Shown here: one piece after another, positions 1 through 64,000 of the stretch
Numbering within the stretch: the stretch's first letter is position 1
Layout of the letters: every line of letters starts with the position of its first letter
DNA from: Deltaproteobacteria bacterium
Lineage (GTDB): Bacteria; SAR324; JACQKK01
DNA: 64,000 nt
Direction of reading: 5' to 3'
Assembly (NCBI GenBank): GCA_029858505.1
Contig: JAOUEW010000002.1
Span: 292,851 to 356,850 of the forward strand
Program-made: the position numbers and the translations under genes
The notes under the pieces: model-generated
What the model was told of the DNA's origin: nothing
Databases searched by the model: none
Seen by the model: the letters and a program-made list of their open reading frames with translations, nothing else

Positions 1-68
1 CCTCCAATCAACACCAGGGCTACCACGGCGATCATGATGATTTTTTTGATGGAGCCGCCCAAATTCAT
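1..68 (-). CDS. N-terminal fragment of a membrane-anchored or exported protein
   Basis: Only the first 22 codons lie in the window. The N-terminus is MNLGGSIKK followed by a hydrophobic run (IIMIAVVALVLIG) that fits a membrane anchor or signal peptide. A strong Shine-Dalgarno sequence, AGGAGGT, sits six bases before the ATG at 68, so I prefer this start over an in-frame ATG at 113, which would add 15 polar residues (MAEVNEVKYSK...) and would bury the ribosome binding site in coding sequence. A short basic-then-hydrophobic start is compatible with FliL-like and many other anchored proteins; I do not assign a family. Confidence 0.5.
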   Translation of the reverse strand, partial: MNLGGSIKKIIMIAVVALVLIG

Positions 69-232
69 GCCGCCACCTCCTTTGCTGTATTTGACCTCGT
101 TGACTTCGGCCATGGCCTTCCCTGGGAAGTTGTTTGGGAAGAAGTGAAATACTTCCTTTTCGTCACCCCTGCCGGGCGAATAAATTCAGCATAATAGGGT
201 TTCCCCTTGGCCGCAAGCGCCCGGTTTTCGGC

Positions 233-2032
233 CTAGCGTTTCCGCTTGTTTTGGTCCAACTCCCGGCAGCGGATGCGGATGGATTTGGGGGTCACCTCCA
301 CCAGTTCCTCGTCGGAGATCCATTCCATGGCTTCTTCCAGGGTTTTGGGCTTCACCGGGGTCAGGCGAATGGCTTCATCGGCAGAAGTGGTGCGGACGTT
401 GGTCAACTGCTTTTCGCGGGTAACGTTCACCATGATTTCCCCCGCTTTGTTGTAATCGCCCACCACCATGCCTTCATACACGGTGTCGCCCGCCTGAATG
501 AACATCCGGCCCCGCTCTTCCAGTTTCCACAGGGCATAGGCCGTGGATTTTCCAGAGCGGTCGCTCACCAGCCGCCCAGTGACCCGGGCCTGAATGGGAC
601 CCTTGTAGCTTTCGTAGCCCTCGAACTGGGTGTTCAGCAAACCCGTTCCCCGGGTGTCGGTGAGAAACTCGGAACGGTAGCCGATCAACCCACGGGCGGG
701 AATGCGGAAGGTCATCCGCACGCGGCCCGACCCTTTGTTTTCCATGTGAGACATGATGCCTTTCCGCTCGCCCATTTTTTGGGCCACCACGCCGGTGAAG
801 GACTCGGCCACGTCAACCACCGCCAGTTCCATGGGTTCCAATTTATGGCCCCCTTCTTCGCGGAAGATCACCGTGGGCTTGCTCACCAGCACCTCAAAGC
901 CCTCTCGGCGCATCTGCTCCAGCATCACGCCCAACTGCAACTCTCCGCGGCCCAGGACCTTCCAGGTGTCGGCGTCTTTGGTGTCTTCCACCCGAATGGC
1001 CACGTTCACCAGGCGTTCCCGCTCCAGCCGTTCTTTGATGTTGCGGCTGGTGACCATTTTACCTTCTTTGCCCGCCAGGGGGCTGTTGTTCACGCTGACC
1101 AAAATGCCCACGGTGGGCTCATCCACCCGCAGCCGGGGCAGGGGGCGGGGGTCCGTCACCGAGGTTAGCGTGTCGCCGATGGAAATCTCTTTCAGCCCCG
1201 CCACCACCCCAATGTCTCCGGCGGTCACCTCTTGCACGGCCACCTGCTCGCTGGCTTTGAAGGCAAACAAGGCGGTGACCTTAAACTTCTCGTTGGATTT
1301 TTCGTGGGCAATCAGTACTTCGTCGCCCACTTTGATTTTGCCGGAACGCACCCGCCCTACCGCCAGCCGCCCCACGTAATCGTTGTATCCCAGGTTGGCC
1401 ACCAGCAATTGCAGAGAACCCTCGTGGTCTACCTTGGGCGGGGGGAAGTGGTCCACAATGTAGTCCAACAGGGGCCGCAGGTCCTTGCCTTCAGACAGTT
1501 TGTCCGGGTCCATCACGGCAATGCCGTCTCGGGCCACGGTGAAAATGGTGGTAAATTCGGCCTGTTCATCGTTGGCGTCTAAGTCCACGAACAAGCTGAA
1601 CACTTCGTCCACCACTTCTTTGATCCGCGCGTCGGGGCGGTCAATTTTATTCACGCACACCATGACCTTCAGGTTTTGCTGCAGGGCTTTTTGCAGCACA
1701 AAGCGGGTTTGGGGCAGGGGGCCTTCGCTGGCGTCCACCAGCAAAATGGCGCCGTCCACCATGTCCAGAATCCGCTCCACCTCGCCCCCAAAGTCGGAGT
1801 GGCCGGGAGTGTCTACGATATTCACCTTCACGCCTTTGTACACAAACGAGGCGTTCTTGGCGGCAATGGTGATCCCCCGCTCTTTTTCCAGGTCCATGGA
1901 ATCCATGTAGCGCTCCTCCACGTGCTCGTGAGAGCCGAAGGTGCCGGATTGTCTCAGAATGTGATCCACCAGGGTGGTCTTGCCGTGGTCTACGTGGGCA
2001 ATAATGGCAATGTTGCGGATGGGGGTTTCCAT
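233..2032 (-). CDS. typA: Ribosome-associated GTPase TypA/BipA
   Basis: A 599-residue translational GTPase of the TypA/BipA family, full length for the family (about 600). The G domain shows the P-loop HVDHGKTT (residues 13-20), switch II DTPGH (74-78) and the guanine-specificity motif NKID (128-131), followed by EF-G-like domains and the family's C-terminal region. TypA binds the 70S ribosome and supports 50S assembly and growth under stress or cold. It stands alone, leftward, 119 bases from the neighbouring fragment gene. Its start ATG at 2032 opens directly onto METPIRNIAIIAHVDHGK, the expected N-terminus. Confidence 0.97.
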   Translation of the reverse strand: METPIRNIAIIAHVDHGKTTLVDHILRQSGTFGSHEHVEERYMDSMDLEKERGITIAAKNASFVYKGVKVNIVDTPGHSDFGGEVERILDMVDGAILLVDASEGPLPQTRFVLQKALQQNLKVMVCVNKIDRPDARIKEVVDEVFSLFVDLDANDEQAEFTTIFTVARDGIAVMDPDKLSEGKDLRPLLDYIVDHFPPPKVDHEGSLQLLVANLGYNDYVGRLAVGRVRSGKIKVGDEVLIAHEKSNEKFKVTALFAFKASEQVAVQEVTAGDIGVVAGLKEISIGDTLTSVTDPRPLPRLRVDEPTVGILVSVNNSPLAGKEGKMVTSRNIKERLERERLVNVAIRVEDTKDADTWKVLGRGELQLGVMLEQMRREGFEVLVSKPTVIFREEGGHKLEPMELAVVDVAESFTGVVAQKMGERKGIMSHMENKGSGRVRMTFRIPARGLIGYRSEFLTDTRGTGLLNTQFEGYESYKGPIQARVTGRLVSDRSGKSTAYALWKLEERGRMFIQAGDTVYEGMVVGDYNKAGEIMVNVTREKQLTNVRTTSADEAIRLTPVKPKTLEEAMEWISDEELVEVTPKSIRIRCRELDQNKRKR

Positions 2033-2336
2033 GGATGTGAAAGAGCTTGCAAAAAGGGTTTAGGGCGGAACATTCCGCCAGAACAACGTGAATCATTCAT
2101 TCTGACGGAAAAAAACAAGAAAGGGAATGGGGGGGTGGGTTCAGGTCTGCCGATTTCCCCGAATTCACCAAGAATTGATATGACAATTCTTTTTGTCCGT
2201 CACTTTCGTGTGATTCAAAGCAGGGGAAGACCCCCAGTTTTACCTAGCGGTTTTTGGAAGAACATTGACTCCGAAGGGGGGGGTGTTTACGGTGGGAGAA
2301 ACCTCCTAAGCGGCCCTCTAGAGCATCTGACTCCCT
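2033..2336. other. Intergenic region between typA and mpg
   Basis: 304 bases between two divergent genes. It holds a short perfect palindrome GGCGGAACATTCCGCC (2064-2079) in the typA leader, and several T-rich and A-rich runs around 2108-2120 and 2180-2200. I see no open reading frame with support and no convincing promoter hexamer pair. Confidence 0.6.
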
Positions 2337-3056
2337 GTGTCTTCCAAACTCATTCCCTCCGCTCCCCATCCCCTTCCTCCTGGCTTCTTTCAGCAAGACG
2401 CCCAGGTGGTGGCCCGTTCGCTGCTGGGCAAGGTACTGGCCCGCCGCTGGCGAGAGCCCGGCTTGGAGGGAGAGCCAGTGCGGGAGATATGGCTGCGGGC
2501 GCGGATTGTAGAGACGGAGGCTTATTACCGGGAGGAGAAAGCCAGCCATGCCTCCCTGGGGTACACCCACGCCCGGCGGGCGTTGTTCATGCCGCCGGGG
2601 ACGATTTACATGTACTATGCCCGCGGGGGCGATTCGTTCAACGTATCGGTGGGGGGAGAGGGCGACGCGGTGCTGGTGAAGGCGGCCGTGCCCGACCCAG
2701 ACGCGCCGAATATGGGGGAGATGCTGAGGGTGATGACCCGGTTGAACCCGGTGGGGGTGCCGCCCCGGCTTCGGCCCCATCACAAATTATTGGCTGGGCA
2801 AACCCTGCTGTGCCGGGGGCTGGCCTTAAGGGTGCCGGAGTGGGACACCCTGCCCCTGCCCCAGCCGGACTTGATGTTCTTAGACATGGGCTATCAACCG
2901 GAGAGGATATTCCGTGCCACCCGTTTGGGCATTCCCCCAGGGCGGGATGGCCACCTGCTCTACCGCTTTGTGGATGCCGCCCATGGGGTTTCTGCCACCC
3001 GGCACCCCGCCGGGCGGGGGAGGGTGGAAGGGGTGGATTATTGGGTGGAGGGGTAG
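2337..3056 (+). CDS. mpg: DNA-3-methyladenine glycosylase, AAG/MPG type
   Basis: A 239-residue member of the AAG (MPG) fold glycosylases, which excise alkylated and deaminated purines to start base excision repair. The catalytic region RIVETEAY (about 56-63) carries the family's active-site Glu; the downstream HASLGYTHARRALFMPPG and YMYYARG segments are the typical substrate-pocket motifs. Length is normal for bacterial homologues. The start is GTG. It ends four bases before the stop of a converging gene, so the two are arranged tail to tail with no terminator between them. Confidence 0.93.
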   Translation: MSSKLIPSAPHPLPPGFFQQDAQVVARSLLGKVLARRWREPGLEGEPVREIWLRARIVETEAYYREEKASHASLGYTHARRALFMPPGTIYMYYARGGDSFNVSVGGEGDAVLVKAAVPDPDAPNMGEMLRVMTRLNPVGVPPRLRPHHKLLAGQTLLCRGLALRVPEWDTLPLPQPDLMFLDMGYQPERIFRATRLGIPPGRDGHLLYRFVDAAHGVSATRHPAGRGRVEGVDYWVEG

Positions 3057-3060
3057 AAAA

Positions 3061-4341
3061 TCAATACCGGTACGAAACCCGGGCCCAGATTTCATCGCTC
3101 CAGCGGCCGCGCTGCCAAGAAATGGCGTTGCGTTCACCATGGAGCGACATGCCGTCATACAGGTTGTAGCCCAGGGTCACAAACCGCCAGCGGATGAGTG
3201 TTTCGGCGTTGGTTCCGATGCGGGTGTGGGCCAGGGTGGTGTCTTCCAGCCCAAAGGCGTTGGCCCAACGGGCCCCCAGGGTGTATTCCTCGCCATATCC
3301 CCCCAGGTACACCTGCTCGTAGGCGATGGGGAAGCTCCAGTTGCCAAACCGCAGCCCGGTTTTGATTTTATGAGAGAGTCCCCGGGTGGTGAGGTAGGCC
3401 TCCAAATCGGGGATGCGGACGGGCCCCCACTCCAGGGGTCGGGCCACCGGGTCCAGCCAGTTGATGTGCCCAGAGCCAGCGTTCATCAGGCTCCAAAAGG
3501 TTCCGCTGAGAAATACAGCCCGCAGGTTGGCGGTTTCCAGGTCGCCCATGGAAATGGCGTAGCCCTTGGTTTGCCAAAAATTCATCACGTTCACCACGTC
3601 GTTTCCGGGGGAGGGATTGAGCTCCCCCCGGGTGGCCTGCACGTAACTATAGGCCGATAACTTTCCGTAAATATAAGGGTACAGGTAAGTGTAATGGCCG
3701 TTGACGTGGTAAATGGTGTCTTCGATGTATTCAGACATGGCCATTTGGTTGTTCATGCCAGCCATGCCTGGGGTTCCATTCAAAATGTCGGCGGGAACAC
3801 CGGGATAGGGGGTGCCCGTCCAAGACGTCACCCCCCCCTCGTTGGCATGGGAAAACATGGCCAGAAAATACGGGAAGAATCCGTCGTAGGTTTCCGTGGG
3901 GTGGTTCAGGGGGGCCAGCGTGAAGGAATAGCCCATGGCATGCACCCGGGTGGCATGGCCCCACTCGTGGATGGACACTTGGTATGGGGCGTTGAGCGGC
4001 TGCCAGATGGAAAACCCGAAGGCCACCCACAGCAGGCGCCCGGTGGAGGTGGTGCCCAGCAATGGAATCTTCTCCACGGCCTCATCGGCCAGGGTAAGGG
4101 CTTGGTGGTATTCCATCCCAAAGTGCAGCATGGGCCGGTTGGCGATTTCCATATAGCCGCTGTCGAGCGAGGCCGAGCGGATGAATTCATCTTCCTGGGA
4201 GTCGTTGGCCCAGGCCATGGGCCCAGCCGCTAGGCAAAACATCACGATCCACCCCAGTATATGCCCGGCGTTTCTCCGGGCTTTCCATGCTTGTTCCCTT
4301 TTCCAAGAGCGTGGATCTTCCTGCTGGTTGTCGAACACCAT
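3061..4341 (-). CDS. Exported HExxH-motif protein with barrel-like C-terminus, function unknown
   Basis: A 426-residue protein I do not recognise. Residues about 25-45 form a signal peptide (basic KARRN, then hydrophobic WIVMFCLAAG, cleavage after AWA). A zinc-metallopeptidase-type HEWGH lies at 125-129, embedded in the segment SIHEWGHATR. The last 100 residues alternate polar and aromatic residues and end in ARVSYRY, a terminal aromatic that resembles outer-membrane beta-strands. It follows panB by 47 bases on the same strand and may be cotranscribed, though no metabolic link is obvious. The reading frame extends upstream through panB, but ATG 4341 precedes the signal peptide and is the sensible start. 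Catalysis is an inference from the motif only. Confidence 0.75.
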   Translation of the reverse strand: MVFDNQQEDPRSWKREQAWKARRNAGHILGWIVMFCLAAGPMAWANDSQEDEFIRSASLDSGYMEIANRPMLHFGMEYHQALTLADEAVEKIPLLGTTSTGRLLWVAFGFSIWQPLNAPYQVSIHEWGHATRVHAMGYSFTLAPLNHPTETYDGFFPYFLAMFSHANEGGVTSWTGTPYPGVPADILNGTPGMAGMNNQMAMSEYIEDTIYHVNGHYTYLYPYIYGKLSAYSYVQATRGELNPSPGNDVVNVMNFWQTKGYAISMGDLETANLRAVFLSGTFWSLMNAGSGHINWLDPVARPLEWGPVRIPDLEAYLTTRGLSHKIKTGLRFGNWSFPIAYEQVYLGGYGEEYTLGARWANAFGLEDTTLAHTRIGTNAETLIRWRFVTLGYNLYDGMSLHGERNAISWQRGRWSDEIWARVSYRY

Positions 4342-4388
4342 TCCGTGGTCTCTTGTTTGGTGGATAGGAACCCTAACGTTCAGCGAAT

Positions 4389-5162
4389 TTATTTCGACAA
4401 GAATTTTCGTTCCCGGACATCTTGGGCATAGCGTCGGGCGGCCTCTTGAAGGGCCTTGCCGCCCTCCATGTATTTCACCGCGTGGCGGGGGGTGAAATCG
4501 GGAATCCACCCGGCTAGGTCGTGCAGCACCTGCACTTGGCCGTCGCAGCCAGGCCCCGCCCCAATGCCGATGGTGGGCAGAGAGGACTGCCGGGAGACCT
4601 GCTCCGCCAAATCGTGGGGAATGTTCTCCAGCAACAACATGGCGGCCCCGGCTTGTTCCAGGGCGGCGGCATCGCTCAATAGGGTTTGCGCCGCGGCGGA
4701 ATCCTTCCCTTGCTTTCCATAGCCGATAGCATGAACGGATTGGGGGGTTAGCCCCAGGTGACCCATCACCGGAATGCCGTAGCCCGCCAGGGCGGTGACC
4801 TGGGGTACCACCGCCCGCCCGCCCTCCAGTTTGACCATCTGGGCGCCGCCCTCTTTCAGCAGCCGCCCCGCCGACCGCACGGCATCCTCCACCGAGGTTT
4901 GATAGGAGAGGAAGGGCAGGTCCGCCAGCAGAAAGGCGTGAGTTGATCCCCTGGCCACCATGCGGGTGTGATAAATCATTTCTTCCAGGGTGACCGGCAG
5001 GGTGTTGTCGTGGCCCTGCACCACCATGGCCAGAGAATCTCCCACCAACAATACGTCTACCTCCTGATCTAGCAGCCGAGCCATGGCGGCGTCGTAACAG
5101 GTCACCGCGCAAATGGGGGTTTTCCCTTTCATATCGCGCAGGGTTTTCAAGTCCAACCGCAT
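4389..5162 (-). CDS. panB: 3-methyl-2-oxobutanoate hydroxymethyltransferase (ketopantoate synthesis)
   Basis: A 257-residue PanB. It transfers a hydroxymethyl group from methylenetetrahydrofolate to 2-oxoisovalerate, the first step to pantothenate and CoA. Characteristic parts are PICAVTCYDAAMARL near the N-terminus, the metal-binding GDS (41-43) with LGHDNTLPVT-like VQGHDNTLPVTLEEM after it, the LPFLSYQ segment, and LLLENIP carrying the catalytic Glu. ATG 5162 is chosen because GAGGA sits nine bases upstream; a TTG five codons earlier would place this site inside the gene. No panC is adjacent. The exported HExxH gene follows by 47 bases. Confidence 0.95.
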   Translation of the reverse strand: MRLDLKTLRDMKGKTPICAVTCYDAAMARLLDQEVDVLLVGDSLAMVVQGHDNTLPVTLEEMIYHTRMVARGSTHAFLLADLPFLSYQTSVEDAVRSAGRLLKEGGAQMVKLEGGRAVVPQVTALAGYGIPVMGHLGLTPQSVHAIGYGKQGKDSAAAQTLLSDAAALEQAGAAMLLLENIPHDLAEQVSRQSSLPTIGIGAGPGCDGQVQVLHDLAGWIPDFTPRHAVKYMEGGKALQEAARRYAQDVRERKFLSK

Positions 5163-5450
5163 GGGCTTTATCCTCAAGGTTCGGGGGATGGAAGGATCTG
5201 GGGGGTGTTGGGTGTAACGTCTGGTGAAGATATCCTACCCGGTTTGGGGAAAAAATTGGAATCAAAGTGAGCCTTGGATGTGGGGAAGGCTTTAGGTAGA
5301 GGGTGGGAGGGGTGGGGATTTCCGTTGGGCTTTAGAATGCGTTAGACTATCCTTTGATGTTATTAGTCGGATATATAAAGTTTGCTGGCCTTTTTGGGGT
5401 GCAGCATTTCACCGACGGCCCTTCGGCCTCTCACTGAAAAAGGATTTCGA

Positions 5451-7784
5451 ATGGAACGATTTATCACCTGGGTGTTGAAACGCAGAATGTGGGTGCTGGG
5501 GGCGGCGGTGTTGGTGACCGTGGGGCTGGCGGCTAACCTGCGGTTGCTGCGCATCGTGATTGATCCAGATGACATGCTGCCCCGCAGCCACCCCTGGGTC
5601 GATGTGACCTATCGGGTGGCCGATTTGTTTGGCAACAAATTCACGGTGGTGATTGGGGTGGCGCCCAAGACCGGCGATGTGTTTCAGCCCCTGGTGTTGA
5701 ATAAAGTGAAAATTCTCACCGACCGCCTGAGCGGGGAGCCGGGGGTGGTGCCATCCAATCTGATGAGTCTCTCGGCGGATAGAGCCAAAGACATTCGGGG
5801 CACACGGGAGGGGCTGGACGTGAAACCCCTGATGAAAGAGGTGCCCCAAACCCCCAAAGAAATGGACGCCCTGAAGGCGGCCCTGGCCCGTAACCCCAGC
5901 TATACCAACCTGGTGATTTCTCAAGACCAGCAGATGGCCACGGTGGTGGTGGAGTTCCAAAAAGACAAACTGGGCTTTAAGGGCATTCAGGCCAAAGTGG
6001 AGAAGATTGTAGCCCCCCTGCGGGATGACCAAGTGGAGATTCATGTGGCCGGGGCCCCGGTTTTTTTGGCCTTGTTGGAAACCTTCTCTGAGCGGATGGG
6101 GATTTTGTTTCCCCTGGCCGTGTTGATCATTGGGCTGATTCATTACGAGGCCTTTCGCACCTTTCAGGGGTTGATTTTGCCCCTGGTGACCAGCCTGCTG
6201 GCGGTGGTGTGGGCCATGGGCCTGATGGCCGTGATGCGCATTCCCTTCGATGTGTTTAATACCTCTACGCCCATCTTGCTGCTGGCGGTGGCGGCGGGCC
6301 ACGCCGTGCAGATATTGAAACGGTATTACGAGGAATTTCACCTGCTGGCCGCCGAGAAAAAACATAGCCCCCAAGAGGCCAACAACCTGGCCGTCATCCG
6401 CTCCATGACCAAGATTGGCCCGGTGATGCTGGCGGCGGGCATTATCGCGGCGGTGAGCTTTATGTCGCTGGTCACCTTTCAAATCCAAACCATCCGCACC
6501 TTTGGTTTGTTCACTGGCCTGGGTATTATGTGCGCCCTGGCGGTGGAACTGATGGTGATCCCCGCCCTGCGGTCGCTGCTGCCGCCCCCCAGCGCCAAGC
6601 AGATGGCGCGGGAGCAATCGGAAGCCCTGTGGAACCGCGTGGTAATGAAGCTGGCCGATTGGAATACCTCGGCCCGGCGGAAAAACCTGTATTTGGTGGT
6701 GGGCGGGTTTGCCCTGCTGATGGGGGTGGGGGCCAGCCGGGTGGAAATGCACAACTCTCTGCGGGAAGACTTTTACTCCAACCTAGAGGTGCGGAAAACC
6801 GAGCGGTTTTTCAATCAGAAAATGGCCGGGACCAACACCCTGTATGTGCTGGTGGAGGGAGACGCCGAGGACGCCATCAAGAACCCCGCCGTGCTGAAGG
6901 CCATGGATGATACCCAGCGATTTTTAGAAAAAGACCCCCAGGTGGGGAAAACCGTGTCCATCGCCGACTTCATCAAGCGCATGAACCGGGCCATGCATGA
7001 AGACCGCCCAGCCTTTGAAACCATCCCCGACCGGCAGGACCTGGTGGCCCAGTACCTGCTGCTCTATTCCATGTCGGGCGGGGCGGAGGATTTCGACGCC
7101 CTGGTGGATACCCCCTACCGCACCGCGCTGATTCAGGTGTTTATTCGGGATGATGACTCGGCCTACATCGAGGATTTGGCCGTCCGCTTGAAAACATTCA
7201 TGGGCGGGCGGTTCCCCCCAGGGGTGAAGGTGGAAATTGGCGGGGGGGCCACCAGCGGAACGGCCATGAACCAGATCATGGTGGCGGGCAAAATTCGCAA
7301 CATTGGCCAGATCGCCCTGGCGGTGTTTTTGATCACGGCCCTCATGTTCCGCTCGGTGCTGGCTGGGATGATGGTGCTGGCCCCCCTGGCCATGGCGGTG
7401 CTGGCCACCTTTGGCGTGATGGGCTTTCTGGGGATTCCCCTCAACATCGCCACCGCCACCCTGTCGGCCCTGGCCGTGGGGATTGGCGCCGACTACGCCA
7501 TCTACTTCTCCTACCGCCTGCGAGAGGAACTCCGCCGGGAGCCAGACGAGGCCCTGGCTGTTCGCAACACCTACAACTCGGCGGGCAAGGCCACGCTGTA
7601 TGTGTCCACCGCCGTGGCGGGGGGGTACGTTCTGCTGGTGACCTCCTACGGGTTTAACATTCACTTGTGGTTCGGCATTTTGGTGTCGCTGGCCATGCTG
7701 GTGTCGTCGCTCACCGCTCTTACCCTGTTCCCCGCTCTGCTGCTCACCTTCCGCCCCGCCTTTGTGTTTGGGGCTAAAAAGTAA
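5451..7784 (+). CDS. MMPL/RND-superfamily exporter (HAE3-like)
   Basis: A 777-residue integral membrane protein of the MMPL/RND superfamily. It has the duplicated layout of the family: one helix (about 12-29), a large periplasmic loop, a block of five to six helices (about 215-390), then the same pattern again from about 425 to the end. The second block contains the family-like GADYAIYFSYRLREEL segment. Such proteins use the proton gradient to move hydrophobic molecules such as lipids or hopanoids; the substrate here is unknown. ATG 5451 has AAGGA seven bases upstream and directly begins the inner-membrane segment; an in-frame TTG at 5382 lacks this. No membrane-fusion partner is adjacent, which fits HAE3 members. 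Confidence 0.9.
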   Translation: MERFITWVLKRRMWVLGAAVLVTVGLAANLRLLRIVIDPDDMLPRSHPWVDVTYRVADLFGNKFTVVIGVAPKTGDVFQPLVLNKVKILTDRLSGEPGVVPSNLMSLSADRAKDIRGTREGLDVKPLMKEVPQTPKEMDALKAALARNPSYTNLVISQDQQMATVVVEFQKDKLGFKGIQAKVEKIVAPLRDDQVEIHVAGAPVFLALLETFSERMGILFPLAVLIIGLIHYEAFRTFQGLILPLVTSLLAVVWAMGLMAVMRIPFDVFNTSTPILLLAVAAGHAVQILKRYYEEFHLLAAEKKHSPQEANNLAVIRSMTKIGPVMLAAGIIAAVSFMSLVTFQIQTIRTFGLFTGLGIMCALAVELMVIPALRSLLPPPSAKQMAREQSEALWNRVVMKLADWNTSARRKNLYLVVGGFALLMGVGASRVEMHNSLREDFYSNLEVRKTERFFNQKMAGTNTLYVLVEGDAEDAIKNPAVLKAMDDTQRFLEKDPQVGKTVSIADFIKRMNRAMHEDRPAFETIPDRQDLVAQYLLLYSMSGGAEDFDALVDTPYRTALIQVFIRDDDSAYIEDLAVRLKTFMGGRFPPGVKVEIGGGATSGTAMNQIMVAGKIRNIGQIALAVFLITALMFRSVLAGMMVLAPLAMAVLATFGVMGFLGIPLNIATATLSALAVGIGADYAIYFSYRLREELRREPDEALAVRNTYNSAGKATLYVSTAVAGGYVLLVTSYGFNIHLWFGILVSLAMLVSSLTALTLFPALLLTFRPAFVFGAKK

Positions 7785-7814
7785 GGGTTTGCTTCTTGTG
7801 GCGCATTTTTATAT

Positions 7815-7850
7815 AGAATGACATAGCCCCCCTTCCCAGGGGGGCATTCT
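7815..7850 (+). terminator. Hairpin after the MMPL exporter gene
   Basis: Outer stem AGAATG/CATTCT and inner stem GCCCCCC/GGGGGGC (7826-7845) enclose a six-base loop, 30 bases after the stop codon. There is no clear U-tract, so it may slow decay of the transcript rather than end it. Confidence 0.5.
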
Positions 7851-7983
7851 TACAGCGCCCTTCACCGCAACACGTCCAAACGTTTCACTGGTGCCCCTAA
7901 CGGGTAAGGAGGGCTTCTATTCCTTCTACTTTGACCACATCTCTCCCTCGCATCAAAACCACAAGTTAGAAAATGTAGGCAGT

Positions 7984-7989
7984 TATAAT
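7984..7989 (+). promoter_or_regulatory. Candidate -10 element of the AT-rich island gene
   Basis: A perfect TATAAT 44 bases before the start codon at 8034. The matching -35 position (around 7961) reads ACAAGT, which is poor, so the promoter would be weak or activator-dependent. Confidence 0.35.
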
Positions 7990-8033
7990 TTTCGATCAAA
8001 CCAGAAGAATTAAAAAACTGGGGGGGTGAATAG

Positions 8034-9116
8034 ATGATTATAACAAGTACGTTAGATGGCTGGAAAAAAAACTGGAGAAATGAGTTAGAAATAGCAATAA
8101 CTTATATTGCGTTATGGTTAATGTTTGTGCCATTTAAAGGGTGGAAAGTAGCGTCTTTTATGTTGCTGGTTGTAATAACAGGCGTTTCAACAATGGCATT
8201 GGTGATGGATTTGTTTATTTGTTTGTTTGTAAAAAGAAGAATACCACGAAATAGATACGTAGCCTTATTCTTGTTGTGCGTGTTTTATTTTATTTTGTAT
8301 ATATATCAACCGCATGTGTTCATGGTGTTATTGCTTGGGTTTGTCGGTATTTCTTTGGTTATTGGTGTGGCGAATATAGTTTTGGCGAATATTTTAAAAA
8401 AGCCAATGGCTATCATCAGGATACCGATCAACAATCCAATATCTTGGATGCTGTATCGGGTTCAAATTATTGACAAAGAATATTTTATTTTTACAAAAGG
8501 CTTATTTAAAAGTTTTTATAACCAAGAAATTGGAGTGGTTGTTCAAGACGAGGAGGACAGAGACAATATAAAAAATATGTTAATAATAATTGTAGATTAT
8601 ATTGGGAAAAGCGAGCATAATATTTTACAAAACCAAACCATGAACTGGGGGATATGGTTAATAAAGTTCATAGAACATGATGACGGCGTGTTGCATATTT
8701 ATGAATATGATGAAAATTCTAAAAACGAGTATTCGGAGGGAGTTGAGAGATCTGTTGTGTATTGGGCGGATCAAAATTGCACGTGTATTCAATATGGTTC
8801 CGAATATGTGGATCCCATGTTTCATCACACGGTAGCGGTTACTTCGGGTGTGATGGAAGGGCAACCCATAGAAGCCTTTCGGCAGAAAATGGATGGTGAT
8901 TTTTCTGGATGGTTTATCATTACAAAAGATTACATTACGTCTTCGGATCATGAATATATAGATATTCAGAATTTTAAGACTTATCACATTAACCATGTCG
9001 TAGATATACAGCCAAGGCTTGTCAAATATTTATCCTTACAACCTGGTTTTAGGGTGAATCTGATCGGCGAAGAAGATGTCGTGGTATTTGATCCAAGATT
9101 ATTGGAGGATGAATAG
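8034..9116 (+). CDS. AT-rich island membrane protein with Imm33/DUF2185-like C-terminus
   Basis: A 360-residue protein whose DNA is strikingly AT-rich (many AAT, ATA, TTT and AAA codons) against GC-rich neighbours, a sign of horizontal gain. Four hydrophobic segments occupy about 20-36, 40-66, 74-94 and 95-117; the rest (about 125-360) is soluble. Residues about 290-357 (FSGWFIITKDY, then YHINHVVDIQPRLVKYLSLQPGFRV) resemble the DUF2185/Imm33 immunity fold, where a DSGW motif and a P-x-I-x-x-Y-L segment are typical. The start has GGGGGGTGA eight bases upstream. No toxin gene is adjacent, so it would be an orphan immunity protein or an unrelated membrane protein. The family match is by eye and tentative. 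Confidence 0.6.
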   Translation: MIITSTLDGWKKNWRNELEIAITYIALWLMFVPFKGWKVASFMLLVVITGVSTMALVMDLFICLFVKRRIPRNRYVALFLLCVFYFILYIYQPHVFMVLLLGFVGISLVIGVANIVLANILKKPMAIIRIPINNPISWMLYRVQIIDKEYFIFTKGLFKSFYNQEIGVVVQDEEDRDNIKNMLIIIVDYIGKSEHNILQNQTMNWGIWLIKFIEHDDGVLHIYEYDENSKNEYSEGVERSVVYWADQNCTCIQYGSEYVDPMFHHTVAVTSGVMEGQPIEAFRQKMDGDFSGWFIITKDYITSSDHEYIDIQNFKTYHINHVVDIQPRLVKYLSLQPGFRVNLIGEEDVVVFDPRLLEDE

Positions 9117-9430
9117 GTCGAATTGAAGCGGGGCCGAAGAGAATTTTGAGTAGCCCTCCAACTTCCCCCCCTCACCTCTTATCAGGTCTCGTCAGCCCCA
9201 TTTAGTGACCTCAAAGGGAAGATGGGGGTGGAGAATGCGAATCGTGGGGCTAAATAATTCTTTTGTCAGATCAGCCGGGAAGAAAAAAAACGCCTGGACA
9301 AAAACTTTTTGCTTGCAATTCACCCAAACACTTTTTTATACTCCGAACAGATGGGCTTGGCCCCCAGAGTAGTCGTGGGCCCGGCCAGTGAAGCCAGATC
9401 AACAAGCGAATTCAATCGGAGCGAGGAGCC
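9117..9430. other. Intergenic region upstream of recA
   Basis: 314 bases. The left part is the AT/GC transition from the island. A long-range stem AGCCCCA (9194-9200) / TGGGGCT (9245-9251) is present. The recA promoter candidate lies at 9313-9342. I looked for an SOS box (E. coli CTG-N10-CAG, or GAAC-N7-GAAC) and found none that was convincing. Confidence 0.55.
9313..9342 (+). promoter_or_regulatory. Candidate sigma70-type promoter of recA
   Basis: TTGCAA (9313-9318) and TATACT (9337-9342) are separated by 18 bases, giving a leader of about 80 bases to the recA ATG at 9431. An overlapping TTGCTT at 9309 is an alternative -35. Confidence 0.6.
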
Positions 9431-10531
9431 ATGGACAAGGAAAAAGCCAAAGCGGTGGAACTGGCGGTGGCCCAGGTGGAGCGGGCCTATGGCAAGGGGT
9501 CCATCATGAAGATGGGAGACGTTCGGGCGGCGGAACCGGCGGTGACCAGTGGAGACATTGGCCTGGACATTGCGCTGGGGGCGGGGGGTTACCCCATCGG
9601 GCGGATCATCGAGATTTTTGGCCCGGAGGCCTCTGGCAAGACCACCCTGTCGTTGCATGCCGTGGCCGAGGTGCAAAAGCGGGGTGGCGTGGCGGCGTTC
9701 ATTGACGTGGAGCACGCCCTGGACATGCGGTTTGCCAAGTTGATTGGGGTGAACACCGATGAGTTGCTGATTTCCCAGCCGGACTACGGCGAGCAGGCCC
9801 TGGAGATTGTGGAGATTCTGGTGCGCTCCGGCGGGGTGGACATGATCGTGATTGACTCGGTGGCGGCGTTGGTGCCCAAGGGAGAACTGGAGGGCGACAT
9901 GGGCGATGCCCACATGGCGCTGCAGGCCCGCTTGATGAGCCAAGCCCTGCGCAAGCTGACGGCGGTGGTGAGCAAGAGCAAGACCACCCTGATCTTCATT
10001 AACCAGCTGCGGATGAAGATTGGCGTGATGTTTGGAAACCCGGAAACCACCACCGGCGGCAACGCCTTGAAGTTCTACGCCACCATGCGGCTAGACGTTC
10101 GCAAGATCAGCTCCATCAAAGACGGCGAGGAGGTGTTGGGCTCTCGGGTGCGTGTGAAGGTGGTGAAAAACAAGGTGGCGGCGCCCTTCCGACAGGTGGA
10201 ACTGGACATTTTGCATTCTCAGGGCATCAGCCGGGATGCGAGCTTGATTGACACCGCCACCGCCGACGGCATTATTCAGAAGAGCGGAACCTGGTTTGCT
10301 TTCCAAGACGAGCGCATTGGCCAGGGCCGCGACAGCGTGAAAAAGTGGCTGGCGGAACACCCGGAAATGTTTACCCGCATTGAAACCCTGGTGCGGGAGA
10401 AACACGGCCTTCCCCCGGCGCTGCCGGTGCTGGTGGCCGCCCAACCGCCAGTCAGCGCGGCTCCTCAACCTGCCGCTGGAGGGAAGGGCCGCTCGGCTGC
10501 CGCCGCGGGCCAAGCGTCTGGGGGGCAATAA
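9431..10531 (+). CDS. recA: RecA recombinase
   Basis: A 366-residue RecA, the ATP-dependent strand-exchange protein that also triggers LexA self-cleavage. The Walker A motif GPEASGKT is at 64-71 (A where most have S in GPESSGKT), and Walker B is [10 protein letters not shown]. The MAW motif ([15 protein letters not shown]) and the C-terminal domain ([10 protein letters not shown]) follow, with a low-complexity Ala/Gly tail instead of the usual acidic tail. The site GAGCGAGGAG precedes the ATG. selU starts three bases after the recA stop, so the two are probably cotranscribed. No recX follows. Confidence 0.98.
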
Positions 10532-10534
10532 CGG

Positions 10535-11557
10535 TTGAATCTGCCCGCAGCTCAACAGGTGTTCCCCCCAGGTGAGGCCCTGGCCTGGGCCCAGGCGGTG
10601 GTGGATGTGCGCTCTCCGGTGGAGTTTGAGCAGGGGGCCATTGCCGGGGCGGTGAACATTCCCCTTTTTTCCAACCATGAGCGGGCGGAGATTGGCACCC
10701 TGTACAAGCAGGTCGGCCGAGACCCGGCCCTGTCTTTGGGGATGAACCTGGTGGAGGGGCGCTTGGCGGAGTATGCGGCCCGCTTTGAACCCTATCGGAA
10801 CCAACGGGTGGTGGTGTGTTGCGCCCGGGGGGGGATGCGCTCCCGGTCAGTGGCCCAGTTGCTGGTGGGTATGGGGTATCAGGCGGCCCAACTGGCGGGC
10901 GGTTATAAAGCCTTTCGGAATTACCTGCTGAAGGAACTGGAAACCATGCCCCCCCGGATGGTGGTGATTCATGGCCAAACCGGAGTAGGGAAAACCCGGG
11001 TCCTGCGAAAGTTAAACAACGCCGTGGATTTAGAGGGGCTGGCTCAGCACCGTTCCTCTCTGTTTGGGGCGGTCAATCTGTCTCCCCGTTCTCAACAGTG
11101 GTTCGAGTCGCTGCTGCTCCAACGGTTGAAAGAGATTGACCCGACAAAACCCGTATGGATAGAGGGTGAGAGCCGCAAGGTGGGAGATATTATCCTTCCC
11201 AACCCCTTGTTTCGGGCCATGAAGGGGGCCGTCTGCGTGCTGCTCACGGCCCCCCTGCAGGTACGGGTACAGCGCATCATCGCCGAATACGCGCGGGAAG
11301 ACCCCGCCACCTTGGAGCAGTTGGCGGCCGCCTTGGGGGCCCTCACCCCCATGCTGGGGAAGGCCCGAGTGGCCGATTTGACCGCCCACCTGCGGCGGGG
11401 CGACCTGGAGGCCGTGGTGGCGCCGCTGCTGGAGGAATACTACGACCTGCGTTATGCCCACGCCATGCGGAATTATACCTACGCCCAAACCTTCGATGCC
11501 GCTGATGAGGAGCAGACCGCCCGGGCGCTGGAGGCCTGGGCGGTGCCCAGGGAATAA
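10535..11557 (+). CDS. selU: tRNA 2-selenouridine/2-geranylthiouridine synthase
   Basis: A 340-residue SelU (YbbB/MnmH). It replaces sulfur with selenium at wobble 2-thiouridine of tRNA Lys, Glu and Gln, through a geranylated intermediate. An N-terminal rhodanese domain holds the catalytic Cys in CARGGMRS (Cys96), and a C-terminal P-loop domain holds GQTGVGKT (147-154). Both domains and the overall length match the family. It begins with TTG, three bases after the recA stop, with a G-rich stretch (TCTGGGGGG) as probable ribosome site in the end of recA, so translation may be coupled. Function requires selenophosphate from SelD, which is not in this window. Confidence 0.93.
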
Positions 11558-11629
11558 GCCAAACCCGCCCCTCTTTTGTCCCCCCTTGCGTCTGGGGCCG
11601 ATTGCCCCCATAATTTAAAATTGTTTGCA

Positions 11630-11703
11630 CGGGGTGTAGCGCAGCCTGGTAGCGCGCTTCGTTCGGGACGAAGAAGTCGGAGGTTCGAATCCTCTCACCC
11701 CGA
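11630..11703 (+). tRNA. tRNA-Pro (CGG)
   Basis: A 74-base cloverleaf with acceptor CGGGGTG/CACCCCG and discriminator A. The anticodon stem is CTTCG/CGAAG around the loop TTCGGGA, giving anticodon CGG (codon CCG). The T arm reads GGAGG TTCGAAT CCTCT. CCA is not encoded. Confidence 0.97.
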
Positions 11704-11751
11704 TTTATAATCCTCAAAATTATTGATTGTTGTGGTCTGGCTGCAAACAGC

Positions 11752-11775
11752 AAAGCCCGCCGAAAGGCGGGCTTT
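11752..11775 (+). terminator. Terminator after tRNA-Pro
   Basis: A ten-base perfect stem AAAGCCCGCC/GGCGGGCTTT with a GAAA loop, followed by GTTGTTT. It sits between the tRNA and a converging gene and is nearly symmetric, so it could serve both strands. Confidence 0.85.
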
Positions 11776-11802
11776 GTTGTTTGTGCCCTCAGCGAAACCC
11801 GT

Positions 11803-12408
11803 TTAGCGGAAGTTCCACTGAATCCGGCGAACCAGGATGACCTGCAGGGGAACCCACACGACAAACCCCACCGTGCGGACGTAGGGGTGCATGCCCACGC
11901 CGAACACGATGAAGGCCAGGGCATAGGCCATGGTGATTCCCATGGGCTGGTGAAATTGCCGGGAGAGCAGCCGGGAAAACAAAAGCACCCCTGCCGAAAT
12001 CAGCAACCCAGCAAGAACCAAAACCGGGAAAAAGTGAGCTTCCGTTCCAAGAATGGGACCATCCAGGAACAGCAATGCGGGCTGGGTGCGGGCCAACAGC
12101 GGCCACAGAAATGTTTCAGAGAATTGAATGGCTATGTACATTGAGATGCCGGCTATGAAGACGACCTGGGTGCTCATGAACAACCCGTCTTTGCGGGGGG
12201 CGGCGATCAGCACGTTCATCACGAACAACAAATAAAAAAAAGTGGCCAGCAAGCCCAAAATATTTGGTACCACCAGGATGTTGGACAGATACATTTGGGC
12301 CAGCATATCATTGGAAGGACTCTTGGGCATTTCTACCCCAAACCACACCCACCATGTAACGAATAGGATAACAGCCAAATCGGAATACACACGGATGAGA
12401 CGGCTCAT
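11803..12408 (-). CDS. Multi-helix inner-membrane protein, function unknown
   Basis: A 201-residue hydrophobic protein with about six predicted helices (roughly 8-25, 44-68, 78-98, 121-142, 152-172 and 175-192). I recognise no family motif. The start ATG 12408 has GGAG seven bases upstream. It is a single leftward gene converging on tRNA-Pro, and diverges from the HPP-family gene, which lies 168 bases away. Confidence 0.75.
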   Translation of the reverse strand: MSRLIRVYSDLAVILFVTWWVWFGVEMPKSPSNDMLAQMYLSNILVVPNILGLLATFFYLLFVMNVLIAAPRKDGLFMSTQVVFIAGISMYIAIQFSETFLWPLLARTQPALLFLDGPILGTEAHFFPVLVLAGLLISAGVLLFSRLLSRQFHQPMGITMAYALAFIVFGVGMHPYVRTVGFVVWVPLQVILVRRIQWNFR

Positions 12409-12575
12409 AGATTCTCCAGGTGGATGGTGATTGGCGGGGGAAGAACCGACTCGATTCGATTTCCCGGAAATATTTTATTCAGCAGGTCAGATGAGGTCAT
12501 GCATCCTCCCGCAAAACGGATTTGTATTGCTTGTGTCATCCGTCACCCTACTCATACCATTTATCCTAGGAATCC

Positions 12576-13292
12576 ATGAAAAAATCCAGAATTTGGTTGA
12601 GGGCGGGCCAATGGGCTGGCGTGGAGCAGCCCGTGCGGTACCACGCCGAAAAATTCGTGTCTGGCCTGGGGGGGGTGGTGGGTATTGGCATGATTTCGCT
12701 GGTGACGCACTGGTTTGTGCCAGACCTGGGAGCGGTATGGATTGTGGCCTCCATGGGGGCGGCCACCGTGTTGGTGTTTGCCGTGCCCCATGGGCCTCTC
12801 AGTCAGCCTTGGCCGCTGGTGGGGGGAAATATCATTTCCGCTGTAATTGGGGTAACGGTGGCGGGGTGGGTGCCAGACCCGGCTTTGGGGGGGCCGCTGG
12901 CGGTGGGCTTGGCCATTTTTGCCATGCACTACCTGCGCTGCATTCACCCACCAGGGGGGGCCACGGCGCTGGTGGCCACGGTGGGGGGGCCAAGCATTGC
13001 GGCCTTGGGATATCAATATGTATGGACCCCGGTGGCTTTGAATGTGATGATTCTGCTGATCACCGGGGTGGTGTTTAACGCGTTCTTTCCCTGGCGGCGC
13101 TACCCGGCGGCGTGGGCGGCTCGTAAGCCCGGCCCCAAGCCAAAGTTGGCGCCTGTCACAACCCCTTTGAAGCCAGCCGACTTAGACTGGGCCCTACAGC
13201 AAATGGGATCCTTCATTGACGTTTCGGAAGAAGACCTGGAGGAATTGCTGCGGCTGGCCGGAGAACACGCCCGATTGGCTAAGAACGGTTAG
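12576..13292 (+). CDS. HPP-family integral membrane protein
   Basis: A 238-residue protein with the HPP domain (named for its conserved His-Pro-Pro): VASMGAATVLVFAVP at about 57-71, then HPPGGATAL at 124-132, with four to five membrane helices. The family includes nitrite-transport proteins of plastids and cyanobacteria, but most bacterial members lack assigned substrates. The C-terminal 60 residues are soluble and acidic; CBS domains seen in some relatives are absent. AGGA is five bases before the ATG. Confidence 0.88.
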   Translation: MKKSRIWLRAGQWAGVEQPVRYHAEKFVSGLGGVVGIGMISLVTHWFVPDLGAVWIVASMGAATVLVFAVPHGPLSQPWPLVGGNIISAVIGVTVAGWVPDPALGGPLAVGLAIFAMHYLRCIHPPGGATALVATVGGPSIAALGYQYVWTPVALNVMILLITGVVFNAFFPWRRYPAAWAARKPGPKPKLAPVTTPLKPADLDWALQQMGSFIDVSEEDLEELLRLAGEHARLAKNG

Positions 13293-13322
13293 GAAGAAAC
13301 CGGCTGATCCCGGTTTCTTCCT
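13291..13322. terminator. Convergent 13-bp perfect hairpin
   Basis: AGGAAGAAACCGG pairs perfectly with CCGGTTTCTTCCT around a six-base loop, between the stops of the HPP gene and the small lipoprotein gene. Neither side has a proper U-tract, so it may act on both transcripts or protect 3' ends. Confidence 0.65.
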
Positions 13323-13333
13323 GGTTCAAGAAC

Positions 13334-13492
13334 CTACGGATTTCGGCAGGTTTTGAAGGGGAAATACACCCGGCACTCGGTAGGGTCTTTGTAATTTCGT
13401 GGGCCGTTCGATGCGGTGGTTTGGGCATTGGAAGCGCACCCCGCCAGCAACAACACACCCATCATTCCCATCATCCACACACGAAACGTCAT
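13334..13492 (-). CDS. Small predicted lipoprotein
   Basis: A 52-residue protein with an N-terminal signal sequence (MTFRVWMMGMMGVLL) and a lipobox LAGC (Cys at 20), so it should be lipidated and held in an envelope membrane. The mature part is short and polar and has two further cysteines that could form a disulfide. ATG 13492 is chosen because AAGGAG sits six bases upstream; the longer frame to 13540 has no ribosome site. Function unknown. Confidence 0.75.
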   Translation of the reverse strand: MTFRVWMMGMMGVLLLAGCASNAQTTASNGPRNYKDPTECRVYFPFKTCRNP

Positions 13493-13668
13493 GTCTTTCT
13501 CCTTGCGTCTGTTCTGATCATTTCCAGTTGTCTGCGTCATGCGGACAGACTGCGACTTGATTCGTCAGGATTGAATATTTTCCCTCCCATAAGGAATATA
13601 TACGCAATCCATCAGAAAAAAGGAAGAGGGATGACAAACCCTATGATTTATCAAATAGAATTGGTGGT

Positions 13669-14523
13669 TCATGAGGGGCTGATTTTCACCGCTTGAATCA
13701 CCACCACATCGGCCCACCAGGGGCAAACCCTGCCCAACCAAAACGCCCCATTCAAAACCTGGGTTTGCCGGGGTTCCTTGCGGCGCCAAACAAAGCGGGT
13801 CCAGGGAGGAAAGCCCCACAGCACCGACAAGCCTTCCACCCGTTTTAGTTGCAGTGGGGGTTGGCTTAGTTGACGAATGGATGCGTAGCCAAACCGGGTA
13901 AGGTGGTCGGGAGGGGGACGGTAAAAGGGCTCTTGGGGAGGAACAAACCCCTTTACCCAGCGGCTTTTCAACCGATCCAGGGTTTCTCCCAACCGGCAAG
14001 ACAAGGAATCGTAGTTGGCCAGGGCCACCACAGCCCGGCCGCCGGGTTTTAGCACCCGGGCAATTTCTTTCATGGCCAGTTCCGGAGACATAAAGTGGTC
14101 CATGGCACCCTTGCACAGCACGGCATCAAAGGTGTTCTCGCCAAAGGGAAGTTCTTCTCCTAGGGAGCGCACCAGCCGGGGTGCCAGGGGGGTGACCCAA
14201 CGCTGGGCAGAGGCATTCTCTGACCCTGGAATTTTCCCCTTCAGTTCCTGGGCCTCGCGGAAGCGTTCTTGTCCAAAGGAAATCATCCTCCCGGAGGGCT
14301 CGGCAGACACCACCATGCCTGGCCCCGGCCCCATGGCCCGGCCCAAGGCCGCGGAATCTTGCCCAAACCCCGCCGCCAGGTCCAGCACCCGATGGTGGGG
14401 GGCCGCCTCCAGCAGTGCCAGGGAGCGATCGGTCATGGCATCGAACAACCGCCGGGTGTCCGGCCCCCCTTCCGGGGGAATGGTATGCTCGATGTCGTTC
14501 TCAATATCGTGGATCAATTTCAC
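13669..14523 (-). CDS. Class I SAM-dependent methyltransferase, substrate unknown
   Basis: A 284-residue methyltransferase. SAM-binding motif I is DLAAGFG (48-54), followed by the acidic end of strand 2 (VSAEPS), the FDAVLCKGAMDHF motif and VLKPGGRAVVAL, all typical of the Methyltransf_11 type that act on small molecules or quinones. It starts with GTG and lies 53 bases downstream of uvrC on the same strand, so it may be read from the uvrC transcript. The substrate cannot be deduced; a role in quinone methylation is possible but unsupported. Confidence 0.85.
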   Translation of the reverse strand: MKLIHDIENDIEHTIPPEGGPDTRRLFDAMTDRSLALLEAAPHHRVLDLAAGFGQDSAALGRAMGPGPGMVVSAEPSGRMISFGQERFREAQELKGKIPGSENASAQRWVTPLAPRLVRSLGEELPFGENTFDAVLCKGAMDHFMSPELAMKEIARVLKPGGRAVVALANYDSLSCRLGETLDRLKSRWVKGFVPPQEPFYRPPPDHLTRFGYASIRQLSQPPLQLKRVEGLSVLWGFPPWTRFVWRRKEPRQTQVLNGAFWLGRVCPWWADVVVIQAVKISPS

Positions 14524-14576
14524 GGGTCGAGTTTCAGAAGGAGGAAAGGGTCATCCAACAGAGAGGGTTTCTCTCT

Positions 14577-16547
14577 TTAGGTATGGGCATCATCGCCTGT
14601 TTCTATCTCGCTGGAAATATCCTCCTCACCGGGAATATCCTCGCTGGCCAGATTTTTAGTGTTCGGGGGTTGGGGCTTGTTATTCAGGGCTTGAAAAATC
14701 GTATGCGCCGCTGCCTGGGGAAGACCCGGCACCGCCAGCAGATCCTCCAGGCTGGCCTCCGCCACACGCTTCAACGAACCAAACCGGGTCAGCAGCTTCT
14801 TCACCCGGCTGGGCCCCACCCCCGGCAGGTCTTCCAGCCCAGATCGTAATTGGGATCGCTTACGCAGGGTGCGGTGGTAGGTCACCGCAAAGCGGTGAGA
14901 CTCATCCCGGATGCGCTGCAAAAAATGCAGGGTAGAAGAATTGGCTGGCAGGCGAAGTTCTGTTTTGACATGGGGTTTAACCACGTATTCAAACTTGTCT
15001 TTGGGACCCCCGCCCCGGCGGTGTTCGGTTCGGCCTTTGGCCAACCCCAGCAGGTCCACCTGGGTGGGAGATATGCCCAGGCGTTCCAGCACCTGGGCGG
15101 CCATGTTGACTTGCCCCTTGCCGCCGTCAATTAAAATCAAGTCGGGCAGCGCACCGCCTTCGGCCAGCACCCGCTGGTAACGGCGGGTGAGCACTTCCTC
15201 CATGGCGGCAAAGTCATCGGGGCCGCTTACCGTTTGAATGCGGAATTTTCGGTAGTGGGCTTTGTCGGGCTGGTTGTCTCGCCAAGCCACCAGGGAAGCC
15301 ACCGTGTGGCGCCCCTGAATGTTGGAAATATCAAAGGCCTCTACCCGGCGGGGCAGCCGCCGCAGGTGCAGCCGCCGCCGTGCGTCCTCCACCACGTGCT
15401 CGTCATCGGCCACCCGGGCCAGCCGTTGTTCCAGGGCGGTACGGGCGTTTTGCCCGGCCAAGTCTAGCAGGTTCCGCTTTTCTCCCCGTTGGGCCTGGGT
15501 GAAGCGGATGGCCCCCCCCCGTACTCGTTCCATGTGTTCGGCCAGGGCTTCCTGTTCGGGCAGGGCCGCCCCCAGCACCACTTCTCGGGGGGGTTGGGCG
15601 GTGGGGCTGGTGTACAGCCGGGTCATCACCCGTTGCAGCAATTCGCCGTCTTCCGTGTCTTCGGTGTTGGATAAAAAAAACGCATCGTGACCAATCAGCC
15701 GCCCGTGGCGGATAAACAGCACCGCCACCATGGCGTAGTGAGAAACCCTGTGCAGGGCGAACACGTCTTGGTCGCTGTCGCGGGCGGGGTCCACCACCTG
15801 CTGGCGCTGCAGGGTGGTTTCCACCGCCCGCAGGGCGTCGCGGGCCACCGCGGCTTCCTCAAAACGTTGCTGTTCGGCCAGGGCTTCCATGTCGGTTTGC
15901 AGGGTTTTCACCAGTTCCTTGTCTTTTCCCAAAAAAAACATTCGCACCTTGTCTATCAGCTTTCGGTAGTCGGCGGGTTGCACCTGGCCGGTGCAGGGGG
16001 CCAGACAGCGGCCCAGTTGTTTGTTCAGGCAGGGCCGGTAGGTCTTGGTTCCATCCAGGGTCATGCGGCTGGTGCGCAGGGGGAAAAACGTGTGGAGCAT
16101 ACGCAGGGTTTCCCTGGCGGCCTTGACGTTGGTGTAGGGGCCAAAGTATTCGGCTTCTTCCTCACGCTCTTCCCGCGTCAGGGTCAGCCGTGGGAACCGC
16201 TCGTTCACGGTAAGCTTAAAAAACGGATAGGACTTGTCGTCTTTCAACTCCACGTTGTAGCGGGGTTGATGACGCTTGATGAGGGAGGCCTCCAGAATCA
16301 GGGCCTCGGTTTCGGTGCGGGTAGTGAGAATTTGAATGTCGGCCACTTGGCGCACCATGGCGGCAATGCGGGTGGTGTGGCTGCTCGAGGGTTGAAAATA
16401 AGACCGCACCCGGCTGCGCAGGTTCTTGGCTTTCCCCACGTACAACACTTCTCCCTGGGCGTCTTTGTGCAGATACACCCCAGGGGAGTCTGGCAAAGAG
16501 GCCAGAATGTCGGGCAAAGACGGCTGATCTTTTGACAGGCGGGTCAA
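14577..16547 (-). CDS. uvrC: Excinuclease ABC subunit C
   Basis: A 656-residue UvrC, the dual-incision nuclease of nucleotide excision repair. The order is the GIY-YIG domain (SPGVYLHKDAQGEVLYVGKA, about 18-40), a four-cysteine-type cluster region (CLNKQLGRCLAPCTG), the UVR UvrB-binding motif (about 215-250), the RNase H-like endonuclease (EAFDISNIQGRHTVAS and LILIDGGKGQVN), and the C-terminal helix-hairpin-helix pair (LEDLPGVGPSRVKKLL). About 35 extra acidic residues follow. The start is TTG with AAGGAG 11 bases upstream. It diverges from the secreted-protein gene at 16630. Confidence 0.97.
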   Translation of the reverse strand: MTRLSKDQPSLPDILASLPDSPGVYLHKDAQGEVLYVGKAKNLRSRVRSYFQPSSSHTTRIAAMVRQVADIQILTTRTETEALILEASLIKRHQPRYNVELKDDKSYPFFKLTVNERFPRLTLTREEREEEAEYFGPYTNVKAARETLRMLHTFFPLRTSRMTLDGTKTYRPCLNKQLGRCLAPCTGQVQPADYRKLIDKVRMFFLGKDKELVKTLQTDMEALAEQQRFEEAAVARDALRAVETTLQRQQVVDPARDSDQDVFALHRVSHYAMVAVLFIRHGRLIGHDAFFLSNTEDTEDGELLQRVMTRLYTSPTAQPPREVVLGAALPEQEALAEHMERVRGGAIRFTQAQRGEKRNLLDLAGQNARTALEQRLARVADDEHVVEDARRRLHLRRLPRRVEAFDISNIQGRHTVASLVAWRDNQPDKAHYRKFRIQTVSGPDDFAAMEEVLTRRYQRVLAEGGALPDLILIDGGKGQVNMAAQVLERLGISPTQVDLLGLAKGRTEHRRGGGPKDKFEYVVKPHVKTELRLPANSSTLHFLQRIRDESHRFAVTYHRTLRKRSQLRSGLEDLPGVGPSRVKKLLTRFGSLKRVAEASLEDLLAVPGLPQAAAHTIFQALNNKPQPPNTKNLASEDIPGEEDISSEIETGDDAHT

Positions 16548-16629
16548 AATCTTTCACACTCCTTGAAGAAGAGGTTGGGACACCATGTGAATCGCTTTGC
16601 CTTGCCACCCGTTCTGGGCTTTCCTCGTC

Positions 16630-17100
16630 ATGATGCCTATTCGATGGAGATTCAATCCGGCCCGTGTGCTGCTGATCATTGGGTTGGCACTGTCGCTGCT
16701 GGGTCCGGTTTCCCTAGCCCGGGCCGAGGATTTAATGCTGGAATCGGACAATGATCCGGGTTTTATCTCCGGCACATTGTTTTTTGCCATGTCGGCCGGG
16801 TTTCTTATTCAGGCCGAGCAGGAATATACCCAATCCAAGGCGGCGTTAAAACTGGCCGATCAGAACTATCAATTATACCTGGCTGCGACCCTTCCGGCTG
16901 ACGCGTTGTTTTTTCGGAGCGAAACCGAACGCTATCACTCGCTGGCCCGTTGGAAAGAAGCCCGGGCCAACGTGGGGGCCTGGGTGGGGGTCTCGCTGTT
17001 CATGGCTGGGTGGTATGCCTGGCTGCCAGAGGATTGGCTGCCCAGCGGGTCCATCATTACCGCCAACGGAAACGGCTTGTTGTATGCCCAGCGGTTTTAG
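16630..17100 (+). CDS. Small exported protein, function unknown
   Basis: A 156-residue protein beginning MMPIRW. A signal peptide with hydrophobic core VLLIIGLALSLLG ends in ARA, so it should be exported. The mature part contains a short hydrophobic stretch near 55-68 (TLFFAMSAGFLI) and another near 125-140, with a region resembling a membrane-associated tetratricopeptide-like helix pair (EYTQSKAALKLADQNYQLY). The start is uncertain by one or two codons because no clear ribosome site is visible. It precedes aroB by 87 bases. Confidence 0.65.
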   Translation: MMPIRWRFNPARVLLIIGLALSLLGPVSLARAEDLMLESDNDPGFISGTLFFAMSAGFLIQAEQEYTQSKAALKLADQNYQLYLAATLPADALFFRSETERYHSLARWKEARANVGAWVGVSLFMAGWYAWLPEDWLPSGSIITANGNGLLYAQRF

Positions 17101-17187
17101 GGGCTGTGTGCATAGCGCGCGTGATGACCCGGCTCATCACAGTTCTGCAACCTTCCCATGATTTCCATCCTTTGAATATCAGCCTCC

Positions 17188-18315
17188 ATGCGAATCCTGC
17201 CTGTCACCCTTCCCCACGCGTCATACCGGTTGGTTCTGGGGGCCGATATTTTAGACACAGAATTGCCAGCCCTGGTGCGGCAAACCGCTGAAGACCTGGT
17301 GCTGGTGGTGACCAACACCACCCTGGAAAAATTATATCCTGACCGGATAAAAAAGGCGCTGGCGGGTCTTCCTCTGCGGGTAGAAACCTGCGTATTGCCC
17401 GATGGGGAAGCCTATAAAAACATGGAACACCTACAAACGGTATGGGACCGACTGATGGGGTTGTCGGCCACCCGCCGAACCCTGGTGGTGGCCTTTGGCG
17501 GCGGGGTGGTGGGCGACATGGCGGGGTTTGCCGCGGCTTGTTTCATGCGGGGGGTTCCCCTGGTGCAGGTGCCCACCACCCTGCTGGCCATGGTGGATAG
17601 CTCCATTGGGGGGAAAACCGGTGTAAACCACCCCCAGGGGAAAAACACCATCGGGGCCTTTAAGCAGCCCGAGGGAGTGGTGATGGATGTCACCTTTCTG
17701 CGCACCCTGCCCCCACGGGAACGAAAGGCGGGGTTGATGGAGCTGGTGAAGCATGGATTGATTCTGGACAGCGATCTGCTGGACTTTTTAGCAATAAATC
17801 GAGATCGGTTAGAGGCCCCCACGGAAGAATTGCATTGGCCCTTTTGGGAAGAGGCCGTGGAACGCAGCTGCCGGGTGAAAGCCCGTGTGGTGGAGGAAGA
17901 CGAAAAGGAGCAGTCCATCCGCGCGTTGTTAAACTTTGGCCACAGCCTGGGCCACCTGATTGAAACCCACACCAGGTACGAGGCTTACTTGCACGGCGAA
18001 TCCGTGGGGACTGGCATGGCCTTCGCCGCGTTTCTATCCTGGAAATGGGGGATGTTGGATCAGCCCGGTTTTAACCGGGTGCTGGACCTGCTGATGCCCT
18101 TGCTGACCCCGGTGGTGCTGCCGCCTTTGGATCAGGAAGGATTTTCTCAGCTGCTGCTGCACGATAAAAAATCCGCCAAGGGGGGATTGACCTATGTGCT
18201 GCTGGAAAAACCCGGACGGGCGGTTCTGCGGAAAAACACCACCCCAGACGAAGTCTGGCCTGTGTTCCTAGAGTTCTGCCATTCTTTTCCTGGCCTGTGC
18301 CGCCTGGGAGAGTGA
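17188..18315 (+). CDS. aroB: 3-dehydroquinate synthase
   Basis: A 375-residue AroB, the NAD- and metal-dependent enzyme that cyclises DAHP to 3-dehydroquinate in the shikimate pathway. The NAD-binding GGGVVGDMAGFAA, the PTTLLAMVDSSIGGKTGVN segment, the metal ligand region (ELVKHGLI, NFGHSLGHLIE and LHGESVGTGM) and overall length are as expected. aroK, which often precedes aroB, is not here. Chorismate made by this pathway feeds menaquinone synthesis by the nearby menD. Confidence 0.97.
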   Translation: MRILPVTLPHASYRLVLGADILDTELPALVRQTAEDLVLVVTNTTLEKLYPDRIKKALAGLPLRVETCVLPDGEAYKNMEHLQTVWDRLMGLSATRRTLVVAFGGGVVGDMAGFAAACFMRGVPLVQVPTTLLAMVDSSIGGKTGVNHPQGKNTIGAFKQPEGVVMDVTFLRTLPPRERKAGLMELVKHGLILDSDLLDFLAINRDRLEAPTEELHWPFWEEAVERSCRVKARVVEEDEKEQSIRALLNFGHSLGHLIETHTRYEAYLHGESVGTGMAFAAFLSWKWGMLDQPGFNRVLDLLMPLLTPVVLPPLDQEGFSQLLLHDKKSAKGGLTYVLLEKPGRAVLRKNTTPDEVWPVFLEFCHSFPGLCRLGE

Positions 18316-18399
18316 GCAGACCTGTCCATGGTTGGCCAGATATCAGCGGGAATTAAAGTGAGGGAAATTAGAGGGGGGGGGCGGAATCAGGGGTCAAGG

Positions 18400-18441
18400 A
18401 AAGTCGGTGGGGGAAAGTCGGTGGGGGAAAGTCGGTGGAGG
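18400..18441. repeat. Three tandem copies of a 14-bp unit
   Basis: AAAGTCGGTGGGGG occurs at 18400-18413 and 18414-18427, with a third copy AAAGTCGGTGGAGG at 18428-18441. It lies between the convergent ends of aroB and menH. G-runs at 14-base intervals could favour slippage or a quadruplex. Confidence 0.9.
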
Positions 18442-18445
18442 AAAA

Positions 18446-19306
18446 TCAGGTAGGGAAATGCAAGGGATGGTGAGACGCCACGAACCGGGCCACCTGTAAC
18501 AGAAAGGCTTCGGGACGTTCCACGTGGGGCAGATGCACGGCGTGGGGAATCAACTCCACCGCCGCCCCAGGGATGGCACCGGCCATCTGCCCGGCCAGCG
18601 ACACGTAGGGGCTGTCTTCCATTCCAGCCAGCAGCAGGGTGGGGACCCGAATTTCTGGCAGACGGTCCCACAAAGGGAGCATGGCCCCGGTGCCCATTCC
18701 CCGTAAAGAGGCCGCCAGCCCCACCGGATTTTGAGCCAGCCGTCTGTTCCGTTCTGCCGTCCAAATTTGGGGGGCCAGCCGCTTTAACCCCCGAAACATG
18801 GGGTTGCTCAACCATTCCTCCACAAACGACTCCATCCCCCGTTCCAAAATCACTCGGGCCATGGCTTCGTCCAATTCCCGCCGGGCCTGCCGCTCCGCCA
18901 GATCTTGAATGCCGGGGGAGCCAGATTCCACCACCAGCCCGTTCACCCAGGTCGGGCGGTGAATGGCCGTGTACAGGGCCAGTCGGCCCCCCATGGAATA
19001 CCCCATCCACCACAGGGGCACTCCGCCCCCCAGCAGCTTTTCCCGGATCAACATATCCTCCAGCCCCCCCAGGCAGGCTTCCATGGTGCAGTCTTCCGGC
19101 CCACCAGGGAGGTGATTTTCTCCATGCCCTGGCAGGTCCACCAGCAGCACAGAACCCATTCGTCTCAATCCCTCGGCCACTGGTTCCCAAGCCGATCCGT
19201 CTCCGGCAAAGCCGTGCAACATGACGAACACCGGCGGGGATGTTCCGGGGGCCAGGGACGAAAGCCGTTGGTAGTGAAACCGGGGAGTGTTCATGGGTTT
19301 AGGCAT
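18446..19306 (-). CDS. menH: MenH-type alpha/beta hydrolase (SHCHC synthase)
   Basis: A 286-residue alpha/beta hydrolase. Its position directly after menD marks it as MenH, which eliminates pyruvate from the MenD product in menaquinone synthesis. The oxyanion region MLHGFAGDG, the GHGEN loop, the nucleophile elbow GYSMGG and the C-terminal catalytic His region (PHAVHLPHVERPEAF) are present. Its ATG at 19306 overlaps the menD stop by eight bases, so translation is probably coupled. An internal ATG (19294) is an alternative start. Confidence 0.88.
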   Translation of the reverse strand: MPKPMNTPRFHYQRLSSLAPGTSPPVFVMLHGFAGDGSAWEPVAEGLRRMGSVLLVDLPGHGENHLPGGPEDCTMEACLGGLEDMLIREKLLGGGVPLWWMGYSMGGRLALYTAIHRPTWVNGLVVESGSPGIQDLAERQARRELDEAMARVILERGMESFVEEWLSNPMFRGLKRLAPQIWTAERNRRLAQNPVGLAASLRGMGTGAMLPLWDRLPEIRVPTLLLAGMEDSPYVSLAGQMAGAIPGAAVELIPHAVHLPHVERPEAFLLQVARFVASHHPLHFPT

Positions 19307-21173
19307 CGGCCAGGTGGTGTTTCACTAGGGCCTGGGCGGCGGCGCTCCAGGCCAGCTTCCGCCGCCGGTGGCTGTCTTGGCGATCGGTGGAAATCTCGAT
19401 GATTCGGGTGCCGCCTTCTCCCTGCTGGTTCAGGCGGACGGATGTTTCCACTTCTCGGCGGAAATCCTCCCAATGGGTGGGGTGGGCGTGTGGGGACCCA
19501 TAGGCTTTGGCCAGGGCAGAAAAATCCAACCCATGGGGGGTGGTGAACAGGTGTTGAAAGACCTGGGCTCGGCCCGGCAGCTCGGCCACGGGCAGCATGT
19601 CGAAAATTCCCCCGCCGTCATTGTTCACCAGCACCACGGTGAGGGGAATGTGATACCGCTTGGCGGCCAGCAGCCCCCCCGCGTCATGGAGAAAGGCCAA
19701 GTCGCCAGTCACCAGCACCACGGGCTGCCGGTCGGAAGACAACCGGGCGGCCGCTCCCAGGGCGGTGGACAGGGTGCCGTCGATTCCGTTGGCCCCCCGG
19801 CTGACCATGTGCCGCAGGGGCTGGGCCGTTTTGGGGGTGAAGGCGTCCAGATCTCGAACCGGCATGCTGTTGGCGGTGAACACCACGGCCCCCTTGGGCA
19901 GAACCTGGGTGAGTTCCCGAAACACCCGCCCTTCAAACCAGCCATCGGCCAAGCCGTCTGGCCCAGGCTGGTGCCACAGGCGGTTCAGGGCATCTTCCAC
20001 GGTACGGTCGGCCTGAACAAACCCGTCCAGCCAAGCCGGGTCCCGGGTGATGGTGTCGGCCATGTCCTCCAACTGTTCGGCCACCCGCAGACAGAACAGG
20101 GCGGGGTCGGCCTGGATCATCACCATGGGGTGGTGGGTGGGTTCTGGCCAGCCCCCTTGGTTGTTCACCACCACCAGTTGGGTTTGGGGGTTGGCTGTCA
20201 ACCAGCGCTCCAGGTGGGGGGCGGTGGGTGGCGGCCCAATGCGCAGCACCACCTGGGGCACCCAGCGAGAGCGAAAACCGGGCTGCCGCAACAGGGCTTC
20301 CGGGTGGGCCAGAATTTCGGTGCCCATGGCCCAGGGGCCATGGCGCAGCCCCGCGGGGGGTTCCGCCGCCACCGGCCAGCGGGCCAGACGGGCCATGCGG
20401 GCCACCGCCTGGGCGGTTTCTCCATGGCCGTTCAGTTCCATCAGGGGGCCGCACAACACCACGCCTCGGGGGTTGTTGGCCATCCCCTGGGCGGTCAGCT
20501 GAACGGCGTTTCGGTCGGGCTCTGGCCCGGCGGGATGCACCACGGCCCAGGGGGTGCGGTGGGGCTTTCCGTGGAAGGCCAGGGGGTCCTGGGGCTCCAG
20601 GTCCAGCGGCAGGGCCGCCGGGTGGCCGGGGGGAGGCGCCATGGGTTCCAGGGGTTTGCGGAAGGGAAGGTTTAAGTGAACGGGGCCCGCGGGGGTTTCT
20701 GCCGCCAGGGCGGCGGCCCGGGCAGCGGTGGCCCGCAGGTGACGAATCAAGTGGGGTTGGGGTCGGGGGGCGTCCAGGTCAAACCGCCCTTTCACCGCCG
20801 TGCCGAACATCCGGGGCTGGTCAATGGTCTGCTCGGCACCGGTGTCTCGCAGTTCGTAGGGGCGGTCGGCGGTCAAGACGATCAGGGGAACCCTGGCGTG
20901 GTAGGCTTCGATCACGGCGGGGTAGTAATTGGCCGCCGCCGTGCCCGAGGTGCACACCAACACCACCGGCTGCCCACCAGCCTTGGCGTGGCCCAGGGCA
21001 AAAAATCCCCCGGAACGTTCATCGACTTGGCTGTATACTTGAAACCCAGGGTGGGCCCCCAGGGCCAAGGCCAGGGGGGTGGAGCGGGAACCAGGGGACA
21101 CCACCGCCGTCCGGGCCCCGGCCCGGAACAATTCTTCCATCAAAATTTCGGCCCACAGGGTGTTTTCATTCAT
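19299..21173 (-). CDS. menD: SEPHCHC synthase MenD
   Basis: A 624-residue thiamine-diphosphate enzyme that adds 2-oxoglutarate-derived succinyl semialdehyde to isochorismate, committing it to menaquinone. The N-terminal SPGSRSTPLALAL with the ThDP-activating Glu region (QVDERSGGFFALG), the middle domain, and the cofactor-binding GDLAFLHDAGGLL...NNDGGGIF near the C-terminus are all visible. The ORF is open further upstream, but ATG 21173 gives the family's MNENTLWAEILMEELFRAG start. menF, menC and menB are not in the window. A methyl-transferase and an AMP-ligase elsewhere in the window could be pathway members but are not shown to be. Confidence 0.95.
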   Translation of the reverse strand: MNENTLWAEILMEELFRAGARTAVVSPGSRSTPLALALGAHPGFQVYSQVDERSGGFFALGHAKAGGQPVVLVCTSGTAAANYYPAVIEAYHARVPLIVLTADRPYELRDTGAEQTIDQPRMFGTAVKGRFDLDAPRPQPHLIRHLRATAARAAALAAETPAGPVHLNLPFRKPLEPMAPPPGHPAALPLDLEPQDPLAFHGKPHRTPWAVVHPAGPEPDRNAVQLTAQGMANNPRGVVLCGPLMELNGHGETAQAVARMARLARWPVAAEPPAGLRHGPWAMGTEILAHPEALLRQPGFRSRWVPQVVLRIGPPPTAPHLERWLTANPQTQLVVVNNQGGWPEPTHHPMVMIQADPALFCLRVAEQLEDMADTITRDPAWLDGFVQADRTVEDALNRLWHQPGPDGLADGWFEGRVFRELTQVLPKGAVVFTANSMPVRDLDAFTPKTAQPLRHMVSRGANGIDGTLSTALGAAARLSSDRQPVVLVTGDLAFLHDAGGLLAAKRYHIPLTVVLVNNDGGGIFDMLPVAELPGRAQVFQHLFTTPHGLDFSALAKAYGSPHAHPTHWEDFRREVETSVRLNQQGEGGTRIIEISTDRQDSHRRRKLAWSAAAQALVKHHLADA

Positions 21174-21395
21174 GGCAAGAGATAAAATAAGAACGTGAGA
21201 TTTGAAGACGATCTGGACTTGAAGACTATCTGTTCTTAGGCCGGGGGACAAATTGATTCAGCCGTTGGATGGAGAGAAAACAGGGGAAACAAGAATCCAG
21301 GAGAAAATGGGGGTGAAATACGATAAAAAGATACGTTTTTCGGAAGTGCCGCTAAAAAATTCTTTGAATACAATCATTGCCCTAACATTTATTTT

Positions 21396-21401
21396 TTGAC
21401 A
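21396..21401 (+). promoter_or_regulatory. Candidate -35 element upstream of the Crp/Fnr gene
   Basis: A perfect TTGACA 71 bases before the GTG start. No good -10 follows at 16-18 bases (the region reads CGGGGAATC), which would fit an activator-dependent or alternative-spacing promoter. The rest of the 298-base menD/regulator divergent region holds only AT-rich tracts. Confidence 0.3.
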
Positions 21402-21471
21402 GACTGGGAAATCTTAACGGGGAATCTGTACGGGGGAGGTTGACGGTCACTATACCCAAGGGAGGGTTGCC

Positions 21472-22152
21472 GTGGTGTCGATCGATCAGATTAAAAAAGT
21501 ATTTCCTGCCTTAGAGCAGCCCTTTGCCGATATGCTGGCCAAGCATGGCATGCTTCGTAAAGCCACCAAGGGCACCATCTTGTACGAGCAGGGCTTCCCC
21601 TGCGACATCGTTCCGTTTTTCCTCCATGGATCCGTGCGGGTGTTTAAGCTGGGAGAATCCGGCCGGGAAATCACGCTGTTTCGGGCGGGGCCTGGAGAAA
21701 GCTGCATTTTGTCTACCTCTTGCGGCATTTCCGGCGCCAGCTATCCGGCCATTGCCGAGGCGGAGGATGACGTGGATTATGTGGCCGTTCCGGTGATGGT
21801 GTTTCGGGAGCACATGAAAAACCACCCCAGTCTGCAAAATTTTATGTGCGAAATGCTGTCTTCCCGCCTGGCAGACATGATGCTGGTGGTGGAAGAAGTG
21901 GCCTTCCGGCGGGTGGACCTGCGGCTGGCGGAGCGGTTGTTGTCTGGCACGGCCCCGGGCCGGTCTCAAGACGTGGAAACCACCCACGCCCAACTGGCGG
22001 TGGACCTGGGCACCGCCCGGGAAGTCATCAGCCGCATCCTTAAAGATTTTGAGCGGGAAGGCTACGTGACCCTGGGGCGGGGGCATATTCAAGTCACCGA
22101 CCGCCAGGGGCTGCTGGAATTTTGCAGCCGTTTGTCTCCCAACGTGGCCTAA
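21472..22152 (+). CDS. Crp/Fnr-family transcription regulator with CxxxxxC sensor segment
   Basis: A 226-residue regulator with an N-terminal cyclic-nucleotide-binding fold (about 15-140) and a C-terminal winged helix (about 150-222; THAQLAVDLGTAREVISRILKDFEREG is the helix-turn-helix). It lacks the four-cysteine cluster of FNR. Instead it has Cys44 and a GESCILSTSC segment with Cys78 and Cys84, typical of a Crp/Fnr clade often linked to redox or sulfur stress. GTG 21472 follows GGAGG by six bases. It is convergent with a DUF302 gene 16 bases away. Confidence 0.9.
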   Translation: MVSIDQIKKVFPALEQPFADMLAKHGMLRKATKGTILYEQGFPCDIVPFFLHGSVRVFKLGESGREITLFRAGPGESCILSTSCGISGASYPAIAEAEDDVDYVAVPVMVFREHMKNHPSLQNFMCEMLSSRLADMMLVVEEVAFRRVDLRLAERLLSGTAPGRSQDVETTHAQLAVDLGTAREVISRILKDFEREGYVTLGRGHIQVTDRQGLLEFCSRLSPNVA

Positions 22153-22167
22153 GGCTGTGCAGTCCTT

Positions 22168-22569
22168 CTAGATGGCTTCCAGGGCGCGGGTCAGCCGCTG
22201 GCGGGCTTCCACCGCCACCTCCTTCAAAGCCATATTCCCAGTCATTTCCACCATGCTGTCGGGGTTCAGAATTCCCACGATGGTGTTTCCCGCCGCGTCT
22301 TCTCTCACCACCACGTTGCAGGGCAGCAGCAGCCCAATGGCCGGTTCTCCCTCCATGGCCCGAAAAGCCAGGTTGGGGTTGCAGGCCCCCAGAATCACCT
22401 GGGCGGGCACGTCCTTGTCGATTTTCTTCTTCATGGTGGCTTTCACGTCGATCTCGGTCAAAATGCCGAACCCTTGCTCCTTCAGGGTTTCCGTAATGCG
22501 GGTGACAGCCTGGGCATAGGGCAGGTTCACTTGCCGAAACATGCCATAGGCGGGAGATGGGTTGCTCAT
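22168..22569 (-). CDS. DUF302-family protein
   Basis: A 133-residue DUF302 protein. The family signature is visible: FRQVNLPYAQAVTRITETLKEQGFGILTEIDV at the start, then LGACNPNLAFRAMEGEPAIGLLLPCNVVVRE with two cysteines, and the MVEMTGN region. Members are small cytosolic or exported proteins of unknown activity, often near Crp/Fnr, sulfur or metal genes, which fits the neighbouring Crp/Fnr gene. ATG 22569 is chosen over the longer frame because AGGAA lies five bases upstream. Confidence 0.9.
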   Translation of the reverse strand: MSNPSPAYGMFRQVNLPYAQAVTRITETLKEQGFGILTEIDVKATMKKKIDKDVPAQVILGACNPNLAFRAMEGEPAIGLLLPCNVVVREDAAGNTIVGILNPDSMVEMTGNMALKEVAVEARQRLTRALEAI

Positions 22570-22737
22570 GGGGTTCCTAAGATAAAAGGGGGATTGGGGG
22601 GTGAAGCCACGCCCTGCTCGAACGATCCAAGCATGGATGCAGCAAATATTTTGAACATAAAGATACTGGAAATAAATCACTTGAAAATCATTGCAACACG
22701 GCAGGTTGCCCCTGCCTGTGAGAGAGTCACCAAAGGT

Positions 22738-23151
22738 TCACGGGGCCAGGGCCTTGCGCAACGCCTGGGCCGTCTGCTGAATTTTTTGGGGGTTCCCCGG
22801 CACCAATCGCCAGCCAAAGCCAATGCCGTCGCCCTCCCGCCGGGGGATCAGGTGAAAGTGAACGTGCGGCACGCTTTGAAAGGCCATCTTGCCGTTGTTT
22901 TGCAGAATGTTCATGTGCTCGGTTCCAGCCGCCTGGGGAAGGGCCAGGGCCATTTTTTTCACCACGGAAATGACCTGATGAAGCACCTTCTCGGGGGTTT
23001 CGGCCAGGGTTTCGTGGTGGCTTTTAGGAATGACCAACAGGTGGCCGTCGGCCACGGGGTTGATGTCCATCAAGGCCAGGGTGTGGTCATCTTCGTAAAC
23101 TTTCTCAGCGGGGATCTCTCCCGCGACGATTCGGCAGAAAATGCAACTCAT
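22738..23151 (-). CDS. HIT-family (HINT/PKCI branch) nucleotide-binding protein
   Basis: A 137-residue histidine-triad protein. The signature HVHFHLIPR lies at 96-104, and the N-terminal CIFCRIVAGEIPAEKVYED is typical of the HINT branch (two cysteines, C3 and C6). These are small nucleotide phosphoramidases or adenylate hydrolases. It is a single leftward gene, divergent from the prenyl synthase gene 128 bases away. Confidence 0.95.
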   Translation of the reverse strand: MSCIFCRIVAGEIPAEKVYEDDHTLALMDINPVADGHLLVIPKSHHETLAETPEKVLHQVISVVKKMALALPQAAGTEHMNILQNNGKMAFQSVPHVHFHLIPRREGDGIGFGWRLVPGNPQKIQQTAQALRKALAP

Positions 23152-23279
23152 GGGGGCGGCTCGGATGGGGGTTTCTGGGGGCAGGTCATGAAAAATTCTT
23201 TCTTGTTTTCGCCCGCCAGAGGAGAAAACTCAAGTCACCCCCTTGCCTGACACCGGGGAAACCGGATACAGATGGATTC

Positions 23280-24344
23280 ATGCCTCCACTCTCTCACCCG
23301 TTGGATTTTTCTTCCCTCCCGGCCTACCTGGACTCCGCCGCCCGTTGGGTGGGCGATGAATTGTTGGCGCGCATCCCCCGGCAGGAACCCGCCCGTTGGC
23401 TGTATGAACCTGCCCGGGATTATCCCTCTCGGGGGGGCAAGCGCTTTCGGCCGGCCCTGCTGCTGCTCAGTGCCGCTCAGGCCGGGGGAGACCCGGCCCT
23501 GGCCCTGCCCTCGGCCCTGGCCCTGGAGGCTTTTCAAAATTTCGCCCTGGTGCATGATGACATTCAGGACGGCTCTTTGCTGCGCCGGGGGAAACCCACC
23601 CTGCACCGCCAGGTGGGCATTCCCCTGGCCATCAACGTGGGGGATTACCTGTTTGGGTTGGTGTACCGGTTGTTGGCAGAAAACGAGCAGCGATTGGGGG
23701 CCGCCCCGGCTTGGCGGGTATTGACCCAGTTTAATCAGGTATTCGGAGAGACCTTCGAGGGCCAGGCCATGGATATTGGGTGGATCGCGGAAAATATTGT
23801 TCCCGACCGGGAGCAGTATGAAACCATGATCCGAAAAAAAACCGGGTGGTACACCGGCCGAGGTCCCTGCCAGATCGGTGCCCTCATCGCCGGGGCCGCC
23901 CCGGACCTGGTTGCCCGCCTGGGAGATTTTGGGGAAACCCTGGGCATTGGCTTTCAAATGCAGGATGACCTGTTAAATCTTGCGCCCGATTCCTCCGGCC
24001 AGGGGCCCCAGGGAATGCAGGGGGGGTATGGCAAGGAACGGGGGGGAGACATTGCCGAAGGCAAGCGCACGCTGATCGTGATTGAACTGATGGAGCGGCT
24101 GCCAGCCCCTGAAAAAAAACGGCTGACCGGCATTTTGCTGAAACCACCAGCGGAGACTCTTCCGCAGGAAATTGAGTGGGTGATTGACCAAGCCACCACC
24201 ACAGGATCGTTGGACGCGGTGCGTTTGCGCTGCCGTGAAATGGGAAACCGAGCCCTGGATTTGCTGGCGGGTATCCCCCCCACGCCCCAGCGGCAGATTC
24301 TGGAAGGCCTAACCCGCCACTTAATTTTCGATCGTACTGCGTAA
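23280..24344 (+). CDS. Polyprenyl diphosphate synthase family protein
   Basis: A 354-residue trans-prenyltransferase. The first aspartate-rich motif is DDIQD (93-97) with the upstream GGKRFRPALLLL. The second is QMQDDLLN (about 227-233), less standard because the final position is Asn rather than Asp. The fold predicts chain elongation of isoprenyl diphosphates, for example the side chain of menaquinone. The residues near the first motif do not let me decide product length (geranylgeranyl, octaprenyl and so on). The start ATG has only a weak ribosome site. Confidence 0.85.
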   Translation: MPPLSHPLDFSSLPAYLDSAARWVGDELLARIPRQEPARWLYEPARDYPSRGGKRFRPALLLLSAAQAGGDPALALPSALALEAFQNFALVHDDIQDGSLLRRGKPTLHRQVGIPLAINVGDYLFGLVYRLLAENEQRLGAAPAWRVLTQFNQVFGETFEGQAMDIGWIAENIVPDREQYETMIRKKTGWYTGRGPCQIGALIAGAAPDLVARLGDFGETLGIGFQMQDDLLNLAPDSSGQGPQGMQGGYGKERGGDIAEGKRTLIVIELMERLPAPEKKRLTGILLKPPAETLPQEIEWVIDQATTTGSLDAVRLRCREMGNRALDLLAGIPPTPQRQILEGLTRHLIFDRTA

Positions 24345-24519
24345 AAATTTGGTTTTTTCCGCGATTTGTATTATGAATTTGAAGGGCTTTGGTTTCACAA
24401 AACCCGCTGATCGTTTGGTCAGCGGCGGCATGGCAGCGGGGGGGCTGCCATCGGTCAGCCGTTGGGGCTGCTCCCAGGGTCCGTTCTATTCTCACCCGAC
24501 ATCACAAAAGGTCTCCCCC

Positions 24520-25374
24520 ATGGACGATACAACAAAACAAATCAATACGTTAAAGAAAATTACCTATGCCTCCATCGCCATTTCCTTGGGGTGCGTGGTG
24601 GCGCTGATTGTGTTGAGCGGGCGCCAACCCCAGGAAATTCCCCTGGAGGTGAGCGATCAGTTGATCAGCAAGATGATGGAAAAAATGCCGGTGCCCGCGG
24701 CGGGGTCTTCAGCCAAGGCGGTTTCCGTGAAGGGAGAAGTGACCGATTCTCTTCAAACCAAAAAAGTTGTGATTGTGGATGGCAGCGGCAATGCCGTGAT
24801 GACCCTGGAAGGCTCTAAAAACGGCGGGTCCATCACCCTGCGCAACAGCAAGGGCCAGGAAGTGTTCCGGGTGTATCCCACCGGGGCGGGCAACGGAACC
24901 TTTGCGATTTATAACAACGGCGGCACCCAAATCATGGCCGCGGGTGGTTCAGAGCGGGGTGACGGTTTGATGGTCTTGAACAGCGCTGGCAAGAAGAAAC
25001 TGTTTTACCTGGGGGCCTCGGGTGATGGCGACGGGTCCCTGAAGGTGTTTTCGGCCAAAGGCGGCGAGGTATTCACCGCCGATTCCACCCCCTCTGGCAA
25101 TGGGCGGGTTAACGTGATGAGCTCTGGCGGACGCCCCGTGGTGACCCTGGCCGCTTCGGATTCTGGCAATGGCGGGGTGGATGTGCGCAACAGCAGTGAG
25201 AAGCAGGTGGTGGCCTTGGGCACGGCCAAAGGCGGCCATGGCTTGGTGCGGGTTAGTGGAGGCGGTGGACAAGACGTGGTGAAACTGGGCGCCTCGGATG
25301 ATGGCAAGGATGGGACGATGAATGTCCAATCCGGTGGAGAATGGAAGGCGGCCAAAGTCGATACCAAAAAATAA
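24520..25374 (+). CDS. Membrane-anchored protein of 23-24-residue Gly-rich repeats, unknown function
   Basis: A 284-residue protein. Residues 14-33 form one membrane helix with lysines on its N-terminal side, so the C-terminal part should lie outside the cytoplasm. From about 79 to 271 it is built of about eight repeats of 23-24 residues, each roughly G-x-h-x-V-x-N-S-x-x-G-x-x-h-h-x-L-x-A-S-x-x-G, where h is hydrophobic. Units start near 103, 126, 149, 172, 195, 218, 241 and 265. Regular short beta-strands with Gly turns suggest a beta-helix or beta-roll. ATG 24520 is preferred over upstream frames because it starts at the soluble leader of the helix. I recognise no family. Confidence 0.8.
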   Translation: MDDTTKQINTLKKITYASIAISLGCVVALIVLSGRQPQEIPLEVSDQLISKMMEKMPVPAAGSSAKAVSVKGEVTDSLQTKKVVIVDGSGNAVMTLEGSKNGGSITLRNSKGQEVFRVYPTGAGNGTFAIYNNGGTQIMAAGGSERGDGLMVLNSAGKKKLFYLGASGDGDGSLKVFSAKGGEVFTADSTPSGNGRVNVMSSGGRPVVTLAASDSGNGGVDVRNSSEKQVVALGTAKGGHGLVRVSGGGGQDVVKLGASDDGKDGTMNVQSGGEWKAAKVDTKK

Positions 25375-25402
25375 CACGCCAGAATAGTTTTTCATGTACC
25401 AT

Positions 25403-25456
25403 GGGGAGCACCTTCCGTCCGGCAGCAAGGGCGGAGCGGAGGCTCCCCGTTTTTTT
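25403..25456 (+). terminator. Strong two-part terminator after the repeat-protein gene
   Basis: Outer stem GGGGAGC (25403-25409)/GCTCCCC (25442-25448) and inner stem TCCGTCC (25414-25420)/GGGCGGA (25429-25435) around an eight-base loop, followed by seven Ts. This is a long, stable terminator 28 bases after the stop codon, with the size of a small structured RNA. Confidence 0.85.
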
Positions 25457-25591
25457 ATGGGTGTTGGGTCAAAGCGAAGAGATAAGGTTTCATTGTCATC
25501 GTTCCTACCCCTGATATTCCTGATCCACGTCTCGTAAGCCTGCAATGAACCCTTTGGCCGTCGTGGCCCTTCCAATGGATTCGGTTTCCCC

Positions 25592-26125
25592 ATGGATATG
25601 TCGATTTTAGAGCGCCTGGAAACCCGGCTGGGGGATATTACCACCCTGCGGGTAGATGCCATTGTGAACGCGGCCAACAACAGTTTGCAGGGCGGGGGCG
25701 GGGTAGACGGCGCCATTCACCAGGCGGCGGGTCCAGAATTGCTGGAAGAATGCCGTACCCTGGGGGGCTGCCCCACCGGGGAAGCTAGGGTGACCCGTGG
25801 ATACCGTTTGCCCGTCCGCTGGGTGATTCATACCGTGGGACCAGTGTGGCAGGGGGGCGACAACGGAGAAGACCAGTTGTTGGTGCGGGCTTATCTGGCT
25901 TGTTTGTCGCTGGCGGCCCTGCGGGGGGTGGATACCCTGGCTTTCCCCGCCATCAGCACCGGTGCCTATGGGTTCCCCGTGGACCGGGCCGCCCGCATTG
26001 CCATCACCGAATCCATCCGCCATCTGACCCATCACCCCCTGCCTCAGCGGGTGATTTTTGTCTGTCACGATCAAACCACCCTGGATGCCTATCAACGGGC
26101 CTTTGGGGAGTTAACCAACGGATGA
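25592..26125 (+). CDS. Macro-domain protein (YmdB-like, probable O-acetyl-ADP-ribose deacetylase)
   Basis: A 177-residue protein that is a single macro domain. The ADP-ribose pocket motifs are present: GDIT at the first strand, NAANNSLQGGGGVDGAIHQAAG (about 26-50) and the phosphate-binding loop FPAISTGAYGFP (about 112-125). Close relatives remove ADP-ribose or O-acetyl groups from ADP-ribose. It overlaps nothing and starts an apparent two-gene unit with the next gene, whose start is four bases after its stop. Confidence 0.9.
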   Translation: MDMSILERLETRLGDITTLRVDAIVNAANNSLQGGGGVDGAIHQAAGPELLEECRTLGGCPTGEARVTRGYRLPVRWVIHTVGPVWQGGDNGEDQLLVRAYLACLSLAALRGVDTLAFPAISTGAYGFPVDRAARIAITESIRHLTHHPLPQRVIFVCHDQTTLDAYQRAFGELTNG

Positions 26126-26129
26126 CGCC

Positions 26130-26537
26130 ATGTCTGCCCCCAAACCCCCGCTGCTGATCCTGTTGGAAACCCTGGCGGGTCAAGCCTTGGGGCAAAACTC
26201 CTCGCAGAAAATTCCCCGCATCACCGGTGTGCGGTTAGAGCCAGACGGCCTGCGCCTGCAGGTGACCGCCAAGCTGCCCGGTGCCCTCAAGGCCTCTCAT
26301 TTAACTCTCCACTTGGTCATTCGTTACGCGGACGCACGGGAAACCCGGTTTTGGGTGGACCCTCAGATTGACGGGTTGGGGGGGTGGGTGGCCAAGGCCG
26401 GATTGACCCTGATGCCCGAATTTTTGCTGAAGGAATTGGTTGAAAGGTTGGGCGGAGGGGGATTTTCGTGGGAGGGAGATGTTTTGATTCTGAATCACGA
26501 AGATTTTCTTGCCAGGATTACAAAAAATAACAAATAA
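26130..26537 (+). CDS. Uncharacterised protein coupled to the macro-domain gene
   Basis: A 135-residue protein, mostly hydrophobic-polar alternating, with no helix long enough for a membrane anchor apart from the N-terminal LLILLETLAGQALG. Residues 28-130 look like a small beta-rich domain, with an end (DVLILNHEDFLARI) that is acidic. Four bases separate it from the macro-domain stop, which implies cotranscription. I do not recognise a family and cannot assign a function. Confidence 0.65.
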   Translation: MSAPKPPLLILLETLAGQALGQNSSQKIPRITGVRLEPDGLRLQVTAKLPGALKASHLTLHLVIRYADARETRFWVDPQIDGLGGWVAKAGLTLMPEFLLKELVERLGGGGFSWEGDVLILNHEDFLARITKNNK

Positions 26538-26590
26538 TATCATATGACTAAAAGAATTCAGGGTTCCTCCCATTCGATTTTTCTCGCCTC

Positions 26591-26619
26591 TTGACTTTTC
26601 TTCTGTCACACTGTTATAT
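26591..26619 (+). promoter_or_regulatory. Sigma70-type promoter for the rhodanese-like gene
   Basis: TTGACT (26591-26596) and TTATAT (26614-26619) are separated by exactly 17 bases, about 98 bases before the next start codon. This is the best-formed promoter pair in this part of the window. Confidence 0.65.
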
Positions 26620-26716
26620 GACACTATTGGCACAGGACAGTTGGTTCGGTCCGTGCATGGTATATCCATTTAGATGAATTGGTTACCGTTCAACCGGGTG
26701 ATGGGGGCGAAACCCT

Positions 26717-27142
26717 ATGATCCCATTCGTTCTCACCACGGAACCCATGCCGACCAAAGCCATGCACGCTCATCCTTCTACCGCCGAAGTGGACCTCCGC
26801 CCGGCCCGTCAAACCATGACCGATTCTCCCTGCTGCTTTCTGGAATTGTCTCCCAACGAATTCAACGCCATGAAGCAGGCGCTGGTGGCGGTGTTTAAAC
26901 ACGCCCAGGCCGTGGCGGAGTTTCATGGGTTTTACAAAGTGGTGGCGGTAGATACCTGCCAAGAATTAGAGATGCTGCTGGCCAAGGAACCCACCGGAAC
27001 CCCCGTGGCCCTGGTGTGCGCCGACGGCGAATACAGTGCACGGGTGGCCTTGCGGCTGGCCCAGCAGGGCCGCCGGCCCATTCACCTGTCTGGCGGCCTG
27101 CTGGAATGGCGCCGCGGCGGGGGCAGTGGCGGGCACGGCTGA
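26717..27142 (+). CDS. Rhodanese-like protein
   Basis: A 141-residue protein whose C-terminal half carries a rhodanese pattern: VALVCADGEYSARVALRLAQQGRRPIHLSGG...EWR, with a cysteine (101) in the active-site loop form CxxGxxS. The upstream half has no obvious family match and the typical N-terminal rhodanese strand pattern is hard to see. Sulfur transfer is therefore plausible but untested. An ATG ten codons later is an alternative start. RNase P RNA begins 118 bases downstream on the same strand. Confidence 0.65.
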   Translation: MIPFVLTTEPMPTKAMHAHPSTAEVDLRPARQTMTDSPCCFLELSPNEFNAMKQALVAVFKHAQAVAEFHGFYKVVAVDTCQELEMLLAKEPTGTPVALVCADGEYSARVALRLAQQGRRPIHLSGGLLEWRRGGGSGGHG

Positions 27143-27260
27143 AGGCTTACAGTTGAATGTTCAATGTTGCAAGGTCACGGTTGAAGACATATCGTTGAAG
27201 GGTCTCGTTGTAAATTCCCCCATCCCATCTGAAGGTATGCTAGGCTTTAACCAGGGAACG

Positions 27261-27662
27261 GGTTGAAGCCCGAAGCATGGCCGCTGCGTGCCTTTGGGCG
27301 CGTGGAGGAAAGTCCGGGCTCCGCAGAGCAGGATGCTGGCTAACGGCCAGTGGGGGCAACCCCAAGGAAAGTGCCACAGAAAACAAACCGCCGATGGGGC
27401 GACCTGTGGCAACGCAGGCGCCCACAGGTAAGGGTGAAAAGGTGGGGGCCATTTCGGCCTTAATGTAAGAGCCCACCGCGGGCGTGGCGACACGACCGGC
27501 ACGGCAAACCCCATCCGGAGCAAGTCCAAGTAAGGCGGCGCTAAGGGTTGCTCGCCCAGCCGCCGGGTAGGACGCTCGAGGCGGCCGGCAACGGTCGTCC
27601 CAGATAAATGGCCATGGCTCCCCCTGGGGAGAACAGAACCCGGCTTACCGACGGCTTCAACC
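27261..27662 (+). ncRNA. rnpB: RNase P RNA (class A)
   Basis: About 402 bases. The ends pair as GGTTGAAGCC (27261-27270) with GGCTTCAACC at the 3' end (helix P1). Conserved cores are visible: GAGGAAAGTCCGGGCTCC, CAGGATGCTGGCTAACGGCCAG, AGTGCCACAGAAAA with AAACCGCCGATGG, AGGTAAGGGTGAAA, GGCACGG, CCGGAGCAAG, GGGTAGG and the 3' AGAACCCGGCTTA. Exact ends are set by the P1 pairing and may be off by a few bases. It forms the catalytic subunit that trims tRNA 5' ends, together with RnpA. Confidence 0.96.
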
Positions 27663-27968
27663 CCCCCCCTTCTTCCTCCTTCTTTCGTCTCTTTATCCTT
27701 CCGGTTCCTCGTATGTCTCCCCCCGGTTTTCCCTGCCCGGTGGTGTTGGATTTTCGTGTGGCGTGATCTATTTTCTAGGCTCTCTAATCCGTTGTATGTC
27801 TTGAACATCCACGCAATAGGTTTTTTATTGGCATGGGGGCGAAGCCCCCCCATCCAATCATCTCCATTCCCCTAAATTCATCCCTCAAGTTTTCTCTGAC
27901 CCAGCCGACAATTCTTCCAGGATGAGCAACATCCATGCTCAACAGATTTCTTCTTGGGAGAACCGGCG
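27663..27968. other. Region between rnpB and a small gene
   Basis: 306 bases. Pyrimidine-rich at first (27663-27720), then AT-rich. It includes a copy of the small hairpin GGGGGCGAAGCCCCC (27835-27849) preceded by TTTTTTATTGGCAT, a motif that recurs at 28688 and 36643. No gene is supported here. Confidence 0.6.
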
Positions 27969-28181
27969 ATGAAAACGAGCATTGACGAATACGCAGAGAT
28001 TTTTGGCGTGCACGAAACCGAGGACTTTGAGATGCGGGTCAACCGGGCGGCGGAGCGGGCCATTGCCGAGTTAGACCGGCTGGTGGCCGATGAGGTCAAA
28101 CTGCGCTTTGTGACCCACGTGTTTGCCCGGTCGATTGACCATATTTCGGACGTGTTGAAGGGGGCCCGGACGGTGAATTAA
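27969..28181 (+). CDS. Small uncharacterised protein
   Basis: A 70-residue acidic, charged, probably all-helical protein beginning MKTSIDEYAEIFGVHETEDFEMRVNRAAERAIAELDRLV. No family recognised. ATG 27969 has GGAG eight bases upstream, whereas the longer frame starts with TTG in a poor context. A strong terminator follows 27 bases after the stop, so it forms a single-gene unit. Confidence 0.65.
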   Translation: MKTSIDEYAEIFGVHETEDFEMRVNRAAERAIAELDRLVADEVKLRFVTHVFARSIDHISDVLKGARTVN

Positions 28182-28207
28182 TTCGCCCCGTTTCTCTGGT
28201 TCAACCC

Positions 28208-28253
28208 GCCCCTTCCCCTCCCGCGTTCGCGGTGCCGGGGGAAGGGGCTTTTT
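28208..28253 (+). terminator. Terminator after the small acidic gene
   Basis: An 11-base stem GCCCCTTCCCC/GGGGAAGGGGC with a GC-rich loop, followed by five Ts and CTT. Good canonical form. Confidence 0.85.
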
Positions 28254-28281
28254 CTTGTGCTGGGGTTGATTCCAACCGTGT

Positions 28282-28428
28282 TTATTTCATCCGTTTTTCT
28301 TCGGCGTTCAACTCGGCGGCCAGCCGTTGGCGGCGCTGCCCTTCCTTCATGCCAATGTTGTACCCCACCGAGCCAGCAATGGCCGCCAACACGCTGATTC
28401 CAACAATATGAATGGCCGCGATCATCAT
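28282..28428 (-). CDS. 48-residue single-helix membrane protein
   Basis: A 48-residue ORF that starts MMIAAIHIVGISVLAAIAGSV, a hydrophobic N-terminal helix (about 3-24), and ends with a charged helical tail (KEGQRRQRLAAELNAEEKRMK). GGAG sits ten bases upstream of ATG 28428 (GGAGAAGATTGTC), and the helix-plus-charged-tail form is typical of bacterial small membrane proteins. It lies convergent with the gene at 27969, 100 bases apart. Function unknown; support is by signal and ribosome site only. Confidence 0.55.
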   Translation of the reverse strand: MMIAAIHIVGISVLAAIAGSVGYNIGMKEGQRRQRLAAELNAEEKRMK

Positions 28429-28643
28429 GACAATCTTCTCCAAGAAAAGGGTGGACGATTCCCTAGGTTACCGTGTGGCGGGGTGGTCGATCAATGCTTG
28501 TTCGCGTTTTCCAAGTATATCAACAATGGGTGGGAGGGAAGATAAATAGCTCACCGGAAATAGATGTTCAGGAAGATAGGTGGGATTGGGAATATCATTC
28601 AGGGAAAAAAACAGACCGGATCAGCAGGTGGAATAAGAAAGCA

Positions 28644-28767
28644 GAGACTTCTGCATCACCCAGTTTTTTTCCGTGAAAAGGGGAAATGGGGGACGAAGCC
28701 CCCAATAAAAACATCTCCCTTCCCTGGGGGAAGGGGGATGGGAAAAAATAGGTGATGCAGGGGTCTC
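28644..28767. repeat. Palindromic MITE-like element with imperfect terminal inverted repeats
   Basis: 124 bases bounded by GAGAC-TT-CTGCATCACC (28644-28660) and its near-complement GGTGATGCAG-GG-GTCTC (28751-28767), 17 bases per end with two mismatched positions. Inside are hairpins around GGGGGACGAAGCCCCC (28688-28703) and the CCCTTCCCTGGGGGAAGGGGG region. A left-half copy occurs at 36606-36664. It has no coding capacity, so it could only be mobilised in trans. Confidence 0.7.
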
Positions 28768-28790
28768 AAGAAAAGAGTCTAAGACAAAAA

Positions 28791-28810
28791 AACCCGGCCT
28801 GGGCCGGGTT
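28791..28810. terminator. Bidirectional hairpin near tRNA-Asp
   Basis: AACCCGGCC/GGCCGGGTT with A-tract on one side (28785-28792) and seven Ts on the other, so it can terminate both strands. On the minus strand it lies 43 bases after the tRNA-Asp 3' end. Confidence 0.85.
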
Positions 28811-28852
28811 TTTTTCACTTGCAGTGGCTTCCGGATGTGTACTTTCCGTAGG

Positions 28853-28926
28853 CGGGGTTGACGGGACTCGAACCCGCGGCCTCCGCTGTGACAGAGCGGC
28901 GTTATAACCAGCTTAACTACAACCCC
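28853..28926 (-). tRNA. tRNA-Asp (GTC)
   Basis: A 74-base cloverleaf read on the minus strand, with acceptor GGGGTTG/CAACCCC, discriminator G, D arm GTTA...TAAC, anticodon stem CCGCT/AGCGG with loop CTGTCAC (anticodon GTC), and T arm GCGGG TTCGAGT CCCGT. The CCA end is not encoded. Confidence 0.96.
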
Positions 28927-29049
28927 GTGTAAACCAGCCCCACCCCATGTTCGCTGGGAATGTCGTTCGCCGGAAATCATTCCGAGAATCCATCTTCCGG
29001 CGCTTGAGGAACAGGCATTCCACAATTAAACCCTGGCGTTGTTTTTTTG

Positions 29050-30624
29050 TCAATCTGTCGGTGGAAAGTCTTCCGTGGCATCGCTGCGCCGGGCCGCCGC
29101 CTTCAGGGCCCCCCGGTTGGCCTTGCCGCTGGTGGTGCGGGGGAAGTGTTCGGGGAAGACCCAGCGGGTGGGGCATTTGTAATGGGCCAGCCGGTCGCGG
29201 CAATGGTGCTCCAATTCTTGGGCGGGGTGGTCCATTTTACCGGGGATGACCAGCAGGAAAGCCACAGGGGTTTCTCCCCATTGCTCATCCGGGGCCCCCA
29301 CCACCACAACCTCGAGCACGGCTGGGTGATCCAGCAGAACCCGCTCTACCTCGGCGGGGTACACGTTCATGCCGCCCGAGATGATGAGATCGGTTTTGCG
29401 GCCCGCCAGGGTGTAAGAGCCGTCTGGTTCCCGTCGGGCCAGGTCCCCAGTGCGGCCCCACCCCCTGCCAAAGGCGAAATACTCCCCGGTGGCTTCCGGG
29501 TTGCCATGATATCCGTTCATCAAGTAGGGGGTGCGGGCCGTGATTTCCCCGGCCTGCCCAGGGGGAACTTCCTTTCCGGTGGAATCCACCAGCCGGATGT
29601 CTACCCGTGGGTCTGGCCAGCCCAGGGAGTGGGGATTGGCGGCCATTTGTTCGTGGTGCAGGCCCAGCAAAAAGCCGGTTTCGGTCTGCCCGAACCCCTG
29701 AAACATGCGGGCCCGGGGAAAGGCCGCCGCCAGCCGGTGAGCCAGTCCAGCGGGTGAGGGTTCTCCCCCGAACACGATCATTCTTAATTCTGGGGCTTTC
29801 AGGGTCAGGCCCTGTGCTGCCGATTCATCCAGCAGCCGCCGTAGCTGGGTGGGTACCATGGGCAGATGGGTGATGCCGTCTTGGGCCAGGGCGGCGGCCA
29901 CGGCCTGGGCTTGGAACCCCTCTTGCTGCTGCACCACCCCCCCCACCAGCGGCACGGCGGTGAGGTTGAGCCATTGCCCAAAATGGTGGCATAGAGCCAG
30001 GGAACTGAGGACCCGGTCTCCCATTCGCAGCCCCAGGTTGAGGGCATGGGTTTGGGCTAGGTTGAATTTGGACTGATGGCTGACCCGCACCCCTTTGGGC
30101 CGGCCCGTGGTGCCGCTGGTGAACAGCAGTTGAAACACATCGGTGGGTACCCCAAAGGAAGGCAGGGGAAAGGGCCGGTCTGGGGTGTTGGCCACAAAGG
30201 TTTCCCAGGGAGTGGCCCAGGGGGGGGCTTGCCGCCGGTCCAGCCATATCCAGGATGTTTGGGGAAACCCCTCCCGAACCTTGGCGGCGGCTTCGGCCCC
30301 GTGGTGGTCCACGAACATCACGCCAGCGCCAGACAACCGTATTCCCCAGGCGGTTTCATCGGGGCTCCAGCGGGGGTTCAGGTGGGCCAGCACCAAACCC
30401 GCCTTGGCGGCGGCAAAGTGCAGGGCGGCATACCGGGCCGAGGGCATGGCCATCACCCCGATCATGGTTCCTGGCGGGTTGGCTCCCTGCCGGGTAAGGG
30501 CAAAGGCCGCCCGCCGGGCCAGGGACTCCATCTCTCCGTATAGGGTTTCCTCTCCTCCCTGCCGCCAGTAGGGCGCGTGGGGATGGGTTTGGGCACGGTG
30601 GGCCAACAGGTCGCCAATCAACAT
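29050..30624 (-). CDS. AMP-dependent acyl-CoA synthetase/ligase family protein
   Basis: A 524-residue adenylating enzyme. The A3 motif LLFTSGTTGRPKGVRVSHQ, the YxxTE-like FGQTETGF region, GRTGDLARREPDGSYTLAGR, and the C-terminal catalytic lysine region PRTTSGKANR are in order. These enzymes activate carboxylic acids through an acyl-AMP; the substrate is unclear. MenE (o-succinylbenzoyl-CoA ligase) is one candidate, since menD and menH lie 9 kb away, but nothing in the sequence separates it from fatty acyl ligases. ATG 30624 follows AGGG by eight bases; ATG 30672 is an alternative. Confidence 0.85.
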   Translation of the reverse strand: MLIGDLLAHRAQTHPHAPYWRQGGEETLYGEMESLARRAAFALTRQGANPPGTMIGVMAMPSARYAALHFAAAKAGLVLAHLNPRWSPDETAWGIRLSGAGVMFVDHHGAEAAAKVREGFPQTSWIWLDRRQAPPWATPWETFVANTPDRPFPLPSFGVPTDVFQLLFTSGTTGRPKGVRVSHQSKFNLAQTHALNLGLRMGDRVLSSLALCHHFGQWLNLTAVPLVGGVVQQQEGFQAQAVAAALAQDGITHLPMVPTQLRRLLDESAAQGLTLKAPELRMIVFGGEPSPAGLAHRLAAAFPRARMFQGFGQTETGFLLGLHHEQMAANPHSLGWPDPRVDIRLVDSTGKEVPPGQAGEITARTPYLMNGYHGNPEATGEYFAFGRGWGRTGDLARREPDGSYTLAGRKTDLIISGGMNVYPAEVERVLLDHPAVLEVVVVGAPDEQWGETPVAFLLVIPGKMDHPAQELEHHCRDRLAHYKCPTRWVFPEHFPRTTSGKANRGALKAAARRSDATEDFPPTD

Positions 30625-30683
30625 GGGGGTACCCTGAGGAAGAGGAAACCATGAAACGCCTTCTACTCCCATCGTAATGGAAA

Positions 30684-31283
30684 TCAGGGAAGGGGAAAAG
30701 GGCTAGACAATCCTGTGACACGGCGGGCGGTATGGTGCAGCTTCAGTTTTTTAATGTCAGTCAGCCATTGCTCCAGGCTGACCGGCGGGTGGCTCAACCC
30801 GGCGATGTGTTGGCGGACGACTTCCAGGAACGGTTCTGGGTGAGACTCCAACAGTTCCGTTAGAAACCGGTCCGGGGTTTGGGCGGTCAACCCCAGGGGG
30901 GCCAAACGTTTCTTGGGAAAATCCCTCAGGTTGTAGGTCAGAATGATCCCGTGGGTGGCGGGTGAAGAGAAAAGACTATGCCAAGCCGCCGCGACCACGT
31001 GCCGGTCCTGCCGGTCGGGGAGGGTAATGCCCTCCACCCGGCTGGCATATCCGCTCACCAGGCCCTCCGGAACGCTGTCGTTCATGGCTTCCCGGGCGGC
31101 GTCTAGCTCCCGGCGGTCCGGCTCTTTGCCCGTGTTCAGCCGCGCCAGAATCCACTCCTCCTGCACTTCCCGGCTCCAGCGGGGGCGGCACAGACCGGCC
31201 TTCCCCAACCGCACCAGCAAATCCCGCAGCAGGGGAGAAAACAGAACGCAGGCGTCGAGAAAAACCAGGGGAGGGGGATTCAT
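30684..31283 (-). CDS. PIN-domain protein (PIN_3-like), possible toxin or RNase
   Basis: A 199-residue protein with a PIN fold: LVFLDACVLFSPL at the N-terminus (first acidic ligand), an EVQEEWI helix, DRQDRHVVAAA (acidic pair) and ILTYNLRDFP (last acidic residue). This matches metal-dependent RNases such as VapC relatives. The C-terminal 60 residues are an extra helical region. No antitoxin-like gene lies next to it, so it is either a solitary PIN or part of a split system. Its ATG lies 20 bases beyond the ahcY terminator stem on the same strand, with no clear ribosome site. Confidence 0.75.
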   Translation of the reverse strand: MNPPPLVFLDACVLFSPLLRDLLVRLGKAGLCRPRWSREVQEEWILARLNTGKEPDRRELDAAREAMNDSVPEGLVSGYASRVEGITLPDRQDRHVVAAAWHSLFSSPATHGIILTYNLRDFPKKRLAPLGLTAQTPDRFLTELLESHPEPFLEVVRQHIAGLSHPPVSLEQWLTDIKKLKLHHTARRVTGLSSPFPLP

Positions 31284-31303
31284 GAGCTTTCGGGTAAAAA
31301 AAT

Positions 31304-31327
31304 ACCCGCCGGAGAAAACCGGCGGGT
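31304..31327 (-). terminator. ahcY terminator
   Basis: On the minus strand ACCCGCCGG/CCGGCGGGT with a six-base loop is followed by ATTTTTTTACCC. It lies 31 bases after the ahcY stop and 20 bases before the PIN-gene start. Confidence 0.85.
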
Positions 31328-31358
31328 GATTCAAGCCAAGAAACCGCGGGCTTGTGAA

Positions 31359-32654
31359 TTAATACCGGTAGTATTCCGGTTTATAGGGGCCGTTCACGTC
31401 AATTCCCAGGTAATCGGCCTGGGCTTTGGTGAGGGTATCCAGTTCCACTCCCAGTTTTTTCAAGTGCAGCCGGGCCACTTTTTCGTCCAAGAATTTCGGC
31501 AGCACATACACTTTGTTTTCGTACTTGGCGTGGTTGTTCCACAGTTCAATCTGGGCCAGCACCTGGTTGGTGAAACTGGTCGACATCACAAAACTGGGGT
31601 GACCCGTGGCGCAGCCCAGGTTCACCAAGCGGCCTTCCGCCAGCACGGTGATGCACTTGCCGTTCGGCCAGATGTATTGATCGACCTGAGGCTTGATGGT
31701 CACCTTCTTCAGGGTTTCATCGTGGTTCAAGGCGCCCACTTCAATTTCAGAGTCGAAGTGTCCAATGTTGCACACGATGGCCTGGTTTTTCATGGAGTCC
31801 ATCTGCTTTTTGGTAATGGCACTGACGCACCCGGTGGCGGTGACGAAGATGTCGCCGATTTTGGCGGCGTCATCCATTTTCATCACGGTGTAGCCTTCCA
31901 TGGCGGCTTGCAGGGCGCAAATGGGGTCCACCTCGGTAATGATGACCTTGCCCCCCAGCCCCTTAAAGGCCTGGGCCGAGCCCTTGCCCACGTCGCCATA
32001 ACCAGCCACCACGCACACCTTGCCGGCGATCATCACGTCGGTGGCCCGCTTGATGCCGTCCATCAGCGATTCGCGGATGCCGTAGAGGTTATCGAACTTG
32101 CTCTTGGTCACCGAGTCGTTCACGTTGAAGGCGGGCACTTTCAACTCGCCTTTTTCCACCATTTGGTACAGGCGGTGAACGCCGGTGGTGGTTTCTTCGG
32201 AAATGCCTTTGATGTGGGCCAGCAGGTCTTTGCGCTTTTCGTGAACCACCAGGGTCAGGTCGCCCCCGTCATCCAGAATCATGTTGGGGGGTTCGTTGGC
32301 CGGCCATTCCAGGGTGCGGTCGATGCACCACCAGTATTCCTCTTCGGTTTCACCCTTCCAGGCAAACACGGGAATGCCCGCGGCGGCGATGGCGGCGGCG
32401 GCGTGGTCTTGGGTAGAGAAAATGTTGCAGGAAGACCAGCGCACTTTGGCGCCCAGGGCGGTCAGGGTTTCAATCAGCACGGCGGTTTGGATGGTCATGT
32501 GCAGACAACCCAAAATGCGGGCACCCTTCAGGGGCTGCTTGTTCTTGTATTCTTCCCGCAGGGCCATCAGGCCGGGCATTTCGGTTTCAGCAATTTCAAT
32601 TTCTTTGCGGCCCCATTCGGCCAGCCCGATGTCTTTGACTTTGTAATCCGCCAT
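31359..32654 (-). CDS. ahcY: Adenosylhomocysteinase (S-adenosylhomocysteine hydrolase)
   Basis: A 431-residue NAD-dependent enzyme that splits SAH to homocysteine and adenosine, relieving product inhibition of methyltransferases. Family hallmarks are [16 protein letters not shown] near the N-terminus, the [17 protein letters not shown] loop, the [10 protein letters not shown] segment and the C-terminal KPEYYRY, which contributes to the active site of the neighbouring subunit. ATG 32654 has GGAG ten bases upstream and matches the family N-terminus; the longer frame from 32732 does not. Confidence 0.97.
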
Positions 32655-32756
32655 GAATGCTTTGCTCCAAACGTGTGGGGGGAACCCTCCCGGAAGAGGG
32701 CCGGATGAGGGATGGTTCGTTTTGTCCCGCAAATGGCGGGAAACTTACAGTGTTAT

Positions 32757-32785
32757 AGTGTATGGGCTGGGGCCGGGGCTGTCAA
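32757..32785 (-). promoter_or_regulatory. Sigma70-type promoter of ahcY
   Basis: On the minus strand TTGACA (32785-32780) and TACACT (32762-32757) are separated by 17 bases. The leader to the start codon would be about 95-100 bases and contains a stem CCCGCCATTTGCGGG. I looked for the SAH riboswitch consensus in the leader and did not find it. Confidence 0.75.
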
Positions 32786-32821
32786 ACCCATCCCGTGGGG
32801 GTGCCCACTGGTTTTGGCCCC

Positions 32822-34195
32822 TTAGCCGATGATTTTCCCCAACAGGGGAATGCCCAGAAAGGTGCCTAAACTGGCCCCAATGTTGGTGAGGGTCACCACC
32901 AGCAGCACCCGCACAATGCCGTTGCGCCAGAACCCCCGAAAAGTGGTGACATCGGTGGGGAGGGTTTCAAAGTCGGCCACCCGGGGCTTATGCACCAGGG
33001 CCTCGACCAGCCCCGCCACCCAGCCCGCGGCCAGCAAGGGGTGCAGGGTGGTGATGGGGGCGGCCAAAAAGGCCGACACAATGGTGAGGGGGTGGGCCAG
33101 GGCGGCAGCGGCCCCCAGGGCTCCCAGGGTGCCGGTGACCAGCACCCAGGTTTTCACCATTTCCCAACCGGCTTCGGGGCGGATGCCCAGGAAGCCGTAG
33201 GCAATCATGCCCAACACCATGGCGGGCAGCCCCCAGGTAAACAGTTTCCCCCAGTGAGAAGGCGGAGGATTTTTTTCCAACTCGGCCATTTCTTCCGCCG
33301 AGGCCGGGTGGTGCAGCCGCGGCAGAATGCCCGCCATGTGCCCGGCCCCCACCACCCCCACCACCCGTCGGCCGGGGGTGTGGGCGATTTTGTGGGCCAG
33401 GTAAGCGTCGCGCTCGTCAATCAGGGTGCGCTTGGCGGCGGGGAAGTGGGCGGCGAATTCCTCCATCACCTGGGAAAGCAGATCCGCTCCCTTCATGGCT
33501 TCCACTTCTTCTGCCGACAACTGTGGGGTGCCCACTAGGCTAGACACCAACTCTAGGGTCAACCGCCATTTGTCGCGCCAGCCCAGGGCCCGCCAAGTGC
33601 GCCGCAGGGTGATCTGCACGTCGCGGTCGGCTAGCTCTAAATGGGCTTTGTGTTTTTTGGCTTCCTCCATGGCCCGGATCATTTCGGCTCCGGGGCGGAT
33701 GTGCAGTTGCTCTCCCAGCCGCCGTTGGAAAGCCGAGAGCACCAAGTGGGCCAGCAGCAGCCCGGCTTGGCCCCGCCGCACCACCTGGAACAAATCGGTT
33801 TGCCGCCATTTGTCGGGGTTGGTCAGGGATTCATGGCGAGAGGCGCACAGCTCCACGGCCACGCCATCGGGTTTCAGGGCGGCAATCACCCGGCTGACTT
33901 CTTCCTCGCTGGCCCGAGAGACATGGGCGGTGCCAAGCAGGTAGATGGTCTTCCCCTTTAGCTCGATGGTTTTCAGGTGGGGTGAAAGGGGCACTGGCCC
34001 TCGACTCGTTTTTTTGCGGGCGGGTTGGGGAGTTTCTTTGGCTTTAGCCGATGTTTTTGACGCTATTTTATTTACTGCTTTTTTCCCGGTAGTTTTTAGA
34101 GCCGTTGTTTTAGCAAGGGCTTTTTTCGCGGGTATTTTTTTCGCGGGTATTATTTTCACCGGGGATTTCCCGGCGGGTTTTTTCTGCACGGCCAT
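32822..34195 (-). CDS. TraB-family protein with a histone-H1-like N-terminal tail
   Basis: A 457-residue protein. Residues 1-70 are Lys/Ala/Pro-rich with repeated PAKK-type units, like eukaryotic H1 and the AlgP tail. From about 74 the TraB domain begins (IELKGKTIYLLGTAHVSRASEEEV, with the GTAHVS motif, VELC, and the GVVGAGHMAGI segment near 300). Four to five hydrophobic segments follow (about 315-455), typical of membrane TraB members. TraB proteins have been linked to pheromone shutdown and related peptides, but bacterial roles are poorly known. ATG 34195 shares one base with the mpl stop. Confidence 0.85.
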   Translation of the reverse strand: MAVQKKPAGKSPVKIIPAKKIPAKKALAKTTALKTTGKKAVNKIASKTSAKAKETPQPARKKTSRGPVPLSPHLKTIELKGKTIYLLGTAHVSRASEEEVSRVIAALKPDGVAVELCASRHESLTNPDKWRQTDLFQVVRRGQAGLLLAHLVLSAFQRRLGEQLHIRPGAEMIRAMEEAKKHKAHLELADRDVQITLRRTWRALGWRDKWRLTLELVSSLVGTPQLSAEEVEAMKGADLLSQVMEEFAAHFPAAKRTLIDERDAYLAHKIAHTPGRRVVGVVGAGHMAGILPRLHHPASAEEMAELEKNPPPSHWGKLFTWGLPAMVLGMIAYGFLGIRPEAGWEMVKTWVLVTGTLGALGAAAALAHPLTIVSAFLAAPITTLHPLLAAGWVAGLVEALVHKPRVADFETLPTDVTTFRGFWRNGIVRVLLVVTLTNIGASLGTFLGIPLLGKIIG

Positions 34196-35643
34196 CAGCG
34201 TGTTCCTCCCTGGGTGTTTCGTTGAGCCAGCCTATCCAGCAGCCGCTGGTGAATGTTGTCGAACCCGCCGTTGGACATCACCAACACGGTGTCGCCGGGG
34301 GTGGTTTCTTGTTCCAGCACGGCCAAGATTTCATCGGTAGAACCCAGGGCCCGCGCGGGGGTGCCCCCGGCTTGGGTGTCCTCGGCCACCCGGCGGGTGT
34401 CGAGCAGTTGGTTGGCCGACGCGTTGGCCGGGCGGAACGGGGGCGCCAGCAGCACCTGCCCGGCCCCCCAAAAGGCCTGGCCCCATTCGGTTTGGAACCG
34501 GCTGGAACGGGCGGTGAAACTTCTGGGTTCAAACACGGCCCACAGGGTCCCCTCTGGGTAGCGCTGCCGCACCCCTTTTAGGGTCAACCGCACGGCGGTG
34601 GGGTGGTGGGCAAAGTCGTCCAGCACCCGCACGCCTCCGGCCACCCCCCGCAGTTCCTGGCGGCGCTTGACCCCCTGAAAGCTGGCCAGGGCGGCGGCCA
34701 CCTGGGCCGGGGCATGGCCCAACCGGATCAGGGCGATCATCACCGCGGCGGCGTTGAGGGCGTTGTAGTCTCCCCCCAGGGGGAAGAACCAGGAATCCTC
34801 TCGGCCTTCCCAGCGGGTGGTGAAGCGCACCCCATCGGGGCCGGTTTGGGTGTGGGTCAGGCGGCAGCCAGCGCCTTCCTCCAGGCCATAGGTCACCACC
34901 GGGCAGGGCAGGGCCCCCTGGGCAGACAGTTCCGCCACCAGTTCCCGGGCGCCGGGGTCATCATGGCAGGCCACGATCAGGCCGTCGGCGGGCAGGCCCG
35001 TCAGCAGTTTGGCGAAATGCCCCCGGATGGTGTCCAGGCTGTCATAAATATCGGCGTGGTCAAATTCCAAACTGGTGAACAACACCACCTTGGGGTGGTA
35101 TTTGAAAAACTTGGGGGTTTTGTCGAAGAAGGCGGTGTCATACTCGTCGCCTTCAATCACAAACCAGTCTCCACCCCCCACCCGGAAGTTGTCGGGGAAG
35201 TTTTTGGGAATGCCCCCGGTGAGAAAACCAGGGTCGGCCCCCAGTTCGACCAGGGCATGGGCGGCCAGGGTGGTGGTGGTGGTTTTGCCGTGGGTGCCCA
35301 CCACCGCCAGGGTGTTTCGCCCGGCGATGGCGAACCGGTACACCGCCTCGGCCATGGAAAGGTAGGGCAGCCCTTGGCTCATCACCGCCTGCACTTCGGG
35401 GTTGTCTCGGCGGATGACATTGCCCACTACCACCAGTTCCACTCCGGGGGGGATGTTTTCCGCCCGGTAGCCCCGGTTGTAGGCAATGCCCAGGCGGTCC
35501 AGTTGGTCGCTGATGGGGGGGTACACGTTTTCGTCGGTGCCGGTGACCACCGAGCCCTGGGCTTTCAGGGCCCCGGCCAGGGCCGCCATGGCCGTGCCGC
35601 AAATGCCCAGCAAATGAACATGTTTGGGTGGAGAGACAGTCAT
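34195..35643 (-). CDS. mpl: UDP-N-acetylmuramate:L-alanyl-gamma-D-glutamyl-meso-diaminopimelate ligase
   Basis: A 482-residue Mur ligase. Mpl reattaches recycled tripeptide to UDP-MurNAc. It is told from MurC by HLLGICGTAMAALAGALK at the start and the VYPPISDQL segment. The ATP site GTHGKTTTTTL, the EGDEYDTAFFD segment and the C-terminal Mur ligase domain follow. It overlaps the downstream TraB gene by one base (TGATG), so the two form an operon. Presence of Mpl implies a meso-DAP peptidoglycan and recycling, usual for Gram-negatives. Confidence 0.93.
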   Translation of the reverse strand: MTVSPPKHVHLLGICGTAMAALAGALKAQGSVVTGTDENVYPPISDQLDRLGIAYNRGYRAENIPPGVELVVVGNVIRRDNPEVQAVMSQGLPYLSMAEAVYRFAIAGRNTLAVVGTHGKTTTTTLAAHALVELGADPGFLTGGIPKNFPDNFRVGGGDWFVIEGDEYDTAFFDKTPKFFKYHPKVVLFTSLEFDHADIYDSLDTIRGHFAKLLTGLPADGLIVACHDDPGARELVAELSAQGALPCPVVTYGLEEGAGCRLTHTQTGPDGVRFTTRWEGREDSWFFPLGGDYNALNAAAVMIALIRLGHAPAQVAAALASFQGVKRRQELRGVAGGVRVLDDFAHHPTAVRLTLKGVRQRYPEGTLWAVFEPRSFTARSSRFQTEWGQAFWGAGQVLLAPPFRPANASANQLLDTRRVAEDTQAGGTPARALGSTDEILAVLEQETTPGDTVLVMSNGGFDNIHQRLLDRLAQRNTQGGTR

Positions 35644-35758
35644 GAGCGGCGGGGGTAGGTTCGTTGGGGTAGAGAATGATAAAATTCATGGATGACGTGC
35701 CCCCAGGGTATGCCATAAGATGGGGGTTCGGCAATCATGCCTTTCATCTCAGGTGCCC

Positions 35759-36538
35759 ATGACTCAGACATCCATGCTGTCCACCGACACGGTCTCTCAT
35801 TCGAATACCCCTTCCGCTCAGGCTGGGATGCCGCCGGGGGTGCCGGTGTTTCAGTTGGAGCGGGTGGTGAAGAAATTTGGCCATCAGGCGGCCCTGCGGG
35901 GGGTTTCTCTGGCGGTGCGGCCGGGGGAGTTTGTGTTGGTGCTGGGCAACAACGGGGCGGGCAAGAGCACCCTGTTTAAATTGCTGTCTACCCTGATGCG
36001 CCCCACCACCGGGCAAATTTTTTGGGGGGGCCTGCCCCTGCACCAGGCCGCCAGCGCGGCCCGCCGAGAGTTGGGGGTGATTTCCCACGACAGCCGTTTG
36101 TATGGGGACCTGACGGCGGAGGAAAACCTGCGGGTGTTTGGCACCCTGTATGGGGTGGACCGGCTGACCCAGCGGATTGGAGAGGCCCTGGAACAGGTGG
36201 GTCTTTCTCACGTGGCCGGGTTCGCGGCCGGGGGGTTCTCCAGTGGGATGACCAAGCGGCTGGCCATTGCCCGGCTGCTGTTGTACCGTCCCCGGGTGTT
36301 GCTGCTGGATGAACCCCATTCTGGGCTGGACTTAAACTCCATCCGCCTGCTAGACGACTACCTGGCCCGCTTCAAGCAAGAAGGCGGCACCACCCTGTTG
36401 ATTACCCACCAGTTCACCAAGGGGGTGAACTTGGCGGAGCGGGTGGTGATTCTGCGAGACGGCCGGGTGGCCCATGACGCGGAGGAACGGGGTCCCTCCC
36501 CGGCCCGGTTGGCGGACCTGCTGCTAACCCACGGATAA
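35759..36538 (+). CDS. ccmA: Heme-exporter type ABC ATPase CcmA
   Basis: A 259-residue ABC ATPase with Walker A GNNGAGKST, the signature region SSGMTKRLAIAR (a degenerate LSGGQ typical of CcmA) and Walker B RVLLLDEPHSGLD. Usual CcmA is about 200 residues; the extra N-terminal 35 residues are polar. CcmA hydrolyses ATP to release holo-CcmE from the CcmC complex together with CcmB. It is followed by a 418-base gap, not by ccmB. ATG 35759 has AGG seven bases before it; ATG 35720 is an alternative. Confidence 0.85.
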   Translation: MTQTSMLSTDTVSHSNTPSAQAGMPPGVPVFQLERVVKKFGHQAALRGVSLAVRPGEFVLVLGNNGAGKSTLFKLLSTLMRPTTGQIFWGGLPLHQAASAARRELGVISHDSRLYGDLTAEENLRVFGTLYGVDRLTQRIGEALEQVGLSHVAGFAAGGFSSGMTKRLAIARLLLYRPRVLLLDEPHSGLDLNSIRLLDDYLARFKQEGGTTLLITHQFTKGVNLAERVVILRDGRVAHDAEERGPSPARLADLLLTHG

Positions 36539-36605
36539 TCAAGCAACTGGGGGGCGGAGAAAAAAGGGAGGGGGTAAAAATACGAGTGAACCTAGTCTGA
36601 ATCCT

Positions 36606-36664
36606 CTGCATCACCCGGGATTTTGCCGTGAAAGGGGGGAATGGGGGCGAAGCCCCCAATTAAA
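36606..36664. repeat. Left-half copy of the 28.6-kb palindromic element
   Basis: CTGCATCACC followed by a purine-rich run and the GGGGGCGAAGCCCCC hairpin (36643-36657) and AATTAAAA. It aligns with 28651-28710, differing at scattered positions. The right inverted repeat is not found. Confidence 0.75.
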
Positions 36665-36690
36665 AGTTATGCCGAGGTCACAGTCTGATT

Positions 36691-36717
36691 AAAAAAAATA
36701 GAAAAAACATAAAAAAA
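36691..36717. promoter_or_regulatory. Phased A-tracts (predicted curved DNA) upstream of ccmC
   Basis: A-tracts at 36691-36698, 36702-36707 and 36711-36717, centred about ten bases apart (near the helical repeat), so intrinsic bending is expected. It lies about 240 bases before ccmC. Confidence 0.5.
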
Positions 36718-36956
36718 CATAAAGCGCGAATAAGAACAAAGAATAAAATAACAAAAGAGAAAAAAATTGAACCTCCCCAGGGCTGCTGTTCTCTTGTAGG
36801 TTAGCTTGGCGGTGTTTGTGAGTGAGTTTGTGATTTAGCGGGCTTTGGGATGGGCGCAAAACCGGCGGGGCAGGTTTCTTTGACTTGTGCCGGGGCTTTC
36901 CATGGCCTATTCTGGATGGGAAAGTTTGTTGATATTCACCTGCGAGAGACACGCGA

Positions 36957-37643
36957 ATGAAATGGCTGGGATGGAGTTCCCTGGCGGCCATGGCCGGGGT
37001 AGGGGTGTGGGTGTTTGGATTCACCCCCGAAGATACGAACATGGGGTTTGTGCAAAAAATTTTCTACATTCACATCCCTTCGGTGGTGGCGGCCTACTTG
37101 GCGGCCTTTCTGGTGGCCCTGGGCAGCCTGGGGTATTTGTGGAAGCGTGAGGCCCCCTACGACCGGCTGGCCCGCTCCTCTGGTGAACTGGCCACCCTGT
37201 TCTTTGGAATGGTGCTGGCCACCGGGGCCATTTGGGGCCGCCCCACCTGGGGCACCTATTGGACCTGGGACCCCCGTTTAACCTCGGCCCTGATGGCCTT
37301 TTTGCTATACGCCGGATATGGCCTGCTGAGGGCCTTTGCCCCTCCTGGAGAAAAGCAGGCCCGGCTGGCGGCGGTGCTGGGGCTGGTGGCCTTTCTCGAC
37401 ATCCCCCTTATCCATTTGTCGGTGCAATGGTGGCGCACCCTGCACCAGCCCACCACGTTCTTCAAGGTGGACCAGCAGGGCCGTCCCACCCCGGCGGCCG
37501 ATCCTGAAATTTACCTTCCTTTGTTTGGCGCCATCGGCGCAGCCCTGCTGTTGTTCGCCTTTTTGCTGGTGTTTCGCATGAAGATTCAGGCCCGGGAAGA
37601 AGACCTGGCCGAACGGCTGGCGGGCCACGAAACCCTTTCCTAA
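36957..37643 (+). CDS. ccmC: Heme lyase/exporter subunit CcmC
   Basis: A 228-residue membrane protein of the heme-handling family. The tryptophan-rich WWD motif reads WGTYWTWDPRLTS, and histidines in YIHIPS and near the C-terminal half (IHLSVQWWRTLH) match the two heme axial ligands. Six helices are predicted. CcmC loads heme onto CcmE. It is followed by ccmE with 11 bases between them; no ccmD fits in that gap. Confidence 0.95.
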   Translation: MKWLGWSSLAAMAGVGVWVFGFTPEDTNMGFVQKIFYIHIPSVVAAYLAAFLVALGSLGYLWKREAPYDRLARSSGELATLFFGMVLATGAIWGRPTWGTYWTWDPRLTSALMAFLLYAGYGLLRAFAPPGEKQARLAAVLGLVAFLDIPLIHLSVQWWRTLHQPTTFFKVDQQGRPTPAADPEIYLPLFGAIGAALLLFAFLLVFRMKIQAREEDLAERLAGHETLS

Positions 37644-37654
37644 AGACATCCATC

Positions 37655-38089
37655 ATGAGTCGTCAAATTCAATATCTCATCGCGGCCCTGGCGGTCGTGG
37701 CCATTTTGGGCGGCGTGGTGTACATGGGCACCCGCACCACGGTCTACTTCCGCACGCCTTCCGAAATTTTGGCCGAACCAGAAGCCTTCCGCCACAAGCC
37801 CATCCGGGTGGGGGCGCTGGTGGAAAAAGGCTCGGCCCACTGGGACGCCCAAAAAGTGCGGCTGACCTTTCGGGTGACCGAAGACATGGAGCATTTTATT
37901 CCGGTGGTGTTTGATGGCGTGAAGCCCGATATGTTCAAAGACGGCCAGGGGGTGGTGGTGGAAGGCCGCCTGGGAGACGACGGCGTGCTGGTGGCCAGCC
38001 AAGTGCTGGTGAAACACAGCGAAGAATACCGGGCGGAAAAATCCTCCAAAAGCAAGGGCCGCTCTGCCATGGAAACCCTGGGGCAGTAA
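37655..38089 (+). CDS. ccmE: Heme chaperone CcmE
   Basis: A 144-residue periplasmic, N-terminally anchored heme chaperone. A membrane helix (about 5-25) leads into the OB-fold. His121 and Tyr125 in VKHSEEY are the covalent and axial heme ligands. Length is normal. It belongs to the ccmC-ccmE unit. Confidence 0.95.
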   Translation: MSRQIQYLIAALAVVAILGGVVYMGTRTTVYFRTPSEILAEPEAFRHKPIRVGALVEKGSAHWDAQKVRLTFRVTEDMEHFIPVVFDGVKPDMFKDGQGVVVEGRLGDDGVLVASQVLVKHSEEYRAEKSSKSKGRSAMETLGQ

Positions 38090-38373
38090 GGGCGTTTCCG
38101 CAGAACCGTTTGCCGTTGGTGATCATCCTTATCATTGCTCATACATCCAGGCAGGGAGTGGATGCTGTTCAATCATCTATAAATGGTTCAGTCAATCGGC
38201 ATTGAAATACGCGTAAAAAAGACGATGATGGGCCGGCTTAGGCATAATGGGTTAGAAATTAAGATTGGAAAAAAGTTGAGATACACAAACAGACAAACAG
38301 CATAGATAAACACCATAGATAAACAGAATAGAAAAAAAATTCTCCTGCCATTTCCTCTCTATACACGGGTGCC
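38090..38373. other. 284-base AT-rich gap between ccmE and ccmF
   Basis: AT-rich throughout, especially 38170-38345, with many A and T runs and short direct repeats (38301-38325). No gene is supported. It is a likely site of an internal ccmF promoter, but I could not define hexamers with confidence. Confidence 0.6.
38301..38325. repeat. Two direct copies of a 12-13-bp unit
   Basis: CATAGATAAACA occurs at 38301-38312 and 38314-38325, separated by one base, within the AT-rich gap upstream of ccmF. Confidence 0.85.
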
Positions 38374-40341
38374 ATGATCAATACTTTGGGATACGCCGCC
38401 ATGACCGCCGCCTTGGCCGCGGTGATGGTGGGCATGGGAACCGCTTGGCTGTCGGTGCGGCGGAACGATTGGAACTTGGCCCGCACCACTCGGGCGGCGG
38501 CGGGGGTGCAGTTTGTCATGGTGCTGGTGGCAAGCTTGGTGCTGGAGCGGGCTTTCTTGGCCAACGATTTTTCCGTTCGGTTTGTGTACGAGACATCCTC
38601 CACCGATCTTCCCCTGCTGTATAAAATCACGGCGTTTTGGGGGGGCATGGACGGCTCGCTGCTGTTTTGGGAACTGGTGTTGTCGGCCTATACCCTGTTT
38701 ATCGTGTTTCGCCACCCCGCCAATAGCCGGGAGACCCTCCCCTACGTGTTGTTTACCCTGGGGCTGATTCATCTGTTTCTGCTGGGGCTCTTGGTCAGCT
38801 ATTCCAACCCCTTGAAGCCCATGCTGCCCGTGCCGATGGAAGGGCGCGGCTTAAACCCCCTGTTGCAGCACCCGGCCATGGCCTTCCATCCTCCGGCGCT
38901 GTACCTGGGGTACATCGGGTTGGCCGTTCCGTTTGCCTACGCCATGTCTTCTTTGGCCATGCGCCGGTTGGACAACGACTGGGTTACCACCACCCGCCGC
39001 TGGACCCTGACCTCTTGGTATTTCTTGTCGGTGGGGCAGATGCTGGGGGGCGAATGGGCTTACGAAGAATTGGGCTGGGGGGGCTTCTGGGCCTGGGACC
39101 CGGTGGAAAACGCCGCCTTCATGCCCTGGACCATGGCCACCGCCTTTTTGCACTCCATCATGATCCAAGAAAAGCGGAACATGATGAAAGTGTGGAACAT
39201 GGTGCTCATCATCATGGCTTTCGCCCTGTCCATCCTGGGCACCTTCATCGTCCGCTCTGGGGTAATTAACTCGGTTCATGCCTTTGCCCAATCCGAGGTG
39301 GGGCCGTGGTTTCTGGTGTTCCTGGCGGTGATGATGACCGGTGCCTTCCTGCTGATGTTCAACCGCATCCAGTTGCTGTCTAGCCGCCACACCGCCGAGC
39401 ATTTGCTGAGCAAAGAAAGCACCTTTCTGTTGAACAATCTGTTGTTCGTGGGCATTGGCTTCTCGGTGTTTTTGGGAACGGTGTTCCCCTTACTGGCCGA
39501 GGCGGTGCGGGGCACCAAGTTGTCCATCCAGGCGCCGTTCTTCAACACCCTGGTTACCCCCATGGGGGTGTTGTTGCTGCTGCTGGTGGGCGTTTGCACC
39601 CTCATCGCCTGGCGGATGTCGAGCTGGGAATCCATGGTGAAAAATTTCCGCTGGCCCACCCTGGCCGGGGTGGCGGTGCTGGTTTTGCTGCTGGCGCTGG
39701 GCATGCGTAAGGGATGGGGGCTGGCCATCTTTGCTTCCGCGGCCTTTACCACCGCGGCCCTGGGGATGGATTACGCCCGGGCGGTTCGTGTGAGGAAAAG
39801 CCAGCAGGGCATGGGTTGGGGGCAGGCGGCAATCACCACCATTGGCCGCAACCGCCAACGCTACGGCGGGATGATTGTTCACCTGGCGGTGGTGCTGATG
39901 TTCATCGGATTCGCCGGGAAAATGTTCTCCACCGATACCGCCATAAGCATGGCCCAGGGAGAATCGACTCAGGTGGGTGCTTACAAACTGCACTTTAAAG
40001 AATTGGCCGAACGCCAGGAACGAAACGTGAACCTGCAAGGGGCCGTGGTGGAAGTCTATAAAAACGACCGGCTGGTGGAGGTGATGTTTCCGGCCAAGAG
40101 TTTCTACCCCGGCCGACCGGAACCTTTGACCGAGGTGGCCATTTACCGCAATTTGTGGGAAGACCTATACTTGGTGCTGTCTGGGGTGAACGAAAACGGT
40201 TCGGTGACCCTGAAAATCATGATCAATCCGTTGATTATGGGAGCCTGGATGGGCTTGCCCTTGTTTACCCTGGGGTTTCTGGTGGCGGTGAGTTACCGGC
40301 CCAAAACCCTGGGGGCGGGCGGTAAGGAGAAAACGTCATGA
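38374..40341 (+). CDS. ccmF: Cytochrome c heme lyase subunit CcmF
   Basis: A 655-residue, multi-helix membrane protein. The WWD region GWGGFWAWDPVENAAFMPW and several conserved histidines in HPPALYLGY and nearby loops fit CcmF, which ligates heme to apocytochrome c with CcmH. It overlaps ccmG by four bases (ATGA), so it leads a ccmF-ccmG-ccmH-short ccmI unit. Confidence 0.97.
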   Translation: MINTLGYAAMTAALAAVMVGMGTAWLSVRRNDWNLARTTRAAAGVQFVMVLVASLVLERAFLANDFSVRFVYETSSTDLPLLYKITAFWGGMDGSLLFWELVLSAYTLFIVFRHPANSRETLPYVLFTLGLIHLFLLGLLVSYSNPLKPMLPVPMEGRGLNPLLQHPAMAFHPPALYLGYIGLAVPFAYAMSSLAMRRLDNDWVTTTRRWTLTSWYFLSVGQMLGGEWAYEELGWGGFWAWDPVENAAFMPWTMATAFLHSIMIQEKRNMMKVWNMVLIIMAFALSILGTFIVRSGVINSVHAFAQSEVGPWFLVFLAVMMTGAFLLMFNRIQLLSSRHTAEHLLSKESTFLLNNLLFVGIGFSVFLGTVFPLLAEAVRGTKLSIQAPFFNTLVTPMGVLLLLLVGVCTLIAWRMSSWESMVKNFRWPTLAGVAVLVLLLALGMRKGWGLAIFASAAFTTAALGMDYARAVRVRKSQQGMGWGQAAITTIGRNRQRYGGMIVHLAVVLMFIGFAGKMFSTDTAISMAQGESTQVGAYKLHFKELAERQERNVNLQGAVVEVYKNDRLVEVMFPAKSFYPGRPEPLTEVAIYRNLWEDLYLVLSGVNENGSVTLKIMINPLIMGAWMGLPLFTLGFLVAVSYRPKTLGAGGKEKTS

Positions 40342-40874
40342 TGAAATCTTGGAAACTATGGGTGGTGTTGGGGCTGATCGCCGGGATGGTGGGGCTGTTT
40401 GCCTTTGGGTTTACCACCGACCCCTACAAGGTGCAATCGCCCCTGCTGGGCAAGCCCGCCCCGGATTTCACGGTGAAAACGCTAGACGGCCAGACCATTC
40501 AGCTCAGTGCTCTGCGGGGGAAAGTGGTGGTTCTCAACTTTTGGGGTTCGTGGTGTGCCGCCTGCCGAGAGGAAGCCCGCCTGCTGCAAGAAACCCATGT
40601 GCGCTACGAGCAGAAAGCGAAAACCGCCATGGTGTTGGGCATTGCCATGAACGACACCCCGGAACAGGCGCGTAAGTTTGCCGAGATCTTTGGGAAAACG
40701 TTTTCTCTGGCCCTAGACAACAAAACGGGAGACGTGGCCTTTCAGTATGGGGTGTACGGGGCGCCGGAAACGTTTTTTATCGATCGGCAAGGGATGATTC
40801 GCCACAAGGTCATCGGCGCCATGACGGCGGAGGAAGTGGCAAAACAGATGGAACAGTTGACCGGGGAGAATTAA
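40338..40874 (+). CDS. ccmG: Periplasmic thioredoxin-like CcmG/DsbE
   Basis: A 178-residue anchored thioredoxin fold protein. Residues 6-24 are a membrane helix; the active site WCAAC (Cys73, Cys76) lies in NFWGSWCAACREE, with Gly-Tyr-Gly-x-Pro near the end (VYGAPETFFID) for the cis-Pro loop. It reduces the heme-binding Cys pair of apocytochrome c. The four-base overlap with ccmF suggests translational coupling. Confidence 0.95.
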   Translation: MMKSWKLWVVLGLIAGMVGLFAFGFTTDPYKVQSPLLGKPAPDFTVKTLDGQTIQLSALRGKVVVLNFWGSWCAACREEARLLQETHVRYEQKAKTAMVLGIAMNDTPEQARKFAEIFGKTFSLALDNKTGDVAFQYGVYGAPETFFIDRQGMIRHKVIGAMTAEEVAKQMEQLTGEN

Positions 40875-40877
40875 ACC

Positions 40878-41414
40878 ATGACCAAAATGGGCCAAACACA
40901 AAACAGGTCGGTAAGGTTTCCCCGGAATGTTCTGGGGGCACTGGTGGGCATTGGCCTGGTGCTGATGGCTTTGCCCCTGGCGGCCCAGGCCCAGGGGGTC
41001 ATTCCATCGGTAGACGAAGCGCGGGTGATGCGGCTGGCCGACCAACTGCGCTGCCCCATTTGCCAGGGGCAGTCGGTGAAGGAATCCGATGTGTTTTTGT
41101 CGAAGCAAATGCGCGATCAAATCCGGATATTGATTGCCCAGGGAAAGACCGACCAGGAAGTGTTGGACGACTTTGAGGCCCGCTACGGCGAGTTCATTCT
41201 GCGCTCTCCCAAACCCACGGGCATGGGGCTGTTGGCCTGGATTCTGCCCGTGGCGGCGTTGGTTGGCGGGGTGGTGTGGCTGGGGCTGGTGTTGATGAGG
41301 GCCCAGCGGCGTTCCCGGCTGGAAAGCCCAGACGCCGGGGGAGGTGAAACCCCCGACCCCCAAACCGAGGCCCGCATTGCCCGGGACTTGAAACGTTTTG
41401 AGGAGGGCTTATGA
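40878..41414 (+). CDS. ccmH: Cytochrome c assembly protein CcmH
   Basis: A 178-residue protein with a signal peptide (MALPLAAQAQG region), the LRCPICQ motif (Cys59, Cys62), an anchoring helix (about 115-136) and a charged C-terminal tail. It keeps the apocytochrome reduced and works with CcmF. It overlaps the next gene by four bases (ATGA). Confidence 0.95.
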   Translation: MTKMGQTQNRSVRFPRNVLGALVGIGLVLMALPLAAQAQGVIPSVDEARVMRLADQLRCPICQGQSVKESDVFLSKQMRDQIRILIAQGKTDQEVLDDFEARYGEFILRSPKPTGMGLLAWILPVAALVGGVVWLGLVLMRAQRRSRLESPDAGGGETPDPQTEARIARDLKRFEEGL

Positions 41415-41683
41415 CGCTCATGTGGCTGGTGTCTCTGATCTTGTTTTTGCTGGCTGGAACGGTGATGGCTTGGCCCTTGTTCCACCCCGCGGCCAAGCCT
41501 TTTCTGGACCATCCGGAAGGGTGGGACGGATTCAACGAACAAGACGCTCTGCTGGAAGCCATGAGTGAACTGGACCTGGACCGGGCCACCGGAAAAATTT
41601 CCGAAGAGGCCTATCAGGCTCGCAAACGGGCCTATCACTTTGCCTACCAACGGTTCACGGGAAAACCCACCGGCGGCCGCTAA
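41411..41683 (+). CDS. Short CcmI-like cytochrome c assembly protein
   Basis: A 90-residue protein with one helix (about 5-22) followed by a hydrophilic segment containing the CcmI-like pattern DALLEAMSELDLDRATGKISEEAYQ. Standard CcmI (CycH) has, in addition, a long TPR domain that binds apocytochromes; none is present here. So this is a minimal CcmI N-terminal part. It overlaps ccmH by four bases. The lack of a TPR domain may mean that another protein recruits apocytochromes. Confidence 0.7.
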   Translation: MTLMWLVSLILFLLAGTVMAWPLFHPAAKPFLDHPEGWDGFNEQDALLEAMSELDLDRATGKISEEAYQARKRAYHFAYQRFTGKPTGGR

Positions 41684-41692
41684 ACGGTTTCT

Positions 41693-42802
41693 ATGGCCCT
41701 GTATCCCCTCATTCGTCCGTTGTTGTTCTCTTTAGAGGCTGAGCAAGCCCACCGGCTGGTGTTTGCCCTGGCCCGGGCCGGGGGGTTCATCCCCGGCTTC
41801 CACAGGGCCCAAGCCGCGTTTCTGCGCTACGATTCTCCCCGGCTGCGCACCCGGGTGTGGGGCTCGGACCTGACCAACCCCATTGGGGTGGCGGCCGGGT
41901 TCGACAAAGACGGCCTGATTCTGCCCGCCTTGTTTGGGTTGGGCGCTGGCTTTGTGGAGGTGGGCACGGTAACCCCCCGCCCCCAGCCTGGGAATCCCTC
42001 CCCCCGCATGTTTCGCCTGCCCGAAGACCACGCTCTGATCAACCGCATGGGCTTTAACAACCAGGGGGCCTATGCCCTGGGCCGCCGCCTGGGCAAACGG
42101 CCGCCCCCCGCTGGTTTGCTGGGGATCAACCTGGGGAAAAACCGAGACACCCCCCTCACCGCGGCGGCGGAAGATTACCTGGTGGCCATGCACGCCTTGT
42201 ATGCCCACGCGGGTTACTTGGTGGTGAACATTTCTTCCCCCAATACCCCCGGCCTGCGAAGCCTGCAAGAGAAACACACCTTGTCTCAGTTGATCTCCCT
42301 GCTGAAAGGAGAGCGGGAAAAATTGGCAGAAGTGACCGGACGGCGGGTTCCGCTGCTGGTGAAGCTTTCTCCCGATATGTCTTTGGAAGCGGTGGGAGAC
42401 GTGGTGGAAACAGCCTTGGAATATGGGCTGGATGGCCTGGTGGCCGCCAACACCACCACGTCTAGAGAAGGGCTGACCAGCCCCCATAAAGTTCGGGATG
42501 GCGGATTGAGCGGCAAGCCGTTGCTGCCCCACACCCTGCGGCTGGTGGCCCGTCTGCACCGGTTGGCCCAGGGAAAGCTGGTCATCGTGGGGGTGGGGGG
42601 GGTGTTTTCCGGGGAAGATGCCTACGCCATGATCAAGGCGGGGGCCTCTCTGGTGCAGTTGTATACCGGGTTGATTTACCAGGGGCCGGGGGTGATCCGC
42701 CGCATCAAGCGCGACCTGGACCGAGCCCTGGCCGCCGACGGCTTGGATTCGGTGGAAAAAGCCGTGGGGTTGGAAGCCCACCAAGTGGAGAAACCCGGAT
42801 GA
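41693..42802 (+). CDS. pyrD: Dihydroorotate dehydrogenase (quinone), class 2
   Basis: A 369-residue FMN enzyme of pyrimidine synthesis. The GVAAGFDKDG motif, HALINRMGFNN, and NISSPNTPGLR (catalytic Ser in SPNT) mark class 2, which passes electrons to membrane quinone, linking it to the menaquinone genes here. The phosphate-binding GVGGV and YTGLIY are near the C-terminus. It starts ten bases after the mini-CcmI stop and overlaps hisN-like by four bases. Confidence 0.96.
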   Translation: MALYPLIRPLLFSLEAEQAHRLVFALARAGGFIPGFHRAQAAFLRYDSPRLRTRVWGSDLTNPIGVAAGFDKDGLILPALFGLGAGFVEVGTVTPRPQPGNPSPRMFRLPEDHALINRMGFNNQGAYALGRRLGKRPPPAGLLGINLGKNRDTPLTAAAEDYLVAMHALYAHAGYLVVNISSPNTPGLRSLQEKHTLSQLISLLKGEREKLAEVTGRRVPLLVKLSPDMSLEAVGDVVETALEYGLDGLVAANTTTSREGLTSPHKVRDGGLSGKPLLPHTLRLVARLHRLAQGKLVIVGVGGVFSGEDAYAMIKAGASLVQLYTGLIYQGPGVIRRIKRDLDRALAADGLDSVEKAVGLEAHQVEKPG

Positions 42803-43602
42803 GGCTGGCCAAAGAGGCCGCCCTGGCCCAACGGGCGGCGGTGGAAAGCGGCAAGATGATTCTTCGGTATTTCGGGCCGGGCACCCGCATCGCGGACCCG
42901 GCGGTGGAAGCCAAAGCCGATGACACGCCGGTCACCCGGGCCGACCGGGAAGCCGAGGATTTTATTCGGCGGGAAATTATGCGGGAATTTCCGGGCCACC
43001 AAGTGTTGGGCGAAGAAGCCGGGCTGGGCAAAGACGCCGGAGTGCGCCCGCCGGGGGACACCCGCTTCCAATGGATTGTGGACCCCATTGATGGCACCAA
43101 GTCTTTCGTGATGGGGGTGCCCCTGTTCGGCACACTCATCGCTCTGCTGGACGAGGGGCGCCCCGTGCTGGGGGTAGTGCATCTGCCCGCCCTGGGGCAG
43201 TTGCTGCTGGGCATCGAGGGCCTGCCCACCACCCTGAACGGCCAGGAAGTCCGGGTGTCTCCGGCAGACAAACTGGAAGACGCTACTTTGCTGTTTACCA
43301 GCCCGTCAACTTTGTTTGAGAAGGGCCATGGCGAGGCCTTTCATCGGCTGCGAAAACGGGTGCGGCTGGTGCGCTCGTGGGGAGATTGTTACGGCCATTA
43401 TCTGGTGGCGGCTGGCCGGGCCGAAATCATGATGGATCCCATCTTGAATCTGTGGGACGTGGCACCCCTCAAACCGATTCTGGAGGGGGCGGGGGGCACT
43501 CTCACCACCGTGGAGGGAGAGCCTTCTGGCACGGGCACCAGCGCGCTGTCTACCAATACACGCTTGCACCAAGAAGTGCTGGAGATTCTGCGGGGAGAAT
43601 AA
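42799..43602 (+). CDS. hisN: IMPase-family phosphatase, probable histidinol-phosphatase
   Basis: A 267-residue Mg-dependent phosphatase. Metal-binding motifs are GEEAG (about 72-76) and WIVDPIDGTKSF (about 92-103). The GDCYGHYLVAAGRAEIMMDPILNLWDVAPLKPILEGAGG region, with GDxYG, resembles HisN-type (IMPase-like histidinol-phosphatases) more than general inositol monophosphatases, and CysQ-like enzymes differ there. The assignment is therefore likely rather than certain. The start ATG overlaps the pyrD stop (ATGA). Confidence 0.75.
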   Translation: MRLAKEAALAQRAAVESGKMILRYFGPGTRIADPAVEAKADDTPVTRADREAEDFIRREIMREFPGHQVLGEEAGLGKDAGVRPPGDTRFQWIVDPIDGTKSFVMGVPLFGTLIALLDEGRPVLGVVHLPALGQLLLGIEGLPTTLNGQEVRVSPADKLEDATLLFTSPSTLFEKGHGEAFHRLRKRVRLVRSWGDCYGHYLVAAGRAEIMMDPILNLWDVAPLKPILEGAGGTLTTVEGEPSGTGTSALSTNTRLHQEVLEILRGE

Positions 43603-43868
43603 AAAAAGGGGGCAGGTTCTCCCCGCTGGACAGCACCCCTTCCCATCGTGGAGGGATAATACGGTTTAAGACGAAGGGTGGAGATAGAATTCGTTCGGTG
43701 GGTGAATCCAGAAGGAAGAAACGATTCACTTCCCGGCTTCAAGTGCTTGCCCGTCTCCGACGGGGAGGCGTGCTGTTGAGAGAGGGGGCCATCGGGCAAA
43801 TCATTGGTTTATTATCAACAACAGGGATGATCTGGGACAGCCTTTAAAAAACTTACTTGGCGAGAGAG

Positions 43869-44306
43869 TCACACGGCCAGCAGATCATCCCAGGGAGTGC
43901 TGGGGTCCACCAGCTTTTCCACCGAAATGCCCATCAGCAGCCGTTGAATTTCCCGGTCAACAAACGTAAGGGGAGCCACGATGTTGCAGGATTCGGTAAG
44001 TTTGCAGCGACGGTTGGGGTTTCGCAGGCAGTCTACAAAGGCCAGGTCGCCGTCTACCATGGCAATGAACTCCCCCAGGTGAATTTGACTCAGGTCTCCG
44101 GCCAGCCGATAGCCGCCCTGAGAGCCTTGCTCAGATCGGATGACCCCTTTGGCGTTGAGGGTTCTCATTACGTTGGCGACCGGGTCGAAGGGCGTGCCGA
44201 ACTTTTGGCAAATTTCCCGCACGGTGGTCAATTCAGCGGGGGGCTTGCCCCGCATGTATTTAATGGCCACCAGGCCGTATTCGACTTGACGGTTGATTTT
44301 TAGCAC
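43869..44306 (-). CDS. Rrf2-family regulator with three cysteines
   Basis: A 145-residue Rrf2 protein. The winged helix (about 4-60) reads KINRQVEYGLVAIKYM, typical of the family. Cysteines at 93, 101 and 107 (C-x7-C-x5-C) could ligate an iron-sulfur cluster as in IscR or NsrR, and Cys33 is extra. GTG 44306 is preferred over the longer frame because it begins at the conserved start. It is divergent from the lipoprotein gene at 44511; the two share a 204-base control region. No isc genes are adjacent. Confidence 0.85.
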   Translation of the reverse strand: MLKINRQVEYGLVAIKYMRGKPPAELTTVREICQKFGTPFDPVANVMRTLNAKGVIRSEQGSQGGYRLAGDLSQIHLGEFIAMVDGDLAFVDCLRNPNRRCKLTESCNIVAPLTFVDREIQRLLMGISVEKLVDPSTPWDDLLAV

Positions 44307-44510
44307 GGGCCTGGTTCCATGAAGATGGGAAGACCAAACGCCATCAGGGTTAGTACGGCCAAAGAACAAGGGAAAACAAGCGTGGAATCTATTCCCACAC
44401 AAATAACACGTGCCGCAGATGAAGTAAAAGCCAAGGTTCCGCAATCGCCCCTGGGAAAAGCATTAAGGTGTAGAGCGTTGGATGTATTCCGGCACAGGCG
44501 AGGGAAAATC

Positions 44511-44888
44511 ATGATTCATGAACGGGTACTATGGGGGCTTTTCGTTTCCCTGGGATTGGGGCTTGCGGGGTGTTCCCAAAACCCAACCAACGAACCCACG
44601 CCGGGAGAATGGCCCGCCACGCGCTATGTGGAGCCAGGGCAGTTTACTTACCAAATGGAGGAAGGAATGCCCCTTTCGGCCACGGGAACGGGCTGCGGAG
44701 AAACCCGCGAAAAAGCCCTGGATCACGCCGAAGCCGCCGCATTGTATAACCTGAGGAGCCTGACTGGGCAAAAACGCTATCGGGTCCGCTATCATTTTTT
44801 GAGAGACATCCCAGACCCACGCCGGGTTTGCTTGGAAATGGAGGCCATCATGGAGAAATGTCAGATTCCGCCCTGCCCCGTTCGTTGA
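44511..44888 (+). CDS. Predicted lipoprotein
   Basis: A 125-residue protein with a signal peptide (RVLWGLFVSLGLG) and a lipobox LAGC, so it should be a lipoprotein. The mature part contains a GCGETREKALDHAEAAALYNLRSLTGQKRYRVRY segment with additional cysteines (54 and the C-terminal region). I recognise no family. GAGGG lies eight bases before ATG 44511. It is followed by two membrane genes, probably in one operon. Confidence 0.75.
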   Translation: MIHERVLWGLFVSLGLGLAGCSQNPTNEPTPGEWPATRYVEPGQFTYQMEEGMPLSATGTGCGETREKALDHAEAAALYNLRSLTGQKRYRVRYHFLRDIPDPRRVCLEMEAIMEKCQIPPCPVR

Positions 44889-44977
44889 CCCCCGGGCCTT
44901 CCATGGTTACACTACATTTGATCATCGATCCTGCCGGACGGCAGGTCCTTCATCCTTCTTGAGAGAAAAACCGCGTA

Positions 44978-45871
44978 ATGGGACGGGGAAAACGAAAAAA
45001 GAAAGCGCATCGTTCTTTGCTTCAAAAGCGCGTTCAAGCCCCTTCTGGTTCTCCTCCTTCGGCGGCACCTGCCCCCTATCCACCCAGGCCATCCACCCCC
45101 CAGCCGGCCCAGAATGGGGCCCCCGCGTCCTATTCACGGGATGCGGGCACGCCGGGGTGGGAATTGTTTCTGATGGCTGTGGTACGGGTGACCTGGGATT
45201 TGATCCGAGGATTGCTGGAATCGGTGATCGTGGCCCTGATCCGTTTAGCGGAGGTGTTGTGGCAGATCTTGTCTTGGGTGGCCTGGCAGCTCAACTTGTT
45301 ATGGATGCGCTTTGACCTGTGGTGGGCACCGCGTTGGCCCAGGATTTGGGTGACGCTTCGCCCCACGGTTTCCGTGCTGGCGGTGATGCACTTGGTGGGC
45401 GTGGCCTGGCTGCCCGGGGGTGAGAACAAACTGTTCAATTGGTCCGTTCGGGACAAACTGGGGTACACCACTCTCTATCCGATGATTGATACTTTTGGCT
45501 TTTGGGTGAGGCCCCAGGAGGATATTCAACTCCGCTATCAAATTTACACCCAAGAAGGCACCACCCATAAGGGATTGTTTCCAGACCCGGCCATTGGCTT
45601 GCAGGTGAGATACGACCGTTGGGCCTTGGCCACCCAATACACGGCGGGGGCCAGTGCCTTAAACCACGCCGCCATGGGCCGGTTTTTGGCCAGCCAAACC
45701 CCATCCACTCCGTTTAAAGTGGCCCTGTCCTCGGTGACATGGCGTTGGCATTGGCGGCCGGTGGCCTTTCCCCCTTCGTTTGCCTGGGAGGGTGAGCAGC
45801 CCCAAGAACGCTCGCTGGGGGCCTACAACGGGCTGACCAAACAGTGGGAGTCGGGAGACAAAACGCCATGA
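44978..45871 (+). CDS. Membrane partner of HTTM protein, DUF5819-like
   Basis: A 297-residue protein. The first 55 residues are Lys/Arg- and Pro-rich. Residues about 60-115 are hydrophobic with tryptophans and another helix follows (about 125-145). The rest is a soluble beta-rich domain containing FGFWVRPQEDIQLRYQIYTQEG, which resembles the partner proteins (DUF5819 type) found beside HTTM genes. Its stop overlaps the HTTM start (ATGA). Function unknown; probable accessory subunit or substrate-presenting protein. Confidence 0.6.
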   Translation: MGRGKRKKKAHRSLLQKRVQAPSGSPPSAAPAPYPPRPSTPQPAQNGAPASYSRDAGTPGWELFLMAVVRVTWDLIRGLLESVIVALIRLAEVLWQILSWVAWQLNLLWMRFDLWWAPRWPRIWVTLRPTVSVLAVMHLVGVAWLPGGENKLFNWSVRDKLGYTTLYPMIDTFGFWVRPQEDIQLRYQIYTQEGTTHKGLFPDPAIGLQVRYDRWALATQYTAGASALNHAAMGRFLASQTPSTPFKVALSSVTWRWHWRPVAFPPSFAWEGEQPQERSLGAYNGLTKQWESGDKTP

Positions 45872-46833
45872 GAAGTTTTGAAATGTGGATGGACCATGCC
45901 GGACGGCAATGGAGTCAGTTTTGGTTTCGCCGCCCCTGCTTGGCCAACTTGGCCTTTTTACGGATGGCCACGGGGTTGATGTGGTTTTACGCCCTGTCGG
46001 CCTATACCTTGGACCTATCGGCCCATTTGGGGTCCCATGGGTGGGCGAACCCTGAGGATTTGGCGGGGTCGAGCCCCTTTGTGTGGTCCTTCAGCGCGTT
46101 TCACTGGGTGAACAGTCTGTGGTGGTGGTGGTTTGTTCATTTGTCCGCGTTGCTCACGGCTTCGGCTTTGATTTTGGGAATCCATCCCACGATTTCCGGA
46201 TTGTTGAGCCTGTTTTTCCATTTGTCTTACATGCACCGCAACCCGGTGGTGGTGCTGGAAATGGACCACCTCATCACGTTTGCTTTGGTGTACACCACCC
46301 TGGCCCCCACGGCCCGCCAGTTTGCCATCGATCCCCTCTTCCGTACCGGGCAGTTCCGCTATAGCTGGGAGGATGTCAACCCGATTCAGGATTCGGAATG
46401 GGGAAGCCTGATCTTGAGATTAATGCAGATTCATCTCTGTCTGCTGTATGTTCACGCGGCCCTGGCGAAAATGGATCCCAGTTGGTTGTCGGGTGCTTCC
46501 TTAACCCATCCCCGGCTGGAGCAACGGGGTTTTCCCCTGGGGTGGGAATGGATGACGGCCTCGCCGGAATGGACGGTACTATTTTCTTATGGCTTGGTCA
46601 TTTGGATGCTGCTCTATCCGGTCTTGATCTGGGTGCCCCGGCTGCGTACCCCTCTGGTGACTTTTTCCATTTTGTTGCACGTGGTGGTGGGGGTGGTTTG
46701 GGGGCAGTTGGCTTTTAATCTGATGATGGCCGCCCTGAACACCATGTTCTTCCCCCCCGAGTGGGTGGTCCGGGCCAAAAATGAGGTTCGAGAAGCCTTG
46801 GGGATGCCCTGGTTTCCCTCAGGGCACCCCTAG
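45868..46833 (+). CDS. HTTM-family membrane protein (vitamin-K-dependent gamma-carboxylase-like)
   Basis: A 321-residue protein with several membrane helices. Segments that match HTTM proteins are FLRMATGLMWFYALSAY, HRNPVVVLEMDHLITFALVYTTLAPTARQFAID, and RLMQIHLCLLYVHAALAKMDPSWLSGASL. HTTM proteins are relatives of eukaryotic gamma-glutamyl carboxylase, but most bacterial members have no shown activity. ATG 45868 overlaps the stop of the previous gene by four bases. Several His and Lys residues in these segments make enzyme activity possible. Whether vitamin K (menaquinone) is used is an open question. Confidence 0.8.
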   Translation: MRSFEMWMDHAGRQWSQFWFRRPCLANLAFLRMATGLMWFYALSAYTLDLSAHLGSHGWANPEDLAGSSPFVWSFSAFHWVNSLWWWWFVHLSALLTASALILGIHPTISGLLSLFFHLSYMHRNPVVVLEMDHLITFALVYTTLAPTARQFAIDPLFRTGQFRYSWEDVNPIQDSEWGSLILRLMQIHLCLLYVHAALAKMDPSWLSGASLTHPRLEQRGFPLGWEWMTASPEWTVLFSYGLVIWMLLYPVLIWVPRLRTPLVTFSILLHVVVGVVWGQLAFNLMMAALNTMFFPPEWVVRAKNEVREALGMPWFPSGHP

Positions 46834-47132
46834 AAGGGATTATTTTCGCATTCTCTTCATTTGGCTATTGACAACCCCCCCCATGTTGCAGGCAAAATAA
46901 TGTTTTCACCACCGCCCGTGTCCTCTTCTGCCGGGTTTTTGCCGGAACAATGAGGGGGTGGCGTAGCCTGCCGGGCCCAATAAGAGATTCGCCAGCGATT
47001 TAAACCAGTTGGGGAAACGGATAGACGAACACCGGGCAGTAAGAAAGCCAGGCCAAAAGCGACTAGGCTTAAAGCGATGAGGCCAACAGCGATCTAGTAC
47101 AGTACCTAGGCCACCAAACTAGCAGCGGCCAC
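46834..47132. other. Upstream region of the tRNA-secE-nusG-ribosomal gene set
   Basis: 299 bases. A perfect TTGACA lies at 46868-46873 but no matching -10 occurs at 16-18 bases (the A/T-rich AAAATAATG lies 20 or more bases downstream). Degenerate 15-base repeats fill 47050-47095. No gene is supported. Confidence 0.55.
47050..47095. repeat. Three degenerate 15-16-bp tandem repeats upstream of tRNA-Tyr
   Basis: AGGCCAAAAGCGACT (47050-47064), AGGCTTAAAGCGATG (47065-47079) and AGGCCAACAGCGATCT (47080-47095). The AGGC and AGCGA positions are kept, at one and a half helical turns. Confidence 0.7.
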
Positions 47133-47214
47133 GGGGAGATTCCCGAGCGGTCAAAGGGATCAGACTGTAAATCTGACGGCGACGCCTTCGAAGGTTCGAA
47201 TCCTTCTCTCCCCA
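47133..47214 (+). tRNA. tRNA-Tyr (GTA)
   Basis: 82 bases with a long variable arm. Acceptor GGGGAGA/TCTCCCC, anticodon stem CAGA/TCTG around CTGTAAA (anticodon GTA), T arm GAAGG TTCGAAT CCTTC. Discriminator A; CCA is not encoded. Confidence 0.97.
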
Positions 47215-47296
47215 TATTCCCTTTCTCTTCCCAGCGGTGTTGGCTGAGCCGGCGGGAAAGTCAGGGTCGAAAGGCCGGAAGGGCCGGCAAAGGAAA

Positions 47297-47371
47297 GCCC
47301 GGGTAGCTCAGTGGTAGAGCGCTTCCTTGGTAAGGAAGAGGTCGGCAGTTCAATCCTGCTCCCGGGCTCCA
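47297..47371 (+). tRNA. tRNA-Thr (GGT)
   Basis: 75 bases. Acceptor GCCCGGG/CCCGGGC, anticodon stem CTTCC/GGAAG with loop TTGGTAA (anticodon GGT). Discriminator T is followed by encoded CCA, unlike the neighbouring tRNAs. Confidence 0.97.
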
Positions 47372-47446
47372 TCCCCAGGTTTTTTTTTAACGGGCGGCCC
47401 CGGGCTGCGGAAACCAAACTTTAGACACCCTAGCGCGGGAACGACG

Positions 47447-47596
47447 ATGGCGGAAATCATTATGCTGCAATGCGTGGAATGCAAGCGGGAGAACTATATT
47501 TCAGCCCGCAATAAAAAGAAGAACCCCAACAAGCTGGAAAAAAAGAAGTACTGCCGGTTTGAACGCAAACACACCGTGCATAAAGAGGCCAAGTAA
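47447..47596 (+). CDS. rpmG: Large ribosomal subunit protein bL33
   Basis: A 49-residue bL33 starting [16 protein letters not shown]. Most of a zinc-ribbon is present: CVEC and one more Cys in [10 protein letters not shown], but the expected last Cys of the second pair is replaced (CRFE), so it looks like an intermediate between zinc-binding and zinc-free forms. It lies between tRNA-Thr and tRNA-Trp, a common position near secE. ATG 47447 is inside a longer frame that has no support. Confidence 0.92.
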
Positions 47597-47605
47597 GGCC
47601 CACCC

Positions 47606-47678
47606 AGGCCAGTAGCTCAACTGGTAGAGTATCGGTCTCCAAAACCGGCGGTTGGGGGTTCAAGTCCCTCCTGGCCTG
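47606..47678 (+). tRNA. tRNA-Trp (CCA)
   Basis: 73 bases, ten bases after the rpmG stop. Acceptor AGGCCAG/CTGGCCT, anticodon stem TCGGT/ACCGG (one mismatch or G-U) with loop CTCCAAA (anticodon CCA), T arm GGGGG TTCAAGT CCCTC. Discriminator G; no CCA encoded. Confidence 0.96.
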
Positions 47679-47686
47679 CTGCACCA

Positions 47687-47706
47687 CCCGGCGGGTTTCT
47701 GCCGGG
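47687..47706 (+). terminator. Weak hairpin after tRNA-Trp
   Basis: CCCGGC/GCCGGG stem with a GGGTTTCT loop, followed by CGGGTTGTTC. The stem is short and the U-tract poor, so readthrough to secE is likely. The remaining 257 bases before secE hold no gene. Confidence 0.4.
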
Positions 47707-47963
47707 CGGGTTGTTCAAGCAGAAAGCAATTTGAAAGTCATGTTTGAACGTAAAGACAATATTCATGCGATTTCGAATTTGGTTTTAAACGATAAATCCA
47801 GGTCACTCTTTGCCTGGGCTGTAAGCTGAGAAGTGAGGGGCATTGCTCCATAAAATACCGGGGCAAAGTCTTAAGATTTTCATGTGGGAGGCCTGATAGG
47901 CCCCCCGTGAGATGAATCCCTGATCCGAACGAACCGTATCACCTAAACCACTGGGGCCATGTC

Positions 47964-48155
47964 GTGGGATTATTTAAGTCTATTCAAAACTTCTTCCGAG
48001 ACGTCCAGGGAGAATTGAAGCGGGTCACTTGGCCGACCTGGGAGGAAACCCGCAACTTTACGGGCGTGGTGGTGACGGTGGCTTTGGCGCTGGCCATGTT
48101 TTTAGGCAGCGCCGACATGGGCTTGTCGTGGGTGGTAAAACAGGTGATCCGATAA
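47964..48155 (+). CDS. secE: Preprotein translocase subunit SecE
   Basis: A 63-residue SecE with the amphipathic start (FFRDVQGELKRVTWPTWEETRNFT, with the conserved VTWPT...E) and one membrane helix (about 33-52). It stabilises SecYEG. The start is GTG with GGGG eight bases upstream. It is followed by nusG, in the usual order. Confidence 0.96.
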   Translation: MGLFKSIQNFFRDVQGELKRVTWPTWEETRNFTGVVVTVALALAMFLGSADMGLSWVVKQVIR

Positions 48156-48263
48156 CCCGGCGATGGGCGGCCGGGAGAATGCCCCGGCTTCGGTAAAGCC
48201 GATGCTCCAGGGGCTGCAACGACCCCGAATCACAAAGAATGACGGCCGGAAAGATGAAGACGC

Positions 48264-48866
48264 ATGACTGACGAAACCGGAAAAGATACCTTCATCACGG
48301 GATCCGGCAAGGAGCTCCCCAAGGAACCGCGCTGGTATATCCTCCAAACTTACTCCGGCTTTGAAAACCGGGTGAAAAAAACGTTGGAGGAAAAGCTCCG
48401 CATTGAAAACCTGGCCGACTTGGTGGAAGACGTACTGGTGCCGGGAGAAGACGTAACCCGGGTAAAGAACGGCAAGAAGCGTAAACAGCACGTGGTGTAT
48501 TTTCCGGGGTATGTGCTGATTAAAATGCGGTTGACGGACCAACTGTGGCACATGCTGATGGAAATTCCACGGGTATCGGGCTTTGTGGGCGGGAAAAGCC
48601 GCAACGAACCCCAGCCGCTGGAAGACAACGAGTTGGAGTTCATTCGCTCGCAGATGGATGAGGGCATTGCCCAAACCGCCATCAAGCAGGAATTCGAAGT
48701 AGGCCAGCAGGTGGTGGTGATTGACGGTCCCTTCGCGAACTTCGCCGGTAAAATTGACGAAGTGAGCATGGACAAGCACAAGCTCAGGGTGATGATTTCC
48801 ATTTTGGGTCGGTCTACCCCGGTGGAATTAGACTTTGACAAGGTGAAGCCCCAGACCAAAGAATAA
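48264..48866 (+). CDS. nusG: Transcription termination/antitermination factor NusG
   Basis: A 200-residue NusG. The NGN domain (PRWYILQTYSGFENRVKKTLEEKL, then FPGYVLIKM and PRVSGFVGG) is followed by the KOW domain (EFEVGQQVVVIDGPFANFAGKIDEV). It binds RNA polymerase and links it to Rho or the ribosome. About 16 residues precede the domain. Confidence 0.97.
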   Translation: MTDETGKDTFITGSGKELPKEPRWYILQTYSGFENRVKKTLEEKLRIENLADLVEDVLVPGEDVTRVKNGKKRKQHVVYFPGYVLIKMRLTDQLWHMLMEIPRVSGFVGGKSRNEPQPLEDNELEFIRSQMDEGIAQTAIKQEFEVGQQVVVIDGPFANFAGKIDEVSMDKHKLRVMISILGRSTPVELDFDKVKPQTKE

Positions 48867-49075
48867 TGAATGATTAACGGATGGACGAGGTTGGCGGTGG
48901 GGCAGGAAAAATATGCCCGCCAGAGTTAGGGGAACCCGGCAGGATGACTGGCAGACCGGCAGAAATAATAAACCCGCCAGAAAAAATGAGTTGGTTAAAA
49001 AATAGCCCAGTGTAAATTTGGTAGATGTTCCAGTAAAACAACCTGTTCAAAGATCGAGAGAAAGCGAGAAGATTC

Positions 49076-49501
49076 ATGGCCAAGAAAATTACCGCCCTGA
49101 TTAAACTGCAAATCCCCGGCGGAAAAGCCAACCCCTCCCCCCCAGTCGGCCCGGCCCTGGGGCCCCACGGGTTGAACATCATGGAGTTCTGCAAGAGCTT
49201 CAATGCCCAGACTCAGGCCATGGAAGGCACCACCATTCCGGTGGTGATTACCGTCTATCAAGACCGCTCGTTTACGTTCATCACCAAAACGCCTCCGGCT
49301 TCGGTGCTGATCAAAAAAGCGTTGGGTATTGAATCCGGCTCGAAGGAACCCAACAAAATTAAAGTGGGCAAAATCACCAAGGCCCAGGTGAAGGAAATCG
49401 CCAAGAAAAAAATGGTGGACATGAACTGCTTTGACCTGGAACCGGCCATGCGCACCATCGAGGGCACCGCCCGCAGCATGGGCGTAGACGTGGTGGAGTA
49501 A
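49076..49501 (+). CDS. rplK: Large ribosomal subunit protein uL11
   Basis: A 141-residue uL11 with [32 protein letters not shown] at the N-terminus and the rRNA-binding C-terminal domain ([17 protein letters not shown]). It binds the GTPase-associated region of 23S rRNA. It starts the rplK-rplA-rplJ-rplL set, 210 bases after nusG. Confidence 0.98.
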
Positions 49502-49594
49502 CCTCCTCCTTATCGTCTCTGGCAAACGGCATCGGTTCATGTTGAACGATGTACCTGACCACAACGGCATTCATAGAAACATTCGGAAACGACC

Positions 49595-50290
49595 ATGGCC
49601 AAATTAACCAAACGGCAAAAAGTACAAAAACAGGCCCTGACCAGAAAAGGCCTGTATCCCCTGCAAGAGGCCGTTCAGATTGTGAAAAAAACGGCCACCG
49701 CTAAGTTTGACGAAAGCGTGGACCTGGCGGTGAAACTTGGCTTGGACCCCCGCAAGGCCGATCAAAACGTGCGCGGAACCTGCGCCCTGCCGAACGGCAC
49801 GGGCAAAAAAGTGCGGGTGCTGGCACTGGCCACTGGGGCCAAAGCGGCGGAAGCCCAAGCCGCTGGCGCCGACATGGTGGGGTCCGATGATTACATTGCC
49901 AAGATTGAAGGCGGCTGGTTTGACTTTGACCTGATGGTGGTAACCCCCGACATGATGGGCAAGGTGGGAAAAATCGGGAAGATTCTGGGCCCCCGCGGGC
50001 TGATGCCCAACCCTAAGTCGGGAACGGTGACCCCCGACATCGGCGGTGCGGTGAAAAACATCAAGGCGGGTCAGGTGGCTTTCCGGTTAGACAAGGCCGG
50101 AATTGTTCATGTGCCGGTAGGCCGTGCTTCTTTCGACGCGGCCAAACTGGAAGAAAACGTGAACGCCCTCATCGAAGCCCTGAAACGGGCCAAGCCTTCC
50201 ACGGCCAAGGGGGTGTTCTTGAAATCGATGACGTTAAACTCGACCATGGGACCGGGGCTGCGGTTGGACCCCACCCCTTACATGTCGTAA
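49595..50290 (+). CDS. rplA: Large ribosomal subunit protein uL1
   Basis: A 231-residue uL1. The core segments [34 protein letters not shown] and [19 protein letters not shown] are typical. It forms the L1 stalk and often represses its own operon through an mRNA mimic near rplK. Length is normal. Confidence 0.98.
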
Positions 50291-50610
50291 GCGTTTGTTG
50301 TGATGTCGAAGACCGCAGGGGCCCCCAGCCGTTGGGTTGGGGCGCTTAAACGGGGAAACCCTGCCGAGGCATCGGAATCCGGATCAGACGGCCCACAAGT
50401 GGGCGGTGTCCGGGATGTTCATTCCGCGGCAGACATCCGTCTGCCATCCTCGCCGGTTTCCCCCATTGCTATCCCCGCGGTATTCTACGAGTTTCCCAAA
50501 CCATGGGGGCTTTGTTACAGGTGTCATTTTAGTTGTGGCATAACGTTATCTCATTCGAATTCTGGGTTTGGGCTTGGCCCTGCCCCGATCACCCCGGCAT
50601 AGGAGGACCC
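50291..50610 (+). promoter_or_regulatory. rplJ leader, probable uL10 autoregulatory region
   Basis: 320 bases between rplA and rplJ with no gene. The segment GAAGACCGCAGGGGCC (50310-50325) matches the general form of the leader where the L10-L12 complex binds, and several GC-rich stems follow. A sequence resembling promoter hexamers was not defined. This is an inference from position and partial sequence. Confidence 0.5.
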
Positions 50611-51138
50611 TTGCAAAAACAACAAAAAGAAGAATTGGCCGGACAACTGGCCCATATTTTTCAGCAGGCCAAAATGGGCATTCTGCTGGACTACCGGGGC
50701 ATGAAGGTGGAGGAAATCTCCGAGCTTCGGTCGAAACTTCGGCAGAAGGCTGGTTACATTCGGGTGTTGAAAAACCGAGTGGCCAAGCGGGCGGTGAAGG
50801 GAACCCCCTTCGAGCCCATCGCCGAGAAAATGACCGATACCCGGGCCCTGGTGTATGGCCAAGATCCCGTGGGGCAGTCGAAGGTGGTGAACGACTACCT
50901 GGCCACCCATGAAAAGGTCAAAATGATCGCCGCCCTGTTGGTGAAAGACAGCGGCGGGGAATTGCTGGATGCTTCCAGCGTGAAAAGGCTGGCTACCCTG
51001 CCCTCTCGCGAGGAACTGGTGGCCAAGCTGCTGTTCCTGATGAACGCCCCCGTTACCCGGCTGGCCCGCACCTTGAACGAGGTGCCGGCCGGACTGGTGA
51101 GGGCGCTGGATGCCATTGCCAAACAAAAAAGCGCCTAA
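50611..51138 (+). CDS. rplJ: Large ribosomal subunit protein uL10
   Basis: A 175-residue uL10. It begins with TTG; AGGAGG lies four bases before it, and the frame from 50533 has no such site. The N-terminal domain (LQKQQKEELAGQLAHIFQQAKMGILLDYRGMKVEEISELR) and the C-terminal L12-binding helix are present. It anchors the bL12 stalk. Confidence 0.96.
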   Translation: MQKQQKEELAGQLAHIFQQAKMGILLDYRGMKVEEISELRSKLRQKAGYIRVLKNRVAKRAVKGTPFEPIAEKMTDTRALVYGQDPVGQSKVVNDYLATHEKVKMIAALLVKDSGGELLDASSVKRLATLPSREELVAKLLFLMNAPVTRLARTLNEVPAGLVRALDAIAKQKSA

Positions 51139-51228
51139 CCGGCTCTTGGTTTTTAATCTTCCGGCGGAAGGGTTTCGCCGGGTTCACACAAGCCAGACCA
51201 CTCATAACCGAATAGAAGGGAAATTCAC

Positions 51229-51609
51229 ATGGCTATTTCTAAAGATCAAATGATTGAACACATTTCTTCCATGTCTGTGCTGGAGCTTTCCGACCTGGTG
51301 AAGGCTTTGGAAGAAAAATTTGGCGTGTCTGCCGCCGCCGCCGTGGCCGTGGCCCCTGCCGCTGGTGGGGCTGCCGCTGGTGCCGCCGCCGAAGAGAAAA
51401 CCCAATTCAACGTGGTGCTGACCGATGGTGGCGCCAACAAAATCAACGTGATTAAAGAAATCCGCACCGTCATGGGTCTGGGGCTGAAAGAAGCCAAAGA
51501 CTTCGTGGAAGGCGCCCCCAACACCGTGAAAGAAGGCGTGAACAAGGACGAAGCGGACAAAATCAAAAAAGCCCTGGAAGCCGCTGGCGCCAAAGTGGAA
51601 ATCAAGTAG
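51229..51609 (+). CDS. rplL: Large ribosomal subunit protein bL12 (L7/L12)
   Basis: A 126-residue bL12. The dimerisation domain, an Ala-rich hinge, and the C-terminal factor-binding domain ([42 protein letters not shown]) are clear. A strong terminator follows at once, where rpoB is expected in most bacteria. Confidence 0.98.
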
Positions 51610-51626
51610 TTTTCTTATCGGAACCG

Positions 51627-51671
51627 CTCTCTCTCTTTCTCCGTTCAACGGAGAATGAGAGAGAGGATTTT
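51627..51671 (+). terminator. Strong terminator after rplL
   Basis: A 16-base stem CTCTCTCTTTCTCCG/CGGAGAATGAGAGAG with one mismatch and a five-base loop, then GATTTTTG. It closes the rplKAJL unit before clpP. Confidence 0.9.
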
Positions 51672-51710
51672 TGTTTCCCCCCTCTCCACCCTCATTCCAA
51701 CCGCACAACC

Positions 51711-52304
51711 ATGGCCGAAGAAGAAAAGGGAAAAGGAAAGGAGGAAGACAAAAGCCTGATGAATAGGCTGCTGTCTTCCCGCACCGTCATTATTTCTGGC
51801 CCGGTGGATTCGGATCTGGCCAACAAGGTGATTCAGCAGTTGCTGGTGCTGGAGCAGGACGATCCCAAGAAACAAATCATGGTGATGGTGAACTCTCCTG
51901 GTGGAGAAGTGTTTTCCGGGTTCGCGATATTCGACTGCATTCGGTTTGTCCGCCCACCAGTCATTTCGGTGGTGGTGGGGCTGGCGGCCAGCATGGGGTC
52001 AATCATTCCTTTGGCGGCCCCCAAGGGCAGCCGGTATTGCTTGCCCAACGCCAAGTTTCTCATTCACCAGCCCTTGTTGATGGGCTATTCCGGACGGGCC
52101 ACCGACCTGGAAATTCAGGCCAAAGAAATTTTAAAAGACCGGGAACGGATTGTGGATCTGTACGCTGAGGTCACCGGAAAGTCGAAAGATGTGGTGGCCA
52201 AAGACATTGACCGCGACAAATGGATGGACCCGGCAGAGGCCAAAGCCTATAACTTGGTGGATCACATTGTGACCAAGCGGGCGGACCTTAAAACCAAGGA
52301 TTAA
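51711..52304 (+). CDS. clpP: ClpP-family serine protease, divergent
   Basis: A 197-residue ClpP. The catalytic triad is present: Ser94 in LAASMGS, His119 in LIHQPL and Asp169 in DRDKW. Differences from standard ClpP are the leader LAASMGSIIPLAA instead of QAASMGAFLLAAG, the charged N-terminal tail with Lys/Glu runs and no IPMVVE-type axial-loop motif, and no adjacent clpX. It may be a paralogue with its own partner or regulation. It starts 40 bases after the rplL terminator U-tract. Confidence 0.87.
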   Translation: MAEEEKGKGKEEDKSLMNRLLSSRTVIISGPVDSDLANKVIQQLLVLEQDDPKKQIMVMVNSPGGEVFSGFAIFDCIRFVRPPVISVVVGLAASMGSIIPLAAPKGSRYCLPNAKFLIHQPLLMGYSGRATDLEIQAKEILKDRERIVDLYAEVTGKSKDVVAKDIDRDKWMDPAEAKAYNLVDHIVTKRADLKTKD

Positions 52305-52380
52305 GAAACGAGGTGGAGTGTAGGAAGGAGCACAGTGCAGGAAAGGTAAAAAGCTTAGCCAACAAGCCTAAATATCATTG

Positions 52381-52408
52381 AAAACCGGGAGCCCAGGCCC
52401 CCGGTTTT
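52381..52408. terminator. Bidirectional terminator between clpP and dnaJ
   Basis: AAAACCGGG/CCCGGTTTT stem with a ten-base loop, followed by TTTGTTTTTT on the plus strand, preceded by an A-tract on the other. It sits nine bases beyond the dnaJ stop region on the minus strand. Confidence 0.8.
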
Positions 52409-52416
52409 TTTGTTTT

Positions 52417-53553
52417 TTAGCCGAACATTTCTTTCAGTTTTTCCATGAACTTCCCCAGCAACGGATAGTTGGCGGTTTCCGGGTTGCGGGGGTTGGCCTT
52501 TTGCCCTTCCTTGGCAAACTCTTCCAGCAGTTCTTTTTGCCGGGGGGTGAGGTTGGTGGGGGTTTCCAGCATGATCTGCACGTATTGGTCTCCCCGGCCG
52601 TTCCCCCGCATGTGGGTAATGCCCTTGCCCCGCAGCCTAAAATGCTTTCCGCTTTGGGTGCCAGCAGGAATCTTCAGCTCCACTTTTCCCCCCAGGGTGG
52701 GCACCAGAATATCGGCCCCCAGGGCGGCCTGGGCCAAAGACACCGGAACCTCGCAGTACAAGTCGTGGTCTTCCCGGCGGAAGAAGGGGTGGGGCTGCAC
52801 CGCGATGGCGATGTATAGGTCGCCATGGGGTCCCCCGTTGGCCCCAGCTTCGCCCTCGCCGGTGAGTTTGAGTTTGGCGCCGGTATCCACCCCCGCCGGA
52901 ATGTTCACCTTTAATTTGCGGAAGTTTCTGAGCAGCCCCTGGCCAGAGCATTTGGGGCAGGGATTGCGAACGGTGCGGCCCTGGCCATGGCAGCGAGAAC
53001 AGGTGGTGGACACCGAAAAGAACCCCTGCTGAATGCGCTGTTGCCCAGAACCGTTGCACACCTGGCAGACTTCAATGTCTTTGGAGGAGCGGGCGCCCGT
53101 GCCGCCGCAAGTGGGGCATTCTTCCATGCGGGGGATGGAAATTTCGGTGGCATAGCCAAAGGCGGCCTGCTCAAAGGAGATTTCCAAGTTGTATTGCAGG
53201 TCGGCCCCCCGCATGCCGCGGGGGCGTCCGCCGCCCCTGGCCTGCCCCTGGCCAAAGAAGTCGGAGAAGATATCGCCGAAAATATCGCTGAATCCCCCAA
53301 ATCCAGAAAAGCCCGCCCCTTCGCCCATGCCTTCGCTCACCTGGCCGAATTGGTCGAATTGGGCCCGCTTGACCGGATCGGAAAGTACCGCGTAGGCCTC
53401 GGAGCATTCTTTGAACATCCGCTCCGATTCTTTATCCCCCGGGTTTTTATCGGGGTGATATTTCATGGCCAGCTTGCGATAGGCCTTTTTCAGGTCGTCC
53501 GTGGTGGCCGTGCGGGGAACCCCCAGGATTTCGTAATAATCCTTCTTTGCCAA
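52417..53553 (-). CDS. dnaJ: Chaperone DnaJ (Hsp40, type I)
   Basis: A 378-residue type I J-protein. The J-domain at the N-terminus has the HPD motif ([10 protein letters not shown]), followed by a Gly/Phe-rich region and a zinc-finger with four CxxCxGxG-type motifs ([32 protein letters not shown]), then the C-terminal substrate-binding domains. It stimulates DnaK ATPase and binds clients. It lies 115 bases downstream of dnaK. Confidence 0.98.
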
Positions 53554-53668
53554 CGCGCGCCTGCTCCTTGGGGCGATATAGGATTCATCGGGTGAAGACT
53601 GCCATCTGGTTCAGGATACCCGTGGAAGGCCCGGAACGAAAGACCGAACGTTCCACGGGTATTTTAGG

Positions 53669-55582
53669 TTACTTTTTGTTGTCGTTCACTTCTTCAAATT
53701 CGGCATCCACCACGTTGTCTTTGTCTTGCCCGGCGCTGGGGCCATGGCCCGCTTCGGCGCCTGGGGCGGCACCCGCCCCGGCCTGGGCATACAGGGCCTG
53801 GGCCAGCACGTGAGAGGCCTTGGCCAGCTTTTCGGTTTCGGCCTGAATGGTGGTGGCATCGCCCTTGCTCAGGGCTTCTTTCACCTGGGCAATATGCTTG
53901 CGCACGTTTTCTTTGTCGGTGTCGGATACCTTGGTGCCGACGTCTTCCAGGGTTTTCTCGGTGGAGTAGACCAGGGACTCGGCGTGGTTCACCGCCTCGG
54001 CCAGGTTTTTCTTGGCCTGGTCCTGTCCAGCGAACTGTTCGGCTTCCCGCACCATCCGTTGAATTTCTTCCTCGGAAAGACCGCTGGAGGCCGTGATGCG
54101 GATATCCTGGGTGCGGCCAGTGCCCATGTCTTTGGCCGTGACGTGCACAATCCCGTTGGCGTCAATGTCGAAGGTCACCTCGATTTGTGGAACACCCCGG
54201 GGGGCCGGGGGCAGCCCGGTTAACTCAAACCGCCCCAGGGTTTTGTTGTCTCCGGCCATGGGGCGCTCGCCTTGCAGCACATGCACGCTCACCGCCGGTT
54301 GATTGTCGGAGGCGGTGGAGAAAATCTGGCTCTTCTTGGTGGGAATGGTGGTGTTGCGGGTAATCAGGGCGGTCATAACCCCGCCCAGGGTTTCAATCCC
54401 CAGCGACAGGGGGGTAACGTCCAGCAGCAGCACGTCTTTCACCTCGCCCTTTAGCACGGCCCCTTGAATGGCGGCCCCGATGGCCACCACTTCATCGGGG
54501 TTCACCCCCTTGTGGGGCACCTTGCCAAAGAAGTCTTCCACGATTTTCTGGATGCGGGGCATGCGGGTCATCCCCCCCACCAAAATCACTTCGTCGATGT
54601 CGTTGGCGGTGAGGTTGGCGTCTTTCAGGGCGGCTTTCACCGGACCCAGGGTGTTTTGCACCAAGTCTTCCACCAGTTGCTCAAACCGCGAGCGCGACAG
54701 CTTCATGTTCAGGTGTTTGGGGCCGCTTTGGTCGGCGGTGATGAACGGCAGGTTGATTTCGGTCTCCATGGAGGAGGAAAGTTCGTGCTTGGCTTTCTCG
54801 GCGGCCTCTTTCAGGCGCTGCAGGGCCATTTTGTCGTTTCGCAGGTCAATCCCGGCTTCTTTTTTAAACTCATCGGCCAAGAAGTGGATGATGCGGTTGT
54901 CGAAGTCTTCACCGCCCAGGAAGGTGTCACCGTTGGTGGATTTCACCTCGAACACCCCGTCTCCCAGTTCCAGGATGGAAATGTCGAAGGTTCCGCCCCC
55001 CAGGTCGTACACGGCAATTTTCTCTTCCTTCTTTTTATCCAACCCATAGGCCAGGGCGGCGGCGGTGGGCTCGTTGATGATCCGCAGCACGTCCAGCCCG
55101 GCAATGCGCCCGGCGTCTTTGGTGGCTTGCCGCTGGGAATCGTTGAAATAGGCCGGCACGGTGATGACCGCTTCTTTGACCTCTTCGCCCAGGTAGTCCT
55201 CGGCGGTTTGCTTCATTTTTTGCAGAATGAAGGCCGAAATTTCGGAAGGGGAATATTGCTTGTCGGCGATTTTCACCTGAGCCTGATCGTGGGGCCCCTT
55301 CACGATTTTGAACGGAGAGGTGGTGATGGCTTTTTGCACCTCGCCCGCGTCATATCGGCGGCCGATCAGCCGTTTGATGGCGTAAATGGTGCGTTCCGGG
55401 TTGGTGATGGCCTGCCGTTTGGCCACCTGACCCACCAGGCGCTCGTTGGAGTTGGTGAAGGCCACCATGGAGGGGGTGGTTCGCATGCCTTCGGCGTTGG
55501 TGAGCACTTTGGGCTCTCCGCCTTCCATCACGGCCACGCAAGAGTTGGTGGTTCCCAGGTCAATTCCGATGACTTTTGCCAT
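53669..55582 (-). CDS. dnaK: Chaperone DnaK (Hsp70)
   Basis: A 637-residue Hsp70. The ATP-binding start [16 protein letters not shown], the [21 protein letters not shown] loop, GMTRMPRIQ and the substrate-binding domain ([17 protein letters not shown]) are present, with a C-terminal lid and an acidic [10 protein letters not shown] end. AAGGA sits nine bases before the start. A short stem (55617-55631) lies between grpE and dnaK. Confidence 0.99.
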
Positions 55583-55663
55583 GTGTTTGTTCCTTCTTGT
55601 TTCCGTTGAATGATGGGGGTTCTGTGAACCCGGTTGTTTAAAATGGTTATGTTGGAACGAGGG

Positions 55664-56329
55664 TTATTTCTCTGGTTCAGAAGATTCTGGCCCGGGGGGC
55701 TCGCCAGCCGGGGGTTTTCCCGCCGGGGGCCGGGCTACGGTGACCATGGCCGGGCGGACGACCCGGTCGTGAAGCTGAAACCCCGGGCGGAATTCTTCGA
55801 CCACGGCGTGTTCTGGGTGTTGGTCGGTTTCCACCAGGGCCATGGCCTCGTGCAGGGCGGGGTCGAAGGGTTTTCCCTTGGCTTCAATGCGGGTCATGCC
55901 GTTGCGGGTAAAAATATCATTCAATTCTTTAATGACCATATCCATCCCCTGGCGCATGGAGGCCAACTCGGGGGAGGGATCGGCCGACTTGCGGGCGTGG
56001 TCCACGGCCCGTTCCAGGTTGTCCAACACCCCGGTCAAGTCTTTCAGCAGGGGAAGCTTGGCGTATTTCAGCAGTTCAGACTGCTCCTTCTGGGTGCGTT
56101 TTTTGTAGTTGTCAAACTCAGCCTGCATACGCAGGTATTTATCATAGTTTTCCGCGGCTTGGGCTTTGGCCATGCGCAGCTCCGTTTCGGCAGAAGGCGT
56201 GGGGGCCGAATCGGCGGATTCAGGCTTTTTGGGGGCCTCAGGGCTTTGGGCCACAGTTCCTTGAGCCGCGGTGGGCTCTTTGCTGTCAGGCGAAGCGGGT
56301 TGCTCGTTCGGTTTGTTGTCTTGCGTCAT
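55664..56329 (-). CDS. grpE: Nucleotide exchange factor GrpE
   Basis: A 221-residue GrpE. A disordered acidic N-terminus leads to the long dimeric helix (AAENYDKYLRMQAEFDNYKKRTQKEQSE) and the C-terminal beta-domain (MTRIEAKGKPFDPALHEAMALVETDQHP...). It releases ADP from DnaK. It lies between hrcA and dnaK in the expected order. Confidence 0.97.
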   Translation of the reverse strand: MTQDNKPNEQPASPDSKEPTAAQGTVAQSPEAPKKPESADSAPTPSAETELRMAKAQAAENYDKYLRMQAEFDNYKKRTQKEQSELLKYAKLPLLKDLTGVLDNLERAVDHARKSADPSPELASMRQGMDMVIKELNDIFTRNGMTRIEAKGKPFDPALHEAMALVETDQHPEHAVVEEFRPGFQLHDRVVRPAMVTVARPPAGKPPAGEPPGPESSEPEK

Positions 56330-56377
56330 TCCATCCGTTGGAGAATAGGGGTCTGGTCAAAAACGAATATGTGATCT

Positions 56378-57394
56378 TTAAGAATGGGAGATGGCCTGGC
56401 TTAATATTTTGGCCGTGTAGTCCACAATGGGGATCACCCGAGGATAATCCATGCGGGTGGGGCCAATCACCCCCAAGGCGCCCAGAATATGGCTGCCTTC
56501 GCCATATTGAGAGGTAATGATGGAGCAATCTTGCAATTCTTTGGGGCCGTTTTCTGCGCCAATATAAATTTGCACCCCGTTGGCTTGCAGGGTTTTGTCC
56601 AGCAATTGAACGATGGAGATTTTCTCCTCCAGGGCTTTCAGCAGCAGACTCAGGGTGTCTCCCTCTTGAAATTCTCGCACCAAGTTCGACTGCCCATCCA
56701 CGTACAACGCGGCGCTTTCGGGCAGCTCGAAGGCTTTTTTCCCCAGGCGAACCACTTGCGCCAGCATTTGGTCGTAGCGGGATTTCTCTTCCATCAACCG
56801 CGCCATCACGTCCGAGCGGATGTCCATCAGGGAGCGGTTGCCGAACTCACCGTTCAGGTAAGAGGTAATGGTGTTCAACTGCTCCTGGTTCAGTTCTTCG
56901 CCGGTTTCGATGATTTTGTTGTGCACCATGTTGGAGCGGGTGATGAGCACCACGAACACCTGGCGGGCCCCCACCTTGATGAACTCGATTCGTTTCAGGC
57001 GGGCCCTGTCGGCCCGGGGGGCGGCCACGATGCCGGTGAACCGGGTGAGGTCCGCCAGCAGACGGGTGGTGTTGCCCAGCAGAGTTTCCAGGTCTTGAGA
57101 GGATTCTCCCAAGGTCCGTTCAATCATCTCCTTGATTTCTTCCGGAATGGAATTGGCCGTGACCATGGATTCGGCGTAGAACCGATAGGCTTTGTGGGTG
57201 GGCACCCGCCCGGCAGAGGTGTGGGGCTGCAGCAAATAACCCGAATCCACCAAGTCAGACATCACGTTGCGGATGGTGGCTGGAGAAAGGTTTAACTCCA
57301 GCGATTTCGACAGGGTGCGGGACCCCACAGGCTCAGCCGTTTTGATGTAACTGGAAATAATGGCCGTCAAAATGTTTTTAACGCGCTCTTCCAT
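56378..57394 (-). CDS. hrcA: Heat-inducible repressor HrcA
   Basis: A 338-residue HrcA. The winged helix at the N-terminus (VGSRTLSKSLELNLSPATIRNVMSDLVDSGYL) is followed by the GAF-like domain. It represses the dnaK operon by binding CIRCE, with GroEL as co-factor. It is the first gene of the leftward operon; grpE follows after 48 bases. A CIRCE element and promoter lie upstream. Confidence 0.98.
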   Translation of the reverse strand: MEERVKNILTAIISSYIKTAEPVGSRTLSKSLELNLSPATIRNVMSDLVDSGYLLQPHTSAGRVPTHKAYRFYAESMVTANSIPEEIKEMIERTLGESSQDLETLLGNTTRLLADLTRFTGIVAAPRADRARLKRIEFIKVGARQVFVVLITRSNMVHNKIIETGEELNQEQLNTITSYLNGEFGNRSLMDIRSDVMARLMEEKSRYDQMLAQVVRLGKKAFELPESAALYVDGQSNLVREFQEGDTLSLLLKALEEKISIVQLLDKTLQANGVQIYIGAENGPKELQDCSIITSQYGEGSHILGALGVIGPTRMDYPRVIPIVDYTAKILSQAISHS

Positions 57395-57520
57395 GGCCTG
57401 TGTTCTCCCAATTCCAAAATCGTATTTTCCATGGGGTCACCTCCCCAATGGGGGGCGTCGGGGATTTCCCGTTTGCGGATCGGCCATCCCCAGGCTACAT
57501 TCCGCAAAGTAACGGAATTT

Positions 57521-57549
57521 ATTGTAACCTAACCCATCGAAAAAACCAA
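57521..57549 (-). promoter_or_regulatory. Promoter of hrcA-grpE-dnaK-dnaJ
   Basis: On the minus strand TTGGTT (57549-57544) and TACAAT (57526-57521) are separated by 17 bases. CIRCE ends two bases upstream of the -35. Confidence 0.7.
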
Positions 57550-57551
57550 CA

Positions 57552-57578
57552 TTAGCACTCACCGCTTATTATTGCTAA
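57552..57578. promoter_or_regulatory. CIRCE element (HrcA operator)
   Basis: TTAGCACTC, nine bases, then TATTGCTAA (consensus right half GAGTGCTAA, two mismatches). The left half is perfect. It abuts the hrcA -35 on one side and lies two bases before the ATG of the divergent DUF481-like gene on the other. Confidence 0.9.
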
Positions 57579-57580
57579 TA

Positions 57581-58333
57581 ATGACCAGAACGACGAATAA
57601 AGTCAAGTGCTCCTTCGTTCCGGGTGGCTTGGCGGCCTTGATAGCTCTGGGTTTGTTGATGGCCGGGTGGGCCCCTGGTGCCGCCTGGGGGGAAGACACT
57701 GTAAATTTGGCCCTGGCGGGTGAAACCAAGCATGGCAATACCGAAACCCAATCGGCCATGACGGAACTGGCGGGGTTTTGGGGGGGGGAGTGCGATGAAT
57801 TTCGCTTGAAATTGAAATGGACGGGAGAGCGGGTGGCGGGGGCTTCCACGAAAAATCTGGGTAGACTAGAGAGCGGCTATGATTGGTTCCCCGAAGACGC
57901 GTGGTCCCCATTCGTGTTTGTCGTTCATGAGCAAGACAATGTGTCTGGGCTAGACTACGACAGCAGCGGGGGGGCGGGCATCAAGCATTATCTCTATCGG
58001 CGGTATGGTCTCAGGCTTTCTTTAAGTTTGGCGCTGCTGCACAAGGAATTCAAAACCATGGGCACGGCCCCCCTTTCAACCTCAACGTATTCTTTCCGTC
58101 CTAAAATAGAATGGAAAGCGGGGAATTGGTTTGTTTCCTGGATTCAATATTACCAACAAAACGCCCTGCTACATTCAGATTTTAAGCGTGAAACCTTGTT
58201 TCGGCTGACCTACATTACGGGAACCCAGGCCGATTTGATGATGGATTGGAACAATACCTATCGAAGCGTGGTGGGGGCCTTGGTGCAAAAGGAAGATACC
58301 CGATTGAAAATAGGGGTGATCATTCATTTATAG
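57581..58333 (+). CDS. DUF481-like outer-membrane barrel protein
   Basis: A 250-residue protein. A signal peptide (VPGGLAALIALGLLMAGWAPGAAWG) leads to a beta-rich mature part. VNLALAGETKHGNTETQSAMTELAGFW and GAGIKHYLYRRYGLRLSLSLALLHKEF resemble DUF481, a family of outer-membrane proteins. The function is unknown. No ribosome site is seen because CIRCE occupies the upstream bases, so translation start is less sure. It may be controlled by HrcA. Confidence 0.72.
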   Translation: MTRTTNKVKCSFVPGGLAALIALGLLMAGWAPGAAWGEDTVNLALAGETKHGNTETQSAMTELAGFWGGECDEFRLKLKWTGERVAGASTKNLGRLESGYDWFPEDAWSPFVFVVHEQDNVSGLDYDSSGGAGIKHYLYRRYGLRLSLSLALLHKEFKTMGTAPLSTSTYSFRPKIEWKAGNWFVSWIQYYQQNALLHSDFKRETLFRLTYITGTQADLMMDWNNTYRSVVGALVQKEDTRLKIGVIIHL

Positions 58334-58436
58334 GTCGGCTAGACGATTGTTTTTTCTGGCGGAAATGAAATAAATCAGGTAGAATTCCTTTCAAAGTTGT
58401 TCATCCAATAAACCGCCTCCCCCACGTGTTCTCCCC

Positions 58437-60404
58437 ATGATCTTTGAGGAAGCCATTCAAGACAGGCAGGTTCTCTTCCTGTTCGACCGGCTCACCCAAC
58501 ACAAACTGGTGGAAATGTCTCAGGGCGCTAGGCCCGGAACCACCGATCACGCCTTGTTTCAATTAACCCTGGCCGCCTTTTCCTATTATCACGCCCTGGC
58601 CGATGGCGCGGAGATGGAACCCATCCTTCAGCCCGCGTTGGATATGGTGCGGAAGGTGAAGCAAAGCTTCGACGATCAAGTGTTTCTGACCCTGGCCCGC
58701 AAGCTGGAAATGGATCTGCTGCTGAGAATATCGCTGGAGCGCCTGCGGGCTGCCCGGGGGGACTCCAGCGCGCTGGTCCATGAAGAGGACCTGCTGGCTC
58801 AGGAATTGGCCGAGGTGATGCTGGAGGAGATTCCCCATAAGACCGAGGCCCTGCCGGATGAGTGGATGTGCGAGTGGCTGCCCCTGTGGCCGCCTTACAA
58901 AGAACAGGTGCTGGCGTTCTATGACAATCCTGAAAAAGAAAAACAGCGTGAAACCCTGGGAAAACTATTGAAAGAACTGCGGGGAGAAGTGATGACCTCA
59001 CTGGGGGTGGTTCGGGCCAAGCGGTTGATCAGCGAGTCTCAACTGGAGATGGAGTCTCCCTCCATTTTAATCACCATGCTGTCCAACGCCACCCCGCGAG
59101 TGACCCAGATTTTGCTGGAAATGTTTCCGCCCGATTTTTTATTCCCCAGCGATATCGTGATTCCCTCCACGGTGACGCCCCGCCACCTGAACGACGCGCT
59201 GCTTTCTCTGGAGGGTACCCTGGCCCAGTCGTTGAAGGCCCAAGACACCCATAAATACACCAGCTATTTGCTGCATCAGGGCATCATGCGGTTTCTGTTG
59301 GGAAATTGGCAGGGGGCCGTTCAATCGCTGGTGCAAACCCTGCGGGCCAGCCGCCGGATACCAGCGGAGGACCGTAAACTTCGCATGTATCGCCACGAGG
59401 AATTCTCCGACATCCCTTTCATGGTGGGCACCAGCTACCTGCGGCTGGCGCTGGCGGAAGACATCCGCCCCGAAGACACCGCGAAGGCCCTGTCCCGGGC
59501 CCAGAGCGGGCTGTTGCGGGCGGCATCACTGAACCGGGATTACCATCAGGCCTTGGTCAACTTGGGGATTGCCCTGGGGCTGGACCATTCTCAGGGAGAA
59601 GCCGCCCGGATGACGCTGTTCCATCATTATCTCGACCGTTTTGGCGGAAAACTGGCGGCGGTGTTCAATTCGTTTATGCGCAATCAGGCCCGCATCGAAT
59701 ATCTCCGTGAGGGGAACCAATACAGCCCCGCCATGGCCATGTGGCTTGTGCTGTCTCACTTGGCGGGTCCAGCCGAGCTGACCACCGGCCAGCAGATGCT
59801 GCAGGAATTGAAAACCCTGTATGTGTTAAATGCCCACGAGTTTTCGGCGTCCTACCTGCGGCAGTACAAACGCCTTATTCGAACCAGCGACCCAGAGTTT
59901 GGGGAGGACATTGATGATGACGGATTGCACTCGGCTATTTTGTTTTACATGGCCCACGCCCACGTGTATTTGGCCATTGGCAGAAAGAAAGACCCGAAAA
60001 CAAAAGTGGAAGAAACCGAAGTGAACTACCCCACCATGCGGGAAGGTGTGGAACTGCTGAGCCAGTCTTTGGGGCACAACGCGGCCAACAGCAGCGCCCG
60101 GCGGCTGGTCGAAACCCTGGGCCAGCTGCTGGTGTTTTTAATGAAGAAAACCGAAAAGAAATGGGAAACCGCCCGGTTGCAGCCCGCCATTCGGTTTACA
60201 CTGTATGAGGAAACCCTTCGCCAGAAGGATGTTCTAGGGCTGATGAAGGAAAAAATGACCCCCCTAAACCTGGGATCTCTGGTGCCCGATTATTCCCTGC
60301 CGGAAGCCACCCAGGGGCGGATTGACCAATTGCTCACCAGCGACCAAAAATCCCGCCTGGCCCAGCGGGTGACGGAGACCCAGCAGGCCAAGCTCATCCG
60401 TTAA
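58437..60404 (+). CDS. Large helical-repeat protein, function unknown
   Basis: A 655-residue, largely alpha-helical protein without signal peptide or membrane helix. It contains TPR-like helix pairs (for example LLHQGIMRFLLGNWQGAVQSLVQTLRAS around 280-307 and SGLLRAASLNRDYHQALVNLGIALGL around 360-385), so it probably binds proteins. I recognise no conserved catalytic motif. It is a single gene, ended by a hairpin, and stands between the DUF481 gene and PBP. Confidence 0.7.
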   Translation: MIFEEAIQDRQVLFLFDRLTQHKLVEMSQGARPGTTDHALFQLTLAAFSYYHALADGAEMEPILQPALDMVRKVKQSFDDQVFLTLARKLEMDLLLRISLERLRAARGDSSALVHEEDLLAQELAEVMLEEIPHKTEALPDEWMCEWLPLWPPYKEQVLAFYDNPEKEKQRETLGKLLKELRGEVMTSLGVVRAKRLISESQLEMESPSILITMLSNATPRVTQILLEMFPPDFLFPSDIVIPSTVTPRHLNDALLSLEGTLAQSLKAQDTHKYTSYLLHQGIMRFLLGNWQGAVQSLVQTLRASRRIPAEDRKLRMYRHEEFSDIPFMVGTSYLRLALAEDIRPEDTAKALSRAQSGLLRAASLNRDYHQALVNLGIALGLDHSQGEAARMTLFHHYLDRFGGKLAAVFNSFMRNQARIEYLREGNQYSPAMAMWLVLSHLAGPAELTTGQQMLQELKTLYVLNAHEFSASYLRQYKRLIRTSDPEFGEDIDDDGLHSAILFYMAHAHVYLAIGRKKDPKTKVEETEVNYPTMREGVELLSQSLGHNAANSSARRLVETLGQLLVFLMKKTEKKWETARLQPAIRFTLYEETLRQKDVLGLMKEKMTPLNLGSLVPDYSLPEATQGRIDQLLTSDQKSRLAQRVTETQQAKLIR

Positions 60405-60428
60405 AGAAGACACGTTTTCTGGAGTTTT

Positions 60429-60454
60429 CCGCCAGGATGATTGCTTCCTGGCGG
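60429..60454. terminator. Hairpin between the helical-repeat gene and the PBP gene
   Basis: CCGCCAGGA/TCCTGGCGG stem with an eight-base loop, but without a clear U-tract. It stands between two convergent stops. Confidence 0.5.
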
Positions 60455-60546
60455 GCACTTGGTCCACGGCCGTAAACTCCTAAACATTGTCGTCAGCAGG
60501 GGTTGGTCTCCTGGTCTTCTGGCTATTCGGCCATTTGGCCAGGGGT

Positions 60547-62850
60547 TCAAGGGGGGGGCAGAACCTGTGGAGCGGCGAGGGCATTGCCCTGCTCTGGGGG
60601 AGACCAACCTGGGGGGGCGTGCAGGTGGCAATAGGTCAACTCGGCAGAGGCATAAAACAGGCGGGACTGAACCGCGTGGGTTGGGCAAAACGGGGTAGCC
60701 AACTCGCCAGTTTCCATGTCCACCATGCGGGAAACCAGGGGCCCCTGGTGCAGCCGGCATTCGGCCTCGGGGTCGTCTCCTGTTCGGTAGGGGAAATCGG
60801 CCTTGGCTGGGCAATGGGGGCCGGCTCGGTCGCCGGAAATCAGGCAGGTACTCACCATGTCGTATTCATCGGGCGGAACGGGAAACCCCCGGGTGGGTTC
60901 CGCCGCCAGGGCTTTTTCCATGAAAGCCTTCCACATGGACGCGGTGGTGGTTCCCCCCACTTCTCCTTTCATCACGCGGTTGTCGTCTTGTCCCATCCAA
61001 ACCCCGGTCAACAACTCAGGGGTGAACCCGATAAACCAAGTGTCCCTGGGGCCGTCGTTGGTTCCGGTTTTTCCGCCTTGGGGTCGGCCCAGGTTGGCCC
61101 GCGTAGCGGTGCCCCGTTCCACCACGCCTGCCAGCAGCCGGTTCATTTGGAAGGCGGTCCATGGGGAGATCACCGGCAGAGGCGGCGGCGGTTGGTATTC
61201 ATACAGCAACTCACCGTCCATGCTGGTGACTTTCAGAATGAATACCGGCCGCTGGCGCAGGCCCCCATTGGCAAAGGGGGCGTAACTGGCGGTGAGGGCC
61301 AGGGGGGTGGTTTCAGAACAGCCCAGGGCCACGCACAATCCCTTCCTGGAATCGATTTCCACCCCCATTTTTCGGCCCATGGCAGAGAAACTGTTCATGC
61401 CAATTCGGTCCAGCACCTGAATGGCCACCACATTGCTAGAGACGGCCAAGGCCTGCCCCAGGGTCATGTCCTTCGATAATGGCAAGACGGGAAGGGGTCG
61501 GCCTGGGGCTTCTCTCACCACCCCATACAGCCCGTTGTAGTTGTGGGGTTCATAGGTTTCTCCCGGGTTGTTGGGGGTCTGCCCCCACTGATAGACCACC
61601 GGTTCGTCGGAAAACACAGAGTTGGGTTGAAAACCGTGTTCCAGGGCGGCGGCATACAGAAGGGGTTTTACCGCCGAACCCGGCTGGCGGGTGGCCTGGG
61701 TAGCCCGGTTAAATTGAGAAACGGAGAAATCCACCCCCCCCACCAGGGCTCGCACGTGGCCCGTGACCGGGTCCATGGCCACCAGGGCGGCCTGGGGTTT
61801 GTCTTTCAGGCGGGCGGCTTGGGAAAGGGCTTCTTCAGCCCAAACCTGTTGGCGGGCGTCTAGAGTGGTGTAAATGCGGAAACCCTTGCCGGAAATATGC
61901 CCCCCCTGGAGGATGTCGTGCATTTCTTTTAAGACATGGGAGACAAAATAAGGAGCCCGAGAAAGTTCGCTGACGGGCTTGTAGGGGGCCAGGGGGGTGG
62001 CGTTGGCTTCTTGGAAGGCAGCTTGGGTAATCCATTTCAGCTGAAGAAGTCGCTCCAACACCCGTTGACGGCGCACCATCAGGGGGTGGTCGGGGGGGAA
62101 AAGATAGCGGGAAGGGTTCCCTTCCAGCACAACCCCGGCAAAATATCCCTCCGGCATGCGAATGAGGGCGGCCAGGAAAGCCGATTCTCCGAGCGTGAGT
62201 TGCTGGGCCGGTTTATGGAAATACCCCTGGGCGGCCTTTTCTACCCCGTACGTGCCGTTTCCCAGGTAAATCTGGTTCAGGTAGTGTTCCAGGATGCTTT
62301 TTTTCTCCAGTTGGCGTTCCAAGGCCATGGCCATGAACACTTCTTTCACCTTTCGCCGCAGGGTTTTCTCCGGCGAAAGCAGGGTGAGTTTCACCAACTG
62401 CTGGGTAATGGTGCTGCCCCCCTGGGCGGCCTCCATGGAGGTGAGGTCGGCCCAGGCCGCCCCGGCCAGCCGCCAGGGGTCCATGCCCTTATGGTCAAAG
62501 AATCGCTGGTCTTCCGTGGCCACCACCGCGCGCACCAGAGAAGAACTCATTTGTTCGATGGGGATGGTTGAGCGGTTTTCCAGGCCGGATACCCCCGCCA
62601 CGGGTTGGCCGTTTCTGTCGAGAATCAGGGTGTTTTCGCCAGCACTGGCCAGGGCCCGTTGAAATTGGGTCATGACCTGGGGGGACCATAGCAGAAACCC
62701 GGTCCACAGCCCCAACAGCAAAAAGAGCAGCCCCCCCCCGGCCCAGGCCAACATTTCACCCATTCCACGCCAGCCATCCGGCCACCCACTGGCCGGGATT
62801 TTAGGCGTTCCTGAGGATTTTCGGGGGAATGGGTTGAACCGCATGGGCAT
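60547..62850 (-). CDS. Class A penicillin-binding protein (PBP1A-like)
   Basis: A 767-residue bifunctional peptidoglycan synthase. After an N-terminal basic segment and a helix (about 35-55), the transglycosylase domain has the catalytic ATEDQRFFDHKGMD and QGGSTITQQLVK motifs. The transpeptidase domain has SxxK (PGSAVKP), SxN (AVSSNVVA) and KTG (GGKTGTNDG). The C-terminus carries additional cysteine-containing segments (CLISGDRAGPHC, then FCPTH). ATG 62850 has AAGGA seven bases upstream; the frame is open further but would overlap the PilZ gene. Confidence 0.9.
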   Translation of the reverse strand: MPMRFNPFPRKSSGTPKIPASGWPDGWRGMGEMLAWAGGGLLFLLLGLWTGFLLWSPQVMTQFQRALASAGENTLILDRNGQPVAGVSGLENRSTIPIEQMSSSLVRAVVATEDQRFFDHKGMDPWRLAGAAWADLTSMEAAQGGSTITQQLVKLTLLSPEKTLRRKVKEVFMAMALERQLEKKSILEHYLNQIYLGNGTYGVEKAAQGYFHKPAQQLTLGESAFLAALIRMPEGYFAGVVLEGNPSRYLFPPDHPLMVRRQRVLERLLQLKWITQAAFQEANATPLAPYKPVSELSRAPYFVSHVLKEMHDILQGGHISGKGFRIYTTLDARQQVWAEEALSQAARLKDKPQAALVAMDPVTGHVRALVGGVDFSVSQFNRATQATRQPGSAVKPLLYAAALEHGFQPNSVFSDEPVVYQWGQTPNNPGETYEPHNYNGLYGVVREAPGRPLPVLPLSKDMTLGQALAVSSNVVAIQVLDRIGMNSFSAMGRKMGVEIDSRKGLCVALGCSETTPLALTASYAPFANGGLRQRPVFILKVTSMDGELLYEYQPPPPLPVISPWTAFQMNRLLAGVVERGTATRANLGRPQGGKTGTNDGPRDTWFIGFTPELLTGVWMGQDDNRVMKGEVGGTTTASMWKAFMEKALAAEPTRGFPVPPDEYDMVSTCLISGDRAGPHCPAKADFPYRTGDDPEAECRLHQGPLVSRMVDMETGELATPFCPTHAVQSRLFYASAELTYCHLHAPPGWSPPEQGNALAAPQVLPPP

Positions 62851-63045
62851 GCCCTGATCCTTGGGGGAGGCGCCGGGGGACTCCGTTCCCCCGCTGAAAC
62901 CTTCGTTGTATTCATACCATGGAAACCCCAAAAGGAACCAGCCGGGATCTTTTTTCCTGGCCCTCTTTTTTCCCTGGGAGATTGTGGTATGGTCAGAAAA
63001 GAGGTCTACATCAGTTTTCGGATCACCCTGGATGGGCGGAACGCT

Positions 63046-64000
<955 letters not shown>

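What the first reader, a model, noticed from the sequence alone, without database searches (positions are those of the whole stretch)
44511..46833. Lipoprotein, HTTM-partner and HTTM operon in a menaquinone-making organism
HTTM proteins are relatives of vitamin-K-dependent gamma-glutamyl carboxylase. Here the HTTM gene overlaps a gene for a membrane partner with a basic, proline-rich N-terminus and a soluble beta-rich domain like DUF5819, and a lipoprotein lies just upstream. The same window encodes MenD and MenH, so menaquinone is probably available. The module could be a membrane modification system of unknown substrate.
Basis: inference. Interest (0 to 1): 0.6.

Follow-up and report, generated by a model that had tools for sequence, protein, structure and literature searches.

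The report
SAR324 membrane module with carboxylase-like fold
A real, conserved pair of membrane-protein genes in a marine SAR324 bacterium shares its fold with the human vitamin-K carboxylase but lacks its active site, and half of its closest relatives have even lost the one lysine found in every other relative we sampled, so it is very unlikely to be a carboxylase.

Summary
The three genes are real and placed as stated. The partner (297 aa) and HTTM (321 aa) genes overlap by 4 bp and are translationally coupled in all eight SAR324 genomes that carry them, at one locus (pyrD-IMPase-Rrf2 upstream). All eight belong to one family; the pair is absent from the rest of the phylum. The HTTM model matches human GGCX (top 11 PDB hits), so shared ancestry with the vitamin-K carboxylase is supported. 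Carboxylase chemistry is not: the Asn-Asn-His Glu pocket is absent in all eight. The catalytic Lys218 equivalent is Lys in the window protein (K201) but Arg, Ser, Leu or Arg in four orthologues, whereas it is Lys in 52 of 52 other HTTMs examined. By profile, the HTTM is closest to HTTMs paired with DUF5819; these and SdpA-SdpB pairs sit beside secreted precursors such as SDP toxins. The partner is a new family with no detectable similarity to DUF5819, SdpA or the GGCX lumenal domain. The lipoprotein is a separate, order-wide SAR324 gene found in 27 genomes without the pair, so it is not a dedicated substrate. Best reading: a divergent two-subunit HTTM module that processes or chaperones a secreted protein at the membrane, not a gamma-carboxylase. 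Substrate unknown.

The parts
44511..44888 (+). Lipoprotein (125 aa), family A3; invariant Cys62 and Cys107 and an 'FNLRSLTG..RY' core. An order-wide SAR324 lipoprotein; neighbour of the module, association uncertain
44978..45871 (+). Partner (297 aa): basic Pro-rich N-terminus, membrane helix 119-144, C-terminal alpha/beta domain (about 181-292) predicted beta-beta-alpha-alpha-beta-beta-beta; new family with no Pfam or PDB match
45868..46833 (+). HTTM multi-pass membrane protein (321 aa), GGCX-fold superfamily, non-carboxylase branch
45868..45871 (+). 4-bp ATGA overlap of partner stop and HTTM start (translational coupling), conserved in all 8 orthologous loci (1 bp in one)
46468..46470 (+). 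Codon for Lys201 of the HTTM protein, equivalent to catalytic Lys218 of human GGCX; Arg, Ser, Leu or Arg in four of the seven other orthologues
46240..46266 (+). TM4 motif N125-P126...D133, invariant in the SAR324 clade; stands where GGCX has the N158-N159-H160 Glu pocket
43869..44303 (-). Divergent Rrf2-family regulator bounding the locus (conserved neighbour, not shown to be part of the module)

Best explanation
The partner and HTTM proteins most likely form a two-subunit inner-membrane complex in one SAR324 family. The HTTM helical bundle provides a membrane cavity of the GGCX type, and the single-pass partner puts a soluble alpha/beta domain outside the membrane to bind or gate a secreted client, much as the lumenal domain does in GGCX and as SdpA/DUF5819 proteins presumably do for their HTTMs. 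The complex processes, modifies or chaperones a secreted or periplasmic protein. It does not gamma-carboxylate glutamate. Because the superfamily lysine is lost in half of the orthologues, either the conserved function does not need lysine-based chemistry or the catalytic step has decayed in several lineages. Shown: genes, coupling, conservation, GGCX-like fold, residue pattern, kinship with DUF5819-type HTTMs. Inferred: complex formation, orientation, a secreted client, and its processing.
For: Pair and order conserved in 8 of 10 family genomes; of the other two, one (G001) has its contig end next to the lipoprotein, one (G007) lacks the triad at the intact locus. Stop/start overlap in 8 of 8. 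HTTM model hits GGCX with TM-score up to 0.64 over the query. hhalign: HTTM closest to the DUF5819-partnered HTTMs (E 1e-21), then VKGC (6e-14), HTTM-DCC1 fusions (6e-11), SdpB (2e-8). In Streptomyces, Macrococcus, Rhodococcus and others the order is secreted small protein - membrane-anchored partner - HTTM. SdpA and SdpB are required to process SdpC into the SDP toxin (PMC6818787) and HTTM genes occur in linaridin clusters (PMC9927463). The sister of the SAR324 clade, Hymenobacter L086, has the same three-gene arrangement (95/91 support). Glu-pocket NNH absent in 8/8, K218 lost in 4/8 against Lys in 24 of 24 and 28 of 28 other HTTMs.
Against: No client or precursor peptide is identified. The only conserved upstream secreted protein found in relatives (gene A) is absent from the window's genome. 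The partner has no demonstrable homology to SdpA or DUF5819. Partner model confidence is moderate (pLDDT 70, pTM 0.39) and a complex was not modelled. Deep branching of the HTTM tree is unresolved (30/25 support).
Confidence: 0.5

Rival explanations
1. It is a SdpAB-like system that matures a secreted antimicrobial peptide whose precursor gene is unlinked or unrecognised.
For: HTTM closest by profile to the partnered HTTMs that sit beside small secreted proteins; same gene order with a secreted product upstream in other phyla.
Against: No precursor with a hydrophobic toxin core and no SdpI-like immunity gene seen at any of the loci examined; chromosomal, syntenic, family-wide conservation looks like housekeeping, not a mobile toxin locus; universal Lys lost in half of the orthologues.
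Confidence: 0.2
2. The HTTM is a lysine-dependent enzyme in the window organism and some relatives, and a decayed pseudoenzyme in the lineages that lost the lysine.
For: Window protein keeps K201; loss is scattered on the tree (R, S, L, R in L019, L020, L022, L025), which fits several independent losses.
Against: The genes lacking Lys remain intact, syntenic and coupled to the partner, with 36 invariant columns shared across all eight.
Confidence: 0.15
3. The upstream lipoprotein is the substrate, modified or sorted by the pair.
For: Within the SAR324 family the lipoprotein lies directly upstream of the pair in 7 of 8 loci (3.8 kb away in one) and is missing together with the pair in G007.
Against: Lipoprotein homologues occur in 27 f2 genomes without the pair, beside hemL/lon or rpoD-type genes, so the protein works without the module there.
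Confidence: 0.1
4. It is a vitamin-K-dependent gamma-glutamyl carboxylase using the organism's menaquinone.
For: GGCX fold; menD in the window; Lys201 at the K218 position of the window protein.
Against: N158-N159-H160 pocket absent in all eight; K218 equivalent lost in four of eight. Published data: K218A abolishes GGCX catalysis and H160 coordinates the Glu substrate (PMC12589487). True VKGC homologues with NNH and Lys do exist in the neighbouring SAR324 family (L080: 153 bits to human GGCX) and form a separate 100/100 clade. Menaquinone genes are common and say nothing specific.
Confidence: 0.04

Closest known systems
DUF5819 (PF19136) + HTTM gene pairs (Streptomyces, Macrococcus, Virgibacillus, Bacillus)
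   Same: HTTM closest by profile (E 1e-21); anchored partner gene directly before or overlapping the HTTM gene; often a secreted protein gene upstream.
   Different: Partner not detectably homologous; no DCC1 gene seen beside the pair; the GG-D motif of TM4 is reduced to x-x-D; the Lys is not conserved.
SdpA-SdpB of the SdpABC sporulation-delaying-protein system
   Same: HTTM subunit plus membrane-anchored partner with overlapping genes in several cases.
   Different: No SdpC-like toxin precursor or SdpI found at the locus; partner not similar to SdpA; HTTM similarity weaker (E 2e-8).
Vitamin-K-dependent gamma-glutamyl carboxylase (GGCX and bacterial VKGC)
   Same: Fold of the membrane domain; position of Lys201 in the window protein.
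   Different: No NNH pocket; lysine lost in half; no fused lumenal domain.
HTTM-DCC1 fusion proteins and linaridin-cluster HTTM proteins
   Same: Non-carboxylase members of the HTTM superfamily; linaridin-cluster HTTM genes are assumed to take part in peptide maturation (PMC9927463).
   Different: Fused to a thiol-disulfide oxidoreductase domain, or embedded in RiPP clusters; neither is seen here.

Membership tests
HTTM superfamily (Pfam PF05090) | Score above the curated Pfam cut-off | tested here: met
   31.7 bits against 27.7; orthologues in 5 further genomes of the family above the cut-off, one below and one unmatched
HTTM superfamily (Pfam PF05090) | GGCX-type membrane-domain fold | tested here: met
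   GGCX structures are the only hits at E<=0.001 (11 of them), TMq 0.57-0.64; model pLDDT 68
Vitamin-K-dependent gamma-carboxylase | Asn-Asn-His Glu pocket (N158, N159, H160) | tested here: not met
   LEM in the window protein and no His at position 160 in any of the 8 orthologues; roles from PMC12589487
Vitamin-K-dependent gamma-carboxylase | Catalytic base Lys218 | tested here: inconclusive
   Present in the window protein (K201) and 3 orthologues; R, S, L, R in four
Vitamin-K-dependent gamma-carboxylase | C-terminal lumenal substrate-binding domain (fused, or split as the partner) | tested here: not met
   HTTM ends after the membrane domain; partner domain shows no profile similarity to the VKGC C-terminal domain (score 9.5; 56 of 60 shuffles as high)
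DUF5819 (partner) | Detectable match to DUF5819 sequences or profile | tested here: not met
   No Pfam hit in 8 members; hhalign score 12.4, 27 of 60 shuffles as high
SdpABC system | SdpA-type partner | tested here: not met
   hhalign score 14.6, 9 of 60 shuffles as high
SdpABC system | SdpC-like secreted precursor and SdpI-like immunity protein nearby | tested here: not met
   ORFs conserved across the 9 loci show no such protein; the rest of the genome was not searched for them
SdpABC / DUF5819-HTTM kind | HTTM gene coupled to a gene for a membrane-anchored partner with an extracytoplasmic domain | tested here: met
   1-4 bp overlap in 8 of 8; one clear membrane helix followed by an alpha/beta domain. 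Topology is inferred
Two-subunit complex | Physical interaction of partner and HTTM | not testable with these tools
   Needs co-purification or complex modelling

The most novel reading that the evidence does not exclude
A branch of the HTTM/GGCX superfamily has moved to chemistry, or a non-enzymatic substrate-handling role, that does not need the otherwise invariant lysine, together with a partner family of independent origin. It would show that the GGCX fold can serve as a general membrane machine for secreted proteins.
Probability: 0.25. Interest if true: 0.55.

Novelty: new variant of a known kind. Interest (0 to 1): 0.35.

Why it matters
Bacterial HTTM proteins are numerous and are often annotated by analogy with the vitamin-K carboxylase; plasmid records here carry 'peptidyl-glutamic acid carboxylation'. 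This case shows by residues and phylogeny that the annotation does not follow from the fold. It separates carboxylase-type (NNH + Lys) from other HTTM clades with a simple two-site test, and offers a natural set of Lys and non-Lys orthologues for finding out what the lysine does outside carboxylases.

Tried and rejected
Carboxylase reading: rejected on the NNH and Lys pattern. DUF5819/SdpA/GGCX-lumenal homology of the partner: an apparent topological likeness seen by eye was tested with hhalign against shuffled columns and failed; Foldseek of the partner model gave only weak hits. Lipoprotein as dedicated substrate: weakened by its order-wide distribution. Gene A, a conserved secreted Cys protein upstream of the lipoprotein in 7 of 9 loci and found in 8 family genomes, was considered as client but is absent from the window's genome and from G008, both of which keep the pair. 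Gene C downstream is a Vut_1/YhhQ transporter, unrelated. A first genome-contig scan with the window HTTM found nothing; a three-sequence alignment named the clade as SAR324. Tree placement of the clade relative to the SdpB and VKGC groups is unresolved. Two of 30 loci (L140, L145) caught the wrong reading frame (a soluble neighbour), so 28 were counted.

Full report
OBSERVATION. The three genes are present at the stated coordinates: lipoprotein 44511-44888, partner 44978-45871, HTTM 45868-46833. The HTTM protein passes the Pfam cut-off. The partner and the lipoprotein have no Pfam family, alone or with seven orthologues each. Named relatives are SAR324 cluster bacteria.

CONSERVATION. In whole-genome searches the HTTM and the partner are found together in 8 of the 10 genomes of the window's family and nowhere else in the 52 genomes of the phylum. 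The more distant HTTM matches in the neighbouring family are other kinds of HTTM. Gene order is pyrD - IMPase - Rrf2 - lipoprotein - partner - HTTM - (tRNAs - nusG), as far as each contig reaches. The partner stop and HTTM start overlap by 4 bp in seven genomes and 1 bp in one. Of the two genomes without the pair, G001 has a contig end about 260 bp from its lipoprotein gene and G007 has the locus without lipoprotein, partner and HTTM. The partner-HTTM pair is therefore a real unit.

THE LIPOPROTEIN. Its profile finds homologues in 9 of 10 genomes of the window's family and 27 genomes of the neighbouring family, which lack the pair. There it sits beside hemL/lon or sigma-factor and histidine-kinase genes. 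Conserved features are two cysteines and an FNLR-type core. It is a SAR324 lipoprotein in its own right. Within the window's family it is linked to the pair, but it cannot be a substrate that depends on it everywhere.

THE HTTM PROTEIN. AlphaFold2 with the eight orthologues gave pLDDT 68, and Foldseek against the PDB returned GGCX structures as the only matches at E<=0.001. In GGCX, K218 is the base that deprotonates vitamin K hydroquinone (K218A abolishes catalysis), H160 and N159 coordinate the Glu side chain and N158 the peptide backbone (PMC12589487). Human GGCX was tied to a true bacterial VKGC from the neighbouring SAR324 family (L080, 153 bits) and all groups were aligned. VKGCs keep Asn-His (NNH, LNH or INH) and Lys. 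The eight SAR324 proteins have no NNH; they have an invariant N-P...D instead. Their K218 position reads K, R, S, K, L, K, K, R. In 24 other HTTMs of several kinds and 28 further HTTMs of another phylum it is always K. The difference is 4 of 8 against 52 of 52 (Fisher p about 1e-4, a figure that ignores relatedness). The aligned stretch between Tyr194 and Trp206 has no gaps in the eight, so misalignment is unlikely.

KINSHIP. hhalign puts the SAR324 HTTM nearest the DUF5819-partnered HTTMs. The maximum-likelihood tree makes the SAR324 clade monophyletic (100/99) with a Hymenobacter plasmid HTTM as sister (95/91); deeper branching is weak. DUF5819- and SdpA-type partners precede or overlap HTTM genes next to secreted proteins in several phyla. 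SdpA and SdpB are needed to process SdpC to the SDP toxin (PMC6818787), and linaridin clusters carry an HTTM gene thought to act in maturation (PMC9927463).

THE PARTNER. Its model has a membrane helix and an alpha/beta domain, with no close PDB fold. It resembles DUF5819 and the GGCX lumenal domain in position and order of elements to the eye, but profile comparison with shuffled controls gives no support. It is best called a new partner family.

MECHANISM. The most likely reading is a two-subunit inner-membrane machine for a secreted client, with the partner as the outer client-binding subunit and the HTTM as the membrane cavity. Genes, coupling, fold, residues and kinship are shown; complex, orientation, client and reaction are inferred. 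Gamma-carboxylation is very unlikely as the shared function of the clade, and unlikely in the window protein too because the Glu pocket is missing.

VERDICT. New variant of a known kind (partnered, non-carboxylase HTTM). Moderate interest, resting mainly on repeated loss of the superfamily lysine in an otherwise intact, syntenic gene pair.

Noticed in passing
L080:1455-2903(-), L081:4578-5951(+), L026:6651-8147(-), L079:3-1019(-): Genomes of the neighbouring SAR324 family encode true VKGC-type proteins with the Asn-His Glu-pocket motif and the catalytic Lys, three of them next to a DCC1-like thiol-oxidoreductase gene.
   Followed up: partly
G031:C2:789574-790334: An HTTM copy in another SAR324 genome is interrupted by seven stop codons, apparently a decayed gene.
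   Followed up: no
L019:7482-8132(+), L020:13279-13857(-), L023:6706-7326(-) and others: Gene A: a conserved secreted protein with invariant cysteines just upstream of the lipoprotein in 7 of 9 loci of the family, found in 8 family genomes, no Pfam family, absent from the window's genome.
   Followed up: partly
L100:971-3025 and L101:716-3046: In two Streptomyces plasmids a gene annotated 'ice-binding family protein' lies directly upstream of a DUF5819-HTTM pair, suggesting large secreted clients for such pairs.
   Followed up: no
L140, L145: Beside two HTTM genes of another phylum an open frame encodes a soluble domain with a DMFAPNP motif like DUF5819's FAPDP, perhaps another split partner.
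   Followed up: no
window 8034-9116 (+): Protein with an Imm33-like domain (PF24719, 75 bits), usually tied to toxin immunity.
   Followed up: no
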